NCBI GenBank assembly: GCA_030684815.1
Contig: JAUXXQ010000115.1
Span: forward strand, 1-64,000
Direction: 5' to 3'
Source of the DNA: Methylobacter sp.
Lineage (GTDB): Bacteria; Pseudomonadota; Gammaproteobacteria; Methylococcales; Methylomonadaceae
DNA length: 64,000 nucleotides
The notes below the pieces were generated by a model. That model was not told the DNA's origin. It was given only the letters and a program-made list of their open reading frames with translations, and did no database searches. Shown here piece after piece: positions 1 through 64,000 of this stretch. Position numbers and translations under genes: made by a program. Positions within the stretch are counted from its first letter, which is position 1; every line of letters starts with the position of its first letter.

Positions 1-16
1 CGGTTAACGCTTTTAG

Positions 17-49
17 CTCGTTCCCAAGCCGGAGCTTAGGAATGAGCAT
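17..49. repeat. Palindrome gctcgttcccaagccggagcttaggaatgagc (GTTCCCAAGC..GCTTGGGAAC family)
   Basis: Imperfect inverted repeat; same family as 57725-57838. Confidence 0.5.
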
Positions 50-177
50 GATTTAACTTGTGCAAGTTTACATTTGAGATGACCTATACAAAAGGAGTCA
101 GTATTTTAAGTTGCTCAAGTTATTTCGTGCTCGTTCCTTAACATCAAATCTACAAGGCCATTGACAATATTTATTTA

Positions 178-296
178 CCACGAAGAACACAGAGACCCAA
201 AGTGGGCGCTTTAGGCGGCACGAAGTTTCATTCTTCGTGATCTTCGTATACTTCGTGGTGATAATGTTTTTGCCTGTAATTAATGGGAAGTTACGC
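178..296. repeat. Interspersed 'ccacgaa...cttcgtg...gtgataatgtttttgcctgtaattaatgggaagttacg' repeat, copy 1
   Basis: Tail shared with copies at 1455-1543 and 51067-51147. Confidence 0.6.
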
Positions 297-517
297 CTTT
301 TAAAAATGGCGAAAACCTGTCCTGCGGCCAGATAATACCGTGATTTTTGATGCCCCCCAAGCCTATCGGCCAGCCTTAAAAAATGCGCATATCCTTGCGG
401 CAAAAAAATGTCACCACCCCTAAAAGCCCCCATTGCTTCCTGAGTCAAAAAACTGTCAAAACTACAAAACATAAAAATAACACCATAAAATTCAATGCAT
501 TAACATCAACTCCTGTG

Positions 518-534
518 TTGGCACAAAAATAGCT
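518..534 (+). promoter_or_regulatory. sigma54 -24/-12 promoter of flagellin 1
   Basis: TTGGCACAAAAATAGCT: GG-N10-GC, 47 nt upstream of ATG; same element upstream of flagellin 2. Confidence 0.8.
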
Positions 535-580
535 TACTAACTTTTGATAGTAATTTATTTTTTCTACCAGGAGAACAACA

Positions 581-1423
581 ATGAACGGCATGGTCATTAA
601 CACAAACATTGCATCAATCAACAGTCAACGCCAATTAAATAAGACCAACAATAACCTTGCAACATCAATGGAACGCTTGTCATCAGGCTTGCGTATCAAC
701 TCAGCCAAAGATGACGCAGCAGGCTTGGCAATCGGCAACCGGATGACCTCGCAAATACGCGGCATGGGTGTTGCCGCAAGGAATGCCAATGACGGCATTT
801 CCATGGCGCAAACAGCTGAAGCGGCCATGGGCGCACTGACCAACACCATGCAACGTATGCGCGACCTGGCCGTGCAATCGGCGAATGAGGGTGGCGTGAC
901 AACAGGTGACAAAGAAAAAATGCAAACCGAATTCCAACAATTGAATGACGAGTTGACCCGAATTATTACCAACACCGAGTTTAATGGCAAAAAAATCCTC
1001 AATGGCTCATTGGAAGGGGGCGTAGCGCTTCAGGTCGGAGCCAATACGGCTTCAGACAACCAAATATCTATTGAGATTAATGACTTAGAGACATCTATTG
1101 CCGACGTTACTGCGGCCACCATAGGCAGCGAGCAATCTACAGCGGGCGTGCTCAGCGCAATTACCGCCCTAGATGCAGCCATGGCCAGCATCGATAACTC
1201 AAGAGCCAAATTAGGTGCTGTCCAAAGCCGCTTCACCACCACCATTGCCAACCTGCAATCTTCTATTGAAAACCAATCGGCGGCCCGTTCGCGGATCACC
1301 GACACCGACTTTGCCATGGAAACCGCCAACTTGAGCCGCAACCAGATATTACAACAGGCGGGCACGGCAATGCTGGCACAGGCCAATCAATCCAAACAGG
1401 GCGTTATGCAATTACTGCAATAA
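581..1423 (+). CDS. fliC: Flagellin 1
   Basis: Canonical N-terminal (MVINTNIASINSQRQLNKTNNNLATSMERLSSGLRINSAKDDAAGLAI) and C-terminal (ANLSRNQILQQAGTAMLAQANQ) flagellin domains. Confidence 0.97.
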   Translation: MNGMVINTNIASINSQRQLNKTNNNLATSMERLSSGLRINSAKDDAAGLAIGNRMTSQIRGMGVAARNANDGISMAQTAEAAMGALTNTMQRMRDLAVQSANEGGVTTGDKEKMQTEFQQLNDELTRIITNTEFNGKKILNGSLEGGVALQVGANTASDNQISIEINDLETSIADVTAATIGSEQSTAGVLSAITALDAAMASIDNSRAKLGAVQSRFTTTIANLQSSIENQSAARSRITDTDFAMETANLSRNQILQQAGTAMLAQANQSKQGVMQLLQ

Positions 1424-1454
1424 GACCTTTTCCTGAAAAAGACATCAAAAATTG

Positions 1455-1543
1455 TCCACGAAAGGCACGAAAAAAACACGAAAAAGAAACTTCGTGCCCT
1501 CCGTGCTGATGACCTTTTTACCTGTCATTAATGAGCAGTTACG
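1455..1543. repeat. Interspersed cttcgtg/...attaatgagcagttacg repeat, copy 2
   Basis: Shares tail with copies 1 and 3; contains the stop codon of the downstream minus-strand ORF. Confidence 0.6.
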
Positions 1544-3407
1544 TTATTTCAGATAATTTCTGCTGCCACATCGCCCACATTGCCTGCTCAAACTGTTTAG
1601 CAAAACGGGATGCATCAAACAGTGCGGTTTTTAGTGATTGCGCCCTTAAATTTTGCCTTAACTCTGATAACATCTCCATATCAGCCGCATAGCCCACCGC
1701 CTTACCGATATAATCGCGCTCATCGTGCGCAATCCATGACGGCAGGCCAACACAAGCCAACATACTCACACCCTGGCGCGCCAGCAATGTTTCCCCGGCA
1801 AGCGTCAGCGTAGGGACGCCCATCCATAGCGCTTCGCAGGTTGTTGTGCCCCCTGGGTAAGGGAAAGTATCCAACATAATGTCAACATCCGCATAAGACG
1901 CCAGATAATCCTCACGCGGCAATAACCCATCAATGGTGACCCGATCAGCACTAATACCGGCCGCAGTTAAACGCTGCTGCAAAGCATCACGCTCCGCCAA
2001 ACAGGACATCTGCTTGTTTCTCACTATCAGCTTGGCCGTCGGCAAGGCCTTAAATATCTCCCCCCAAACATTAATAACCGCGTCATTAATTTTGGACAAG
2101 TTCTGGAAGCAGGCAAAAGTAACATATTTATTAGCCGCCGCCGGTAACCCATTAGGCGTTAAATCGCAGTCAGGCGGCGTAAAACACAGGCGGGTTTCGG
2201 GCAAATACCATAAGGCCTCGGAAAAACAATCCCCTTGCGCAGCAGGCACCGAAACGGCATCTGTCAACAGAAAGTCTACCCCCGGCACACCGGTGCTGGC
2301 AAAAAAACCCAACCAACTCACCTGTACCGGCGCCGCCCGCCAAGCAAAGACAGCCAACCGGTTCTTCGCCGTATGCCCGGCCAAATCCACTAAAATATCA
2401 ATACCGTCGGCATAAATTGTCTGGGCAACGCATGCATCATTTAAACCGGTAATGATATGCCAGTGTTTAAAATAGGGCTTAATACGCGCCGTCAACTCAT
2501 CTTCATGATACTGCGCCGCATAAGCGACCAACTCTAACTGTTCGGGGTTAATATGTTGCAGAATACTTTCTAAAAAATAACCGACCGGGTGGATTTTAAA
2601 ATCACCGGAGACAAAACCCACGCGTAACTTGCCATCGCCACGCTGAGCAGAAAAACCTGGCCAATAACGATAAGGCCGCGCCATGGCAAACACCTTATTG
2701 CCATACAAACGCGCTTCATCAAGATACTGTTGCGGCGTACAGTCGGGGTAATAACTCAGCGCCAACAATAAATTGCTGCGTGTACTTAAATTATTCGCCT
2801 GTATTTTCAAAGACGCGTAATAACAGGCGATAGCCGCTTTCAAATTGCCTTGCACTAACAGGGCATTGCCCAAATTATTTTGTGCACTGGCAAATTCAGG
2901 ATTTAACGCTAAGGCTTGCCCAAACGCTTGGACTGCGTCGGCCAACTTCCCCTGCTCTTGCAATGCCGCCCCCAGATTGTTATAAGCCTCCGCATAATCC
3001 GCTTGCAATGCAATCGCCGCCCGATAACTCGCTATCGCCGAATCATGCTGTCCTTGCGCCTGCAGTGCCGCCCCTAAATGGTTATGCATCAAATGCGTAG
3101 GCGACAACGCCACCGCTTTAGATATTAGCGTAACAGCACTTGCACTATCGCCGGTTTGATAATAAACCAAGCCCAAATAATGCAAAGCATCGGGATTATC
3201 CGGCGCTATGCCAAGAATTTTTTCATACCTCGCTTTAGCGTCAGAAAGTTGGCCTGCTTGATGCAATGCCACCGCTTGCTGTAGAGCGGCAAGCACTGAA
3301 GGCGGCACTGGATGCGCCTGAACAGTACGGACAGCAAGTTCACAGCATTTCTTATACTTTTTACCGCTACCGCAAGAACAGGCATCATTGCGGCCGGGCT
3401 TTTTCAT
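1539..3407 (-). CDS. SEC-C motif + TPR + GT41 (O-GlcNAc transferase/SPINDLY-like) glycosyltransferase
   Basis: N-term GRNDACSCGSGKKYKKCC (SEC-C), several TPRs, C-terminal OGT-like block (VGFVSGDFKIHPVGYFLE...DTFPYPGGTTTCEALWMGVPTLTLAG). The ORF track opens at 3425; MKKPGRND start preferred. Confidence 0.9.
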   Translation of the reverse strand: MKKPGRNDACSCGSGKKYKKCCELAVRTVQAHPVPPSVLAALQQAVALHQAGQLSDAKARYEKILGIAPDNPDALHYLGLVYYQTGDSASAVTLISKAVALSPTHLMHNHLGAALQAQGQHDSAIASYRAAIALQADYAEAYNNLGAALQEQGKLADAVQAFGQALALNPEFASAQNNLGNALLVQGNLKAAIACYYASLKIQANNLSTRSNLLLALSYYPDCTPQQYLDEARLYGNKVFAMARPYRYWPGFSAQRGDGKLRVGFVSGDFKIHPVGYFLESILQHINPEQLELVAYAAQYHEDELTARIKPYFKHWHIITGLNDACVAQTIYADGIDILVDLAGHTAKNRLAVFAWRAAPVQVSWLGFFASTGVPGVDFLLTDAVSVPAAQGDCFSEALWYLPETRLCFTPPDCDLTPNGLPAAANKYVTFACFQNLSKINDAVINVWGEIFKALPTAKLIVRNKQMSCLAERDALQQRLTAAGISADRVTIDGLLPREDYLASYADVDIMLDTFPYPGGTTTCEALWMGVPTLTLAGETLLARQGVSMLACVGLPSWIAHDERDYIGKAVGYAADMEMLSELRQNLRAQSLKTALFDASRFAKQFEQAMWAMWQQKLSEIT

Positions 3408-3415
3408 CGTCATGT

Positions 3416-3477
3416 ATTTTACCAAAAAGTCCGTAAAGCCCTTCCCTTCAGGTGAGGGCCGTAAGGATGCCCTTGAT
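3416..3477. repeat. Short hairpin element, copy A (attttaccaaaaa..cgtaaagcccttcccttcaggtgagggccgtaaggatgcccttgat)
   Basis: Closely similar to 48403-48466. Confidence 0.6.
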
Positions 3478-3515
3478 TGGCTAGCAACATAAGCCGGGCA
3501 GTTTTAAGCGAGTGG

Positions 3516-3590
3516 CTGGGAACGCCAAGCCCCAGCTTGGCGAGTACCCGCAATAACCAACATTGCCGAGCTGGGGCTCGGCGTTCCCAG
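3516..3590. repeat. Palindrome pair ctgggaacgccaagccccagcttgg ... ccgagctggggctcggcgttcccag
   Basis: 25-bp arms with 2 mismatches. Confidence 0.7.
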
Positions 3591-3654
3591 TTCTTTGGCG
3601 ATTACCCGGTCTTAAGTGGGCAAGCAAATCACCTAAGTGGGTAGGCCAAGACAT

Positions 3655-3840
3655 TTATGCATAAGTATCAATTTTGCCTAGCGCAGCAGCCTCAATCAGC
3701 TTAACTGCCGCTTCACCTTGCGCCTTTTCAATATCTTGTGATTTTTTTATCACCGTAACCGCCAGTTGCTCTTCTGATGTTTTTTGTTTCATCAATGCCG
3801 TCGCCAAGCCCGGCGCATCACTACCTACAGAACTAATCAT
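3655..3840 (-). CDS. YjfB-like putative motility protein (61 aa)
   Basis: Short acidic helical protein (MISSVGSDAPGLATALMKQKTSEEQLAVTVIKKSQDIEKAQGEAAVKLIEAA) between two flagellin genes. Confidence 0.65.
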   Translation of the reverse strand: MISSVGSDAPGLATALMKQKTSEEQLAVTVIKKSQDIEKAQGEAAVKLIEAAALGKIDTYA

Positions 3841-4123
3841 AATTTAACTCCTTAAATTTAACTTACATTAAACACATTGCCATTATCGGGCATTTACTTG
3901 CTCGTTGCCACCTCCTTGCCAGTATCGGCTCTCCCCTAAAAAAACCAAGTGATTTTCTGAAAAATGTCGCGACTAGCAAAAAAATAAGCCGATATGCAGA
4001 TCTTCCCCAGGTTTTAAAACAGGAAGTTCTAACATGCAATGCCTAAACAACCTAGCTGTTACAGGATATGCTTTGAACGGTTAAGTTTTCAGCTTATGTT
4101 GGGCGAAAAAACTGCCGAACTAC

Positions 4124-4157
4124 AGACCTTCCATGTTTTAAAAACCTGGAAGGTCTA
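4124..4157. repeat. agaccttcc..ggaaggtct palindromic repeat
   Basis: Same unit at 7990, 32905 and 56855; degenerate copy at about 3998-4033. Confidence 0.75.
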
Positions 4158-4433
4158 ACTCGCAACGTTTTGAAAGATCAAGCTTTCAATTTTTTGGCGC
4201 GGAATAGCTGCCGCTGATTGCAAAAACCGAAAACCTGGGCGTTTAAAGCATATGCATAACGATGAACAATTCATCAAGGGACATTCTTTCCCCGGAAATC
4301 GCCTTAGATCCTAGCGGCAAAAAACTGCCACCCATCCAAAAAAACCCATTCACTCCCGAGTCAAAAAACCGACTCAAGCACAAAATACAAAATTAATACA
4401 ATTAAATTCAATAACTTATGTTTAATTTTATTG

Positions 4434-4450
4434 TTGGCACAAAAATAGCT
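4434..4450 (+). promoter_or_regulatory. sigma54 -24/-12 promoter of flagellin 2
   Basis: TTGGCACAAAAATAGCT, identical to the flagellin 1 element. Confidence 0.8.
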
Positions 4451-4499
4451 TAATAAATTTTGACAGTTACAATTTATTTTTTCTATTAGGAGAACAACA

Positions 4500-5342
4500 A
4501 TGAGCGGCATGGTCATTAACACAAACATTGCATCAATCAACAGTCAACGCCAACTGAATAAGACTAACAATAACCTTGCAACCTCGATGGAACGCTTGTC
4601 ATCAGGCTTGCGCATAAACTCCGCTAAAGATGATGCAGCAGGCTTGGCAATCAGCAACCGGATGACTTCGCAAATACGCGGCATGACCGTTGCCGCGAGG
4701 AATGCCAATGACGGCATTTCTATGGCACAAACGGCTGAAGCGGCGATGGGCGCACTGACCGACACCATGCAACGTATGCGTGACCTAGCCGTGCAATCGG
4801 CGAATGAGGGCGGTGTGACAACAGGTGACAAAGAAAAAATGCAGACCGAATTCAATCAATTGAACCTTGAGTTGACCCGGATCATTAACAACACCAACTT
4901 TAACGGCAAAAAAATCCTCAATGGTGATTTGTCAGGTGGCGTAGCACTTCAGGTCGGCGCCAACACCGCTGCCGACAACCAAATTTCAATTGAAATCAAC
5001 GACTTATCTTTAGCTATTACTAGTGTTACTGCAGCCAGCATAGGTAGCACGCAAACCACGTCTGGCGTGCTCGCCGCCATTACCTCGTTAGATACGGCCA
5101 TAGCCAGCATCGATAACTCAAGAGCCAAACTAGGCGCTGTCCAAAGCCGCTTCACTGCCACCATTGCCAACCTGCAGTCTTCTATCGAAAACCAGTCAGC
5201 GGCCCGTTCGCGGATCACCGACACCGACTTTGCCATGGAAACCGCCAACCTAAGCCGCAACCAAATACTGCAACAGGCGGGCACGGCAATGCTAGCACAG
5301 GCCAACCAGTCCAAGCAGGGGGTTATGCAATTACTGCAATAA
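4500..5342 (+). CDS. fliC: Flagellin 2
   Basis: Flagellin domains; very close to flagellin 1. Confidence 0.97.
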   Translation: MSGMVINTNIASINSQRQLNKTNNNLATSMERLSSGLRINSAKDDAAGLAISNRMTSQIRGMTVAARNANDGISMAQTAEAAMGALTDTMQRMRDLAVQSANEGGVTTGDKEKMQTEFNQLNLELTRIINNTNFNGKKILNGDLSGGVALQVGANTAADNQISIEINDLSLAITSVTAASIGSTQTTSGVLAAITSLDTAIASIDNSRAKLGAVQSRFTATIANLQSSIENQSAARSRITDTDFAMETANLSRNQILQQAGTAMLAQANQSKQGVMQLLQ

Positions 5343-5429
5343 CGTCTACACTGTGAACATATTACAAGCACAGCTAGACACCTCCACGGTCTGGCTGTGT
5401 GTTTTTTGGCTCACTTAACACCGTCCATT

Positions 5430-7946
5430 ATGACCTCAACCACTCTTACTCAGCTATCAACGACCGGCATCTTAAAAACCAACACGTTCGGCGACCGATA
5501 TTTATACAACATCAATCGCGGTAATTTTGATAAAGTCGGCGCCCACGCTATTTTTGATGCTGAGTTTAGTAAACACTTGCTGGAAGAAGACTCCCTTAAC
5601 ATTATCATCGGCACTGACTCCGGCCTGCTGCCGAAATATGTGCAACAACAGGGCATTCCTTCAGGTGCGCGTTATATTTTTATTGAGCCAGAGCAGGTAC
5701 TGGAACAATTACAGCACCACCAATTGCTTGACGATATGCCCCCGGAAATCGTCTGCACGACTCTTGGTCATTGGGAAGAAGAAGCAAAGGAATTTAAGAT
5801 ACACGAATATGCCTATATCAATAATATCAAATCATTTAACGCAATCTGCTCCCAGCAAACTGTTCTTGATGACTATTCAGAACTAAGCTGGAACATCACT
5901 GAAGCACTGCGCGCAATACATTTTCGTTATAGCGTGACTCTCGGCAACGAGCTCTTTATCATCCGCCAAATAGAAAATATTGCCGAAAATATTTTCCCAA
6001 TGACGTGCCTGGCCAATGCTTATCAAGACAAAACCGTCATCATTCTTGCCGGTGGGCCGTCGTTAACGGGCGTATTTCCATGGCTACAGGAAAACAGGCA
6101 CAAACTGGTGGTTTTTTCAGTCTCGCGGATTTCCAGGCAACTTATCAGTATCGGCATTGAACCCGATTTCATTTTTTCAGTCGATCCCCTCGATGAAAAC
6201 ATCGATGTCAGCCGGGAAATGTTTTTATTCGGCAAACGGACTGTCTTTATAAACTCATTCCACGTACAACCGCCCTTAATCAACCAATGGCATGGGCAAA
6301 GCCTGTATATGGGCACTAGGCTACCCTGGCAATCGGATATTAACATCACCAACATCCATGGTACAGGCCCGACAGTCACCAACTCGGCATTGTCGATGGC
6401 ACATTATTTTGGCTTTAAAAAAATCCTGTTGACCGGTTTCGACCTATGTTTTACTAAAGAAGGCATCACCCACGCAAAAGGCAGCGACGAACAGTTAGCG
6501 GGGCCAACATACGATCCAACACTGTTGCAAGTCGAGACCTATAGCGGCGAATACAGACCTACAAACCACGGCTATTACACCGCGCTGCTAACACTGGCAG
6601 AACAGGCAAAAAATATTAGCCGTGACCGCTGCGAAATCATCAATCTTGCCCCCACAGCGGCAAAAGTCGAGCATATCAGCCATATCCCCTGCACTGAAAT
6701 CATCCTGCCAGAGCTTGAAGGCGAAAACCTCGATAGCATAAGACAACGCATACCGAAACTGACTGATGCACTATTGCAAACGCACTACCAATCCGTGATT
6801 GATGAACTGGAAAAGGCTAATTTCCAAATCAAGGCTATCGCCAAACTAGCCAAGAAAGCACTCGACATCAACGAGAGCATGTATAGCGCAGAGGGCAGAA
6901 TTGAAAACTACAAAGATAAACGCGAACTCGATAGCATTGAAAAACAGCTCAAGCGAAAATACCGGAAACACAGCAAACTGGTGAAAAATTTTGGCATACG
7001 CCAATTTATAAAAATTACCTCGCCGCACGACTCCGACGACTGGGATGCGGAAAAAGCCAAAAAACTGGGCAACATTTATTATCAAGCTTATCAGTCAGGC
7101 GCCAATAAATTATCAAACCTCATTACCTCAGCCATAATCCGCACAAAAACCCGGCAAGAAGAACTGAAAGCCGAACCGGATTTTAACCTGTTGCTGGCGC
7201 AATGGGATCAAGATAAAAGCTATCGCCGCGCTTTGTTTTGGCTGCAAAAACACCCCCAAACACCTATCCCCGAACAAACTGCATTAGCGCTAACAGCCAT
7301 GCAAGACCAGTTCAATCGGGTCATGACCCAACAGGACACCGCCTTTAAAGCCGAAGTGGCAAGAAGCTCAACCTTGCCGCTGCTAAAAAGCAAAATAAAG
7401 ATACTCTTCAAACATAAAAAAATCGACGAATTAATAGACCTTAAATCCGGCTTTCTTGACGACACCAAACACGATGACAAAGCAGCCTATCTGTTGCTGA
7501 TTGAAGGCTATCTTGCCGAACTGAACAATGATGCCGACAGCGCCCTGCTCCATTACCATCATATCCTTGATATTGACCAATCCCCCTTGCTTGAAGAGGC
7601 CTTAGTGCAGATTGCCGCCATCAGCCTTAACCGACACGACCAACAAAACACTTTGTTGGCGCTGGAATGCCTGTCCCAGATATCGCCAGCTTACCTGCCC
7701 TATCAGGCGGAACTGGCACGTATCACCGGCGACCATCTACTGGCCATCGACAGCTATAACGCTTACATCGCGTTTTTTCCGGAAGACACGTTAAGCAAAT
7801 TAAAACTGGCTTCGCTGTATATTGACATTAAGGTTTATGAAGCTGCCGAATTGATGCTGGAACATATTTTACAAACAACACCGGACTTTGAATCGGCCAT
7901 CAATTTAAAGAAACAACTGGCCGCGATAAAACAGCAAGCGGACTGA
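5430..7946 (+). CDS. Maf-type motility accessory factor / flagellin glycosyltransferase (MAF_flag10/DUF115) with C-terminal TPR-like region
   Basis: VIILAGGPSLTGVFPWL motif, FIFSVDPLDEN, HGTGPTVTNSALSMAHYFGFKKILLTGFDLCF; directly downstream of flagellin 2. Confidence 0.88.
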   Translation: MTSTTLTQLSTTGILKTNTFGDRYLYNINRGNFDKVGAHAIFDAEFSKHLLEEDSLNIIIGTDSGLLPKYVQQQGIPSGARYIFIEPEQVLEQLQHHQLLDDMPPEIVCTTLGHWEEEAKEFKIHEYAYINNIKSFNAICSQQTVLDDYSELSWNITEALRAIHFRYSVTLGNELFIIRQIENIAENIFPMTCLANAYQDKTVIILAGGPSLTGVFPWLQENRHKLVVFSVSRISRQLISIGIEPDFIFSVDPLDENIDVSREMFLFGKRTVFINSFHVQPPLINQWHGQSLYMGTRLPWQSDINITNIHGTGPTVTNSALSMAHYFGFKKILLTGFDLCFTKEGITHAKGSDEQLAGPTYDPTLLQVETYSGEYRPTNHGYYTALLTLAEQAKNISRDRCEIINLAPTAAKVEHISHIPCTEIILPELEGENLDSIRQRIPKLTDALLQTHYQSVIDELEKANFQIKAIAKLAKKALDINESMYSAEGRIENYKDKRELDSIEKQLKRKYRKHSKLVKNFGIRQFIKITSPHDSDDWDAEKAKKLGNIYYQAYQSGANKLSNLITSAIIRTKTRQEELKAEPDFNLLLAQWDQDKSYRRALFWLQKHPQTPIPEQTALALTAMQDQFNRVMTQQDTAFKAEVARSSTLPLLKSKIKILFKHKKIDELIDLKSGFLDDTKHDDKAAYLLLIEGYLAELNNDADSALLHYHHILDIDQSPLLEEALVQIAAISLNRHDQQNTLLALECLSQISPAYLPYQAELARITGDHLLAIDSYNAYIAFFPEDTLSKLKLASLYIDIKVYEAAELMLEHILQTTPDFESAINLKKQLAAIKQQAD

Positions 7947-7989
7947 TTCAAAACAATTATGCATCAGTATCTACAGACTGCCGATAGGC

Positions 7990-8023
7990 AGACCTTCCAG
8001 GTTTTTAAAACCTGGAAGGTCTA
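7990..8023. repeat. agaccttccaggtttttaaaacctggaaggtct palindromic repeat
   Basis: Near-perfect inverted repeat; same family as 4124. Confidence 0.8.
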
Positions 8024-8209
8024 ACTTGCAATGGGCTAAATAACCGAGACGTTGCAGCCCTGAATAAGGCCAACTTCAAGATGTGTATAACAATGTTTCA
8101 AACCAACAAGGAAATACGATGATTAGGAATGAGAGAAACGGCACAGCAAAAGGCCGAACTTAAACAGCGGTGGGGGGACTAACGATGGGAGATGGAAAAT
8201 CTATGGCCG

Positions 8210-8515
8210 CTATTCGACCTGATATGCTTTAACGGCTTTTCTGTCATGCGCAAGCGACGCGGCTTGCTTTTGCAACACGTCTTTTTGGTTTTGCACCTGT
8301 GCCAAAAATTGCTGGTCTGTAGCCTGTATTGACACCATCATCTTGACAACGACCTCGCGCTCCTGACTAGTCAGTTCTGAGGCACACAAGCTGTCCAGCA
8401 GACCCTGCCGATTAACCAGTATCCCGTTCAAGCCGTCCCAATCGCCAGACTCAATGGCGCTGGCAATCAGTCCGGTAAAACCATCCAATTGTTGCAGTTG
8501 AGTATCGATATCCAT
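8210..8515 (-). CDS. fliT: FliT-like flagellar chaperone (short ORF downstream of fliS)
   Basis: Position after fliS; small helical protein DTQLQQLDGFTGLIASAIESGDWDGLNGILVNRQGLLD. Start placed at MDIDTQ. Confidence 0.65.
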   Translation of the reverse strand: MDIDTQLQQLDGFTGLIASAIESGDWDGLNGILVNRQGLLDSLCASELTSQEREVVVKMMVSIQATDQQFLAQVQNQKDVLQKQAASLAHDRKAVKAYQVE

Positions 8516-8520
8516 CAGTA

Positions 8521-8922
8521 TCACTGATACATTTCGGGGATAGTGTCCCAAGCCTGTTTGATTTCCCGCATCAGTATCAGCACTTCATCCAACATTTCGG
8601 TGCTGTTTTGAGCACTGGCCTGAAACAGTCGTGCGTCGATATACTCATACAAACTCATTAAGTTAGCCGCTATATCGCCGCCTTTGTCAATATCGATGCC
8701 ATCTATCAGACCACCAACGATGGCAGAGGCTTTGGAAATTTGTATACTTTTTTCCTGAAAATCGCCCCGCTCCATACTGCCCTTGGCCGCATTGACCCGC
8801 ATCAAAAAGCCGTTCATCAACATTTGAATCAGTTTATGCGGCGAAGCGTCATCAATCACCGTTTCAGTATGAACGGCGGCATATTTATTGGCATTGTTTC
8901 TATACGCTAAAGCTGTCATCAC
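8521..8922 (-). CDS. fliS: Flagellar export chaperone FliS
   Basis: ALAYRNNANKYAAVHTETVIDDASPHKLIQMLMNGFLMRVNAAKG. Confidence 0.93.
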   Translation of the reverse strand: MMTALAYRNNANKYAAVHTETVIDDASPHKLIQMLMNGFLMRVNAAKGSMERGDFQEKSIQISKASAIVGGLIDGIDIDKGGDIAANLMSLYEYIDARLFQASAQNSTEMLDEVLILMREIKQAWDTIPEMYQ

Positions 8923-10304
8923 CTACTCCATTGATTTATTTGGTTATTCAAAAAAGAACCGGTTGATTGAAACTTGCCTACGACCAAGTCCATGGCTATA
9001 AATTGTTTCATCAGGCCTTTTTGCACGTTATCGAGGCGTAACTGGACGCTCTCACGCTGAACACTCAACGTCTTTAATTGTTTATTCAGCGAAGTTTGGC
9101 GGGTGTCCAAAGCGCCGCCTGTTTGCAGGTATTGCATGACCTTGGTGTTTAACCGGTTGGCAACGCCGTCACTGGAGGAAAACACGTCGCTGACTGATGA
9201 TAAGTTGGTCGCCAACGCCTTATCGAGTGCACCACCATCCATCGACATAACGCCATCTTTATCAATATCAATGCCAATACTTTTTAAGGTATTAAACGCG
9301 CTGCTTGCCGAGCTGACAGGCAAGCTGGTTTGTTGGCGCAGTCCATTTCTGACGTTGCGCAGGATTGAATCACCCAATAAGACGCCATTACTGCCCCCGT
9401 CTTTACCGGCAAATTTGCCCAAGTTTGCGGTGGTGCTTGTCATGGTGTTATAGGCGGCGACAAAGTCAGTGATGGTTTTTTTAATCGCTTCGTTGTCGAG
9501 CTTAATGTCTATGTTGACGTCGGTGTCCGACGCTACCGATTGCAAATTCAGCGTTACGCCTTGCAATACGTCAGAAATAATGTTGCTGCTGCGGGTGACG
9601 GCTTGACCATCAACCAAAATTCTGGCGTCGACGGCATTCTGGCCGCTATAATTTTCGGGCGTTGAGGAATCGAGCCTGCTTAATCCGGCATCACCCACTG
9701 CACTGACTGAAAACGCATTGGCCAAGCCGGTGTCTTTGGCAGTCAGCACTAATTTAGAGACAGTGCCGCCTCCGGGTGTTCCGCTGTCGACATTGATAAT
9801 GCTGGCCATCACACCGTTGTTGTCAGACGCGCTGTTGATGGCGTCACGAATACCCGCCAAGGTGTTATTGCTGCCGTCAAGCGTCAGCAAAAAGTCATCT
9901 TTACCGGCCACCGAAAAAGTCAGCGTACCGGAACCGACCACATCAGATGCGCCGCTAAACTCAGCGGCAGCAACAGATTTTTGCGCCTTGGCCAAGTCAA
10001 GCACTCTCAGCGTGTGGGATCCGGCTACCGAACCTGCTCCTGCGGTGACTTTTAAGATACTTTCATTGCCGGATGTGGCTTGATGGGTTTTAAATAAATT
10101 GACATCGTTCAGCTTACGTACTGCTGTTTGAAAAGTCGACAAAGCGCTTTTAAGGCTGCCCAATCCGCTTACCTGTGCTTTTGCCGCTGTTTCTTGCCGC
10201 GAAATCGCAGCAAACTGCGGTTGGCCTTCGGCAGCAACCAACTGGCTAACGATGCCGTTGATGTCCATGCCGCTGCCCATGCCAAATGCTGATGAAATAG
10301 CCAT
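8919..10304 (-). CDS. fliD: Flagellar filament cap FliD
   Basis: GSGMDINGIVSQLVAAE N-terminus; FliD domains; upstream of fliS. Confidence 0.95.
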   Translation of the reverse strand: MAISSAFGMGSGMDINGIVSQLVAAEGQPQFAAISRQETAAKAQVSGLGSLKSALSTFQTAVRKLNDVNLFKTHQATSGNESILKVTAGAGSVAGSHTLRVLDLAKAQKSVAAAEFSGASDVVGSGTLTFSVAGKDDFLLTLDGSNNTLAGIRDAINSASDNNGVMASIINVDSGTPGGGTVSKLVLTAKDTGLANAFSVSAVGDAGLSRLDSSTPENYSGQNAVDARILVDGQAVTRSSNIISDVLQGVTLNLQSVASDTDVNIDIKLDNEAIKKTITDFVAAYNTMTSTTANLGKFAGKDGGSNGVLLGDSILRNVRNGLRQQTSLPVSSASSAFNTLKSIGIDIDKDGVMSMDGGALDKALATNLSSVSDVFSSSDGVANRLNTKVMQYLQTGGALDTRQTSLNKQLKTLSVQRESVQLRLDNVQKGLMKQFIAMDLVVGKFQSTGSFLNNQINQWSR

Positions 10305-10337
10305 AACGTTCTCCTGTCTTTATTTATCTAACCTGTG

Positions 10338-10787
10338 TTAAACCGTGTCTTGAAGTATCGTCCCCTGATTGTCGCCCTCAAGCTCCTGCATCCTCTTGAC
10401 GAAACTCAGCATCTCCTCAGAGGGGATTTGCCGCACCACATCGCCAGTATTGCTATCAACCACTTTAACCACAACTTTTTGCGTCGAATCATCAACCTCA
10501 AACTTCAGGCTACGATTGGTCGCCTGAAAAATGGAATTGCCTGTCTCTGCCGCCGATTTGACCGAGTCTAAAGAAGCCTCTTTTGCCTCTTTTGCCTCTT
10601 TTGCTTCTTTTGCCTCAACGCTTACAGTTGAAGCCTGTATTTTTAACTCTGCTTTGGCAGGACTAAGGCCAGCCTGTTGTTCTTTGGCTGCTGTAGTCTT
10701 AGCTGAAACATCATTCAGGTCATTTTGCTTATTTCTCAGAACGGGCACAGGAACAAGCTTAGATACGTTTGTAATTTCACTGTTCAT
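10338..10787 (-). CDS. flaG: FlaG family protein
   Basis: C-term LKFEVDDSTQKVVVKVVDSNTGDVVRQIPSEEMLSFVKRMQE. Confidence 0.92.
   Translation of the reverse strand: MNSEITNVSKLVPVPVLRNKQNDLNDVSAKTTAAKEQQAGLSPAKAELKIQASTVSVEAKEAKEAKEAKEASLDSVKSAAETGNSIFQATNRSLKFEVDDSTQKVVVKVVDSNTGDVVRQIPSEEMLSFVKRMQELEGDNQGTILQDTV
10571..10616. repeat. 9-bp tandem repeat inside flaG (encodes EAKEAKEAKEAKEA)
   Basis: gcctcttttgcctcttttgcctcttttgcttcttttgcctc. Confidence 0.85.
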
Positions 10788-10814
10788 GACACCAACCTTC
10801 TAATTTGATCTAGT

Positions 10815-10840
10815 GAAAAAGGGAGGCCACGGCCTCCCTT
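10815..10840 (-). terminator. Rho-independent terminator of flagellin 3
   Basis: Minus strand: aagggaggccgtggcctcccttTTTC. Confidence 0.8.
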
Positions 10841-10857
10841 GATTATTGCCATGATGC

Positions 10858-11700
10858 CTATCTGAGCAAACTCATTACTGCCTGTGGCGCCTGGTTCGCC
10901 TGCGCCAGCATCGCAGTGCCGGCCTGCTGCAGAATCTGATTTCGACTGAGGTTTGCAGTTTCAGAAGCAAAATCAGTATCGGTGATCCGTGAACGGGCTG
11001 CCGATTGGTTCTCGATAGAAGATTGCAAATTGGCAACAGTCGTAGTGAAGCGGCTTTGGACTGCACCCAGCTTGGCTCTTGAAGTATCGATGGTGGCAAT
11101 AGCCGCATCTAAAGCAGCAATAGCAGAAAGGGCATTACCAGCACTATCTCCGACTATACTCGCAATAATAACGCTGGCCACACCAGCCATACCTGACACA
11201 TTAGAAATTTGGATACTTATTTGATTGTCAGCCGCAGTATTAGCCCCAACCTGAAAGTTCACACCATCGGATAAGCCGCCACCAAGGACTTTTTTGCCAT
11301 TGAACTCAGTATTAGTAATAATACGGGTCAATTCCGCATTTAATTGCTGGAATTCTGTATTCATCTTTGCCCTATCATCTGTTGTCACACCACCATCATT
11401 GGCCGATTGCACCGCCAAGTCACGCATACGTTGCATGGTATCAGTTAAGGAACCCATAGCCGCTTCAGCGGTTTGCGCCAAAGAAATGCCGTCATTGGCA
11501 TTTCTGGTCGCAACAGTCATACCGCGTATTTGCGAGGTCATCTTGTTACTGATTGCCAAACCTGCCGCATCATCCTTAGCGGAGTTAATGCGTAGACCTG
11601 ACGACAACCGCTGCATGGTTGTTGAAAGGTTATTATTGGTTTGATTTAATTGCCGTTGACTGTTAAGTGAACCGACGTTTGTGTTGATTACCATTGACAT
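10858..11700 (-). CDS. fliC: Flagellin 3
   Basis: Flagellin N- and C-terminal domains; diverged centre and C-terminus (ANQAPQAVMSLLR). Confidence 0.97.
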   Translation of the reverse strand: MSMVINTNVGSLNSQRQLNQTNNNLSTTMQRLSSGLRINSAKDDAAGLAISNKMTSQIRGMTVATRNANDGISLAQTAEAAMGSLTDTMQRMRDLAVQSANDGGVTTDDRAKMNTEFQQLNAELTRIITNTEFNGKKVLGGGLSDGVNFQVGANTAADNQISIQISNVSGMAGVASVIIASIVGDSAGNALSAIAALDAAIATIDTSRAKLGAVQSRFTTTVANLQSSIENQSAARSRITDTDFASETANLSRNQILQQAGTAMLAQANQAPQAVMSLLR

Positions 11701-11768
11701 GATCTTACCCTCAAAAAATATTAAAAAAATAAAGCTTCTAAAAAACTACCCTTTCAAACTCGTAATAG

Positions 11769-11795
11769 TTATCGACGTTATCATTGCTTCCTTTA
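11769..11795 (-). promoter_or_regulatory. sigma28 (FliA) promoter of flagellin 3
   Basis: Minus strand TAAA-N15-GTCGATAA; one mismatch to GCCGATAA; about 70 nt upstream of ATG. Confidence 0.7.
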
Positions 11796-11875
11796 GTTTT
11801 TTTTTAATTTATTTTTAATCCCTATTCCATACTGATGCGCCATGACACCCCCTATTCCGCTTTAAACGGAAGAGC

Positions 11876-12772
11876 TTAAAATTCATCATTTTTTATTATA
11901 GCCTGAAGGCTGATAATGTCAGCGTGAGGCAAGCTAAAGGATTTACCGCCAGGAGGGATGCAACTAACTACTTTTTTGCCTATGAGCAAAGCCACTACCA
12001 TCGCCATAGACCCGCAACCCACCACAACATCACTGTCAATAACCTCCTCCAGCAAGGTATGTTCACCGCCCATCTCAATAGGCAACCCGAACTCATCTTG
12101 AGCCCAACTATATTTTCCTGCCCGCTCGGAAGGATGCGGGCGGATCAAAACACGCCTAATCGGCTTGCCTAACGCCGCACAGTTGGTAAGGAAGTAACGT
12201 AACGCATCTTCTTCCACATAACCCCAAAAATACGCATCACCATGCCGCAGTAATGCATGTTCACCAATGGGTTCGCAAATATAGAGAACGGAAAGCGAAT
12301 CCTGTGCAGGCAAATTGCGTGCTTCAATTGCCGCCAACTCTTGCCTAATATCCAATAAGTATGGATTATCCACCCATGTGACCGGAAGCCCCGGAAAAAC
12401 TTCTTTTGCCATTGTTTCAGCCATCCGGTCACCAACCCAAATTTCATCCGGCAAAAAAGTTGCGCCTGATCGGGTAAAACGCTCGCGGTAATTCACCCAA
12501 TGGTCAATAAATGCGACAGAATGCTTGCCCAATGAACGCGCCAATTTTATCGCATTAATCTCAATATCCGACTGCCAGCTGGTACCGCAAAGAATCGAGG
12601 CCGACCGGCGTACCGCTTCGTCAAGTGGTGTTGTTTTAATAGGGCCTAACTTGCGCTCAAATACTTTACAGGCTGGCCCCTCCAATACGTAAAGGTAATC
12701 CAAGCCTGTCTGGCGTGCATAACTGCTGAGGATTTCAGCCCCTCCCGCATCATGACAAACCAGCGCAATCAT
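11876..12772 (-). CDS. Uncharacterised protein, possibly a GT-B-fold glycosyl/glycerophosphotransferase-like protein in the flagellin glycosylation cluster
   Basis: MIALVCHDAGGAEILSSYARQ...; RPHPSE and GCGSMAMVVALLIGKKV motifs; overlaps the upstream GNAT gene. Confidence 0.5.
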   Translation of the reverse strand: MIALVCHDAGGAEILSSYARQTGLDYLYVLEGPACKVFERKLGPIKTTPLDEAVRRSASILCGTSWQSDIEINAIKLARSLGKHSVAFIDHWVNYRERFTRSGATFLPDEIWVGDRMAETMAKEVFPGLPVTWVDNPYLLDIRQELAAIEARNLPAQDSLSVLYICEPIGEHALLRHGDAYFWGYVEEDALRYFLTNCAALGKPIRRVLIRPHPSERAGKYSWAQDEFGLPIEMGGEHTLLEEVIDSDVVVGCGSMAMVVALLIGKKVVSCIPPGGKSFSLPHADIISLQAIIKNDEF

Positions 12773-13335
12773 AAACCCACACCCCTTTCAAACTCAGCCC
12801 GCAATATGCCATATTCGAGTAAGTCAACCCTGGAACCCTCCAAGAAAAAATGTTGGCGCTGAGTGCCCTCAAGCACCATCCCCATAGTTTGGGCGAGCTT
12901 TTTCATGGCATCATTAGTTGCTGCTGTTCCACAATAAATACGCTCCAGATTTAACTTATTAAATCCGTGCCCTAATATTTTTTTACCCGCCAGTAATCCA
13001 ACGCCTTTAGCCCAATGCCTCTTATCACCTAATAATATTGCAAATTCAGCCGTTCGGTCGATCCACGAAATAGCCTGCAAACTGATATTGCCAATGTGCC
13101 CATCATTAACATGGCAAATTGCCCAAACAACACGGTCTTCCCGGTTCAATGCCTCCACATAGCTATTAAAATAAGCTTTCGTCTTAAAGAGCTTGCCATG
13201 AGAACTATATCGGGTGACGTCTTGGTCTTCAAACCAACTGGGGTAAACCCCATCCAAATCAGCTTCTGCAAGGTGCCGAACGAAATAATCTTTACTGAGT
13301 TGGTAAATCATTTTAATCCCTCCATTTGATCCCAC
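12769..13335 (-). CDS. GNAT N-acetyltransferase (RimJ/RimL-like)
   Basis: GNISLQAISWIDRTAEFAILLGDKRHWAKGVG...LNLERIYCGTAATNDAMKKLAQTMGM. Confidence 0.85.
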   Translation of the reverse strand: MGSNGGIKMIYQLSKDYFVRHLAEADLDGVYPSWFEDQDVTRYSSHGKLFKTKAYFNSYVEALNREDRVVWAICHVNDGHIGNISLQAISWIDRTAEFAILLGDKRHWAKGVGLLAGKKILGHGFNKLNLERIYCGTAATNDAMKKLAQTMGMVLEGTQRQHFFLEGSRVDLLEYGILRAEFERGVGL

Positions 13336-14600
13336 ACCTTCCGAAACGCTCGGCCAATTAAATCCACATCGTCATCTGTCAACTCATGCATACACATGGC
13401 AAAACCTAAATAAGTAAAATCGTGCAGCCTTTCCGCCACCGGGCAAATACCTTTCCGGTAGCTCACCTCACGTCGACAAATATCCGACGACCAAGGAAAC
13501 CCTTTTGAGCCATAAGCTATTTTTTGTTGATACATGGGCAACAAATGAATATTCATATAGCCAGCAGAAAGTCCTATGACCCCTTCAGCCTCAAGCGCCT
13601 CTATGATGCGCGAACGCGACACACCAAGCCTTTCACTATCCAATACCATTGGATACACGTAATAGGCGTGGGTACAATCTTTTTTAACTATTGGTACGCG
13701 CAGACCCGGTAAGCCCGACAGCTCTTTGCTGAGACGTTCGGCAGCGCGTTGGCGACTGGCAACAAAGCCATCCAGTTTCTTCAGTTGTTCGATACCTATG
13801 GCGCACTCGACTTCTCCCAGTCTAAAATTATAACCAACCATATTGCGCAAGTCCGTGCTTCCCTTGCCGGACACAACCGCTTCAGCATGATTACGGATCA
13901 AGCGCAAGTGCTCAGCGAACTCATCATCATTGGTGACAAGAATCCCACCCTCCCCAGTATGAATATGTTTGTGATAATTAAGGCTATAACCGCCCACATC
14001 AGCTAAGGTGCCGGTTACTTTACCCTTGTAATAGGTACCTGGCGCCTGGGCCGAATCGGTGATCACTTTGAGGCCATGCCGTTCGGCAATCGCCATCAGC
14101 GCATCCATATCCGCCGAGTGGCCAAAAATATCCACAGCCATAATCGCCTTGGTATAGGGCGTGATGTTTGCCTCCACAGAAGCAGGATCAAGATTAAAAG
14201 TTTCGGGTTCAATGTCGGCAAAAACAGGAATGGCGTTCCAGTGCAAAATAGCTGTTGCACTGGCGCACATAGTCCACGGCGTGACAATCACCTCATCACC
14301 GGGTTCTATACCGATTGCGCCGACCGCTGCAATCAAACCCGACGTCCAAGAGTTGACAGTAACGGCATGTTTAACGCCAAAGTAAGCCTCACACTGGCGC
14401 TCAAACTCCTGCACCTTGGAGCCGCCATAAAAATCAGGGCTCCAACAACCCAAAAACTTAGACAACACGCCGCTTTCAACGACCTGTTTAGCCGCCTCAA
14501 CTTCCTCTATTCCAATCGAATTGTAAGCTTTAAATGCAGTTTGTATGGTTTTTCCGCCCCCGAACAGGGCAAGTTTTTCTGTGTTTACTGTATTGCTCAT
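13308..14600 (-). CDS. DegT/DnrJ/EryC1/StrS aminotransferase
   Basis: GDEVIVTPWTMCASATAILHWNAIPVFADIEPETFNLDP; NYHKHIHTGEGGILVTND (PLP lysine). Confidence 0.92.
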   Translation of the reverse strand: MSNTVNTEKLALFGGGKTIQTAFKAYNSIGIEEVEAAKQVVESGVLSKFLGCWSPDFYGGSKVQEFERQCEAYFGVKHAVTVNSWTSGLIAAVGAIGIEPGDEVIVTPWTMCASATAILHWNAIPVFADIEPETFNLDPASVEANITPYTKAIMAVDIFGHSADMDALMAIAERHGLKVITDSAQAPGTYYKGKVTGTLADVGGYSLNYHKHIHTGEGGILVTNDDEFAEHLRLIRNHAEAVVSGKGSTDLRNMVGYNFRLGEVECAIGIEQLKKLDGFVASRQRAAERLSKELSGLPGLRVPIVKKDCTHAYYVYPMVLDSERLGVSRSRIIEALEAEGVIGLSAGYMNIHLLPMYQQKIAYGSKGFPWSSDICRREVSYRKGICPVAERLHDFTYLGFAMCMHELTDDDVDLIGRAFRKVWDQMEGLK

Positions 14601-14679
14601 AATGACTCATATCTTTGATTATATTAATCAACCAGATTATTTAAGTAATTTCCTGAAAAGGACTTACCAAAAAGTGTCC

Positions 14680-14730
14680 ACGAAAGGCAAGAAAAAACAC
14701 GAAAATTTCGTGTTTTTTCTTGCCTTTCGT
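14680..14730. repeat. Perfect 25-bp-arm inverted repeat acgaaaggcaagaaaaaacacgaaa/tttcgtgttttttcttgcctttcgt
   Basis: Direct reading; 1-nt spacer. Confidence 0.9.
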
Positions 14731-14880
14731 AGGCTCTATATTTTTACAGCCCATGACCATTAAGGAATATTATTTCTCGGAAATCACATTAGGAATGAAA
14801 ATAAAACAACTTGAACAATTGCATCTGCAAAGCCAGAGACTAAGCCTAATGCGTTATTTTTTGTACAAGTTAATAAATTT

Positions 14881-15888
14881 TTATTCCTTAACATTGTAGG
14901 CTTGCTGCTTGATTTTTTCGCACATGTCTTGTGCGGCAAGTGCTGATTCACCACTACTCGCCAGCAAATCGCCTTGTTGAATGGCGCGGTAAATATTATC
15001 CGCAGCATTGAGCATCGCGCCTGGGTATTGCCCTACTCGGCGGACACCCGCATCAAGCACACGATAACCTTTGAATGTCCCGCTATCCAAGACGGCACGC
15101 TCGCGCCAGAACAGGCCGCCTTCTTCCATGATGACCATGCCCACTGAAAAAACTAACTGAAGTTCAAAGATTGCATAATCCTCAGCATGACCGCAAGCAA
15201 GCATGACTGGTATGCCCGAAGCCCCCTCCAACCAAACCGGCACCGTCGGATCGTTGGCAAAAAAATCATGTATGGGCTTACCGACCTTAACAATCTCCAT
15301 AGCCCCCACAAGAAGATGCAAAAGATCAACCATGTGCGAACCGTTGTTCAAAACCCCCTTATTATAATAGCCCATGACTGACCGCAACTGCCCCCATCGC
15401 CCCGCTTGCATGTTGGCATGAAGTGTTGAGATTTCGGCATCCCAACGACGCGTGTAATTTATCGCAAGCCGAATATTCAATTGGGCGCATTCCTCAAGCA
15501 GCCTTTGATTTTCAGTGACCGATGTTGTCAACGGTTTCTCACAAAAAATTAGCTTTGGCTGCAAACTCAAAGCCATTTCCAGATCATGGGCATGACACTC
15601 TGTTGGCGAACAGATGCTAATCACATCGAATTGCTTACCGGATGCCAATGCCTCCTCAATCGTCTGGAAACCGGTAGCCACCCCCCAAGCAGCCATAAAT
15701 TCGCCACGCCGTTTGTCATCCGGCTCAACACATGCGAGCAAATCAAACCGCCCATCCCGCATGTATGCACCCGCATGAGTAGAGGGTAAATGTCCCGCGA
15801 CGCGTCCCTGATCAAAGCCGCCAGCAATATTGCCACAGCCTACAATCAAGACTCGCAAAGATGCTAAATCCCTGCTTGCCGTACTCAT
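14881..15888 (-). CDS. Gfo/Idh/MocA family oxidoreductase
   Basis: LRVLIVGCGNIAGGFD Rossmann motif; FDVISICSPTECHAHDLEMALSLQPKLIFCEKPLTT. Confidence 0.92.
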   Translation of the reverse strand: MSTASRDLASLRVLIVGCGNIAGGFDQGRVAGHLPSTHAGAYMRDGRFDLLACVEPDDKRRGEFMAAWGVATGFQTIEEALASGKQFDVISICSPTECHAHDLEMALSLQPKLIFCEKPLTTSVTENQRLLEECAQLNIRLAINYTRRWDAEISTLHANMQAGRWGQLRSVMGYYNKGVLNNGSHMVDLLHLLVGAMEIVKVGKPIHDFFANDPTVPVWLEGASGIPVMLACGHAEDYAIFELQLVFSVGMVIMEEGGLFWRERAVLDSGTFKGYRVLDAGVRRVGQYPGAMLNAADNIYRAIQQGDLLASSGESALAAQDMCEKIKQQAYNVKE

Positions 15889-16931
15889 TTAATCAACGCC
15901 CACCCCAACGCCGTCCCTTTTTTTACAGCGTGCCTCACAGACTTGCCTAGCAACTGTTCCAAATACTTCGTCGGCAAGCCAAAACCAGGACGGATTGCAC
16001 GCACATTGTCACGCGTCAACACATCGCCAGCTTTCAAATCTTGCACCACATACAGCGAGCGCCGAAACACCATGGATTTCTTTTCGGCTTCTGTAGCGCC
16101 GTAACTGACTTGGCCTAGCGCTTGCCAGGCGCGTTCGGTTTCCACCACCAATTGCGCCATTTCAGCGGGCTCCATCGAAAAAGTGCTGTCCACGCCGCCA
16201 TCGGCACGATTAAGGGTAAAGTGCTTTTCAATGACGGTTGCGCCCAATGCCACACTGGCGACCGATACGCCGACACCCAGAGTGTGGTCGGATAAGCCGA
16301 CTTCGCAAGCGAAAAGCTCGCGCATGTGCGGAATAGTCAAAATGTTGGTGTTATTGGCGGTTGCCGGGTAGGTGCTGGTGCATTTAAGCAAAATCAAATC
16401 GTTGCATCCGGCCTCGCGGGCGGTGCGCACCGTATCATCAAGTTCGGCAATGCTGGCCATGCCGGTAGAGATAATCAGCGGTTTGCCGGTAGCGGCGACA
16501 CGGCGGATTAGCGGCAAGTCCGTATTTTCGAATGAGGCAATCTTGTAGCAGGGCGCATCCAAACTTTCCAGCAAATCCACTGCGGTATCATCAAACGGGG
16601 TGCTGAAAGCAATAATACCCAGTTCGTGCGCCCGTTCGAAAATCGGTTGATGCCATTCCCATGGGGTGTAGGCCTCGCCATAAAGCTTATATAAAGACGT
16701 TCCTGCCCACAGGCTCTTGGGGTCGCTGATATGGAATTCGCGCTCATCCAGATCCAGTGTCATGGTGTCGGGCGTGTAAGTCTGAATTTTCAGCGCATGT
16801 GCGCCGCTTTTGGCGGCCGCCTCGACAATGTCCAAGGCGCGTTCGAGCGATTGGTTATGGTTGCCGGACATTTCAGCGATGATGAACGGCGGATGGCCTG
16901 TGCCGATTTTTTTGTCTCTAATGATGATCAT
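15885..16931 (-). CDS. pseI: Pseudaminic acid synthase
   Basis: NeuB family: PPFIIAEMSGNHNQSLERALDIVEAAAKSGAHALKIQTYTPDTMTL; C-terminal SAF domain. Confidence 0.94.
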   Translation of the reverse strand: MIIIRDKKIGTGHPPFIIAEMSGNHNQSLERALDIVEAAAKSGAHALKIQTYTPDTMTLDLDEREFHISDPKSLWAGTSLYKLYGEAYTPWEWHQPIFERAHELGIIAFSTPFDDTAVDLLESLDAPCYKIASFENTDLPLIRRVAATGKPLIISTGMASIAELDDTVRTAREAGCNDLILLKCTSTYPATANNTNILTIPHMRELFACEVGLSDHTLGVGVSVASVALGATVIEKHFTLNRADGGVDSTFSMEPAEMAQLVVETERAWQALGQVSYGATEAEKKSMVFRRSLYVVQDLKAGDVLTRDNVRAIRPGFGLPTKYLEQLLGKSVRHAVKKGTALGWALIK

Positions 16932-17455
16932 TTATTTATTCCTGTCGGTGATTCTTTGGCAAGCCATTCACGTTTAAGCAGACCAAAGCAAACTAAATCG
17001 TGATAATCAGTGCCGTCGAAATACTGGTCACGCAGTATCCCTTCCTGCACAAAGCCGAGTGACTTATGCAGGTTAATTGAGGGCTGATTCCAATGCAGCG
17101 CCTGTCCGCAAACTTTATATAAATTTTCTTTTTTGAACGCATGAGCTAAAGCCGCCAGCCCGAGTTTTTTACCCGTTCCTTTTGCGGCATCAGGAGCGGC
17201 ATAAAAACCCCAGTCCACCACACCGTGGTAGTTTGTTTCTTTAAATTGGACAAATCCACCACATTGTTTGTCCATTTCAAATACCAGTAACTCTATACCA
17301 GCGTTGTTCGATGCACGGTCGAACCATGAGGCATGTTCTTCGCTTGAAATTTCATGTTGTGTGAACATATAGCGCCGAATTTCAGCGTGATTGCGTAATG
17401 CCAAAACGCTTTCAAGATCGGCGGCAGTCATTAGCCGTAGACAATTTTGACCCAT
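16928..17455 (-). CDS. pseH: UDP-4-amino-4,6-dideoxy-N-acetyl-beta-L-altrosamine N-acetyltransferase
   Basis: GNAT; LALRNHAEIRRYMFTQHEIS; position between pseI and pseG. Confidence 0.88.
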   Translation of the reverse strand: MGQNCLRLMTAADLESVLALRNHAEIRRYMFTQHEISSEEHASWFDRASNNAGIELLVFEMDKQCGGFVQFKETNYHGVVDWGFYAAPDAAKGTGKKLGLAALAHAFKKENLYKVCGQALHWNQPSINLHKSLGFVQEGILRDQYFDGTDYHDLVCFGLLKREWLAKESPTGINK

Positions 17456-17462
17456 AGCAGCA

Positions 17463-18572
17463 TCAATCCTGGCATCCGTTTAGCGCATCCAGCACACGAA
17501 TTGTGCCTTGTCCATCGGTGATCAAACAACTTTTTCGGCTTAACCGATTTAACGCATCAGCGCTAACAAGTGCGCCAAGTGTGGACTGCAAAGCGCCAGG
17601 GATTGCCGCCGCGTCACCCAGCAACCTTACACTGCCATGTTGCTCAAGGGCGGCAGCGCCCTTACGTTGATTGTCTGCAAGCACCACCAATATTGTCGGC
17701 AAGCCCAAGCAACACCGTTCCCACGATGTACTGCCTGCGGCACCGATGGCCAAATCACTATCGGCCATCAGTTGCGCCATGTTATCGACATTAACCTTGA
17801 CCTCGGTTGTTTGCGGCAGTTGCTTTGCCAGCATCTTAACGCGCTCTAACCAGGGCGCGTGTGCCCCCATTACGACGGTGATTCGCAAATTTATCGGCAA
17901 CAGGCAATCCTTCAGCGCTTCAAGCACCTTACCTGTTGCATCGGCTTGATCCACACCGCCCATGGTAATCAACAGCTGTTTAAGTTGCGGGACGGCGCGA
18001 CGGCGTAAACTTTCCTCACGCAAGGCGGCAAACTCAGGCCGCAGCAACGCATAACCAGCCCCGGCAAGAACCCGGCAATGCTCAGGCACAAGGCGGCTAT
18101 AATCCACCGCATCACGGCCTAAGTTTTGATCCAACAAAAGGTCGCAGTCATGTGGCCGGTCGGCTAGGTCATCAATCACCATCAGTTTGCGGCACTGCGG
18201 CCGTAAGGTTTGCTCCCAGCGGGCATCCAATGCGTAATGGTCGACAATCAGCCAGTCAATCGCCGATTCATCCATATCGGCCTTTGTCTGCGCCGCATCG
18301 GTCGCCCAATCGGCACCGAGCCAAGCCGCATAATTTGATTGCGCCCCACTGCCCTGCTCGTTTGCGCTCAACGCTTCAGTAGCCATCATCGGTAAAACAG
18401 TTACCGCAAAACCGCGCTGCCTAATCTGCGCTATCAAATGCCCCGGCTGCTCGCGGCAAATGAAATGGCACTGCTCGCCAGCCGCCTGTAACGCGTCGGC
18501 TAAGGTCAGGCAGCGCATAACATGGCCGCTGCCGATTTGTAACGAGGCATCGGTGCGAAAGGCGATGTTCAT
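17463..18572 (-). CDS. pseG: UDP-2,4-diacetamido-2,4,6-trideoxy-beta-L-altropyranose hydrolase
   Basis: MNIAFRTDASLQIGSGHVMRCLTLADAL; LLITMGGVD; GAAGSTSWERCCLGLPTI. Confidence 0.93.
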   Translation of the reverse strand: MNIAFRTDASLQIGSGHVMRCLTLADALQAAGEQCHFICREQPGHLIAQIRQRGFAVTVLPMMATEALSANEQGSGAQSNYAAWLGADWATDAAQTKADMDESAIDWLIVDHYALDARWEQTLRPQCRKLMVIDDLADRPHDCDLLLDQNLGRDAVDYSRLVPEHCRVLAGAGYALLRPEFAALREESLRRRAVPQLKQLLITMGGVDQADATGKVLEALKDCLLPINLRITVVMGAHAPWLERVKMLAKQLPQTTEVKVNVDNMAQLMADSDLAIGAAGSTSWERCCLGLPTILVVLADNQRKGAAALEQHGSVRLLGDAAAIPGALQSTLGALVSADALNRLSRKSCLITDGQGTIRVLDALNGCQD

Positions 18573-19354
18573 TTACTTACGTTTTCGACAAAACTCCGCC
18601 GGACAGCTATCCCTGCAGCCTGCATGGCGGCTTTAGCACCGGCCGGTGTTTGTTCGGTAAAGTGGAACATGCTCGCAGCGGCGACAGCCGAGGCTCCAGC
18701 CTGCTTGACCGCATCGACCATGTGTTGGTAATTGCCTGCACCACCTGAAGCAATGATGGGAATCTTCACCGCATGCGCCACCGCTTCAACCAGCGCCAAG
18801 TCGTAGCCTTGAAAAGTGCCGTCCCGCTCAATCGAGGTGATTAAAATTTCACCGGCACCCCGGCCTTCAAGCTCGCGCGCCCATGTACATACCTCGCGCC
18901 CGGTAGGCTGTGTCCCGGCATGGCTGAAACATTGCCACCCCGCACCCGACGGATTTTGGCGCACATCAATACTCGCGACGACGCATTGCGAGCCGTGACG
19001 CTTGGCGATTTCGCCGACCAATTCCGGGCAAGTATAAGTTGCGGTATTGACGCAAACCTTGTCGGCACCTGCGCGCAACAGTTTTTGCACTTGTTCGATA
19101 CGGGTGATGCCGCCACCGACGGTGAGCGGGACAAAACAGTCTTGGCCGAATTCGTCAATGGACTCAAAATCGAGGTCATCCGCCGATTGGTGCGCCACAA
19201 TATCAACCAATATGAGTTCATCAACTTCCCGTTGGTTATAAACTTTGACTGCGGGCAACACAGGGCCGACCCTGCGCCAACTGTCAAAACCTACGCCTTT
19301 GACCAAACCAAACTGTTTCCACAGCAAAGTGGGTATCACGCGCACTTTCAGCAT
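18569..19354 (-). CDS. hisF: HisF-like imidazole glycerol phosphate synthase subunit (glycan amidation-associated)
   Basis: Degenerate HisF; overlaps hisH and sits beside the PseA/WbpG homologue. Confidence 0.9.
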   Translation of the reverse strand: MLKVRVIPTLLWKQFGLVKGVGFDSWRRVGPVLPAVKVYNQREVDELILVDIVAHQSADDLDFESIDEFGQDCFVPLTVGGGITRIEQVQKLLRAGADKVCVNTATYTCPELVGEIAKRHGSQCVVASIDVRQNPSGAGWQCFSHAGTQPTGREVCTWARELEGRGAGEILITSIERDGTFQGYDLALVEAVAHAVKIPIIASGGAGNYQHMVDAVKQAGASAVAAASMFHFTEQTPAGAKAAMQAAGIAVRRSFVENVSK

Positions 19355-19992
19355 GTCGGATTCTCAATAAAATTACGCAATAACCGAAACCCTGCGCGGG
19401 AACTCTTTTCTGGATGAAACTGGGTGCCCCAGATATGACCGCATCTGACAGCTGCGGTCACGGTTATGCCATATTCAGTAGTGGCCAGTACATGTGCCGG
19501 GTCATCCGGCACGAAGGCGTAACTATGGACAAAATAAAAGTCGGTGCCATCGGGAATCCCATCAAACAAACCACCCGATGCAGTGTGGCTTGCCACCCCA
19601 TTCCAACCCACATGGGGAATGCGCAGGCTGCAGCCCAAAGTGCGCAAATTTTCTACCCGTCCCGGAATAAAGCCGAGCCCTGGTGTAGCTTCAATTGCGT
19701 TATCGGCAACGCCTTCCATGCTGGAGCTTGCCAAAAGCTGCATGCCCAAACATACGCCCAACAACGGTTTGCCTGCCGTCTGCACTTCATCGCGCAAAGC
19801 CTGTGCCCAACCGCCTTCATCCAATAACTGTGCGCAATCGGCAAAATTGCCCACTCCTGGCAAAATCAGGCTGTCTACGGTGTGTATGTCAATGGCGCGG
19901 GTGATCAATACCGGCGTCACGCGCAACTCTTCCAGCGCCCGCATCACTGAGCCTAAGTTACCTACCCCGTAATCAATGACACCGACCCTCAT
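19348..19992 (-). CDS. hisH: HisH-like glutamine amidotransferase subunit
   Basis: GVIDYGVGNLGSVMRALEEL; LLGVCLGMQLL; HPEKSSRAG. Confidence 0.93.
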   Translation of the reverse strand: MRVGVIDYGVGNLGSVMRALEELRVTPVLITRAIDIHTVDSLILPGVGNFADCAQLLDEGGWAQALRDEVQTAGKPLLGVCLGMQLLASSSMEGVADNAIEATPGLGFIPGRVENLRTLGCSLRIPHVGWNGVASHTASGGLFDGIPDGTDFYFVHSYAFVPDDPAHVLATTEYGITVTAAVRCGHIWGTQFHPEKSSRAGFRLLRNFIENPTC

Positions 19993-21140
19993 AGGTTATC
20001 GTCGTTAATTTTGGTGAGGTTGCCGTCACGGTCTTTGATTAAGGCGCCGGATGAATCGCGCTTAAAAATCTTCTTGTTGGTAAATTTGTCGCATAAGCGT
20101 ATGAATTCATCCACCGTAATATCAAGCGGGCGCAAGATTTCTGCCAAGGGCTTGCCCAAATATTCCCAGGGGAAAGTGCCATCCAACCGTTTTACGGCCT
20201 CTAATCCATCCTGACGTGTAAGCCGCCCGCGACGGATATGCATGCAAGCCAAATCGGTTGCCCGGCCAAAACCGAATTTAAGGAACTTAAAATAGTCATG
20301 AATGCCGGTTTGATGATTGTCCAAGTTCTCATAACTGACCATGGAACCTTCGACGACTTTATCATAGCTGTGAAAACCATTTGCCTGTGCAATCAAGGTG
20401 TTCGACAAGCCATCCCAAGGTATGTAATGCCCCAAAAACAAACCTGTCACCCCCACACGCAGAAGTTCCTCATCGCTCGGGTAGGTATAGGAAATCAAAT
20501 GCTTGGCTTCAATGCCCTCCAAACCGATCAGGTCTGTGACCCGCATACCCAATAAGCCGCCAAATTCTTCCAGCCATCGGCGATTGAGTATATTGTTATC
20601 TGCAGCGGCTGCAGGGCCGCCGTATTCATTCTGAGAATTTTCCCCCCAAACCAGCAGGGGCACATTGAATTGCACGGCGGCACGTACAGGAATAGTGAAT
20701 ATCCCCACATGCTCCGGCCATGAAATATCCCCCACTTGCTTGAGTCCGATACGGTTAAGTTTGGCTCTGACCAATGGGTTCGGGGACATTTCAACATAGT
20801 CCACGCCCAAATGTTTAAGGTTCTCAATGTTCTTGCGGCCAAGCGACGAAAGATCGCAAGTGGTTGAAGTCACGCATAAGGGGTTCAAACCCAATTGCAG
20901 CATACGCACGACTTGATAAGTGCTGTCTTTGCCACCACTGACCGGAACAATGCAATCCCAATTGCTGCCATCTGGGCTGCGGTATTTTTCCAGTACCTGC
21001 AACAACTCAGCATGGCGGGCTTCCCAATCAACTTCTTTGCGCTTCTCGTAACTGCGGCAGGCATTACAGACCCCTTCTTCGTCCAGTTGCAGATCCGGCT
21101 TAGTATCCGGCATTACACAGCGTTTGCAATATGTCAGCAT
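19989..21140 (-). CDS. pseA: N-acetyl sugar amidotransferase (PseA/WbpG family)
   Basis: CKRCVMPDTKPDLQLDEEGVCNACRSYEKR; PVSGGKDSTYQVV PP-loop. Start moved to MLTYCKRC; the longer ORF opens inside the upstream methyltransferase. Confidence 0.92.
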   Translation of the reverse strand: MLTYCKRCVMPDTKPDLQLDEEGVCNACRSYEKRKEVDWEARHAELLQVLEKYRSPDGSNWDCIVPVSGGKDSTYQVVRMLQLGLNPLCVTSTTCDLSSLGRKNIENLKHLGVDYVEMSPNPLVRAKLNRIGLKQVGDISWPEHVGIFTIPVRAAVQFNVPLLVWGENSQNEYGGPAAAADNNILNRRWLEEFGGLLGMRVTDLIGLEGIEAKHLISYTYPSDEELLRVGVTGLFLGHYIPWDGLSNTLIAQANGFHSYDKVVEGSMVSYENLDNHQTGIHDYFKFLKFGFGRATDLACMHIRRGRLTRQDGLEAVKRLDGTFPWEYLGKPLAEILRPLDITVDEFIRLCDKFTNKKIFKRDSSGALIKDRDGNLTKINDDNL

Positions 21141-21141
21141 G

Positions 21142-21765
21142 TCAGCCCCGCTTTTCCATAAGGAACCAGGAAATGTCATCCTGCGGAAAGTTAGGGTCGC
21201 GCCGGTAAGCAAAACCATAGTCGACCAACTCCATCTGCGGATGACGATCCATGATCTCACCGGCAAAATCGCGTTTAAAAAGCCGGTCGGTGTGGCCGCG
21301 ATAAGGGATGGCGACAGGTGCAGGGTTGTAATACTCCGCCACCAACAGATATTTTCCACATGCCGCAACCAGTTTGTCGTAAACCTGCGGCAGTTCGTCG
21401 GGATTAATGTGGATAAGCACGCCTTTGATGAGCACCAGATCCCAAGTCTGTTGCGGATTAAAGTCAAGGATTGAGCTGTGGTACAGATGCGCGGGCGGAA
21501 TGGTCAACGCCAGCTCACGTGCCGCATCGGCATTGATTTCTATGCCGTACTGTTGTTGCTCAGGATGCAGGAGTTTGAGTGCCTTGAGATTCATGCCGAT
21601 GTTGGCGCCGAACTCGATACATGATTTCACACCGCGCGCAGCACGCAAGGCCTTGGCAAAAAAATCCAAGTTAGAGGCCAGTAAAGCATCGCCTTGGTTC
21701 CGCTTGATATATTCGGTGCCGAAATCACCGGCCCAAAAGGCTTCTTGTTCGGTTTTGAATGTCAT
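21142..21765 (-). CDS. Pseudaminic acid biosynthesis-associated methylase
   Basis: EQEAFWAGDFGTEYIKRNQGDALLASNLDFFAKAL; SAM-binding CIEFGANIGMNLKAL. Confidence 0.9.
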   Translation of the reverse strand: MTFKTEQEAFWAGDFGTEYIKRNQGDALLASNLDFFAKALRAARGVKSCIEFGANIGMNLKALKLLHPEQQQYGIEINADAARELALTIPPAHLYHSSILDFNPQQTWDLVLIKGVLIHINPDELPQVYDKLVAACGKYLLVAEYYNPAPVAIPYRGHTDRLFKRDFAGEIMDRHPQMELVDYGFAYRRDPNFPQDDISWFLMEKRG

Positions 21766-21799
21766 TGTGATCTCCAGTTTATCAATGTTGTGCTGTTAG

Positions 21800-22486
21800 T
21801 TACGCACTATTAAACGCCGCAAGCATCAATTCGGCTCGCTGCCAATCTTCTGTATTATCAATGTCCACCACGCGCCAGCTAGGAATTTCCAAACCCGCGC
21901 CATGCTGATGAATGTTTTTTTCCGCCAGCCAGGCTTGCGCCCGCCCCCAATAAAACTGTCCTGCATCGTAATAAGCCGGTTCAAGGTCTTGGGTTCGGGT
22001 CGATGCATATTGGCTGTAAAACGGTTCCATTAAACCATTCGGCAATTGGCGTAGCGCACGTTGGATAGCAGAAGGATAGGCGGCAATAGGAAAGACATAA
22101 TCCGCATTACCGGCCTCTAATTTATGTAAGGCGGCCGCAAGATCGGCACACTGCATAAACGGTACGGCGGGATAAATGCAACAAACCTGATCAACCTGCC
22201 ACCCCAATGCCTGACAAGCACTAATAGCATGGGCAACAACAGGAACGGTAGGCGTGTAATCGTCCGCCAGTTCTGCAGGCCGGACAAAAGGCGCTTCCGC
22301 GCCCCAGTTTTTTGCCAGTGCTGAAATTTCGGCATCATCGGTGGAGACGACAATATGCTCGAACAACCCGGACGCCTTGGCAGTTTCAATTGCCCAGGCA
22401 ATCATCGGTTTGCCGTAAAACAGCTTGATATTCTTGCGCGGGATGCGTTTACTGCCGCCACGGGCAGGGATAATGGCTATTTTCAT
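21800..22486 (-). CDS. pseF: Pseudaminic acid cytidylyltransferase
   Basis: MKIAIIPARGGSKRIPRKNIKLFYGKPMIAWAIE. Confidence 0.95.
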   Translation of the reverse strand: MKIAIIPARGGSKRIPRKNIKLFYGKPMIAWAIETAKASGLFEHIVVSTDDAEISALAKNWGAEAPFVRPAELADDYTPTVPVVAHAISACQALGWQVDQVCCIYPAVPFMQCADLAAALHKLEAGNADYVFPIAAYPSAIQRALRQLPNGLMEPFYSQYASTRTQDLEPAYYDAGQFYWGRAQAWLAEKNIHQHGAGLEIPSWRVVDIDNTEDWQRAELMLAAFNSA

Positions 22487-23652
22487 TAAGTTAGCGCTTG
22501 TTGTAATGTGGCTATTACATAGTCTTGATCTGCCAAGGTTAGGTCGGCATACAGGGGCAAGCTAATCGCTTCGGCGTAATAGCGTTCCGCTTCCATACAA
22601 TAACCCGGTTTAAAGCCCAGCCGCCGGTAATAAGGCTGCAAGTAAACGGGAATATAATGCAGATTCACAGCTATATTGGCTGCCCGCAGTGCGTCAAATA
22701 CTTGGCTGTGCGTTTTGCCGAGCTGTTCCAAATGTAGGCGAATTACATACAAATGCAAGCCGGAGTAGTTATCCGGGTGTTGCCAAGGCAATGTCAGCGG
22801 AAAATCGGCCAACAAGGTATCGTAACGCTGGGTAAGCGCATGGCGTTGGCTGACAAATTCATCCAGCCGCGTCATTTGGCTTTGCCCCAACGCGGCCTGC
22901 AAATCGGTCATCCGGTAATTAAAGCCCAGCTCAAGCTGCTGATAATACCAAGCTCCGTCCGGTACATGGGTCATCTGCGCCGGGTCGCGGGTAATGCCGT
23001 GGCTGCGTAACAAAGCCATTTTGTTGGCCAGCTCTGCGTTATTAGTCACCGCCATGCCGCCTTCGCCAGTGGTGATGATTTTGACCGGATGAAAACTGAA
23101 TACGGTGATGTCGCTGTAACGGCCATTGCCGATCACTTGGTTTTGGTATTTTCCGCCAATAGCATGCGCGGCATCTTCGATGATGCTGAAACCATAGCGT
23201 CGGCTTAAGGCATGAATGCCCGCCATATCGCAAGACTGGCCGCATAAATGCACTGCAATAACCACCTTGGGCAACTGCCCGGTTTGTTCTGCCTGCGCCA
23301 ATTTTTCTGCCAGTTTTTCGGTGCTGATTGTGTATGTGCGCGGGTCAATGTCGATAAAGTCAACATCAGCGCCGCAATACAAGGCGCAATTGGCGCTGGC
23401 AACGAAGGTGACTGGGCTTGTCCAAACCTTATCGCCTTTGCCGACACCCAGCGCCAAACAGGCAAGGTGCAAGGCCGAGGTGGCGCTGTTAACGGCACAG
23501 GCATGGTGCGCACCGCAATAATCTGCCACTGCCTTTTCAAAAGCAGGTACTGCCGGCCCTTGCGTCAAAAAATCCGAACGCAATACATCCACCACGGCTT
23601 GGATGTCCGCTTCGCTAATGGTTTGGCGACCGTAAGGGATCATGGGGTTCAT
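22486..23652 (-). CDS. pseC: UDP-4-amino-4,6-dideoxy-N-acetyl-beta-L-altrosamine transaminase
   Basis: DegT family; MIPYGRQTISEADIQAVVDVLRSDFLTQGP; FHPVKIITTGEGG. Confidence 0.95.
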   Translation of the reverse strand: MNPMIPYGRQTISEADIQAVVDVLRSDFLTQGPAVPAFEKAVADYCGAHHACAVNSATSALHLACLALGVGKGDKVWTSPVTFVASANCALYCGADVDFIDIDPRTYTISTEKLAEKLAQAEQTGQLPKVVIAVHLCGQSCDMAGIHALSRRYGFSIIEDAAHAIGGKYQNQVIGNGRYSDITVFSFHPVKIITTGEGGMAVTNNAELANKMALLRSHGITRDPAQMTHVPDGAWYYQQLELGFNYRMTDLQAALGQSQMTRLDEFVSQRHALTQRYDTLLADFPLTLPWQHPDNYSGLHLYVIRLHLEQLGKTHSQVFDALRAANIAVNLHYIPVYLQPYYRRLGFKPGYCMEAERYYAEAISLPLYADLTLADQDYVIATLQQALT

Positions 23653-24626
23653 TTGTTATGCACTAAACCGCGCAATTCATCCACTGTCAAAAAATGCCCG
23701 TTACTGCCGCTGTTGTAACTAAATCCGGGGACTACAGCTTTCGCACCGGTTCCTGCACAATACTCGTCGATGGAATAATGCCCGCCTGCTGGCAGAATGG
23801 CATAATAGACCCCCAAATCGACGGTATTGAAACTGTCGCTGGCAGTAATCATTTCTTCGTGGATTTTCTCACCCGCACGCAAGCCTATTATTTGCTGCTC
23901 GCACTCTGGCCCAATCGCCGTAGCGACATCGGTAATATGATAAGAAGGGATTTTCGGCACCAGCACTTCGCCGCCCCATGCGTTCTCAAGCGCCCACAAC
24001 ACCATATCCACCCCGTCTTGCAGGCTGATGTTAAAGCGCGTCATCGCCGGATCGGTAATCGGCAAGATGCCGGTCTTGCGCTGTTCGAGAAAAAACGGTA
24101 TCACCGAACCTCGGCTGCCCATTACATTGCCGTAACGGACAACACTAAAACGGGTCTCGCGAAACCCTTTGATATTATTGGCAGCGACAAACAGCTTGTC
24201 CGAACAGAGTTTAGTTGCGCCGTATAAATTAATCGGTGCCGCCGCTTTATCTGTAGATAGCGCAACCACCCGTTTAACGTTAGTATCCAGGCACGCTTCA
24301 ATTAGATTTTGCGCGCCCAACACATTGGTTTTAATGCACTCAAACGGGTTGTACTCGGCGGCAGGCACTTGTTTGAGCGCCGCTGCATGAATAACAATAT
24401 CAATGCCTTCTAGGGCGCGTTTCAGACGATCCTGGTCGCGCACATCACCGATAAAATAACGCATGCAAGGGGCGTTAAACTGCTGCTGCATTTCAAATTG
24501 CTTCAGCTCATCACGCGAATAAATCACCAGCTTATTGGGCTTGTAATTTTCAAGAATAGTCTTGGTGAAATGCTGACCGAAAGACCCCGTCCCACCAGTG
24601 ATTAAAATAGATTTATTATTAAACAT
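23649..24626 (-). CDS. pseB: UDP-N-acetylglucosamine 4,6-dehydratase (inverting)
   Basis: NNKSILITGGTGSFGQHFTKTIL; SRDELKQFEMQQQF; STDKAAAPINLYGATKL. Confidence 0.96.
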   Translation of the reverse strand: MFNNKSILITGGTGSFGQHFTKTILENYKPNKLVIYSRDELKQFEMQQQFNAPCMRYFIGDVRDQDRLKRALEGIDIVIHAAALKQVPAAEYNPFECIKTNVLGAQNLIEACLDTNVKRVVALSTDKAAAPINLYGATKLCSDKLFVAANNIKGFRETRFSVVRYGNVMGSRGSVIPFFLEQRKTGILPITDPAMTRFNISLQDGVDMVLWALENAWGGEVLVPKIPSYHITDVATAIGPECEQQIIGLRAGEKIHEEMITASDSFNTVDLGVYYAILPAGGHYSIDEYCAGTGAKAVVPGFSYNSGSNGHFLTVDELRGLVHNK

Positions 24627-24754
24627 TATGTTTCCTAAATTGCATCTTCAGATGCCAATAAATGTAAGGCATTGGCCTTATTTAAACCACGCATGGCATT
24701 TTGTACAGCATTTTCAATTTAAATGAGTTACTAACCTATGCCGTCTTTATTATC

Positions 24755-24804
24755 GCCGGAGTGCAGGCTTTGCCTGCCAGAGCAGGCAAAGCCTGCACTC
24801 CGGC
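24755..24804. repeat. Perfect 23-bp-arm hairpin gccggagtgcaggctttgcctgc/gcaggcaaagcctgcactccggc
   Basis: Direct reading; 4-nt loop, no U-tract. Confidence 0.9.
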
Positions 24805-24880
24805 CATGTTATTGTTTTGATATTTTTTAGTAATTAACTGAATTTGAAAACGCTATAACTTTAACATCGGCAAAATTAAC

Positions 24881-25108
24881 TTATGCCGCTCTATACTGCC
24901 GCACATCAATTTGTACGCCTTGGGCAATCGCCAGTTCAGCTTGCTTCATAATTAACTGGGTAATGTTATCGGCAAAGTATTCCTCGCCGCAGTTATTACA
25001 AATTTGCGCTGGCACACCCTTGAATACCAAAGTTGCGGCATTTTTTTCTAATGTGATACTTGCTGTGCCAGTCATTGTGTCGCCGTGTTTACAAACAGGA
25101 CATTTCAT
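24881..25108 (-). CDS. YgiT/MqsA-type zinc-finger protein (orphan antitoxin-like)
   Basis: MKCPVCKHGDTMTGTASITLEKNAATLVFKGVPAQICNNCGEEYF; two CxxC. Confidence 0.85.
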   Translation of the reverse strand: MKCPVCKHGDTMTGTASITLEKNAATLVFKGVPAQICNNCGEEYFADNITQLIMKQAELAIAQGVQIDVRQYRAA

Positions 25109-25149
25109 AAACGCTTCCTCTTGAAATTGTCTTCCCAAAGCGTAGGCTC

Positions 25150-26229
25150 TCATGCTGTTTTTTCAACCAGCCGCACCCGCTGGGTAACACCGCATACCAA
25201 AGTATAGGGAATAGTATCGGCGCATAAGGCAATTTCTTCAACCGGTAAGTCATCGCCCCACAAGGTCACCGGATCGCCGGGTTTGGCCTCGGTATCGAGA
25301 CCTAAATCAACCGTCATCATGTCCATCGACACCCTGCCGATCAGTGGCACACGTTGCCCATTAATTAATACCGGGGTGCCGATTTTGGCATAACGCGGAT
25401 AACCGTCACCATAGCCTATCGCCACCACACCGAGCATTGTAGACTTTTTGCATGTCCAACTGCCGCCGTAACCCACAGTATCACCCGCTTCGATGGGCTT
25501 GACCGCAATCAGGCGGGAATGTAGGGACATCACCGGTTTTAGCCCCAGTTGCTGGCCTGTTGCATCGGGGAACGGCGAGATGCCGTACAGCATGATGCCG
25601 GGACGCACCCAATCGCTTAGCGAGCTCTCCCACGCCAAAATGGCCGCCGAATTCGCCAGACTGCGCTCACCGGGCAATCCGGCAACGGTCTGCTGGAACA
25701 GGCTGATCTGTTTTAGCGTCTTATCGTCGCTAATGTCATCGGCATTGGCAAAATGCGTCATCAGGTTGATTGGCTGTTTAATAACAGCGCATTGGCTTAA
25801 GCGCTGATAAACCGCGTTGAACGCTTCCGCCTTAAAACCCAGGCGGTTCATGCCGGTGTCGAGTTTTAGCCAAGCTGCAATAGGTTGTCCCGCTATAGCG
25901 TCGAATATGTCCAACTGGCTTAAACAATGCACCACTGCATCTAATTGGTAATACTGCAATTTCTCCAATTCCTCGGCACAGGTAAAGCCTTCTAAAACGG
26001 CAATCCTGTGACCCAATCCGGCATTACGCAAGCGAATACCTTCGTCAACCCGGGCGACCGCAAAGGCATCGGCTTGTTTTAACGCTTCGGCCATGCGTAT
26101 CAAGCCATGCCCGTAACCGTTCGCCTTAATAACCGCCATGACTTTGGCATCCGGCGCACAGCCACGCACTTTATCCAAATTATGTTGGAGCGCGCCCAGA
26201 TTGAGTTCCGCATAAGCCGCCGGGGTCAT
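25150..26229 (-). CDS. alr: Alanine racemase
   Basis: VMAVIKANGYGHG PLP motif; family-typical throughout. Confidence 0.96.
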   Translation of the reverse strand: MTPAAYAELNLGALQHNLDKVRGCAPDAKVMAVIKANGYGHGLIRMAEALKQADAFAVARVDEGIRLRNAGLGHRIAVLEGFTCAEELEKLQYYQLDAVVHCLSQLDIFDAIAGQPIAAWLKLDTGMNRLGFKAEAFNAVYQRLSQCAVIKQPINLMTHFANADDISDDKTLKQISLFQQTVAGLPGERSLANSAAILAWESSLSDWVRPGIMLYGISPFPDATGQQLGLKPVMSLHSRLIAVKPIEAGDTVGYGGSWTCKKSTMLGVVAIGYGDGYPRYAKIGTPVLINGQRVPLIGRVSMDMMTVDLGLDTEAKPGDPVTLWGDDLPVEEIALCADTIPYTLVCGVTQRVRLVEKTA

Positions 26230-28661
26230 TCATCGTCCCCGCTGCCGTAATAAGTTCCGGCGAAATTTTCAAAACGGGTATATTGCCCCAAAAAGGTCAG
26301 CCTGACCGTGCCCAACGGGCCGTTCCGCTGTTTGCCGATAATGATTTCGGCAATGCCTTTATCTGGACTGTCTTCGTTATACACTTCGTCGCGATAAACG
26401 AACACGATCAAATCGGCGTCCTGCTCAATCGCGCCGGATTCGCGCAAATCCGACATCATTGGACGTTTATTGGGGCGCTGTTCGAGATTACGGTTAAGCT
26501 GGGACAAAGCCACCACCGGCACATTCAATTCTTTTGCCAGTGCTTTCAAGCCACGGGAAATATCGGAAATCTGCTGCACCCGGTTGTCACCGCTGGACGG
26601 CGATTGCATCAGCTGCAAATAATCCAGCACAATCAAGCCCAGCTGGCCGTGTTCACGCGCCAAACGTCGCGCCCTTGAGCGCACTTCGGTCGGCGTCAGC
26701 GCCGGCGTGTCGTCGATAAACAACTTGGTTTCCGCCAATATATTAATGGCCGAGGTCAGGCGTGGCCATTCATCATCTTCCAGCTTGCCAGTCCTAATCC
26801 GGTGCTGATCGATACGACCCAATGACGACATCATCCGCATCGCCAGCGAATCGCCGGGCATTTCCATACTGAATACTGCAACCGGCTTATCGCCTTTGAT
26901 CGCGACATTTTCCGCCATGTTCATGGCTATCGTCGTATTATGCACAACCGTCATGTCTTCCAATAAAAACAATCGATTACCATCACAAACAAAGCCATAG
27001 TAATCATCTTCCCGGTCATATTCGATACGGATTCCTGTTTGCTGCCACGTCCTGTTGCATGTCCAGGCCGCCGCTTTTTTCCGCGCAACTCTGACCGGAA
27101 TCGCATTGATGTCGCCTGAAAAGCGCAGGCGATAAACCGTGCATTGATAGCCTGTTGTTTTAATGCTGGCCTGTTTTGCAATGAGTGACGTTCTAAAGCC
27201 TAAGCTATCGCATAAAAACTTAATTTGCGCCGCCAACGCAGCGTTTTTCTGTGTTATTTCGTACACCTTGTATTTATGCGCGTAATGGCCATCACTATCG
27301 ATCAAACCTGCCAGCAGCTTCAACCGGTTAGCGCGGGAATTTGCTAAAAACAACGGGGGAATGTGCTTGTTGTTTAGCAGGTTCAGCTCCCTTAATATTT
27401 TCTGTAAGGAAAAGTTATTCTGATGATTACCCCTTAACTGGGAGCTGATACTGTACAGCGGGCATTTGTCATTACCCAGATTATCCTTGGCCAATTTCTC
27501 GGTTAAATGCAAATCCAATTCCGCTGCATACGCCCTCAGATAATCAATCACTTCCGTATCGGTCGTTGCAATATCGACGGCGGCGCTAACCCCATCGCCC
27601 AACCACAGCCCTAAAAAATAAGGGCACACCGGAAGCGGCTGTTCGGCAAACTCAACAGCCACCTTATAACCTTTGTAATTGGACTGGAACTTGGTGCTAG
27701 CCTTGAGATAATCGGTTAAAAGAATATTGAGGACATCACCGTTACTATGTCGGCCTTCGTTGCGGCTACGTTTTAACGACAAAATGTGTGCTTCATTCAC
27801 GCGATAATCCAGCGCCTTATTTTGCCGTACCCAATACATAGCCTCCCGTCCGCGCGCCAAAGACAACACCTGCCTCGGCGTAGAATCGTCGCCCATCAGC
27901 CTATCGCCAACCTGAATATCTTCTACCGCCTTTGTTTCGCCCGAATACATCAAAATACGCGTGCCTTTGCCAAAGCATTTACCCATTGACGGCCGTCCGG
28001 CAACAATAATTAAATCAGCCGGTTGCAGGCCGGAGGTCAGTTCGTCAAAATCGGTAAAGCCGGTCGCCGCGCCGGTGATATTGCCTTCTTGTTCAAACAG
28101 CGTTTCAATCTTATCGACGGCGCGCGCCAGCAATGATTTAATCGTGGAAAAACCGCCCTGCCCGCGTTGGCGCTGTTCGGCGATTTTAAACACTTCGCGC
28201 TCGGCATTTTCTAGCAAATCTGCGGTTTCGCGGCCTTCGGTATTGAATGCGGAATCGGAAATCTCGGTGCCGACATGGATCAACTGGCGCAATACCGAGC
28301 GGTCTCTAACGATATTGGCATAAGTGACGATATTGGCGGCGCTGGGCGTGTCTTTGGCCAACATGCCCAAATAAGACAGGCCGCCGGAATTTTCCAGTTC
28401 GCCAATGGCTTCCAGTGCTTCCGAGATGGTAATGACATCAAAAGGAATCTGCTTTTCGGCGAGTTGTTCAATGGTCTTAAAAATCAGCCGGTGGTCGCGG
28501 CGGTAAAAATCGCTTTCCACCACCTTGTCCGACACCGAATCCCAGGTTTGGTTGTCCAGCATTAATCCGCCCAAAACCGATTGCTCGGCCTGAATGGAAT
28601 TAGGCGGCACTTTTAGAGAATCCAGCGAATAATCATGGTCGAACGAATAATTTTCAGACAT
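26226..28661 (-). CDS. dnaB: Replicative DNA helicase DnaB containing an intein
   Basis: N-domain and RecA-like domain (VLDYLQLMQ...LSQLNRNLEQRPNKRPMMSDLRESGAIEQDAD) split in the P-loop. Confidence 0.97.
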   Translation of the reverse strand: MSENYSFDHDYSLDSLKVPPNSIQAEQSVLGGLMLDNQTWDSVSDKVVESDFYRRDHRLIFKTIEQLAEKQIPFDVITISEALEAIGELENSGGLSYLGMLAKDTPSAANIVTYANIVRDRSVLRQLIHVGTEISDSAFNTEGRETADLLENAEREVFKIAEQRQRGQGGFSTIKSLLARAVDKIETLFEQEGNITGAATGFTDFDELTSGLQPADLIIVAGRPSMGKCFGKGTRILMYSGETKAVEDIQVGDRLMGDDSTPRQVLSLARGREAMYWVRQNKALDYRVNEAHILSLKRSRNEGRHSNGDVLNILLTDYLKASTKFQSNYKGYKVAVEFAEQPLPVCPYFLGLWLGDGVSAAVDIATTDTEVIDYLRAYAAELDLHLTEKLAKDNLGNDKCPLYSISSQLRGNHQNNFSLQKILRELNLLNNKHIPPLFLANSRANRLKLLAGLIDSDGHYAHKYKVYEITQKNAALAAQIKFLCDSLGFRTSLIAKQASIKTTGYQCTVYRLRFSGDINAIPVRVARKKAAAWTCNRTWQQTGIRIEYDREDDYYGFVCDGNRLFLLEDMTVVHNTTIAMNMAENVAIKGDKPVAVFSMEMPGDSLAMRMMSSLGRIDQHRIRTGKLEDDEWPRLTSAINILAETKLFIDDTPALTPTEVRSRARRLAREHGQLGLIVLDYLQLMQSPSSGDNRVQQISDISRGLKALAKELNVPVVALSQLNRNLEQRPNKRPMMSDLRESGAIEQDADLIVFVYRDEVYNEDSPDKGIAEIIIGKQRNGPLGTVRLTFLGQYTRFENFAGTYYGSGDDE
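26937..27977 (-). mobile_element. Intein with LAGLIDADG (DOD) homing endonuclease, 347 aa, in the DnaB Walker A motif
   Basis: Extein GRPSMGK|CFGKGTRILMYSG...VVHN|TTIAMN; C1, terminal HN, DOD blocks LGLWLGDG and LLAGLIDSDG; in frame. Confidence 0.93.
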
Positions 28662-28709
28662 AACTTACAAACATAAAAAACATGTAACTACTCAGTGAAA
28701 AAAGAAATA

Positions 28710-28807
28710 GAACACGGATGACACAGATGGGACAGATTTACACGGTTTTTTTAATATGTCGCGCTTTTAATCAGTGATTATCCGTTTAATCAGTGTCATT
28801 CGTGTTC
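28710..28807. repeat. Interspersed repeat gaacacggatgacac ... gtgtcattcgtgttc
   Basis: 15-bp terminal inverted repeat with one mismatch in the dnaB-cmoB intergenic region. Confidence 0.65.
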
Positions 28808-28830
28808 CATTAGCATAATGGGTTGAACAC

Positions 28831-29805
28831 TCAAGCCGCATTGGCAAGCACAATCGCCCGCTTTGGCGCCGGTAATCCTTCGCAAGTGAGCTGCGGGTTT
28901 TCTGCATCCAAAAAATCCTGCAACGAGTGAAAAGTCATCCATTCGGTGCTGCGCTGCTCTTCAACGCTAGTCACTGTAACATCGACCAGACGGATATTCT
29001 TAAAACCGCAGCGTTTTAGCCAGCTGATTAAAGTCTCGCAACTGGGCAAAAACCAGACGTTACGCATTCTGGCATAACGGTCTTCCGGCAACAATACTTC
29101 ACCTAAACCGCCATCAATAACCAGGGTTTCCAACACCAGCTCGCCGCCGGGTTTCAGGCAATCTCTTAGTTCCATCAGATGATCAATCGGCGAACGGCGA
29201 TGATAAAGCACGCCCATCGAAAACACCGTGTCAAAGGCTTTCAGGCCATAAGGCAGGTCTTCTATGCCCAACGGCAACACGTAAACCGGCGCTTCTCCGT
29301 GCAATTTTCTGATCAACTGGAACTGCATGACATTGAGTAGCATGGGGTCAATGCCGACCACGGTTTTGGCACCAGCACCGAGCATCCGCCAGCAATGGTA
29401 GCCGTTGCCGCAACCGACATCCAATACCAGCCGGTGGTGCAAGGGCGCAATATGATTTTTCAGCCGGTTCCATTTCCAGTCCGAACGCCATTCGGTGTCG
29501 ATGTGTATGCCAAACAGGTTATAAGGGCCTTTGCGCCAGGGATGCAGCGTTTTCAACTGACTTTCAAGCTGCTGTTTTTCGGCAGCGGTCAGATCATCGA
29601 AAGCGCCGATTTGCACCGCATCGGCATCCAATCGCCGTTGTATGGTAGGCCATTGCGGCACACTATTAACCAAGGCCTGCCACTGCGCCAAATCGCCGTG
29701 TTTACCGGTATCAAAGCCGTGTTCCTGCTGTTGCGGCAACAGCGCCGCCCAGGTGTCGGCTTTGGCCTCAATCAATGCGTCGTATAAAGATTGGTAGTCG
29801 ATCAT
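28831..29805 (-). CDS. cmoB: tRNA U34 carboxymethyltransferase CmoB
   Basis: MIDYQSLYDALIEA; LKTLHPWRKGPYNLFGIHIDTEWRSDWKWNRL. Confidence 0.96.
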   Translation of the reverse strand: MIDYQSLYDALIEAKADTWAALLPQQQEHGFDTGKHGDLAQWQALVNSVPQWPTIQRRLDADAVQIGAFDDLTAAEKQQLESQLKTLHPWRKGPYNLFGIHIDTEWRSDWKWNRLKNHIAPLHHRLVLDVGCGNGYHCWRMLGAGAKTVVGIDPMLLNVMQFQLIRKLHGEAPVYVLPLGIEDLPYGLKAFDTVFSMGVLYHRRSPIDHLMELRDCLKPGGELVLETLVIDGGLGEVLLPEDRYARMRNVWFLPSCETLISWLKRCGFKNIRLVDVTVTSVEEQRSTEWMTFHSLQDFLDAENPQLTCEGLPAPKRAIVLANAA

Positions 29806-30536
29806 TTCAGCGCAATGATGGAGGCGAAATTGAAGTATTGGAACCAAACTTCGGCACTGCTAAAACCGGCCTGGCGCAAGCGGCTTTGATGTTGGCTAAA
29901 GGTTTCCGGGATCAACACGTTTTCCAATGCGCTGCGCTTCTGGCTGATTTCCAAACCACTGTAACCTTGCGCGGCTTTAAACGCATGGTGCATTTGCGTC
30001 TGCAAGTCCTGCTGCCGGTCATCATCGAATTTGAGTTTTTCCGACAGGATTAAAATGCCGCCGGGCAACAGCCCCTGATAAATTTTTTGTAACAGCTGGC
30101 GGCGGTCTTCCAGCGGGATAAACTGCAAGGTGAAGTTTAAGACCACCACCGAGGCATTTTCAATGGCGACATCGCGGATGTCGGCGCACAACACATCGAC
30201 AGCCACCGCAGCCTGGTCTTGCTGCAACACCTCCTGAAAGCGCGCCAGCATTGCCTCGGAATTATCCACGGCAATGATGCGGCAGTGTTCAGCGGTAATC
30301 TGATGGCGCATTGATAAAGTTGCCGCACCTAATGAGCAGCCCAGATCATAACAAACGCTACGGTCACGGGCAAAGCGGCTCGCCAACAGACCTATCGCCG
30401 AAATAATGGCGCTGTAACCGGGCACCGAGCGCCGGATCATGTCGGGAAAAACACGGACGACGCTATCGTCGAATTTAAACGCACCGACGTCGCCAACAGG
30501 GCTGGCATACAGGGAATCTTTGGAAGAATTCATCAA
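29802..30536 (-). CDS. cmoA: Carboxy-S-adenosyl-L-methionine synthase CmoA
   Basis: DSLYASPVGDVGAFKFDDSVVRVFPDMIRRSVPGY. Confidence 0.96.
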   Translation of the reverse strand: MMNSSKDSLYASPVGDVGAFKFDDSVVRVFPDMIRRSVPGYSAIISAIGLLASRFARDRSVCYDLGCSLGAATLSMRHQITAEHCRIIAVDNSEAMLARFQEVLQQDQAAVAVDVLCADIRDVAIENASVVVLNFTLQFIPLEDRRQLLQKIYQGLLPGGILILSEKLKFDDDRQQDLQTQMHHAFKAAQGYSGLEISQKRSALENVLIPETFSQHQSRLRQAGFSSAEVWFQYFNFASIIALK

Positions 30537-30540
30537 ATTT

Positions 30541-30721
30541 TCTTGTTGGTTTGAGACCTCTCCCTTCAGGGAGATTTGTTAAACGTTGACAGCGATGCTT
30601 TAGCATCGTTATCGTTCGGTAACCTCGTCGTTTACGGCGAGGCAATCCACCGGCCTCCAGCTGTCGATGGATTGTCGTAAGACAAGTCATTTGGCAGATG
30701 AGGTCGAATGTGGATTGAAAC
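30541..30721. repeat. Multi-hairpin element, copy E1, ending GAGGTCGAATGTGGATTGAAAC
   Basis: Alignable end to end with 31513-31681. Confidence 0.8.
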
Positions 30722-30813
30722 ATCAATTAGAAAAATAGCACAGGTAGGGGGGATATTGTCCGCGAAAGATGGGAAGCTACAAAAAAACATGACGTTTTTT
30801 CCGCTGCTGCAAA

Positions 30814-30842
30814 CAAAAAAGGGCGGCCGGCAGCCGCCCTTT
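30814..30842 (-). terminator. Rho-independent terminator of mlaC
   Basis: Minus strand AAAGGGCGGCTGCCGGCCGCCCTTTTTTG. Confidence 0.88.
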
Positions 30843-30862
30843 CGCAAAATCAGTTTTGCAGG

Positions 30863-31507
30863 TTAAGAGCGTGCAGCGGTTTTTGCCGCCAAGGCTTCGG
30901 CATTGCGCTTAACCAGCCCTTCAATCACTGCGCTCAATGAGCCTTTGCTTTGCACTTCATTGGCAAAGGTGGTGCGGTAGTTGGTCACCAAGCTGACGCC
31001 TTCAATCATAATATCGTAGGCTTTCCATTCGCCTTTGCTCAGCAACATCCGGTAATTAACAGCAATGGGCTGTATGCCGGGTTGCAATACTTCGGTTCGG
31101 ACCACGACCTTAGTAGCGCCCGGCTCCATTTCCAACGGTAAAAAGCGCACCGACCAGTCCTTGAATTCGACAAAGGCACGGGAATAAGTCCTGACTAACA
31201 ACGTTTGGAATTCGTTTTTAAAACGCTCGCGTTCATCGTTAGTCGCCGTTTTCCAAAGCGTACCCAAAACTAAGGCCGAAATACGGTCGAAATCGGTATG
31301 CGGATAAATGACTTCATTTACAAACTTGGCAATCTTGGCAAAATCCTGGGTAAACGTTTTGTCTTGCAGCCTTTCCTGTAATGTCACCGAAGCCGCGTGT
31401 ATCGGCTGCTGCGGTGGCAATAAGTCGGCCGCAATAACCCGGGTAACCGACATTAAACCGAGTAATACAACCCATAAACCCAATAGGGCGACTTGTTTAG
31501 CTTTCAT
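30863..31507 (-). CDS. mlaC: MlaC/Ttg2D-type phospholipid-binding ABC transporter protein
   Basis: Signal peptide then EVIYPHTDFDRISALVLGTLWKTATNDERERFKNEFQTLLVRTYSRAF. Confidence 0.9.
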   Translation of the reverse strand: MKAKQVALLGLWVVLLGLMSVTRVIAADLLPPQQPIHAASVTLQERLQDKTFTQDFAKIAKFVNEVIYPHTDFDRISALVLGTLWKTATNDERERFKNEFQTLLVRTYSRAFVEFKDWSVRFLPLEMEPGATKVVVRTEVLQPGIQPIAVNYRMLLSKGEWKAYDIMIEGVSLVTNYRTTFANEVQSKGSLSAVIEGLVKRNAEALAAKTAARS

Positions 31508-31512
31508 CGTAT

Positions 31513-31681
31513 TTCCTTGTTGCTTAGAAACCTCCCCTTTAGGGGAAATCGTTAAATTTGACAACGATGTATCCGCATCGTTATCCTCGGGTAACCTCCT
31601 CGTTCACGGGGAGGCCATCCACCGACCTCATCTGTCGATGGCTTTGTCATTCGACAGATGAGGTCGAATGTGGATTGAAAC
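31513..31681. repeat. Multi-hairpin element, copy E2, ending GAGGTCGAATGTGGATTGAAAC
   Basis: Perfect stem GACCTCATCTGTCG/CGACAGATGAGGTC plus ATCCAC/GTGGAT; homologous to E1. Confidence 0.8.
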
Positions 31682-31776
31682 TAAAATTGAACCGGTTCAT
31701 GCTTTTTATCCGTGCATATCAGGGCTGGTTAGCTTCCCTGATACAATGTTTTTTGTACTCAGACCCCCATACTTAA

Positions 31777-32829
<1,053 letters not shown>

Positions 32830-32904
32830 TTGATATACGAGTGTCTACGGGCAGCCATTCCGTTATTTTCTTACCTATGCCGGGTGATAAACAGGCTGAT
32901 ACGC

Positions 32905-32938
32905 AGACCTTCCAAGTTTTAAAAACCTGGAAGGTCTA
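32905..32938. repeat. agaccttcc..ggaaggtct palindromic repeat
   Basis: Same family as 4124/7990/56855. Confidence 0.8.
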
Positions 32939-32971
32939 ATCAGGCGGGCTATTACAGGATGTGCATAACGA

Positions 32972-33039
32972 GGCTACCAACTTAAGCCGGGACAGTTTTA
33001 AATGGCGTTCCCAGTTTGTCCCGGCTTAAGTTGGTAGCC
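32972..33039. repeat. Perfect 23-bp inverted repeat ggctaccaacttaagccgggaca/tgtcccggcttaagttggtagcc
   Basis: Direct reading, 22-nt spacer. Confidence 0.9.
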
Positions 33040-33103
33040 CATAACGATAAAGACCGCGCCCCTGTTTATGTTGATAGCGCCCATTGTTCGAGTTGTTTTA
33101 TTC

Positions 33104-33898
33104 CTAACCTTCCAACCAATCAATTTCAGCATCGGAAAAACCGGCGACTTTACGCAGCTCGCGGTTAAACGGGCCTTTCGGCTTGCCGCCGACATAATAG
33201 CGTCCAATTAACTCGCGGTATGCGGCCTCCGCATCCAAACCGCGCTGGCGGCACACAGTGTCAAACCAGTAAGAACCCAGCTGAACATGGCCGACTTCAT
33301 CAGTCAATATGCGCGTCAAAATGGTGACGCTGGCATCATCGTCCAATGCCTTAAATTTTTCAATCAACGCGGGTGTGACATCCAACCCGCGCGCCTCCAT
33401 GCAACGCGGCACCATCGCCAAACGCCCAGGCAAATCATCTACCGTATCTTTGGCATGATCCCACAAACCGCTGTGCGCGGGCAGATCGCCGTAATCAAGC
33501 TGCATCGCCCGCAAATGCGCCCTGATTAATGCAAAATGCTGCGCCTCTTCATCGGCAACACGCAACCAATCACGGTAGAATTGTTCAGGCATCCCCCGAA
33601 AACGGTACAGCATATCCCAAGCCAGATAAATGGCGACAAATTCAACATGGGCGATGGCATGAAAAAAGGCTGCAACGCCCTCGGGCGTGGTCAGTTTCCG
33701 CCGGGGCATTTGGCGGGGCGCCAACAATTCAGGACGTTCAGGAAAAGAAACCTGCGCTATCGGCAATACCGGCCGGTCTGAGTTAAAACTTAACTCACCG
33801 GCTATGCAAGCGCACCAAGCCTGATGCGTCAATGCCAGTTTTTCATCAACGGGGATTTCCCGAAAAAACGCCTCGGCGCATTCAAACACATTTTTCAT
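33104..33898 (-). CDS. DUF455 ferritin-like domain protein
   Basis: AIAHVEFVAIYLAWDMLYRF...DEEAQHFALIRAHL...LTDEVGHVQLG. Confidence 0.88.
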   Translation of the reverse strand: MKNVFECAEAFFREIPVDEKLALTHQAWCACIAGELSFNSDRPVLPIAQVSFPERPELLAPRQMPRRKLTTPEGVAAFFHAIAHVEFVAIYLAWDMLYRFRGMPEQFYRDWLRVADEEAQHFALIRAHLRAMQLDYGDLPAHSGLWDHAKDTVDDLPGRLAMVPRCMEARGLDVTPALIEKFKALDDDASVTILTRILTDEVGHVQLGSYWFDTVCRQRGLDAEAAYRELIGRYYVGGKPKGPFNRELRKVAGFSDAEIDWLEG

Positions 33899-33963
33899 GC
33901 TTCAACATCATTCATAATCTTGTCGCGACGTAGGCGTCGCGACTAAAACTGTAAGACATCAAG

Positions 33964-34884
33964 TTAAAGATAATTAAACAACGACAAGCCTTTGACTTTG
34001 GCAAAGGTTTGTTGCGCCGCTGACAAGGCTGTCGATTGCAAATGGAATTTGCTAATAGCCTCTGCATAATCAAGATCCTGGGTTTCGGACAGCGTTATTT
34101 GGGTGTCGATGACATATTTTTCATTTTGCAGCTCTTGGTTATCTAACGCATTTAGTCTCGCGCCGACACTGGTTCTTGTTTCTAAAAAACGGCCTAATGT
34201 GGTGTCAAGATCGGCTAAAACCTCTTTCATCCCGGTAAAATCACTGTTAAACGGCCCGGCCAAACCATCGGATAACGCCTTTAAAGTACCGAAAATACTG
34301 CGGTTGCCACCTATGCTTGAGGGTATATTTTCAAAAATATTAAGGCCCAAATCACCATCAGCCACTTGCCGGGTATCACCGATTTGCAAAACCCGCTGTA
34401 CCGTGCCGCCTTGATAATCATATTCGTCTGTCACCGTATTCTTGACAAAAGGTGGGGTAGTCGAAAACTCGCCTGCAAAAATATATTCGCCATTGGCATT
34501 TTTAGTGTTGGCGGTACCGACCATCTGCTCCATCAACTGGTCAATTTCAAATTTGATGGCTAATCGGTCGTCGCTGTTTAAGGCACCGGACATCGCCTGT
34601 ATCGTCAGCTCTTGGGCACGAAACACAATGTTGGTTGACGCATCCAAAGCCGACTCTTCAAAACCTAAGCGCCCACGGGCCGTGGAAATGTTGCTTTGAT
34701 GCTGGTTTACTTTTGAAATGGTCCGCTCCAAATCCAATACCCTAGCGGCGCCGGCCGGATCTTCGGCTGGCGTCGATATTTTAAGCCCAGAACTTATTTG
34801 CTCCTGCACTTTGGTCAAGTTGGCTTGCTTAAGCATCATTGCGTTAACACTCAGCTGTTGCGACCATGCGGTTGATACTCTCAT
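33964..34884 (-). CDS. flgL: Flagellar hook-associated protein 3
   Basis: MRVSTAWSQQLSVNAMMLKQANLTKVQEQISSGLKISTPAEDPAGAARVLDLE. Confidence 0.95.
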   Translation of the reverse strand: MRVSTAWSQQLSVNAMMLKQANLTKVQEQISSGLKISTPAEDPAGAARVLDLERTISKVNQHQSNISTARGRLGFEESALDASTNIVFRAQELTIQAMSGALNSDDRLAIKFEIDQLMEQMVGTANTKNANGEYIFAGEFSTTPPFVKNTVTDEYDYQGGTVQRVLQIGDTRQVADGDLGLNIFENIPSSIGGNRSIFGTLKALSDGLAGPFNSDFTGMKEVLADLDTTLGRFLETRTSVGARLNALDNQELQNEKYVIDTQITLSETQDLDYAEAISKFHLQSTALSAAQQTFAKVKGLSLFNYL

Positions 34885-34894
34885 TGCTATTCTC

Positions 34895-36595
34895 CTATCT
34901 CAGTGCGCCGATTAAGGTATCGAATAAGGATCTGGCCACGGAAATGGCTTGGGCAGAGGCTTGATACGCTTGTTGGAATTTTATTAAGTTGGCAGCTTCT
35001 TCATCCAGGTTGACACCGGCCAAACTCTCTCTAGCACCTTTGGCCTGATTGAGCATGGTTTCCTGTGCGCTGCTGCGTAATTTACCGGCTCGTGTCGAGG
35101 TGCCGACATCGGCAACCACTTCATTATAAGCATCGTTGAATGAGGCTTTGCCGCCGACCATGATTAATTGATTGGCCAACTCGGCCATTTTCAGGGCATT
35201 CCTATTATCGCCGGGTGCAGGAGTGGCAGGTGTGCCCTCAGTCGCTGCCGCTATTTTTCTCGGATCGTCGATGTTAACGCCTATTTTTTGAGCCGCTGTG
35301 TAGGTCGGCCTAATTAAAAATTGATCGCCTCCTGATGCTGCCCCCAGATTCTGATCGACGGTTATATTAATACCCGGCAATCCGCTTGGTGAGGATAGGG
35401 TAAAAATATTCGTACCCACGCCGGTTTCGGTAGCAGTAAGAGTAGTCACCTGTTTGTCCCGCATCCTCATTAACGTGTAATCAGGCCCCACAAACTCCAA
35501 ACGATAATCGCTAAAATCAAGCTCCCCGGCCGCCGATGGCGTTTTAAATTCAACGGTCACGCTTGCATTGCCCCCGTTCAGCGGATTTTCAACCACCGGT
35601 ATGCCACTGGCAAAGCTAAAAAAGGCCTCGCCTGCCTCGCCGTTAAGATCACGACCCGATTCATGCAGCGTATTAACCTCCATAGCCAATCCGACCGCGA
35701 CCCGACCCAATTTTTGCTGTGCCGGATCCAACACTTCATCGCGAAAACGCAAGGCACCAACCAACGAACCGCCGCTGAGTTGACTGGTGATTTCCATAAC
35801 GCCGGTCTTGGTTACCAGACCGACTTCCAGCCTGTTCAAATCGAATTTAGACTGCATCATGGTAAAGGTCGAGGTACTACCGTCCAGCACCAAGGCTTGT
35901 CCATTACCGATAAAAATACTGGACATACCGTTTTGCTGCGGCAACGCGGTCACATTGACAATTTCGGATAACTTTGCAATCAGCGCGTCCTGTTGGTCGA
36001 GCAAATCGTTAGGCTGCTTGGTGCCTTGTGAGCTGCCAAGGCTCTGGGAAATTTGTAAATTAAGCTCTGCGATTGCAGTGGCGTAAGAATTGATGTCCTT
36101 CACCATGCCGATCATGTCGTTATTGTTCTGCGTCCTTAGCGTGTCAAAACGGCCACTCATGGCATTGAAACTTTCTGTCAAAATTTCGGCTTCAGACAAC
36201 ATAACCTGCCGTGCAGGCACCGAGGAAGGGTCATTGGCCACTTCATTAATCGAATTAAAAAAACGGTTCATCACCGGTGATATGCCGGTACTGGGGTCAG
36301 CCATAATATTATCAACCTGTGCCGCCATCCGATGGTAACGGTCGGCTTCGCCGAACGCGGAAAGGCTGGAACTCAATTGTTTATTAACAAACTGGTCATA
36401 ACTGCGCGTGACATTGGTAACATTAACGCCCTGGCCGATATAGCCGCTCCCGGTCAAATTCGCAGGCATAGTGCCCTGCTCAACCCGTTGCCGACTGTAA
36501 CCTTCGGTATTGACGTTGGAAATATTGTGTTGCACCGTTTCCAACGCACGCTGGGCTGCTTTTAACCCGGTTATTGATGTTAGTAAATTACTCAT
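34895..36595 (-). CDS. flgK: Flagellar hook-associated protein 1
   Basis: LTSITGLKAAQRALETVQHNISNVNTEGYSRQRV. Confidence 0.96.
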   Translation of the reverse strand: MSNLLTSITGLKAAQRALETVQHNISNVNTEGYSRQRVEQGTMPANLTGSGYIGQGVNVTNVTRSYDQFVNKQLSSSLSAFGEADRYHRMAAQVDNIMADPSTGISPVMNRFFNSINEVANDPSSVPARQVMLSEAEILTESFNAMSGRFDTLRTQNNNDMIGMVKDINSYATAIAELNLQISQSLGSSQGTKQPNDLLDQQDALIAKLSEIVNVTALPQQNGMSSIFIGNGQALVLDGSTSTFTMMQSKFDLNRLEVGLVTKTGVMEITSQLSGGSLVGALRFRDEVLDPAQQKLGRVAVGLAMEVNTLHESGRDLNGEAGEAFFSFASGIPVVENPLNGGNASVTVEFKTPSAAGELDFSDYRLEFVGPDYTLMRMRDKQVTTLTATETGVGTNIFTLSSPSGLPGINITVDQNLGAASGGDQFLIRPTYTAAQKIGVNIDDPRKIAAATEGTPATPAPGDNRNALKMAELANQLIMVGGKASFNDAYNEVVADVGTSTRAGKLRSSAQETMLNQAKGARESLAGVNLDEEAANLIKFQQAYQASAQAISVARSLFDTLIGALR

Positions 36596-36629
36596 GAGTC
36601 TGTCCTGTAATAAGGGTTATAACTGCTGG

Positions 36630-37664
36630 TTAGTTCATTGCCACGGTAACGCCAGGCTCGAATCGGGCCATCGTGTCGCCCTGATAAATGCTCATGACCT
36701 TAGCGGCATATTTGGGATCGGTGGCATAGCCTGCCCGCTGTAATTCATGCATATAGCGTTCCGCATTACCTACTTTTTTTAAGGCATCGCCATAACGCGG
36801 ATTACTTTTTATAAAATCGACATAATCCTTAAAACTTTCTTCGAACGATCCGTAAGATCGAAAGCCCGAATTGACTTTTTTCGCCACACCCTGATCGAAT
36901 TCCAGTGTCGCCAGCCGTGCTTGTTCGCCACGCCAGGATTTGTCGGCTTTAATATTGAACAAATTAAAACTGCTCTCGCCGTTGCCTTTTTTGATCAATG
37001 AACGTCCCCAACCGCTTTCCAGTGCTGCCTGCGCCAAAAGAACCTTGGGTTCTACGCCTAATTCCCGGGCTGCTTTTTCGGCATGAGGATGTAGACGCCG
37101 AATAAACTCTTCTGCCGATGTTATCGGCTGTCTTTGCTCAAGCTTTAATGACCGCGTGGTTTCAGTCGGCCATCTGCGTTTAGTCGCTAACCTATTTTCA
37201 GTGTTAAACGCTAATGGCGCGATCTTGTCTGGCGGGTTCGTCGGCTGTACTTTAGCTCTGACTGAGGGATTACCGTGATACGAACGCCCTGAACTGCTCG
37301 GCGTCATGCCTACCGGTTTATTCAGGTAATCTTCAACACCTTGTTTATTGTTATTAGGCTTAGGCTTATCGTGGCTCAGTTGCTTGACGATTAAATCAGC
37401 CAGACCCACGCCGGGAGAACCTGACAAATGCACCGCCAACTGCTGATCGTACATATCGTTATAAAATTTGCTTTGTTCATTATCCAAGGCGCCATCAGCC
37501 AACTTCGCCGCACGCATACTTTTAAGCACGTTATTTAGAAAAATTGATTCAAACTGCTTGGCAGTTTCTTTCAACGCTTCCGGCGACTCTTTTCTGGCCT
37601 CGTTTTTTAACTTGGCCAAGCCATTAAAGTCCGTGTAAACATCGGCACCTTTTGTACTTAACAT
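36630..37664 (-). CDS. flgJ: Flagellar rod assembly protein / muramidase
   Basis: Rod-binding N-domain plus LLAQAALESGWGRS glucosaminidase domain. Confidence 0.95.
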   Translation of the reverse strand: MLSTKGADVYTDFNGLAKLKNEARKESPEALKETAKQFESIFLNNVLKSMRAAKLADGALDNEQSKFYNDMYDQQLAVHLSGSPGVGLADLIVKQLSHDKPKPNNNKQGVEDYLNKPVGMTPSSSGRSYHGNPSVRAKVQPTNPPDKIAPLAFNTENRLATKRRWPTETTRSLKLEQRQPITSAEEFIRRLHPHAEKAARELGVEPKVLLAQAALESGWGRSLIKKGNGESSFNLFNIKADKSWRGEQARLATLEFDQGVAKKVNSGFRSYGSFEESFKDYVDFIKSNPRYGDALKKVGNAERYMHELQRAGYATDPKYAAKVMSIYQGDTMARFEPGVTVAMN

Positions 37665-37765
37665 AACAACTTCCCCCTACAAATAACCCGCTACCGCCAC
37701 GATCAACGACTTTCTTAACCAGGCCGATAACTATGAAGGTACGCGCCGCGCACCCTGCATGGGTT

Positions 37766-38899
37766 TTAAATAACAATGACCTCAGCGTGCAACGCACCGG
37801 CTGATTTTAACGCTTCAAGAATAGCCACTAAGTCGCTAGGTGCTGCGCCCACCTTGTTGACCGCATTAACGATTTCATCCAGAGAAACGCCGGGGTTAAA
37901 CACAAACATGCGGTTTTTTTCTTCTTCAACACTTATTTTCGAATCCGGTGTCACGGCTGTTTGGCCGCCCGCAAATGCGCCGGGCTGACTGACCTGCGGG
38001 TTTTCGGTAATGGTCACGGTCAAGCTGCCATGCGACACCGCCGCCGGCTGCACCCTGACTTTGCCGTTAATGACGACAGTGCCGGTACGCGAATTAACGA
38101 TAATACGTGCCGGGGCGTCATCCGGACTGACCGTCATGTTTTCGACCATGGATGCAAAGGTCACTTTTTGATTAGGATCTAGCGGCGCATTAACCCTGAC
38201 CGACGTCGCATCAAGCGCCTTGGCGGTATTTGCCCCCAAGGTCGCGTTGATTGACTCGGCCATACGGTTGGCCGTCGTAAAATCGGAGGTATGCAAATTA
38301 AATACCAGCGCATCGCCTTCAGCAAAAGAGTTGTTCACGGTGCGCTCAACCGTTGCCCCGCCGGGAATACGGCCTACGTTAGGGTTATTGACAGTAATGC
38401 TGGAACCGTCCTGACCCGACGCACTCAAACCGCTGACCACCAAACTGCCCTGGGCAATAGCATAAACCTGACCATCGGCTCCTTTTAACGGGCTCATCAA
38501 CAAAGTGCCGCCGCGCAAACTCTTGGCATCGCCCAGCGAAGACACTGTGACGTCAATCGTTTGACCCGGCTTGGCAAAAGCGGGCAATTCGGCCTGAATA
38601 GACACCGCCGCAATATTTTTGGCTTTAGGGTCAAGCCCCGGCGGCAAGGTCAGGCCTAAACGCGCCAACATACTGCGCAAACTTTGCCCGGTGAAAGCCG
38701 TTTTATCGCCGGATTTGTCCAAACCAACCACCAAGCCGTAACCGACCAGCTGATTGCTGCGGACACCTTCAATGGAAGCAATGTCCTTGATCCGTTCGGC
38801 ATAAACCGAGCCGCTATAAGCAATGCCTAGCATGAGTAAAACGCCAACATATTTGCCTGCTGTGTACATAATAAAATCCTTGATTAAAGTGGAAACCAC
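37766..38899 (-). CDS. flgI: Flagellar P-ring protein
   Basis: [32 protein letters not shown]. Confidence 0.97.
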
Positions 38900-39591
38900 A
38901 GACTGTAGAGTATCCTAGATAGCCAACCCATCCTGGCGGTATCGGCCATAGCACCCTCGCCGACATACATGATGGTGACATCGGCAACCTTATCCGAGGA
39001 AATCATATTAGCGGCGTTAATATCGACCGGCCTGACAATACCCGACAGCCTGACGAATTCATCGCCTTGATTTAAGGCAACGCGTTTTTCGCCGCGCACA
39101 CTTAAATTGCCGTTCGGTAACAACTCGACCACCGTCACAGAAATGCTGCCGGTTAAGCTATTACCCTGATCGGACATGCCCATCCCGGTGAAATTCTTTT
39201 TCGAGCCGACTTCGGTTTCAAGGTCATTGCCGGTCAGCACCGACGACGCGACGCCAAACAAGGTCGGTGCCGTCACCGATACGGCCATGTCCTTTTTGGC
39301 CATCAGATTGTTTTTATTCTTTGCCTGAGTCTGCTCGTTGAACTGAATAGTCAGCACATCGCCAACCCGTCTTGCGGTATGGTCTTCAAACAGGCGGATG
39401 TCATAACCGGCCTGATAGATAGAGCCACTGCTTTGTACCGGCGGCCTTAAATCGGCTGGGGCAACCGGCGCAAAGGCAGGATCCCTTTGCGGTATCGGGG
39501 CGCACCCCCCTAACAGCAACAACGCGGCAGCAAGTGCGCAAACGCTCGAGCCGCAACTATGGACTGTCAATTCAGCTTCTTGAGTGTTCAT
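38884..39591 (-). CDS. flgH: Flagellar L-ring protein
   Basis: Lipobox [43 protein letters not shown]. Confidence 0.96.
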
Positions 39592-39605
39592 GTTATCCGC
39601 CTAAC

Positions 39606-40394
39606 TTAGAGTTGTTGCGTGACGTAGGACAGCATCTGGTCGGTGGTTGAAATCGCTTTGGAATTCATTTCATAAGCCCGTTGCGTTTCAATCATATTGA
39701 CCAGCTCCTCAACGACATTAACATTGGAGGTTTCCAATGCGCCTTGAACCACGGTACCAAACTCGGCCTGTCCGGGAATACCTATCAAGGGCGCGCCACT
39801 GGCTGCAGATTCCCGGTACAGATTTTCGCCAATCGCTTCCAATCCGACTGGATTGATAAAATTGGCGAGCTGAATTTGACCTAAAATGGCTGGTTGGGCA
39901 GCGCCCGGCTGCAACGCGGAGACGGTGCCATCAGTCGCAATGGAGACGCTGAGTGCATCCTGAGGCACAATAATGGCCGGATCCAGCGTCATCCCGCTTG
40001 ATGTCACCAACTGGCCTGTGGCATCCAACTTTAAAGAACCGTCACGGGTATAGTTAATATCGCCGTTAGGCGTCAATATTTGTAAAAACCCCCGGCCATT
40101 TATGGCCACATCCAATGAATTTTCTGTCTGCTGTATATTGCCCTGCTTATGCAGTTTTTCGGTGCCAACCACCCTTACGCCGGTACCTAGCTGCAAGCCC
40201 GTTGGCAGCATCGTATTTTGCGTAGATTGCGCACCAACCTGACGGATATTCTGATACATCAGGTCTTCAAAATTAGCGCGCCCCTGTTTAAATCCTACGG
40301 TATTTACGTTGGCCAAGTTATTGGCAATGACCGCCATTTTTGTTTGCTGGGCATCCAAACCGGATTTAGCCACCCATAATGCTCGTTCTGTCAT
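39606..40394 (-). CDS. flgG: Flagellar distal rod protein
   Basis: [44 protein letters not shown]. Confidence 0.96.
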
Positions 40395-40437
40395 GATAAT
40401 CTCCTCAGTGTCAATTTATCGTCTTCAACAATGTATA

Positions 40438-40455
40438 AAGCAGAGTTCGTGCCAT
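40438..40455 (-). promoter_or_regulatory. sigma54 promoter of flgG
   Basis: Minus strand TGGCACGAACTCTGCTTT; GG-N10-GC about 45 nt upstream of ATG. Confidence 0.8.
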
Positions 40456-40476
40456 CCTGCATTAGAAGTGCCGGGC

Positions 40477-40504
40477 AAAAAAAAGCCGAGCTAAACTCGG
40501 CTTT
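40477..40504 (-). terminator. Rho-independent terminator between flgF and flgG
   Basis: Minus strand AAAGCCGAGTTTAGCTCGGCTTTTTTTT. Confidence 0.9.
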
Positions 40505-40532
40505 ACGGGTTATTGATGTTACAGGCGACGTG

Positions 40533-41276
40533 CTAACTCAACTGCATCAACTTAGTACCGGCGGCTGAGTTTTGATCGACACTTTTCATCACCTTGGTTT
40601 GCAATTCAAAGTTTCTCGCCAACTCAATCATGTCGACCATCGCGGTAATCGCATTGACATTGCTGCCTTCCAACATACCCTGCGCCAGCCTGACATTGGC
40701 ATCAACAGCCGCCGGATTGCCGTTCTTGGTATGCAACAAGCCGTCATTGGTTTTCTCCAGGTTTTCCGGCGCTTCCCTCACCAACTTAATACGGTCAACC
40801 TCAACCAGAGTCGTCACATTTCCGGCACCCAATGGGACAATACTGATAGTACCGTCACTGCCAATGGTCATCTTTTCTGCCGGCGGAATAACAATCGGGC
40901 CGTCCTGCCCCAATACCTGCAATCCCGCGCCGGTCTGCAATAAACCTTCAGGCGTTACCCGCAGGTCACCAGCGCGGGTGTAAGCCTCACCACCATCAGC
41001 CCCCTGAACCGCCAGATAGCCTTCGCCGCTAATCGCCACATCCAGATCGTTACCAGTGGTTTGTATCGGGCCTTGGGAGAAATCGAGCCAGGGTTTTTCG
41101 TTCATCGCATAAACCCGGGTGGGATAACCGGCTCCGTACATGGGTCGGCTGCTAAACTGTTCCAAATCCGATTTAAAGCCGGTGGTCTGGGAATTCGCCA
41201 AATTATTGGCATTTGCCGTTTGCGCCAATAACGTTTGTTTGGCGCCGTTCATGGCAATATATAAACTACGATCCAT
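40533..41276 (-). CDS. flgF: Flagellar proximal rod protein
   Basis: MDRSLYIAMNGAKQTLLAQTANANNLANSQTTGFKSDL. Confidence 0.95.
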   Translation of the reverse strand: MDRSLYIAMNGAKQTLLAQTANANNLANSQTTGFKSDLEQFSSRPMYGAGYPTRVYAMNEKPWLDFSQGPIQTTGNDLDVAISGEGYLAVQGADGGEAYTRAGDLRVTPEGLLQTGAGLQVLGQDGPIVIPPAEKMTIGSDGTISIVPLGAGNVTTLVEVDRIKLVREAPENLEKTNDGLLHTKNGNPAAVDANVRLAQGMLEGSNVNAITAMVDMIELARNFELQTKVMKSVDQNSAAGTKLMQLS

Positions 41277-41580
41277 AACAGTCTCCTTTTTACCTTACTA
41301 TTTTAAATTGGATTAAAAACAGGCTTTGTGCCCAGGCTTCATCGTAAGCCGGTGTTCATAAGTTTTTTAATATGAATGGCAATGTGGGAGCGATGCCTAC
41401 ATCGCGATTAGTCGCAAATTCGTGCCGGACGGGGCATGTTGCCCCGTCCGAAACGTTTTATGGCTTAGATATAACTCGATACCACCGTCAAACATTGCAA
41501 CGGGGTACATACCCCGTCGCGCGTTCGGTAGCCCCCCCCCAAATGGAGTTTGGGAGCGAGAAACAATCATTATGACCCTA

Positions 41581-42966
41581 CTACGCCCTCAGGATAGTTT
41601 CTATCAGCGTCTTCTCAGTCGTAATAGTTTGCGAGTTGGCCTGATAAGTCTGCTGGGCAATAATCAGCCTAACCAGCTGATCGGCTAAATCCACGTTGGA
41701 GCCTTCCAACGCTGACGATTGAATGGCACCGAAATTATTATCACCGCCCGCACCATAAATGGGTGCACCTGAAGTGGATGTAACCCCCCATGTGGTATCG
41801 CCTAATTTAGCCAAGGATTGGTTACTTGGAAAGCGCGCCAATGCCACCTGCCCCAACACCTTGGAACCACCATTACTGTAGCGGGCAAACACCGCCCCAC
41901 TCTTATCAACATCAATACCTGTCAAATTACCGGCAGGTAAACCATCCTGATTTAGACCGTTAACACTAAACGCCGAAGAAAATTGGGTCGTACCGAAAAA
42001 ATCAATATTCAATGCCATCGGTGCCACACCAGCATTAATGGCGCTTATATCAATAAGCCCATAATCCGTCCGGCTAACATTATCGCCAGGCGCTGAGCCG
42101 TTAATCGTTTCCAATGCCCCTTGTGTATTAAAAGTCATTAGTATTGGAGCGGGGGGTGTGTTTAGGGCGGCAAGAGGTGTTCCTGGAGGCGCTGGAGGCG
42201 GCACTACCGGAGGACCAAAAAGCGCAGGCTCTACACCGAGTCCGTCAAGATATAAATAAGCCTCCCATTCATTCGGAGTAGCCGTTTTTACATAATAAGT
42301 CGTTGCAACATGGGCATTACCTTGGGAATCATAGACAGTGACCGATGTAGTATTGTTATAAGACAAAGGGTTTGTAGGATTAAACACAGGCTCTGCTGGC
42401 GAAACCCCTCCCCCGTTAAGATTCAATTTCATATTGATATTTTCGGTCGACGTCGGCAAACCTTGCGAGGTATCAATGGTCAGCGGCCTAAAAACACCCG
42501 CACTGAAACCTTCCTCTTTAGTCAGGCCATTCGGCGCAAAAGCCAGCAAATAGCGACCCTGATCATCCACCACATTACCGGCACTGTCCAATTGAAAAGC
42601 CCCGTTACGGGTATATGAACTGGGTATTGACGGGTCAACCGGCGCATTCGGGTTGTTTTTATCAGGCAGGTTTACATTGGCGGGATCAGCCAAAACGAAA
42701 AACCCGTTGCCGCTGATGGCAAGGTCAAGCGCGTTTTGAGTGGCCTCAATATTGCCCTGATGAAATTGCTGAGCGACTTCAGTAACCCTAACACCGGAAC
42801 CTGGCTGTGTTTTACTGACCCCACCAATACTGGCAGCATACACATCGGCAAATTCGGCACGGGACTCCTTAAAGCCGGTTGTTTGCGCGTTGGCAATATT
42901 ATTGCCGGTGACTTGTAAATTTGTTGCTGCGGCTTTTAATCCGCTTAATGCTGTTGCAAAACCCAT
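41581..42966 (-). CDS. flgE: Flagellar hook protein
   Basis: MGFATALSGLKAAATNLQVTGNNIANAQTTGFKESRAEFADVYA. Confidence 0.96.
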   Translation of the reverse strand: MGFATALSGLKAAATNLQVTGNNIANAQTTGFKESRAEFADVYAASIGGVSKTQPGSGVRVTEVAQQFHQGNIEATQNALDLAISGNGFFVLADPANVNLPDKNNPNAPVDPSIPSSYTRNGAFQLDSAGNVVDDQGRYLLAFAPNGLTKEEGFSAGVFRPLTIDTSQGLPTSTENINMKLNLNGGGVSPAEPVFNPTNPLSYNNTTSVTVYDSQGNAHVATTYYVKTATPNEWEAYLYLDGLGVEPALFGPPVVPPPAPPGTPLAALNTPPAPILMTFNTQGALETINGSAPGDNVSRTDYGLIDISAINAGVAPMALNIDFFGTTQFSSAFSVNGLNQDGLPAGNLTGIDVDKSGAVFARYSNGGSKVLGQVALARFPSNQSLAKLGDTTWGVTSTSGAPIYGAGGDNNFGAIQSSALEGSNVDLADQLVRLIIAQQTYQANSQTITTEKTLIETILRA

Positions 42967-42981
42967 GTTACACCTCCAATC

Positions 42982-43665
42982 CTAAAGAATTTGTTTAATT
43001 TGATTAAAGTTCACGCTGTCCAGTCCGGTCAGGTTAACTTTTAAACCAGTAGAGCCATTGGCCATGGTGATACTGTCAACCTGCGCCTTAATATCGGTTT
43101 CCAGCACAACATTTCTGCCGTCAATCGAAGCGGTTGCTTCAATTTTATAAACGCCGGGATTAGACATAACGCCATTGCCATTCAGGCCGTCCCAGACAAA
43201 CGGTATTTTCCCCGCATTATGTGCGCCCAAATCGACATTCTGCACGGTTTCACCGGTCACCGAATTGACGACTTTAACATTAACATTGGTGGTGCTATCC
43301 GGTAAGTTGATATTGCCGGATATGTCGCCTCCTGCGGCCAACAAGCCCTTATTCATCGGCACAGAAATATGGCGACCGACCAGGCTGGTGGCCTGCAAAG
43401 CCTGGCTGGAATTGATGGAGCTGGCAAAATCACCAAATGATTTTTGCAAATCCTGAATCCCGGCCACGGTGCCGAACTGCGCCATCTGCGCCAAAAAATC
43501 GCCGTTTTCCATCGGCTTGGTCGGATCCTGATGCGTCATTTGCGTGGTCATCAGCTTTAAAAACTGCTCCTGCCCCAATGTTGTTTTTTTAGCCGATGTC
43601 GCCAATACCGGTTTGTCGGTAACGGTTAAATGACTGTATTGATTAGCTGCGCCTTGGATAGCCAT
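42982..43665 (-). CDS. flgD: Flagellar hook capping protein
   Basis: LGQEQFLKLMTTQMTHQDPTKPMENGDFLAQMAQF. Confidence 0.95.
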   Translation of the reverse strand: MAIQGAANQYSHLTVTDKPVLATSAKKTTLGQEQFLKLMTTQMTHQDPTKPMENGDFLAQMAQFGTVAGIQDLQKSFGDFASSINSSQALQATSLVGRHISVPMNKGLLAAGGDISGNINLPDSTTNVNVKVVNSVTGETVQNVDLGAHNAGKIPFVWDGLNGNGVMSNPGVYKIEATASIDGRNVVLETDIKAQVDSITMANGSTGLKVNLTGLDSVNFNQIKQIL

Positions 43666-43668
43666 GGT

Positions 43669-44082
43669 TTACCCCTGTCCCATTTTTAATGTTTGCAACA
43701 TCATTTGCTTAGATGTGTTCAACACTTCGATATTGTTCTGATAAGAACGTGAAGCCGACATCATATTGGCCATTTCTTCGACCGTGTTGACGTTGGATTT
43801 AAAGATGTAGCCGTTTTCATCGGCAACCGGATTATTCGGCGCATATTCCATCACCGGCGAATCCCAGCTTTCAACCACACCCAGCACTTTGACCTTGCTG
43901 GTAGAATCGTGCCGGTTCATGGCATTATTAAGTTCGGCGGCAAATACCGGTTGCCTTGACTTATAAGCCTCTGCCGCCGTGCTGCTGACCGTGTTTGCAT
44001 TAGCAATATTACTGGCAACCAAGTTAAGCCTTAACGATTGTGCATTCATGCCGCTACCGGCAATATCAAAGATACTGGCCAT
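43669..44082 (-). CDS. flgC: Flagellar rod protein
   Basis: FDIAGSGMNAQSLRLNLVASNIANANT. Confidence 0.96.
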   Translation of the reverse strand: MASIFDIAGSGMNAQSLRLNLVASNIANANTVSSTAAEAYKSRQPVFAAELNNAMNRHDSTSKVKVLGVVESWDSPVMEYAPNNPVADENGYIFKSNVNTVEEMANMMSASRSYQNNIEVLNTSKQMMLQTLKMGQG

Positions 44083-44084
44083 AA

Positions 44085-44474
44085 TTATTGTCCTTTTAAT
44101 GCGGTCATCAGACCGGAAAATTTGCTATTGATAAACTGTAAACTGGCCTGATACTGCAACGCATTTTCAGCGTATTTGGCCTGTTCAACATGCGGTTCGA
44201 CAGTGTTGCCATCCAATGATGCCTGATTGGGGTTCCGGTACATCAAGTTAGCACCGAACATTTCTTGCGGCGGCGCAATATGCCCAACATGCGTACGCTC
44301 CACACTCACATTCGAGGTGCTTTGTTTGAGTATCGCCTTAAAGTCCAAGTCCCGCGATTTAAAATGCGGCGTGTCGGCGTTGGCTAAATTAGACGCCAAT
44401 ATCTCATTGCGTTTTTCGCGGACGGCCAGCGCCTTAGGGTGAATGCCCAAGGCCGTGTCAAAATTAATAGTCAT
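44085..44474 (-). CDS. flgB: Flagellar rod protein
   Basis: FDTALGIHPKALAVREKRNEILASNLANADTPHFKSRDLDF. Confidence 0.95.
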   Translation of the reverse strand: MTINFDTALGIHPKALAVREKRNEILASNLANADTPHFKSRDLDFKAILKQSTSNVSVERTHVGHIAPPQEMFGANLMYRNPNQASLDGNTVEPHVEQAKYAENALQYQASLQFINSKFSGLMTALKGQ

Positions 44475-44507
44475 AATGTTGCCTCCTGATTGCTTACACA
44501 AAAACAA

Positions 44508-44526
44508 AAGCACGGCACATGCCAAC
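44508..44526 (-). promoter_or_regulatory. sigma54 promoter of flgB
   Basis: Minus strand TTGGCATGTGCCGTGCTTTT; GG-N10-GC. Confidence 0.7.
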
Positions 44527-44704
44527 TATAAACAAATATTTATAATCAAATAGATAACTAATTACCCACCGAGCACCCTAGCCTGCTGTGACAATAACCG
44601 GCCTGTTTTTTGACGCCTGCGGCAAAAAATAGCCCTCACAAACAGCACCTCCATTTATACACTGCGCCACTCCAGCAAAATGCCAATAATTTGACAATTT
44701 TCCC

Positions 44705-44721
44705 TGGCATTAATCATGCTT
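44705..44721 (+). promoter_or_regulatory. sigma54 promoter of flgA
   Basis: TGGCATTAATCATGCTTT; GG-N10-GC, 37 nt upstream of ATG. Confidence 0.75.
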
Positions 44722-44757
44722 TATTAATCTGCACACGTCATAAAACAGGCATTAACA

Positions 44758-45453
44758 ATGATAAAAAACACCTTACTCATAGCGGCACTGGCGCTTCTTG
44801 GCCCCACACTAAGCCTAGCGGAACAAGCGTCACAATCACACACTGCTATTGCCGAGGCCGTGACCGATTACATTGCACAAAACATAAACTTGCCGGGTGA
44901 ATATGAGGCCACCCTACTGCCATTGGACAGCCGGTTAAATTTGCCCCAATGTAGCGAGGCGTTAGAAGCATTTAGCGCAAACGCCGCCATTAAATCGGGT
45001 AGAATAACGGTAGGCGTACGTTGCAAAACCGGGAAAAAATGGTCAATTTTCACCTCAGCCCTTATCAAGACTTATCAAATGGTCGTAGTTTTGGCCCAAC
45101 CGGCACAGCGCGGCGACATCATTAGCCGAGAGCATCTTGCCCTCGAAAGACGGGAAACATCCAACCTCAGGGAAGATTTTGTCACCCAAATAGAACAGGC
45201 CGAAAACAAACAAGCCACACGCCAACTGAATACCGGCGCCATGCTGAACTTTAAAAGCCTTACCGAACCGAAACTGATTAAAAGGAATGACAAAGTGATG
45301 ATCGGCACATCAGCAGCGGGCGTTTCCATTAATATGAGCGGGATTGCCATGGCAGATGGCGCTAAAGGGCAGCGCATCAAGGTCAAAAACCAGAATTCGG
45401 GGCGCGTTATCAATGCAACGGTTATCAATCCAGGCTTGGTGTCTGTCGATTGA
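44758..45453 (+). CDS. flgA: Flagellar P-ring assembly chaperone
   Basis: Signal peptide; RGDIISREHLALERRETSNLREDFVTQIEQAENKQATRQLNTGAML. Confidence 0.94.
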   Translation: MIKNTLLIAALALLGPTLSLAEQASQSHTAIAEAVTDYIAQNINLPGEYEATLLPLDSRLNLPQCSEALEAFSANAAIKSGRITVGVRCKTGKKWSIFTSALIKTYQMVVVLAQPAQRGDIISREHLALERRETSNLREDFVTQIEQAENKQATRQLNTGAMLNFKSLTEPKLIKRNDKVMIGTSAAGVSINMSGIAMADGAKGQRIKVKNQNSGRVINATVINPGLVSVD

Positions 45454-45467
45454 CCAAGACAAAAAAT

Positions 45468-45494
45468 TAAAGTTTCTCAGCGTATCGCCGATAA
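45468..45494 (+). promoter_or_regulatory. sigma28 promoter of flgM
   Basis: TAAAGTTT-N11-GCCGATAA, exact match to the E. coli FliA consensus, 35 nt upstream of ATG. Confidence 0.92.
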
Positions 45495-45529
45495 AATTTC
45501 CAACCGAAAAATACACCGAGGAATTTGAC

Positions 45530-45850
45530 ATGACTATTGAAATAAGCGGCAGAGCAAATAATCCGACGCCGATAAAAACTCCCCCAAAACCACATAGCGC
45601 CGAAAGCGAAAAAAAACTTGCCGCAACGGCGTCCGCAGAAAAAGATGACAGTGTCGCATTGACATCGGCAACACAAGAGATTAAAAAAGCATTGGGCGCG
45701 TCTTCTGCAGCCCCTGTCGATACCGACCGCGTCAACAGCATAAAAAAAGCGCTTGCCGACGGAAGCTATTCTATAAATGCTGAAAAAGTTGCTCAGAAAT
45801 TGATACAATTCGAACAGTTAATTCCACAGGAAAACAGTGCAGAGCCATGA
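45530..45850 (+). CDS. flgM: Anti-sigma28 factor FlgM
   Basis: VDTDRVNSIKKALADGSYSINAEKVAQKLIQFE; start corrected to MTIEISGRA. Confidence 0.94.
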   Translation: MTIEISGRANNPTPIKTPPKPHSAESEKKLAATASAEKDDSVALTSATQEIKKALGASSAAPVDTDRVNSIKKALADGSYSINAEKVAQKLIQFEQLIPQENSAEP

Positions 45851-46341
45851 TAGAAAAAACTTACCCCTTCACAGAAAAGCTTATTGCCAATGCCCTGCAC
45901 TTGGCACAACAGCTGCACCAGGCTCTCATTCACGAAGCTGATGCCTTAAAAAAAATACAACAGGCAGAACTGATTGGCACTATTGCTGACAGCAAAAAAC
46001 AGCTGGTTGCCCAGCTAGACCAGCTTAATGCGCAACTCACCCAAATCTTGGCAACCGAAAAACTGCCCAACACCCCAGACAGCGTGAAAGAATATTTCAA
46101 GTCCGCTGAAACAGCAGGCTTGCCAACCGCAGAATCGGCCCATAACTGGGCCCAACTGATGCACATCTGCAGCGAATGCAAACGCCAGAATGAAGAAAAC
46201 GGTGCCAGCATTGATGTTTTGTCCCGCCACACCCGCCGCTCGCTGAACATCATAAAAGGCAAGCCGGAATCGGCAAATACCTACGACGCAGATGGCTCAA
46301 CCCAAAGCGACCACCATACCAGCCCCCTCATTTCAGTATAA
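45847..46341 (+). CDS. flgN: Flagellar chaperone FlgN
   Basis: Follows flgM; LLNQL-type helical protein. Confidence 0.85.
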   Translation: MIEKTYPFTEKLIANALHLAQQLHQALIHEADALKKIQQAELIGTIADSKKQLVAQLDQLNAQLTQILATEKLPNTPDSVKEYFKSAETAGLPTAESAHNWAQLMHICSECKRQNEENGASIDVLSRHTRRSLNIIKGKPESANTYDADGSTQSDHHTSPLISV

Positions 46342-46356
46342 AACAGCCGACATTTT

Positions 46357-47850
46357 TTAACTGCGCTGAATACGGTAAAGCATAAGGCCTATATTGGCCT
46401 GTTGGGTGAAGTATTTAAAGGCGTTAAAATCTTCTTCGGTTAACGGCTGGCCGCTGATCCCACGATCAGCATACATCAAGCCAATAGCTTTCTTATTGGA
46501 AAAAACCGGCATGATAAAACATTCGTTTTTGCCCATCACATTAATATCCCTAAGCGTATACAGCCGGGCATTGGTCAACGGGTCGGCCCAGAACGCCTGG
46601 ACGCCCGACAAGGCATGAAAAAACAAATTGGGCGGCGTTTCCGAGATAGGGAAAACAACCTTGTGCTCATAACTTTCTTTACGCCAACCTAAAGACAATT
46701 TTTCTTTAAGCGATTGCTTATCGGACGTTAACAAAGAAAACACAGTCCGGTCCATGCCGACACCCCGATGCACCCCTTCCAACACTGTTTCCAGCAACAA
46801 ATTAATGTCGAACGGTGCGCTTATTATTGATGCTATATCTTGCGATATATAAAGCTGTATTTGTTTTTTATCAACAGCCGGCACCGATTCTTCTAATGTA
46901 ATGGCCCGGTTTAGGCGGCTTTGGATAAGCATGGCCGCATCGATTGCCCCGAACTGGCGGGCAATATCACATGCGCTATCGGTGTTGTGTTGCAGATTCT
47001 CGATAATGGCCCGCCTGGATTGTTTGGTCAGCCCTTCAATCTTCTTAATGCAGGCCTCATATTTTTCTGACCCGGCGCCTTCTTTTAAAGCGTCCGTAAT
47101 TTCATAACCCAAATGAACCAATTCCACCCTGGGATTTTTTGAGAAACGCACCGGCTTCATCGATTCCTCAACTAAACGCCCCAGTTTCCAGGCATTACTT
47201 AAAGAAGCGCCCAGCTCCGTCAACGTAAAGCCCAGCACTTTTTTCTCGGCCTCTTCGTAATGGCTGCCTTCATTGACCAGTGCTTGAATGCTTTCGCCCT
47301 GTTCGCCACAAAAGCACCAAAACGAAATGCTGCCGATATGATGAAGCAGGGTGGCAATAAACACCTCTTCCGGCGAAGAATCCCGGACCAGCTGCGCGAT
47401 AAACTTTGCCTGCACCGCCGCATGAATGGCGTGGGCTATTTCCTCATTGGCCTGATGCCGGTTAGTTGCGGATAAAATCGATTCAAAAAAAGAGCAAACC
47501 AGCGTCAATTCCCGAATAATATCGGAGCCGATAAGAACAATGGCCCGTGACACTGTCACCATTTTCTGACGCGACGGGTTGTAATGGGGCGTGTTGCTCA
47601 TTTTCAACAACTTAACAGTCAGATTAGGGTCTTGCAAAATAACGGACGCCAGCTCCATGGCGCCTTTTCTGCTGTCATTCAAAATGCCATGAATACTCAG
47701 CGCAGTATTGGAAAATATCGGCATTTCCTCATTACACAGCACATGCGTCCAGCCATGAAGGGAAAGCCGTTCCGCTATCACCTTAGGCTGCACCACCTCC
47801 GGATTGAATTCTATTAAATCAAGCTTTAACACGTCTTTTTCTGAAGTCAT
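46357..47850 (-). CDS. HDOD domain protein with C-terminal GAF domain
   Basis: LASVILQDPNLTVKLLKMSN; ATLLHHIG; C-terminal LLETVLEGVHRGVGMDRTVFSLL. Confidence 0.88.
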   Translation of the reverse strand: MTSEKDVLKLDLIEFNPEVVQPKVIAERLSLHGWTHVLCNEEMPIFSNTALSIHGILNDSRKGAMELASVILQDPNLTVKLLKMSNTPHYNPSRQKMVTVSRAIVLIGSDIIRELTLVCSFFESILSATNRHQANEEIAHAIHAAVQAKFIAQLVRDSSPEEVFIATLLHHIGSISFWCFCGEQGESIQALVNEGSHYEEAEKKVLGFTLTELGASLSNAWKLGRLVEESMKPVRFSKNPRVELVHLGYEITDALKEGAGSEKYEACIKKIEGLTKQSRRAIIENLQHNTDSACDIARQFGAIDAAMLIQSRLNRAITLEESVPAVDKKQIQLYISQDIASIISAPFDINLLLETVLEGVHRGVGMDRTVFSLLTSDKQSLKEKLSLGWRKESYEHKVVFPISETPPNLFFHALSGVQAFWADPLTNARLYTLRDINVMGKNECFIMPVFSNKKAIGLMYADRGISGQPLTEEDFNAFKYFTQQANIGLMLYRIQRS

Positions 47851-47925
47851 GGCAAGGCCTTGCCGGAATATTTGGCCTGCGTTTTTTTGTTGGCGCCATG
47901 AGTCATTTTAATCACAACGCCAACC

Positions 47926-48372
47926 CTATTTCATAACGGGATGCGTGAAACCATCAGGCGCACGCTGTCTTAGATAGTTTTTTAAAAAATCTTTCCAAGT
48001 CACGATACCCAAAATAAATTTATTCTCGTCAAGGACAGGAAGGCAGGACACATCGGCATCCAGCATCTTTTGCACGGCAATATTGCAATTCGTTGCTGGC
48101 GACACGGTATCCACCTGGCGCGACATAATCTGATGTGCGCGCTTATTGAAGGTTGCCTTATCACGCGAAGTTTCTGCGGCCGTATGGACATAAGGGCTTA
48201 ATGCACCCAATAAATCACGGTCGGAAATAACCCCGGCAAATGTTTTGTCCTCCTCATTTTCAACCAACAGATGGTGAAAATAAACATGATCAAAAATTTC
48301 CTTGACCACTAACAAACCTGTGTCCATACCAACCGTAATCGGTTTGGCGATCATAATATCGGCGATAATCAT
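47926..48372 (-). CDS. CBS domain pair protein
   Basis: IADIMIAKPITVGMDTGLLVVKEIFDHVYFHHLLVENEE...GVISDRDLLG. Confidence 0.92.
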   Translation of the reverse strand: MIIADIMIAKPITVGMDTGLLVVKEIFDHVYFHHLLVENEEDKTFAGVISDRDLLGALSPYVHTAAETSRDKATFNKRAHQIMSRQVDTVSPATNCNIAVQKMLDADVSCLPVLDENKFILGIVTWKDFLKNYLRQRAPDGFTHPVMK

Positions 48373-48402
48373 ACGTGTTGAAACTCCTGTTTTAGACTGG
48401 AC

Positions 48403-48466
48403 ATTTTACCAAAAAACGCCCGTAAAGCCCCTTCCTTTAAGTTGGGGATGTAAAGATGCCCTTAAT
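48403..48466. repeat. Short hairpin element, copy B
   Basis: attttaccaaaaaacgcccgtaaagccccttcctttaagttggggatgtaaagatgcccttaat; similar to 3416-3477. Confidence 0.6.
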
Positions 48467-48659
48467 CTATTCTGTTACCTATCATTTCCCCGTTCCTATG
48501 CATCTCCCGAAAAACTAACTGAGCCCGCATTATCAAGGCTGCAAGCGTGTTCTTATACGGCAAATAGCCCAATAGCTGCGGACATTTTAGCGCCACTACA
48601 ACATAACACATGGGTTTTCTATGTTTTTACCCAGTTTTTAGGTTAAAATAGTCGGCTTT

Positions 48660-48902
48660 CGAAGCTGGACGAGTGAGCAGCGCTGGTGACCCCAATAATT
48701 GCACCTCACTCGGCTTGAGCTACCTGCCCGTATTCCACGCATTTCATCCATTCCAATGGCTCCGCCACTGCGGTCTTAGGTTGTGTGGCTGCGGTTATGG
48801 CCTGTAGCGCATCGCCCCGGTACGAGTATCAATTAACCTCCAAAAGGTTAATTGAGAGCGGTCACCAAAAAAGTTTTTTATGCCCAACTTTAGAGTAAAA
48901 AC
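48660..48902 (+). promoter_or_regulatory. Long structured leader upstream of EF-G2
   Basis: 240-nt noncoding region with stems cgagtgag/ctcactcg and tcaattaacct/aggttaattga (48829-48855). Confidence 0.4.
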
Positions 48903-50987
48903 ATGACAGATTTAGCGCATTACAGAAACATTGGCATCTTCGCTCACGTCGATGCCGGCAAAACAACGACTACCGAGCGGATTTTAAAGCTTACCGGTAA
49001 AATCCACAAAATCGGCGAGGTACACGATGGCGCGGCGACTACCGACTTCATGGAACAAGAGCAGGAGCGAGGCATCACCATCCAGTCTGCTGCGACCACC
49101 TGTTTCTGGAAAGACTACCGTTTCAATATCATCGACACCCCGGGGCACGTTGACTTTACGATTGAAGTTTACCGTTCACTAAAAGTGCTTGATGGCGGTA
49201 TCGGCGTTTTCTGCGGATCAGGCGGCGTAGAGCCCCAATCCGAAACCAACTGGCGTTATGCCAACGATTCAGAAGTATCGCGTGTCATCTACATCAACAA
49301 ACTCGACCGCATCGGTGCCGACTTTTACCGCGTAGTCAAGCAAGTTGAAGAAGTGCTCGGCGCAGTGCCGTTGGTGATGACTTTGCCTATCGGCACCGAA
49401 GACCAATTTTCCGGCGTAGTCGACCTGCTGACACAAAAAGCCTGGATCTGGGATGACTCCGGCGACCCAATGAACTACGAAATCAAAGACATTCCTGCCG
49501 ATATGGTCGAGGATGCCAAAACATGGCGCGAAAAAATGATCGACCAAGTGGCCGATCAATTTGACGACGTCATGGAAAAATACCTGGAAGGCGAAGAACC
49601 CGATATCGACACCATCAAACGTTGTATCCGCAAAGGTACGATCAACCTGGATTTCTTCCCGACTTACTGCGGTTCGTCTTTCAAAAACAAAGGCGTGCAG
49701 TTGGTGCTTGATGCCGTCATCGATTACCTGCCTTGCCCGACCGAAGTCAAGCCGCAGCCTGAAGTCGATCTGGAAGGCAACCCGACCGGTACCTTTGCCA
49801 TCGTCGATGAGAACAAACCATTGCGCGCGCTGGCGTTCAAAATCATGGATGACCGTTTCGGCGCCTTGACTTTCTTGCGCATTTACTCCGGCAAACTGGA
49901 AAAAGGCACTTCCGTACTAAACACCTTCACCGGCAAAACCGAGCGTATCGGCCGTATCGTTGAAATGCATGCCGATACCCGTAATGAACTCGACTCTGCT
50001 CAAGCAGGCGACATCGTTGCCGTATTGGGCATGAAGAACGTGCAAACCGGTCATACACTGTGCGATCCTAAATTCCCGGCAACCTTGGAACCAATGGTTT
50101 TCCCTGATCCCGTTATCTCATTAGCGATTTCACCGAAAGACAAAGCCGCTTCCGAAAAAATGGGTATCGCGCTAGGCAAAATGATCCAAGAAGATCCGTC
50201 TTTCCACGTTGAAACCGATGAAGACAGCGGCGAAACCATCCTTAAAGGTATGGGCGAACTGCATCTTGACATTAAAGTCGACATCTTAAGACGTACCCAC
50301 GGCGTTGACGTTATCGTAGGCAAGCCGCAAGTCGCTTACCGCGAAACCATCACCAAATCGGTTGAAGACGAATACACCCACAAAAAACAATCGGGCGGTT
50401 CAGGCCAATACGGCAAAATCAACTACATCATCGAGCCAGGTGAGCCAGGCAGCGGTTTTGTCTTTGAATCAGCGGTTACCGGCGGTAACGTACCGCGCGA
50501 ATACTGGCCTGCGGTTGAAAAAGGCTTTAAGAGCATGTTGGACAAAGGCGTTCTTGCCGGATTCCCTTGCTTGGATTTTAAAGTTATCTTGACCGACGGT
50601 GCGTTCCACGCGGTTGACTCTTCTGCGATTGCGTTTGAAATTGCAGCGAAAGCGGCGTTCCGCCAGTCAATCCCGAAAGCAGGGCCGCAGCTGATCGAAC
50701 CGATCATGAAAGTTGACACATTCACACCAGCCGACCATGTCGGCGATGTTATCGGCGACCTTAACCGTCGTCGCGGCATGATCAAATCACAAGATGCCGG
50801 TGCAACCGGTGTGCGCATCAAATCCGATGTGCCGCTGAGTGAAATGTTCGGTTACATCGGCGACTTGCGCACCATGACTTCAGGCCGCGGTCAATTCTCT
50901 ATGGAATTCTCGCACTACTTACCGTGCCCGAAAAACGTAGCTGAAGAAGTGATCAAAGAAGTGAACGAACGCAACAAAAAGAAATAA
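48903..50987 (+). CDS. fusA2: Elongation factor G 2 (EF-G paralogue)
   Basis: [43 protein letters not shown]; closer in style to the Vibrio EF-G2 class than to str-operon EF-G. Confidence 0.92.
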
Positions 50988-51066
50988 GCTGTAACAAGCA
51001 GCCGGGCAGTTCAACTGCCCGGCTGCCCTCCCCCGCATGACCCGCCCATCTGGCGAACCCTCCCAA

Positions 51067-51147
51067 CACAAAACCACGAAAAATAAAACTTCGTGCTCGC
51101 CGCCAACCTCCCGGTGATAATTTTTCCGGCGTTAATGAAACATTACG
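51067..51147. repeat. Interspersed cttcgtg/...gttaatgaaacattacg repeat, copy 3
   Basis: Tail shared with 178-296 and 1455-1543; contains the stop codon of the response-regulator gene. Confidence 0.5.
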
Positions 51148-52768
51148 ACAACACTTTGATGCATTGAAGATCATTCAGCTCTTTCTGCATCCCATCAACT
51201 TGCCCATAGGGAACACCTATTTTAATGGCATCATTGATATACGACTGGACTTGCGCTGACCTTTCCGGGTCTGACTTGGACGTTTTAAGGTCATGCATAA
51301 TAATTTTCAGCCTGTTTAACGCAATCGTCTGGTTATTAGGCATATCTTCAATGGCCGTTTCAAAAACGGCAAGCGCCTCCTTAACCCGCCCATCCTTGAA
51401 CAAATTGACGCCCTCATTATTAATCTCAATTAAGGCTCGCTTTATCCGGCTAATCATATTTTGCCCATAACTTTCGCTAATAAATGCAGCACACATTTTG
51501 TCAATGTCATCGATAAAATGCTTATCATCAATATTGGTTTTAATTAATTCTTCAAGGATACTATCGCCGATGTCGCCCGCCCCATTCAAATGGGCAATCT
51601 TCGCCAGTTCCAGCCGCAGCTCCCTCGATATTTGCCGGCCAAATTTCCCGTATAATTTAAAGACCTTTTCATAAGGCGCCGAGCCTGCCGTATCGCGGCT
51701 CCTTACCTTTTGAATATCAATTTCCAATATTGCCGCCCTAAGTTTTGCATCAGGGTCATTGGCAAAAAACTTGTTCATGTCGTTCAATACGTTTAGCGCA
51801 TCAGCCGCCAAATTGGACTTTAAGTAGATGCCCGCCAAGCCCGAAAAATCACGGGGCGACCCATGTACAGAATACTTGCCTAAATTAACCGCTGCTTTAT
51901 ACGCTTTTTTGGCAACGTCAAGATGCTCAGTCTTATCCGCCAACGAAGCTAACCGCTGCTGCCTTAAAATGGCATGGGGCGAAAGGTCAACCGCTTGGTT
52001 CAGTGAGGCCAACGCTTGCTCCTCGCTACCGAGAGCCTCATACGCCTTTGCCAACCAATCGTAGGCCTCAAGCATCATAGGGTATTGTTCAATAAACGCC
52101 TGCAACGGCTCAATGGCCTGCTTATAATCGCCATTTAAAAAGTCAATAACAATCAAGCCCAACTTAGCCCAAGGCAGCTCCCTTTCTTGCAGAACTTCCT
52201 CATAAACGGCTTTTGCCACCTTAAAATCCTTGATAATAAGCGCCAATTCGGCGCGCATTTTCAATACATGCAAACGCGTTTTTTTATCGTTTTGTTCAAG
52301 CAACACGTCACAATTCCGTATCGCCTGATAAACATTGCCTGCATCTATTTCTTGTTCAATGTCGGCAAGATGCACCTTGCGGGCGATACAACGCTCGATC
52401 CGGGTTGACAGTTGTAGCCGGTTAAAAGGCTTTATCAGATAATCGTCAGGCTTGCAGTCGAGCGCGCTAAGCACCATATCCCTGCTCTGCTCGACGGTAA
52501 TCATGATAAAAACGGCGTTAAACGGCAGCAGCTTAAAATGCTTTGCCTCTTCCAAAACCTGCTGGCCATTTTTGCCTTCGCCCAGATTATAATCGCACAG
52601 GACAATATCAAACGGCTCCCGCCTCATCTCAACCAGGCCGTTGATACCCGTCCCCGCCTCAACGATATGCCGCCCCCCTAGCGAATACAGGGTATGCTTA
52701 ATCGTTTCCCGGATAATCCCCTGATCCTCAATGACCAAGATGTTTTTTATACCAAAGTCCACCGCCAT
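51143..52768 (-). CDS. Response regulator receiver domain + TPR protein
   Basis: NILVIEDQGIIRETIKHTLYSLG...DIVLCDYNLGEGKNGQQVLEEA; TPR repeats. Confidence 0.92.
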   Translation of the reverse strand: MAVDFGIKNILVIEDQGIIRETIKHTLYSLGGRHIVEAGTGINGLVEMRREPFDIVLCDYNLGEGKNGQQVLEEAKHFKLLPFNAVFIMITVEQSRDMVLSALDCKPDDYLIKPFNRLQLSTRIERCIARKVHLADIEQEIDAGNVYQAIRNCDVLLEQNDKKTRLHVLKMRAELALIIKDFKVAKAVYEEVLQERELPWAKLGLIVIDFLNGDYKQAIEPLQAFIEQYPMMLEAYDWLAKAYEALGSEEQALASLNQAVDLSPHAILRQQRLASLADKTEHLDVAKKAYKAAVNLGKYSVHGSPRDFSGLAGIYLKSNLAADALNVLNDMNKFFANDPDAKLRAAILEIDIQKVRSRDTAGSAPYEKVFKLYGKFGRQISRELRLELAKIAHLNGAGDIGDSILEELIKTNIDDKHFIDDIDKMCAAFISESYGQNMISRIKRALIEINNEGVNLFKDGRVKEALAVFETAIEDMPNNQTIALNRLKIIMHDLKTSKSDPERSAQVQSYINDAIKIGVPYGQVDGMQKELNDLQCIKVLS

Positions 52769-52814
52769 AGCTACCGGCCTTTAACTTGGCATATCAGGCG
52801 GCCGCTTATGGCGA

Positions 52815-53399
52815 TCAATCCTGCCATAAATACCGATAAACACCCACACTAATAATCACCAGCACCACGGTTATCCAACCCAACCTATCCATATATTTAC
52901 GCAATTTCAATGCGAGTTCTTCACCACCGGAAGCAAGCAACATCGCCACCAGAAAAAACCTCGCCCCCCTGCCAACCATTGACGCCAACACAAACGGCAA
53001 AAACATCATACTGAGCGTACCGGCGGCAATGGTAAAAACCTTGTACGGGACGGGTGAAAAACCGGCAATAAACACAGCCCAAAACCCCCACCGTTCAAAC
53101 CAATTTTTTGCCGTCAAATAATCCCCCCAATAATGGGTAGTTTGTAACCATGGCGCAATGGCATCAAACATAAAAAAGCCAATCGCATAGCCCAACATCC
53201 CGCCCAAGACCGAAGCTATCGTGGTCAACAGCGCAAAATGAAAGGCCTTGTCCGGTTGCGACAAGGCCATAGGGGCAAGCATCACATCAGGCGGCACCGG
53301 AAAAAATGAAGATTCGGCAAAACTGATGGCAAATAAATACTTGGCTGCGTGACGGTGCTGAGACCATTGCAGAGCTTTGTCATATAATTTTTGAAACAT
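52815..53399 (-). CDS. YqaA/DedA-like (VTT domain) membrane protein
   Basis: AKYLFAISFAESSFFPVPPDVMLAPMAL. Confidence 0.88.
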   Translation of the reverse strand: MFQKLYDKALQWSQHRHAAKYLFAISFAESSFFPVPPDVMLAPMALSQPDKAFHFALLTTIASVLGGMLGYAIGFFMFDAIAPWLQTTHYWGDYLTAKNWFERWGFWAVFIAGFSPVPYKVFTIAAGTLSMMFLPFVLASMVGRGARFFLVAMLLASGGEELALKLRKYMDRLGWITVVLVIISVGVYRYLWQD

Positions 53400-53401
53400 A
53401 G

Positions 53402-54064
53402 CTATTTCCTTCCCGACAAAAAAGGCACAAAAACAACCGGCTCCAGCCTCTCCAGCTCATAACCGTTATCCTTACGCGTAACCCGTTGTAACTGTTGGCT
53501 TTCACCAACCCCAACGGGAATAATCATTACCCCACCGACCGCCATTTGCTGCAATAACATCTCCGGTATTTCAGGCGGCGCCGCCGCCACTAAAATACCG
53601 TCATAAGGCGCGTGATCCGGCCAACCCCAGCCGCCGTCACTGTGCAAAAAATTGACATTCTTCAGCTTTAAATCCCACAGCCTATCTTTGGCTTTTTTCT
53701 GCAGCGGCGCGATCCTTTCAACCGAATAAACATGGCCGACCAACTGCGCCAAAATGGCAGTCTGATAACCGCACCCCGTGCCTATTTCCAGCACTTTGGT
53801 TAATGGGTTCGCTGACGCCAGCAGCAACTCAGTCATTTTGGCGACAATATAAGGTTGCGAAATAGTTTGGCCAAAGCCAATCGGCAGCGCCGTATCCTCA
53901 TAAGCCCGACTAGACAAAGCCTCATCCATAAAAATATGCCGGGGCGTATTGCGCATCACATCAAGCACTTTATGGCTGCGTATGCCCTGCTCCATCAACC
54001 GGCTAACCATACGCTCACGGGTGCGCAAAGAAGTCATGCCGATGCCCTGTAAATGCGGCATCAT
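53402..54064 (-). CDS. pcm: Protein-L-isoaspartate O-methyltransferase
   Basis: [40 protein letters not shown]. Confidence 0.96.
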
Positions 54065-54816
54065 AAACCCGGCTCCTTGGGCAACCAGTCTACCAACGCA
54101 TTCAGCCGGTCATACCAGGTCAAATCCAGCTGCAACGGGGTCACCGAGACAAAGCCCGCATTAACCGCATAAAAATCGGTGCCCGGCCCCGCATCCTGTT
54201 CCGCGCCCGGCGGTCCCACCCAATAAATGATGCGCCCACGCGGATCATTGCCCTTAATGACCGGCTCCGACTTATGCCGCTGGCCGAGCCGCGTCGCCTG
54301 ATAACCTTTTAACTCGCTAAGCGCAACATCCGGCACATTGACATTAAGGATAGTGTCTTGCGGCAACGGCTTATTGATTAATTGTTGCAACAGCGTCACC
54401 GCAACCTGCGCGGCGGTGTCAAAATGAATGGGATTGCTGCCGACCAACGAAATGGCAACCGCAGGCAAACCTAAAAAACGCCCTTCAGTAGCTGCCGCCA
54501 CCGTACCCGAATACAGCACATCATCACCTAAATTCGAGCCATGGTTAATCCCGGCAAACACCATATCCGGCTCGTGTTCCAACAGCCCTGTTATAGCCAA
54601 ATGCACGCAATCGGTCGGCGTGCCATCCACCTTAATAAAACCGTTTGAAGCCGGATAAGCGCGCAACGGCATTTCCAGCGTCAACGAATTACTCGCCGCA
54701 CTGCGGTTCCTATCGGGTGCAACCACCGAAATATCGGCATATCCGCGTAATGCATCGGCCAATGCCGTCAGCCCTTCAGCCAAGTAACCGTCATCATTGC
54801 TTAACAAAATGTGCAT
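54061..54816 (-). CDS. surE: 5'/3'-nucleotidase SurE
   Basis: [51 protein letters not shown]. Confidence 0.97.
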
Positions 54817-54891
54817 TATCAATTCGCCCTGAAGCAGAATAAGCTATAAAATCAAACATATTAGCAACAAAACCCAACAAAATCAGCTTCC

Positions 54892-55443
54892 GTGACAAAA
54901 AAAACCATCAGCCCAGAAGACCGCGATTTATTTCGCCTCACCATCGGCAAAGTCCGCACGGTAAAAAGCGACAAAGTGCCATTAACAGCGGCAAACAAAC
55001 CCAAGCCCTACCCTAAAACGCAAACGATTAACGTCGAAGAGCACCTAAACGACGCAATTGAATTTGATGTAGAAAAAGTGGGGCTTGAAGACTCACTGAA
55101 CTTCATGGCGCCCGGGCTACAACACAGCGTGCTCAAAAAACTGCGCAAAGGCCAATTTGGCCTAGACGCCCAAATTGACCTGCATGGGCTAAACAGCACC
55201 GACGCCAAACGCCAACTGCTGCAATTTTTGCATGATTGCGTCGAAGACGGCTGCCGCTGCATCCACATCGTCCACGGCAAAGGTTACCGTTCAGCCGACA
55301 ACCACCCGGTATTAAAAAACCACCTCAACATCTGGCTCAGACAGCACAAAGACGTACAGGCCTTTTGCTCGACACCGCCGAAAGACGGCGGCACCGGCGC
55401 CGTTTTCGTATTATTGCAACTGTCGGCAAAATATGGCGACTAA
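54892..55443 (+). CDS. Smr domain protein (GTG start)
   Basis: QIDLHGLNSTDAKRQLLQFLHDC...IVHGKGYRSADNHPVLKN. Confidence 0.92.
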   Translation: MTKKTISPEDRDLFRLTIGKVRTVKSDKVPLTAANKPKPYPKTQTINVEEHLNDAIEFDVEKVGLEDSLNFMAPGLQHSVLKKLRKGQFGLDAQIDLHGLNSTDAKRQLLQFLHDCVEDGCRCIHIVHGKGYRSADNHPVLKNHLNIWLRQHKDVQAFCSTPPKDGGTGAVFVLLQLSAKYGD

Positions 55444-55455
55444 ACGCCCCACCGT

Positions 55456-56532
55456 TTATACCGGCAACACCGAAAAAGCATCAAGATCATGGACTGCCGC
55501 CGCAGTGCGCCGGATCAACTCCAAATTACAATCCAAATTCATCATACCGCCCACAGCAAGCGTGACAGTCATAGCCTCAAGCGCATAGACCAGATGGGCG
55601 CGGTAACGTTGCAGCAGATAATCCACATCAACACCCGCCACCCCATTATCCGCCAGCGTTTGCGCATAGCGGGACAGCAACCCCACCTCATGCACACGCC
55701 GCATTTCAGGGCTAAGCGCCGTAGCCAAAAAATAAGCCACATCACTCACGCCATCACCGATACGGACTAACTGCCAATCCAAAAAACCAACCCTGGACTG
55801 GCTCTTATTCCAAAACAAATTACCGGGATGGCAATCATGATGGATTAACGTTTTAGGCGCATTAGCAAGAAACTGCATCGCTGCCCGGCGGTGCCGCGCA
55901 TAATGAAGGGCCGGGGCATGTAAAGCCGCAGGTATCCGCGCCCCAGCCAAGTGCAAACCGCGTTTCATCAAAGGAACAGCCAAAGCCGTACCCAGAGAAT
56001 CTTCCAACCGCCGAACCGGCCCGCCAAGCCAGCGATAACTTGAACCCAAATGTTTATTATCCCAAAAGCGCGCATGGCTGCAAGCCAGCTGCCCGACCAC
56101 CAACGCCGCTTGCGCCGGCGTCAACATATCGCTGGCCGCACTAGGAATATCATCGAACTGCGCCACATCAGCCAACACCAACGTCGAGCCATAGCCAAGC
56201 TGACTTTGCGCCGCCAAACACACAGGCAAACTCAGCGGAATAAACCGCGCCACCTCATTATAAAAACGCACTTCGGTATGCAACAACCGGGGTAAAGCCG
56301 TGATCATCCGCGCACGCCACGCCAATGAAGGCAACTTCACAAACCACCGCTTCGGCAACGTGTCAGAACCATCATGCTCGACAGCAACACACACCCGGGT
56401 CGTAGTGCCGACATTAACCGCAACAATATCAACCTTATCCACAACGACATGGCTATGGTGCTTATCAACAACTTTCTGGGCCCAAGCAACGGTTAAATCT
56501 CTAGGTTGGCGAACGAGTATGGTCTGTTTCAT
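55456..56532 (-). CDS. Phosphotransferase (APH/EcKinase-like)
   Basis: LIHHDCHPGNLFWNKSQSRVGFLDWQLVRIGDGVSDVAYFL. Confidence 0.88.
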   Translation of the reverse strand: MKQTILVRQPRDLTVAWAQKVVDKHHSHVVVDKVDIVAVNVGTTTRVCVAVEHDGSDTLPKRWFVKLPSLAWRARMITALPRLLHTEVRFYNEVARFIPLSLPVCLAAQSQLGYGSTLVLADVAQFDDIPSAASDMLTPAQAALVVGQLACSHARFWDNKHLGSSYRWLGGPVRRLEDSLGTALAVPLMKRGLHLAGARIPAALHAPALHYARHRRAAMQFLANAPKTLIHHDCHPGNLFWNKSQSRVGFLDWQLVRIGDGVSDVAYFLATALSPEMRRVHEVGLLSRYAQTLADNGVAGVDVDYLLQRYRAHLVYALEAMTVTLAVGGMMNLDCNLELIRRTAAAVHDLDAFSVLPV

Positions 56533-56854
56533 GTTATACGGCAGCGTTTTAATGTAGGTTAATAACTTTCAAAGTCCAGCAGTATCAGAAAAATACCCTT
56601 TTACATCATGAATGACAACCACCTTAAGGTTATCATTTGCGGATAGGCTATAGTTGCTTGCACTAAAGTGCGCGGTGCGCAGCCTACGTGGCCAAAGGGG
56701 ATCTAAAGATTGATTGCAGAATGCTTTGGCGGGGCAACGGAAATTTAATACTGTTGATCTGCGACATCCGTGTTCTATGTCTTTTGTGGCTGAATAATTA
56801 CGGCAGGACAATCGAAAAAGAACCGGAATTAAGGCCATCAACTTAACGCGGGAC

Positions 56855-56887
56855 AGACCTTCCAGGTTTTTAAAACCTGGAAGGTCT
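56855..56887. repeat. agaccttcc..ggaaggtct palindromic repeat
   Basis: Same family as 4124/7990/32905. Confidence 0.8.
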
Positions 56888-56927
56888 GCTTCGGTATGCT
56901 TGCCCCGCTTTAAATGGGAAGCCGGAA

Positions 56928-57089
56928 TCAACTCGCACACGCCCCAAAAAAAACGGGCGGCGCAATCCGATTCCAAGGCTTCATTGACAATAGCGGACGC
57001 ATATCAATCTTACGTCGCTCACCATTCTTGAATTCAAGATCAAGTTGAAATGCCGGGAGCACCCGAACAGAAATAACATCAATCAGCAT
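56928..57089 (-). pseudogene. DUF2442-like protein, 3'-truncated
   Basis: MLIDVISVRVLPAFQLDLEFKNGERRKIDMRPLLSMKPWNRIAPPVFFGACAS then stop; the usual C-terminal part is missing and repeat DNA follows. Confidence 0.55.
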
Positions 57090-57306
57090 TGTCAGCCCCT
57101 CACTGATAACAAACATAAATGTGCGGAATGGATTTTACCCCCCTATTGTCCGATTGATTTTAAGACGGCATGGATTTTTTAGAACATGATATGATGCGTT
57201 AGTCTTTAAAGCACGCGCAGCCTACTCTACAGAGTTACACTAATTCTCGTCGACACGCATGTAACCTGATATTTCAAATAAAGCCCTTCATCAAGAGATA
57301 ATCAAC

Positions 57307-57531
57307 ATGTCTGAATTAAACAGAATTACCATTGACACACAAATATGCGGCGGTCGTCCTTGCATCCGTCATCTACGCATTAGAGTAAAAGATATTTTGG
57401 ATTTATTGGCGTCTGGAGCCAGTACGGAAGAAATTTTAGAAGACTACCCCTATCTTGAAGCTGATGATATTACGGCCTCCCTCGAATACGCCGCGCATTT
57501 GCTGGATCACCCAATTTTAAGTGTCGCTTGA
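57307..57531 (+). CDS. DUF433 antitoxin-like protein
   Basis: ITIDTQICGGRPCIRHLRIRVKDILDLLASGASTEEILEDYPYLEADDITASLEYAA. Confidence 0.93.
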   Translation: MSELNRITIDTQICGGRPCIRHLRIRVKDILDLLASGASTEEILEDYPYLEADDITASLEYAAHLLDHPILSVA

Positions 57532-57532
57532 A

Positions 57533-57865
57533 ATGCGATTTTTGGTCGACGCTCAATTGCCCATAGCCTTAGCGCGGATGCTGCAGCATGGACATGAATC
57601 CAAGCATGTTGCTGATTTGAAGATGATGGAGACGCCGGATAGAGATATTTGGCTGTGGGCTAAGCAGAGTAAAAGCATCATTATCAGCAAAGATGAAGAC
57701 TTTGTAATTTTATACAGTGCAGATGTCTCGCTCCCAAGCTCCAGCTTGGGAGTGACTACCCAACAAGCTCCGCTTGCCGAGACACATCAAGCAGAGCTTG
57801 ACGGTAGGCATTCCCAAGCCAGAGCTTGGGAACGAGACAAAAAAACAGCAAAAAATACGCTGTAA
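57533..57865 (+). pseudogene. DUF5615 PIN-like toxin; C-terminal part replaced by a palindromic repeat
   Basis: MRFLVDAQLPIALARMLQHGHESKHVADLKMMETPDRDIWLWAKQSKSIIISKDEDFVI then repeat-encoded residues. Confidence 0.75.
57725..57838. repeat. Palindromic composite gtctcgctcccaagctccagcttgggag ... ttcccaagccagagcttgggaacgagac
   Basis: Inverted ends GTCTCG/CGAGAC; inside the 3' part of the DUF5615 ORF. Confidence 0.8.
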
Positions 57866-57956
57866 GTTATTGATTGTTGGTTGTCGAAATTGGCAATTCC
57901 GTTTAATTTCAGAATGCTTTCACAGTCTCTGGAGCTTGGAATTGGCGCAAATTTAT

Positions 57957-60404
57957 TTAAATACTTTTTATATCTTGTGTTAAAGACTCAAGATTACTTT
58001 GACATATTTCAATAGCTTTTTCTTTTTTAATATAGTCACTTAGACTAGAAATATATCCAAGTACATCTAAACTCATATTCTTTAATTTTTTCTTTTGTTC
58101 AAAATCAAGTAGGAATTTTTTGTCGTTGTAAAATTTCAGATATTGTTGGGCTACCTTATAAGGCGCATCTGATTTTTCTGTTCTCATTTCTTTGATTAAA
58201 ATATCGTGAGCTTCTGAAAATTCTTTCATCGCTTCATTTATATCAACTAGAGTAATACTATGTTTAATCAAGTATCTAGCTTTTACATTGTCCATATGCC
58301 GAGTATCATTCCAATTACGTTTTTTAGCTTGTGAATAAGCACTATCAAGAAAACGTTTTGCTACTTCTAAATCATCAGCTTCGTCATAGCTTAAACGAGC
58401 AATTGCATACTGAAGTGGAAAATGTGGGTGATTTTGAGCCGAACTAAGATTCTGTATTCTTTCATAAAATCGTATCACAGCCTCTCGTTTTCCTCTTTCA
58501 GGTAACATGGCTTGTAAAGCACCATAATTGATCAATCGTACATAAATGCCAAAATATACTTTGTCAATTTGACCTCGATGATGTGCATTAGTTGTAATTT
58601 TTATCAATCGGTCAATTAATTTTCTAGTATCTGAAAAATTTGTTAGACCATACATTGCAATAACAGAAGATCGCGGTGCTATTCTGTCATTTGATAATTT
58701 TAAAAGTTCTTTAACAATTGGATTTCTTTTAAATTCTAATGTCCTTAAGTAGTTATTATCTATTAACTCTGCAATCATGCTTTCAGAAGGGTTATTGAAT
58801 TCTAATAATTTTAAAACCGATGCTGTAACAACAACATCCGTTAAGGCATTATCGGAATGAAATACGTTGAAAAGTGCTGAAAACTTTTCTTGAATATGAG
58901 GTGATTTAATTATTTCAAGAAGAATTGAACTTAATTCAGAAGAACATTTATTTTTGATGAAGTCTTCCTGTCGAATTTCAGACCAAGCATCATTTTCTCC
59001 CCAAAATTTGTATTTTCTTAAAATATGATTGAACGATTTAATTTCTTTATCAGAAAGGGAGTTTAGATTTATATCAATAACTGAATTTGTTTTAATGAAA
59101 ATATCCGACAATTTTTCTTGAGATGATTCATAGGAAGATGTTCTAGTAGCCATTAAAAGAACAAGATCATTTGGTCGTTTTAAGTTTATATACTTTATTT
59201 CTTCAATTCGTTTTGGAAAATTTTCAACAATTATTGCGGTTTTTATGTTTAAGCCAGTTATATAGTTGACCTCATCATAGATTCTATTTAAATCATCCCT
59301 AAGCCAAAAAACACGATAACCAGTTGATATTAGTTCGCAAGCTAATCCTAATAAAAATAATGTCTTACCATTAGCAATATCCGAGTGAATAAAAATATTT
59401 TTTATTCCTTGAGTAATTTGATTTAAGACAACTTCATGCTCATCTCTCACAACAAAATAACTGTCTCTTGTGCTATCAAGAACACAATTCCATATATGTT
59501 CTATTTTATATTCACCTTTAAATAAAAAATCAAAAACATCATCATATTTAAAATCAGATATAGATTTTGGTGCTTTTATTTCATCAAATGTGTGGAGCAA
59601 TCCTTTTGTATTTTGAGGGGTATAACTTTTCAATATCTCATCATATTTTTTCCAAAAACCATCAATTCCAATTGGCTCAATTGTTCCAAATTCTTCTTGA
59701 ATGCTATCTTCATATTCTTCTAGTTTCTTAAAATTAGGCTCAATAAAAATTATTTTTTCCTTTAATGAGCTATCAGTATAAATAATCCTTTGTATATCAA
59801 TATCATATAAAGAATACCCAATAAAAATTATTGTTTGGCATGATTCAAGAGAGCGACGAAACATAAATGACCAGTTTGATCTTGAAAACTCTTCTGTAAG
59901 ATAGCTGGTATTTGTCAATTTAAAACTTTGATTAAGTGATTTTGTAGTTAATTCATTTATATAGCCGTTTATATGAATACATACATTATTTTTTGAAATA
60001 TATTCTGGAGAGTCCTTGTCTATAGTAATAGAGTTAATTCTTTTCTTTCTTTTAGCAAATGCTTTTTCAATAACATCATCATAATTTGTAGTATAAATAG
60101 CTTGCCATTTTACTTCTGCAAAACGTTCATGATGAGGATGAACTTCTGAGGCTGTAAATAAATTTTGCAATTCTTCTACTAATTGTTCTGCGCCTTTTTT
60201 CTTTTCATATTTTTGAGCGGCATAATTTAGTTCTTCATTCGGAGGTGGATTCATTCCACATTCCTTATATAAATGAATAGCCAAACATCTCCCTGTTAAA
60301 AACTTATCACCTTTTAATGGTGTTGCTTCCACTGAAAAACCTGAACCTAAGAATAACAAAGCATTTCCATCTATTGCGTGTTTGATTGCATCTTCAATTT
60401 TCAT
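57957..60404 (-). CDS. SIR2-domain (putative NADase) + P-loop (STAND-like) NTPase protein, candidate antiphage effector
   Basis: N-term NALLFLGSGFSVEATPLKG...WQAIYTTNYDDVIEKAF...IFIGYSLYDIDI (SIR2_2-like); middle HSDIANGKTLFLLGLACEL (Walker A), TAIIVENF (Walker B-like), LLMATRTSSYE; helical C-terminus. Confidence 0.85.
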   Translation of the reverse strand: MKIEDAIKHAIDGNALLFLGSGFSVEATPLKGDKFLTGRCLAIHLYKECGMNPPPNEELNYAAQKYEKKKGAEQLVEELQNLFTASEVHPHHERFAEVKWQAIYTTNYDDVIEKAFAKRKKRINSITIDKDSPEYISKNNVCIHINGYINELTTKSLNQSFKLTNTSYLTEEFSRSNWSFMFRRSLESCQTIIFIGYSLYDIDIQRIIYTDSSLKEKIIFIEPNFKKLEEYEDSIQEEFGTIEPIGIDGFWKKYDEILKSYTPQNTKGLLHTFDEIKAPKSISDFKYDDVFDFLFKGEYKIEHIWNCVLDSTRDSYFVVRDEHEVVLNQITQGIKNIFIHSDIANGKTLFLLGLACELISTGYRVFWLRDDLNRIYDEVNYITGLNIKTAIIVENFPKRIEEIKYINLKRPNDLVLLMATRTSSYESSQEKLSDIFIKTNSVIDINLNSLSDKEIKSFNHILRKYKFWGENDAWSEIRQEDFIKNKCSSELSSILLEIIKSPHIQEKFSALFNVFHSDNALTDVVVTASVLKLLEFNNPSESMIAELIDNNYLRTLEFKRNPIVKELLKLSNDRIAPRSSVIAMYGLTNFSDTRKLIDRLIKITTNAHHRGQIDKVYFGIYVRLINYGALQAMLPERGKREAVIRFYERIQNLSSAQNHPHFPLQYAIARLSYDEADDLEVAKRFLDSAYSQAKKRNWNDTRHMDNVKARYLIKHSITLVDINEAMKEFSEAHDILIKEMRTEKSDAPYKVAQQYLKFYNDKKFLLDFEQKKKLKNMSLDVLGYISSLSDYIKKEKAIEICQSNLESLTQDIKSI

Positions 60405-60447
60405 TTCTTATCCTTAAAATTAATTTTTGCACAATATAACAAAGCTC

Positions 60448-60486
60448 AAGCGAGACGGGGTTTGCAACCCCGTCTCGCTTTTTTTC
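60448..60486 (+). terminator. Perfect 15-bp hairpin followed by a T-run (aagcgagacggggtt tgc aaccccgtctcgctt tttttc)
   Basis: Direct reading; plus-strand polarity. Confidence 0.6.
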
Positions 60487-60504
60487 AAAAAAATTCTGCA
60501 TAAA

Positions 60505-60906
60505 TCATAAAACCCCAGCCTTCTGCATCTCCGCCAACGCCGCTTTTGCCAAAAAACCGGAGCGGGTTAGATGGTTTGATTTGGCGTAACGGTCAATGCT
60601 TTGCACCAGGTTTTCTGGTAAGGATATGTTGATGCGTATCGGTTTGGTTGATAGCCGCGAAGCATCGACATCTACCAGCATCCATACGCCGCCTTGATAA
60701 TCCGGGTTGGCAATAAGTTTTTCCACAGGGCTTGGTACGGGTATGTCCATGTCTTCACCTTCGCAATACAATTCAATCGCTTCCTGGATGGCATTGGGTA
60801 GCAATTCCCAATCATCGGCTGCCGAGAAGCAACCGGGAAAATCAGGAATGGTTACGCCATGCGCGTGATTTTGATCGCCTAAGTGTACATAAACGGGATA
60901 TAACAT
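60505..60906 (-). CDS. hicB: HicB-type antitoxin
   Basis: MLYPVYVHLGDQNHAHGVTIPDFPGCFSAADDW; C-terminal ribbon-helix-helix-like segment. Confidence 0.93.
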   Translation of the reverse strand: MLYPVYVHLGDQNHAHGVTIPDFPGCFSAADDWELLPNAIQEAIELYCEGEDMDIPVPSPVEKLIANPDYQGGVWMLVDVDASRLSTKPIRINISLPENLVQSIDRYAKSNHLTRSGFLAKAALAEMQKAGVL

Positions 60907-61094
60907 TATTTCCACTCCCAACCGGCTTGCCGGTAAATATTTCTTAAAGTGCCTATTGCTACGTCTTTTCGCGGATGCGGAACAACGACGTGGCCTTGTC
61001 TATCAGGGTGTTTGAATTTGAAATGATCGCCTTTGCCACCGACATTAAGCCAGCCTTCGTCAGTTAATCGTTTGATGACGTCTTTGCTATTCAT
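60906..61094 (-). CDS. hicA: HicA-type toxin
   Basis: MNSKDVIKRLTDEGWLNVGGKGDHFKFKHPDRQGHVVVPHPRKDVAIGTLRNIYRQAG. Confidence 0.95.
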   Translation of the reverse strand: MNSKDVIKRLTDEGWLNVGGKGDHFKFKHPDRQGHVVVPHPRKDVAIGTLRNIYRQAGWEWK

Positions 61095-61130
61095 GTTTTG
61101 ATTATACGCAATAATACACAAAAAATTAGA

Positions 61131-61310
61131 TCAGGGTTTGTTCGACAATGGGGTTATTGCATAGTGTTTGTTTTCGTAGGCTTCAATTAAAGTAGCTAAC
61201 GCTTCCATTTCGTCGGCTTCGGGTGTGCCGAGTTCCGCTTGAAAAACTGTTTCTAAACGCTGGAACGCGGCTTTTAATTCTTCGTCGCTACGGATGGGCT
61301 TAATAATCAT
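61131..61310 (-). pseudogene. HigA-like antitoxin N-terminal fragment (59 aa, no HTH)
   Basis: MIIKPIRSDEELKAAFQRLETVFQAELGTPEADEMEALATLIEAYENKHYAI. Confidence 0.6.
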
Positions 61311-61336
61311 TGATGGTATCCAGGTTAAGTTACCCA

Positions 61337-61621
61337 CTATCCCAAAGCCCGCAACACAGCTTGGGGTTCTTTCGCCACAATATGCAGTAACGCCAATGCA
61401 GGGCCGTGAGGTTTGCGGTCGCCGCGTTCCCAATGGCGAAGTGTGCCGATACTGATGCAAAATTTAGCGGCAAAGTCGGTTTGCGTCAGTCCTAAGCTGT
61501 GGCGTAATTGCGCCACGTCAATTTCTTCGGGACGGTGTGTTTTTGCGGCAATATCTTTGCCTTCATTAAGGGCGATTGCCTCGTTTAAACTTTGGGCAAT
61601 GCTTGCAAATGCGTGAGTCAT
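61337..61621 (-). CDS. NadS-like XRE-family HTH antitoxin
   Basis: DVAQLRHSLGLTQTDFAAKFCISIGTLRHWERGDRKPHGPALALLHIVAKEPQAVLRAL. Confidence 0.9.
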   Translation of the reverse strand: MTHAFASIAQSLNEAIALNEGKDIAAKTHRPEEIDVAQLRHSLGLTQTDFAAKFCISIGTLRHWERGDRKPHGPALALLHIVAKEPQAVLRALG

Positions 61622-61751
61622 GTTTTCTCTCTAATGCGCTATATCCGAGTAGTTTGACCAGTTTGGCTGTAGTCAGCAGGGTTGTCAGTGTAAGCCAATG
61701 GCTTATAGCGGGGCAAGGCCGGGTGTTCGGCTTTTTGTAATCCCCCTATTT

Positions 61752-61767
61752 TGTCGTGTTTGCGACA
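61752..61767 (+). promoter_or_regulatory. NifA upstream activator sequence TGT-N10-ACA
   Basis: TGTcgtgtttgcgACA, about 85 bp upstream of the nifV -24/-12 element. Confidence 0.85.
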
Positions 61768-61851
61768 ATTTCTTTGTCTTTGCGTTGTATTGTTCTGTCG
61801 GTATTGCGCCAATCAAAAGTCATACCCCGCTATTTTCGCTAAATAAATAGT

Positions 61852-61867
61852 TGGCAAGTATTTTGCT
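61852..61867 (+). promoter_or_regulatory. sigma54 promoter of nifV
   Basis: TGGCAAGTATTTTGCT; GG-N10-GC, 35 nt upstream of ATG. Confidence 0.9.
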
Positions 61868-61901
61868 GTATCAAAATTAAAGGCCTTGCAGGAGATTAGC
61901 C

Positions 61902-63026
61902 ATGACCACACACCCCCGCACTATCATCATCGACGACACCACGCTCAGAGATGGCGAGCAATCGGCTGGCGTGGCTTTTTCGTTGGATGAAAAGCTGGCG
62001 ATTGCGACGCAGTTGGCGGGTTTGGGCGTACCGGAATTGGAAATCGGTATTCCGGCGATGGGGGCGGTGGAACGCGAGGAAATCAAGGCGATTGCGGGGT
62101 TAGGTTTACCATCAAAGTTACTGGTTTGGTCGAGGATGCGCCGCGATGATTTGCCTGCCTGTTTGGGCTTGAATGTGGATAAGGTTGATTTGTCCATCTC
62201 GGCCTCGGATCAACATATTCAGCATAAGCTGAAACAAAGCCGGCAATGGGTTTTAGACACGATTAGCGCTTGTGTGCAGGAAGCACGAAGTTTGGGAATG
62301 GATGTTTGCGTCGGTATGGAAGATGCTTCGCGGGCTGATGTGGATTTTTTACTGCGCATGGCTGAAACCGCGCAACAAGCCGGGGCTAGCCGGATTCGTT
62401 TTGCCGATACGGTGGGCATTATGGAACCGTTCGGTGTGTTCGAGACCATCAAAAAGTTAAGGGCGGCTACCGATTTGGAAATTGAAATGCATGCCCATGA
62501 CGATTTGGGGCTGGCAACTGCGAACACGCTGACGGCGGCGTTGGCGGGTGCAACCCATGTCAATACCACGGTGAACGGCTTGGGCGAACGGGCGGGCAAT
62601 GCGGCATTGGAAGAAGTGGTAGTTGGCTTAAAGCAGTTATACGGCATTGAAACGGGGGTTAATTTGCAGCTGTTTCCTGCCTTGTCCGAACAGGTTGCCA
62701 GGGCATCTGGCGACGCAATCGGCAGCCGGAAAAGCCTGATCGGCAAAAGTGTGTTCAGCCATGAAGCGGGCATTCATGTCGATGGCTTGCTGAAAGACCC
62801 GAACAATTATCAGGGCGTCGATCCGGCCATAGTCGGGCGTAGCCATCAGCTGGTGCTGGGCAAGCATTCGGGCACGCAAGGGGTGATCCACGCTTATCAG
62901 CAAATCGGCATTGCGGTCAGCCGAATTCAGGCTCAGGCCTTGTTGACGCAGGTCAGGCGCTTTGTTTGCGACACTAAAAGGTCGCCGAAAACCGAAGACT
63001 TAAATCTCTTTCATCAAAATCTTTAG
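61902..63026 (+). CDS. nifV: Homocitrate synthase NifV
   Basis: [45 protein letters not shown]; NifA/sigma54 promoter. Confidence 0.96.
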
Positions 63027-63038
63027 AGGGCGATCATC

Positions 63039-63239
63039 ATGAACGAACATAAAGCTGAGTTGAGCGGTTTGTCCGCTCAAACGAAACTTATGCCCTTTGG
63101 GTATAAAGAACAGCAGTCATGCGAACCGGTAGTTAAAGAGACTTTGCAAATACCGGATCAGGATGATTTCTATCCCGGTTCTTTTTTCAGGATACCTGCT
63201 CCGCCGATGCTGGGTAAAACCGGTTGGAGCTTAAATTAG
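63039..63239 (+). CDS. Small uncharacterised protein (66 aa) in the putative nif operon
   Basis: ORF 13 nt after nifV stop, preceded by agaggg; DDFYPGSFFRIPAPPMLGKTGWSLN. Confidence 0.55.
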   Translation: MNEHKAELSGLSAQTKLMPFGYKEQQSCEPVVKETLQIPDQDDFYPGSFFRIPAPPMLGKTGWSLN

Positions 63240-63266
63240 TGCATCGTTTACATACAAGTTCAGCAT

Positions 63267-63403
63267 CGTTCCCACGCTCCGGCGTGGGAATGCATTGCGC
63301 AACGCTCTAGCGTTGCGAGGCCGGGGACATTTAATTTTATCACTACGGTGATACGGGACGCGGAGCGTCCATGACTGCATTCCCACGCCGGAGCGTGGGA
63401 ACG
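63267..63403. repeat. REPIN/MITE-like element with perfect 28-bp terminal inverted repeats
   Basis: cgttcccacgctccggcgtgggaatgca ... tgcattcccacgccggagcgtgggaacg. Confidence 0.9.
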
Positions 63404-63449
63404 ATTTTAAAATTAGGATAAACATCTCCGCACTCAACAGGAGCTAAAA

Positions 63450-64000
63450 ATGGTTATGGCCATATCGGATAACATGATAACTAAAGCGCAAAAACCGCAA
63501 GGACTTCTCGCCCAATGGCATGAAGATGTCCATTGTGTTTTTGGCCGCGATCCTGCCGCGCATAGCGTTTGGGCAATATTACTGACTTATTCCGGCGTCC
63601 ATGCGGTATTGGTGCACCGGGTTAGCCACCGTTTGTGGAAGGCAAACTGGAAGTTGCTCGCCAGAATCTTGTCCGCCTTCAGCAAAATGATCACCAGTGT
63701 CGACATTCATCCGGCGGCAATTATCGGGCGGCGCTTGTTCATCGACCACGCGCTGGGCGTGGTGATCGGCGAAACGGCGGTGATCGGCAATGATGTCACA
63801 CTGTATCACGGCGTCACGCTGGGCGGCACCACCTGGAACAAGGAAAAGCGTCATCCGACCTTGGGCAATAATGTGATGGTGGGTTCCGGCGCCAAGATTC
63901 TCGGCGCGATTACCTTGGGCAACAATGTCCGGGTCGGTGCCAATTCGGTGGTGATTAAAGATGTGCCGGCTTGCTGCACGGTGGTGGGCATCCCCGGCCG
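63450..64000 (+). CDS. cysE: Serine O-acetyltransferase (CysE/NifP-like), truncated by the window edge
   Basis: [38 protein letters not shown]...[41 protein letters not shown]. Confidence 0.94.

Follow-up and report, generated by a model that had tools for sequence, protein, structure and literature searches.

The window analyzed here, a stretch of 64 kb taken as a whole, contains two homologous multi-hairpin units, E1 and E2, which have the same orientation, align end to end and are the only two copies of their kind in the window (Table 1). The initial annotation had aligned 30541-30721 with 31513-31681 along the whole length in the same orientation, and this alignment is confirmed; the four hairpins that it described are all present, and the terminal stem of E2 is indeed perfect. 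The homology thus stands but the size assigned to the units does not, given that the conserved part starts earlier, at TTCAT (TTCATCAAATTT at 30529 in E1 and TTCATCGTATTT at 31503 in E2), and has GTGGATTGAAAC as its right end, usually followed by AT (GAAAC(AT)). The placement of both copies directly 5' of the minus-strand genes cmoA and mlaC was correct and, if anything, understated: both start codons form the edge of an element. The reported absence of cas, tnpB and iscB genes nearby fits the genes seen around the copies, as a statement about that neighborhood only. Elsewhere in the window, the gene for the DnaB replicative helicase (26226-28661, minus strand, 811 aa) contains an apparent intein at the P-loop, with the junctions (slashes) SMGK/CFGKGTRI... 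to ...VVHN/TTIAMN.

Table 1. Features of E1, E2 and the genes that they adjoin
Feature	Coordinates	Strand	Remarks
Family ends: TTCATCAAATTTCCTTG / GTGGATTGAAACAT (right end)			
cmoA-like methyltransferase, 243 aa	29802..30533	-	start codon rebuilt by E1; name from the initial annotation and sequence resemblance
E1 target TTCAT (ATGAA on minus strand)	30529..30533	+	cmoA start codon inside (CAT, 30531-30533); empty cmoA starts in relatives
E1 body, left end CAAATTTTC to right end GTGGATTGAAAC	30534..30721	+	
E1 weakened Shine-Dalgarno-like AAGAA for cmoA	30540..30544	-	family consensus AAGGA
E1 left near-terminal palindrome CTCTCCCTTCAGGGAGA	30558..30574	+	
E1 promoter-like TTGACA-18-TATCGT	30586..30615	+	overlaps second hairpin; consensus match only
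E1 third hairpin CCTCGTCG-TTTA-CGGCGAGG	30623..30642	+	
E1 terminal long stem and GTGGATTGAAACAT (right end)	30643..30723	+	model R1, 79.1 bits, E 3.4e-21
mlaC-like gene, 214 aa	30863..31507	-	start codon rebuilt by E2; native Shine-Dalgarno (GAGG) lost
E2 target TTCAT	31503..31507	+	mlaC start codon (CAT, 31505-31507); empty site in G005 and others
E2 body	31508..31681	+	
E2 Shine-Dalgarno-like AAGGA for mlaC	31514..31518	-	
E2 left near-terminal palindrome CCCCTTTAGGGG	31534..31545	+	
E2 promoter-like TTGACA-18-TATCCT	31558..31587	+	consensus match only
E2 second hairpin AACGATG-TATCCG-CATCGTT	31563..31582	+	
E2 third hairpin CCTCCTCG-TTCA-CGGGGAGG	31595..31614	+	
E2 terminal long stem and right end	31615..31683	+	model R1, 87.8 bits, E 7.4e-24

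A multicopy, transposase-free element family

E1 and E2 are copies of a mobile DNA element of ~175-195 bp that lacks a transposase of its own; shorter, terminal-only forms of the family span ~50-80 bp. The genome-wide search for further copies yielded 41 BLAST matches in the source genome (best 2.7e-75), which amounts to ~40 copies, and the 19-nt end occurs there 32 times exactly or nearly so (at most two mismatches) versus zero occurrences of the reversed control, far more than chance would give. Among 61 relatives searched with BLAST, 11 genomes match, all from the same genus, with at least 13 scored matches each in G000, G002, G008, G016 and G022; four sister genomes carry tens of copies. 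A covariance model of the terminal stem (R1) extends this range to 37 genomes out of 251 from the order. Five or more additional genera within the taxonomic family yield strong matches (13 of them in G249), and the matches in another family are weak. Plasmid and phage collections contained no match to the element, Rfam produced sub-threshold matches and no family above the gathering score, and no earlier description of the family was found in open-access text, which is weak evidence given that limit.

The subfamily of E1 is young and homogeneous, E1 itself being 96% identical to the family query, and that of E2 is older and lacks an 11-nt extension of the inner loop. Several sites are common to sister species, with element copies that are 89-97% identical, and the cmoA copies in G000 and in G008/G016 belong to different subfamilies; thus, vertical inheritance and repeated insertion (or copy replacement) both occurred. 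The fabD copies in G000 and G016 (L027, L082) are 99% identical, compared with only 81% for MlaC between these genomes, a mismatch that hints at recombination or mixed contigs.

The terminal-only units correspond to the last hairpin, and several of them (L344, L347, L356) are bounded exactly by TTCAT/CCACC...GTGGATTGAAACAT; the form found in G249 (L361) is also shorter and lacks the first two hairpins. Two 307-bp copies in G016 carry a foreign unit within the left palindrome and occupy separate TTCAT sites, which shows that mobility requires no more than the ends. The inserted unit (L219, G016:C50:18900-22900) has 15-bp inverted repeats, AAAGCTATCTACACA, and resembles the SMR elements that attack PATEs (palindrome-associated transposable elements, transposase-free relatives of IS200/IS605). 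Right-end-only and left-end-only matches were examined for an autonomous copy, and no long copy with both ends was found among them: several are full-length diverged copies and the rest are terminal-only or truncated. A candidate 2.4-kb element in G008 (C99) was rejected as two separate copies.

The family is real and is closest to PATEs. In Haloquadratum walsbyi, PATEs commonly occur as core-deleted, terminal-only forms and their palindromes are often hit by small mobile repeats (PMC3119063). The present elements likewise have no terminal inverted repeats but palindromes near the termini, are too short to encode a transposase, have a 4-5-base target at the 5' end, include terminal-only forms and suffer insertion of small inverted-repeat elements into their palindromes. 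Unlike PATEs, they are bacterial, share their ends with no IS605-type transposon found here, have a target, TTCAT, that coincides with start codons, carry a reversed Shine-Dalgarno sequence at the left end, and have AT at both junctions, which is compatible with a 2-bp duplication. The notable traits of the family are the insertion into start codons and the reversed translation-start site that it carries.

Target sites and the folding strand

Insertion occurs inside ATGAA (TTCAT on the folded strand), often within the start codon of a gene. Sequence logos built from 71 and 123 copies show ATGAA as fixed on one side and only a preference for AT on the other; TTCAT/ATGAA is kept in nearly all of the 123 copies, with nothing else conserved on the target side. 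The target is therefore the plus-strand TTCAT, with no further constraint. In 73 of 87 copies, each of the two junctions shows AT, which represents either the last two bases of the element or a 2-bp target duplication.

Clean empty orthologous sites exist in the close relative G005 (MlaC 94% identical), at feoB, fabD, hypD, oligopeptidase A, a RIO kinase gene and others. At feoB, the empty site CTCTG^ATGAAAACTG of G005 corresponds to the filled CTCTGAT-element-ATGAAAACTG in the source genome; the empty sites of fabD (ACTGAC-ATGAATAACC) and of the RIO kinase gene (GGCGGCC-ATGAAAACTCC) agree, all three filled sites consisting of the same left flank, AT, the element and ATGAA. At mlaC, where many relatives have an element-free site (TTCAATTTTA-GAGGTTTTT-ATGAAAGC in G005), the filled site (31682-31690) lacks both the native GAGG and AT, and a second loss of native sequence of this kind is seen in the comparison of L026 with L159.

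These are the two compared sites with a clear native Shine-Dalgarno sequence, which was lost together with the element-adjacent AT; at sites devoid of such a sequence, the flank is kept in most cases. Insertion also creates an ATG at the far junction (ATGTTTC), and loss of the native Shine-Dalgarno sequence may keep a stray ORF from arising upstream. Different subfamilies have reused the start codons of cmoA, oligopeptidase A, a response regulator gene and mobA, which by a rough estimate is not clearly above chance.

The fold is strand-specific. Folded individually, 72 of 88 copies reach greater stability as the plus strand; for E1 the values are -81.8 kcal/mol for the plus strand versus -57.8 kcal/mol for the minus (coding) strand. 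RNAalifold applied to all 88 copies returned almost no structure, probably owing to alignment noise, and a hand-set stem was used instead. Across 40 diverse copies, 94.6% of the cells of the 24-pair terminal stem are paired compared with at most 46% for slid versions; one pair alternates between U-A and C-G (20/17), and double changes affect three pairs only, so that classical covariation is limited. More telling is the wobble bias: G-T on the plus strand accounts for 73 cells and A-C (G-T on the minus strand) for 22, with no such strand bias in the pairs of the third hairpin. The suggestion of the initial annotation that wobble pairing reflects selection on structure is thereby confirmed for the plus strand. 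Given this bias, the structure belongs to the plus strand, as single-stranded DNA or RNA, rather than to the downstream mRNA.

Rebuilt translation starts

On the minus strand, almost all copies terminate in the Shine-Dalgarno-like AAGGAAATTTG and then ATGAA. Because the left end in reverse carries a Shine-Dalgarno sequence, a spacer and ATG, cmoA (E1) and mlaC (E2) are predicted to start from sequence supplied by the element. The count of start codons covered 123 distinct copies from 11 genomes, all of which retain the left end intact: 79 begin an ORF of 60 codons or more and 44 open no long frame; in the source genome, the former class comprises 28 of 35 copies. Most of the element-borne ATGs in that genome open unrelated genes, judged by sequence resemblance to be cmoA, mlaC, fabD, feoB, hypD, oligopeptidase A, a RIO-type kinase gene, cytochrome genes and others.

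How far this exceeds expectation depends on the baseline. Between 142 and 144 of the 174 ATGAA sites in the window lie within genes, from which it follows that gene interiors are strongly avoided by the element; of the remaining sites, 33% or 53% are starts, depending on the start-calling method. Compared with 33%, the excess in 79 of 123 copies looks strong, whereas compared with 53% it shrinks to a weak effect across all genomes (Fisher p = 0.31) and a borderline one in the source genome (p = 0.04). Any excess over other non-coding ATGAA sites is thus modest on the more generous baseline, and the start-codon position results mainly from the target combined with the elimination of insertions that do damage. 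The presence of an intact AAGG does not significantly increase the share of copies located at start codons (p = 0.2).

It is conceivable, albeit doubtful, that the element is adapted to start codons, with a left end maintained as a functional reversed ribosome-binding site, such that housekeeping genes can be occupied at little cost; it would then act as a mobile translation-initiation region, having captured dozens of unrelated gene starts, and may couple their expression. If the rebuilt starts work, this would be a selfish element that limits harm by mending what it broke, and the translation start of many core genes would have been replaced at once. The family also offers a simple test case for the question of whether target choice (TTCAT, i.e., ATGAA) and element sequence co-evolved.

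Mode of movement and alternative readings

We consider it probable that this transposase-free family moves as single-stranded DNA by means of an IS200/IS605-type (Y1 HUH) transposase acting in trans, a mode with which the strand-biased wobble is consistent. The folding strand is the one with TTCAT at the left end, and insertion at TTCAT leaves AT at both junctions. As TTCAT reads ATGAA on the other strand, insertion often occurs in a start codon, where the reversed left end CAACAAGGAAATTTG, placed beside ATGAA, rebuilds the Shine-Dalgarno sequence, spacer and start codon at the sequence level, such that the interrupted gene would remain translatable. With IS200/IS605 the family has in common asymmetric ends, subterminal hairpins on one strand, a fixed short left target and an unconstrained right flank; it differs in that the element encodes neither tnpA nor tnpB and the genomes searched yielded no autonomous copy. 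The element works like a PATE, and its membership in IS200/IS605 is putative. The non-autonomous, IS200/IS605-derived palindromic element initially proposed as one of two hypotheses is, accordingly, largely right with respect to the multiple copies, empty sites, one-sided TTCAT target, palindromes and terminal-only forms, but none of the transposase loci examined has ends of this kind.

The genus is rich in Y1 transposases, and TnpB matches are present in five carriers and in G005. None of the Y1/TnpB loci examined in nine genomes had the ends of the element, and a scan of the Y1 loci for these ends and for the stem model detected no adjoining element; in G016, a TnpB gene has one element at a distance of ~1 kb. 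In a comparison from which some Y1 fragments were missing, none of the Y1 subfamilies tracked element abundance, as none was restricted to the element-rich genomes or present in all of them. The tnpB or iscB gene with matching ends envisaged in the initial annotation was not found at the loci examined: IscB is present only as fragments, and the TnpB right ends, considered as a source of the element, were rejected because they terminate in GATGTCAA, TAATTCAC or GTAGTCAA, unlike the element. Many copies have the tetranucleotide TGAA ahead of the left palindrome, and it also forms part of ATTGAAAC; this tetranucleotide is the complement of TTCA within the target. Such pairing is known from target recognition by IS608 and would suit a recognition of that type, although four bases are weak evidence; the young subfamily in G000 has TGAG, not TGAA, on the left.

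REP/BIME sequences with RAYT (TnpA_REP) are similar in being short hairpin repeats that might be mobilized in trans by a domestic Y1 enzyme. In contrast to these, no element was found beside the scanned Y1 loci, the structure is long and composite, and the target is TTCAT; the GTAG-type tetranucleotide characteristic of REP/BIME is absent.

Movement by a non-Y1 enzyme that targets ATGAA, for instance a DDE transposase that duplicates AT (2 bp) or some unknown enzyme, appears unlikely. It would account for AT at both junctions in most copies, given that IS200/IS605 makes no target duplication, and for the lack of a detected Y1 partner with matching ends, but it sits poorly with the absence of terminal inverted repeats, the conservation of the target on one side only, the strand-specific folding and the PATE-like terminal-only forms.

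The orphan guide scaffold related to omegaRNA, the other of the two initial hypotheses, is improbable and found no nuclease partner. Here, the internal TTGACA-18-TATCNT would drive a plus-strand RNA of ~100 nt ending in host flank, which would guide a TnpB/IscB-like nuclease in trans with TTCAT as the adjacent motif. The conserved plus-strand stem, the promoter-like pair, which is kept in most full copies, and the position of TTCAT, which in the empty site adjoins the 5' side of the flank just as a TnpB target motif does, are all consistent with this reading. HEARO prefers ATGA, and the hairpin-rich units of HEARO/IscB and of TnpB omegaRNAs similarly lie beside host flank and a motif that resembles ATGA or TTCAT. 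However, G002 has a single TnpB fragment yet more than 10 copies, G012 and G020 have a copy and no TnpB, the TnpB right ends in the genus differ, IscB is represented only by two short RRXRR fragments, and no Rfam family reached the gathering score. Unlike omegaRNAs, the element has no IscB or TnpB partner with matching ends, and its folded strand and promoter pattern need no RNA function. The conserved promoter-like pair, as a sequence match, still leaves some probability to a role as RNA, but the short forms, including that of G249 and the terminal-only units, lack it.

A cis-acting 5' leader or riboswitch that spread with genes and acts in the minus-strand mRNA is very improbable and largely refuted: the copies do lie directly upstream of many start codons with a Shine-Dalgarno sequence at the end, but the coding strand folds worse in E1 and in most copies, the wobble changes favor the opposite strand, and the genes are unrelated, with over a third of the 123 copies opening no long frame.

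An orphan type I-C CRISPR repeat or crRNA-like unit can be practically dismissed because, although the terminal 12-mer, GTGGATTGAAAC, is identical to the end of an I-C type repeat of the same genus (G008:C95) and Cas5d-like proteins are encoded in the source genome, the copies are single with unrelated flanks and form no repeat-spacer arrays, GTGGATTG is one side of the terminal stem and pairs with CAATCCAC, so that part of the shared 3' 12-mer is stem, and both G008 and G012 carry the element and have no Cas5d match. The equation of the terminal sequence with the 3' end of I-C repeats holds for the match to GTGGATTGAAAC, but the ATTGAAAC end belongs to no array. Hairpin units ending in ATTGAAAC may thus mimic CRISPR or guide RNA while being neither. 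In G008, a genome without a Cas5d match, the I-C-like repeat of contig C95, GTCGCGCCCCGCGTGGGCGCGTGGATTGAAAC, lies just downstream of a TnpB gene (L319).
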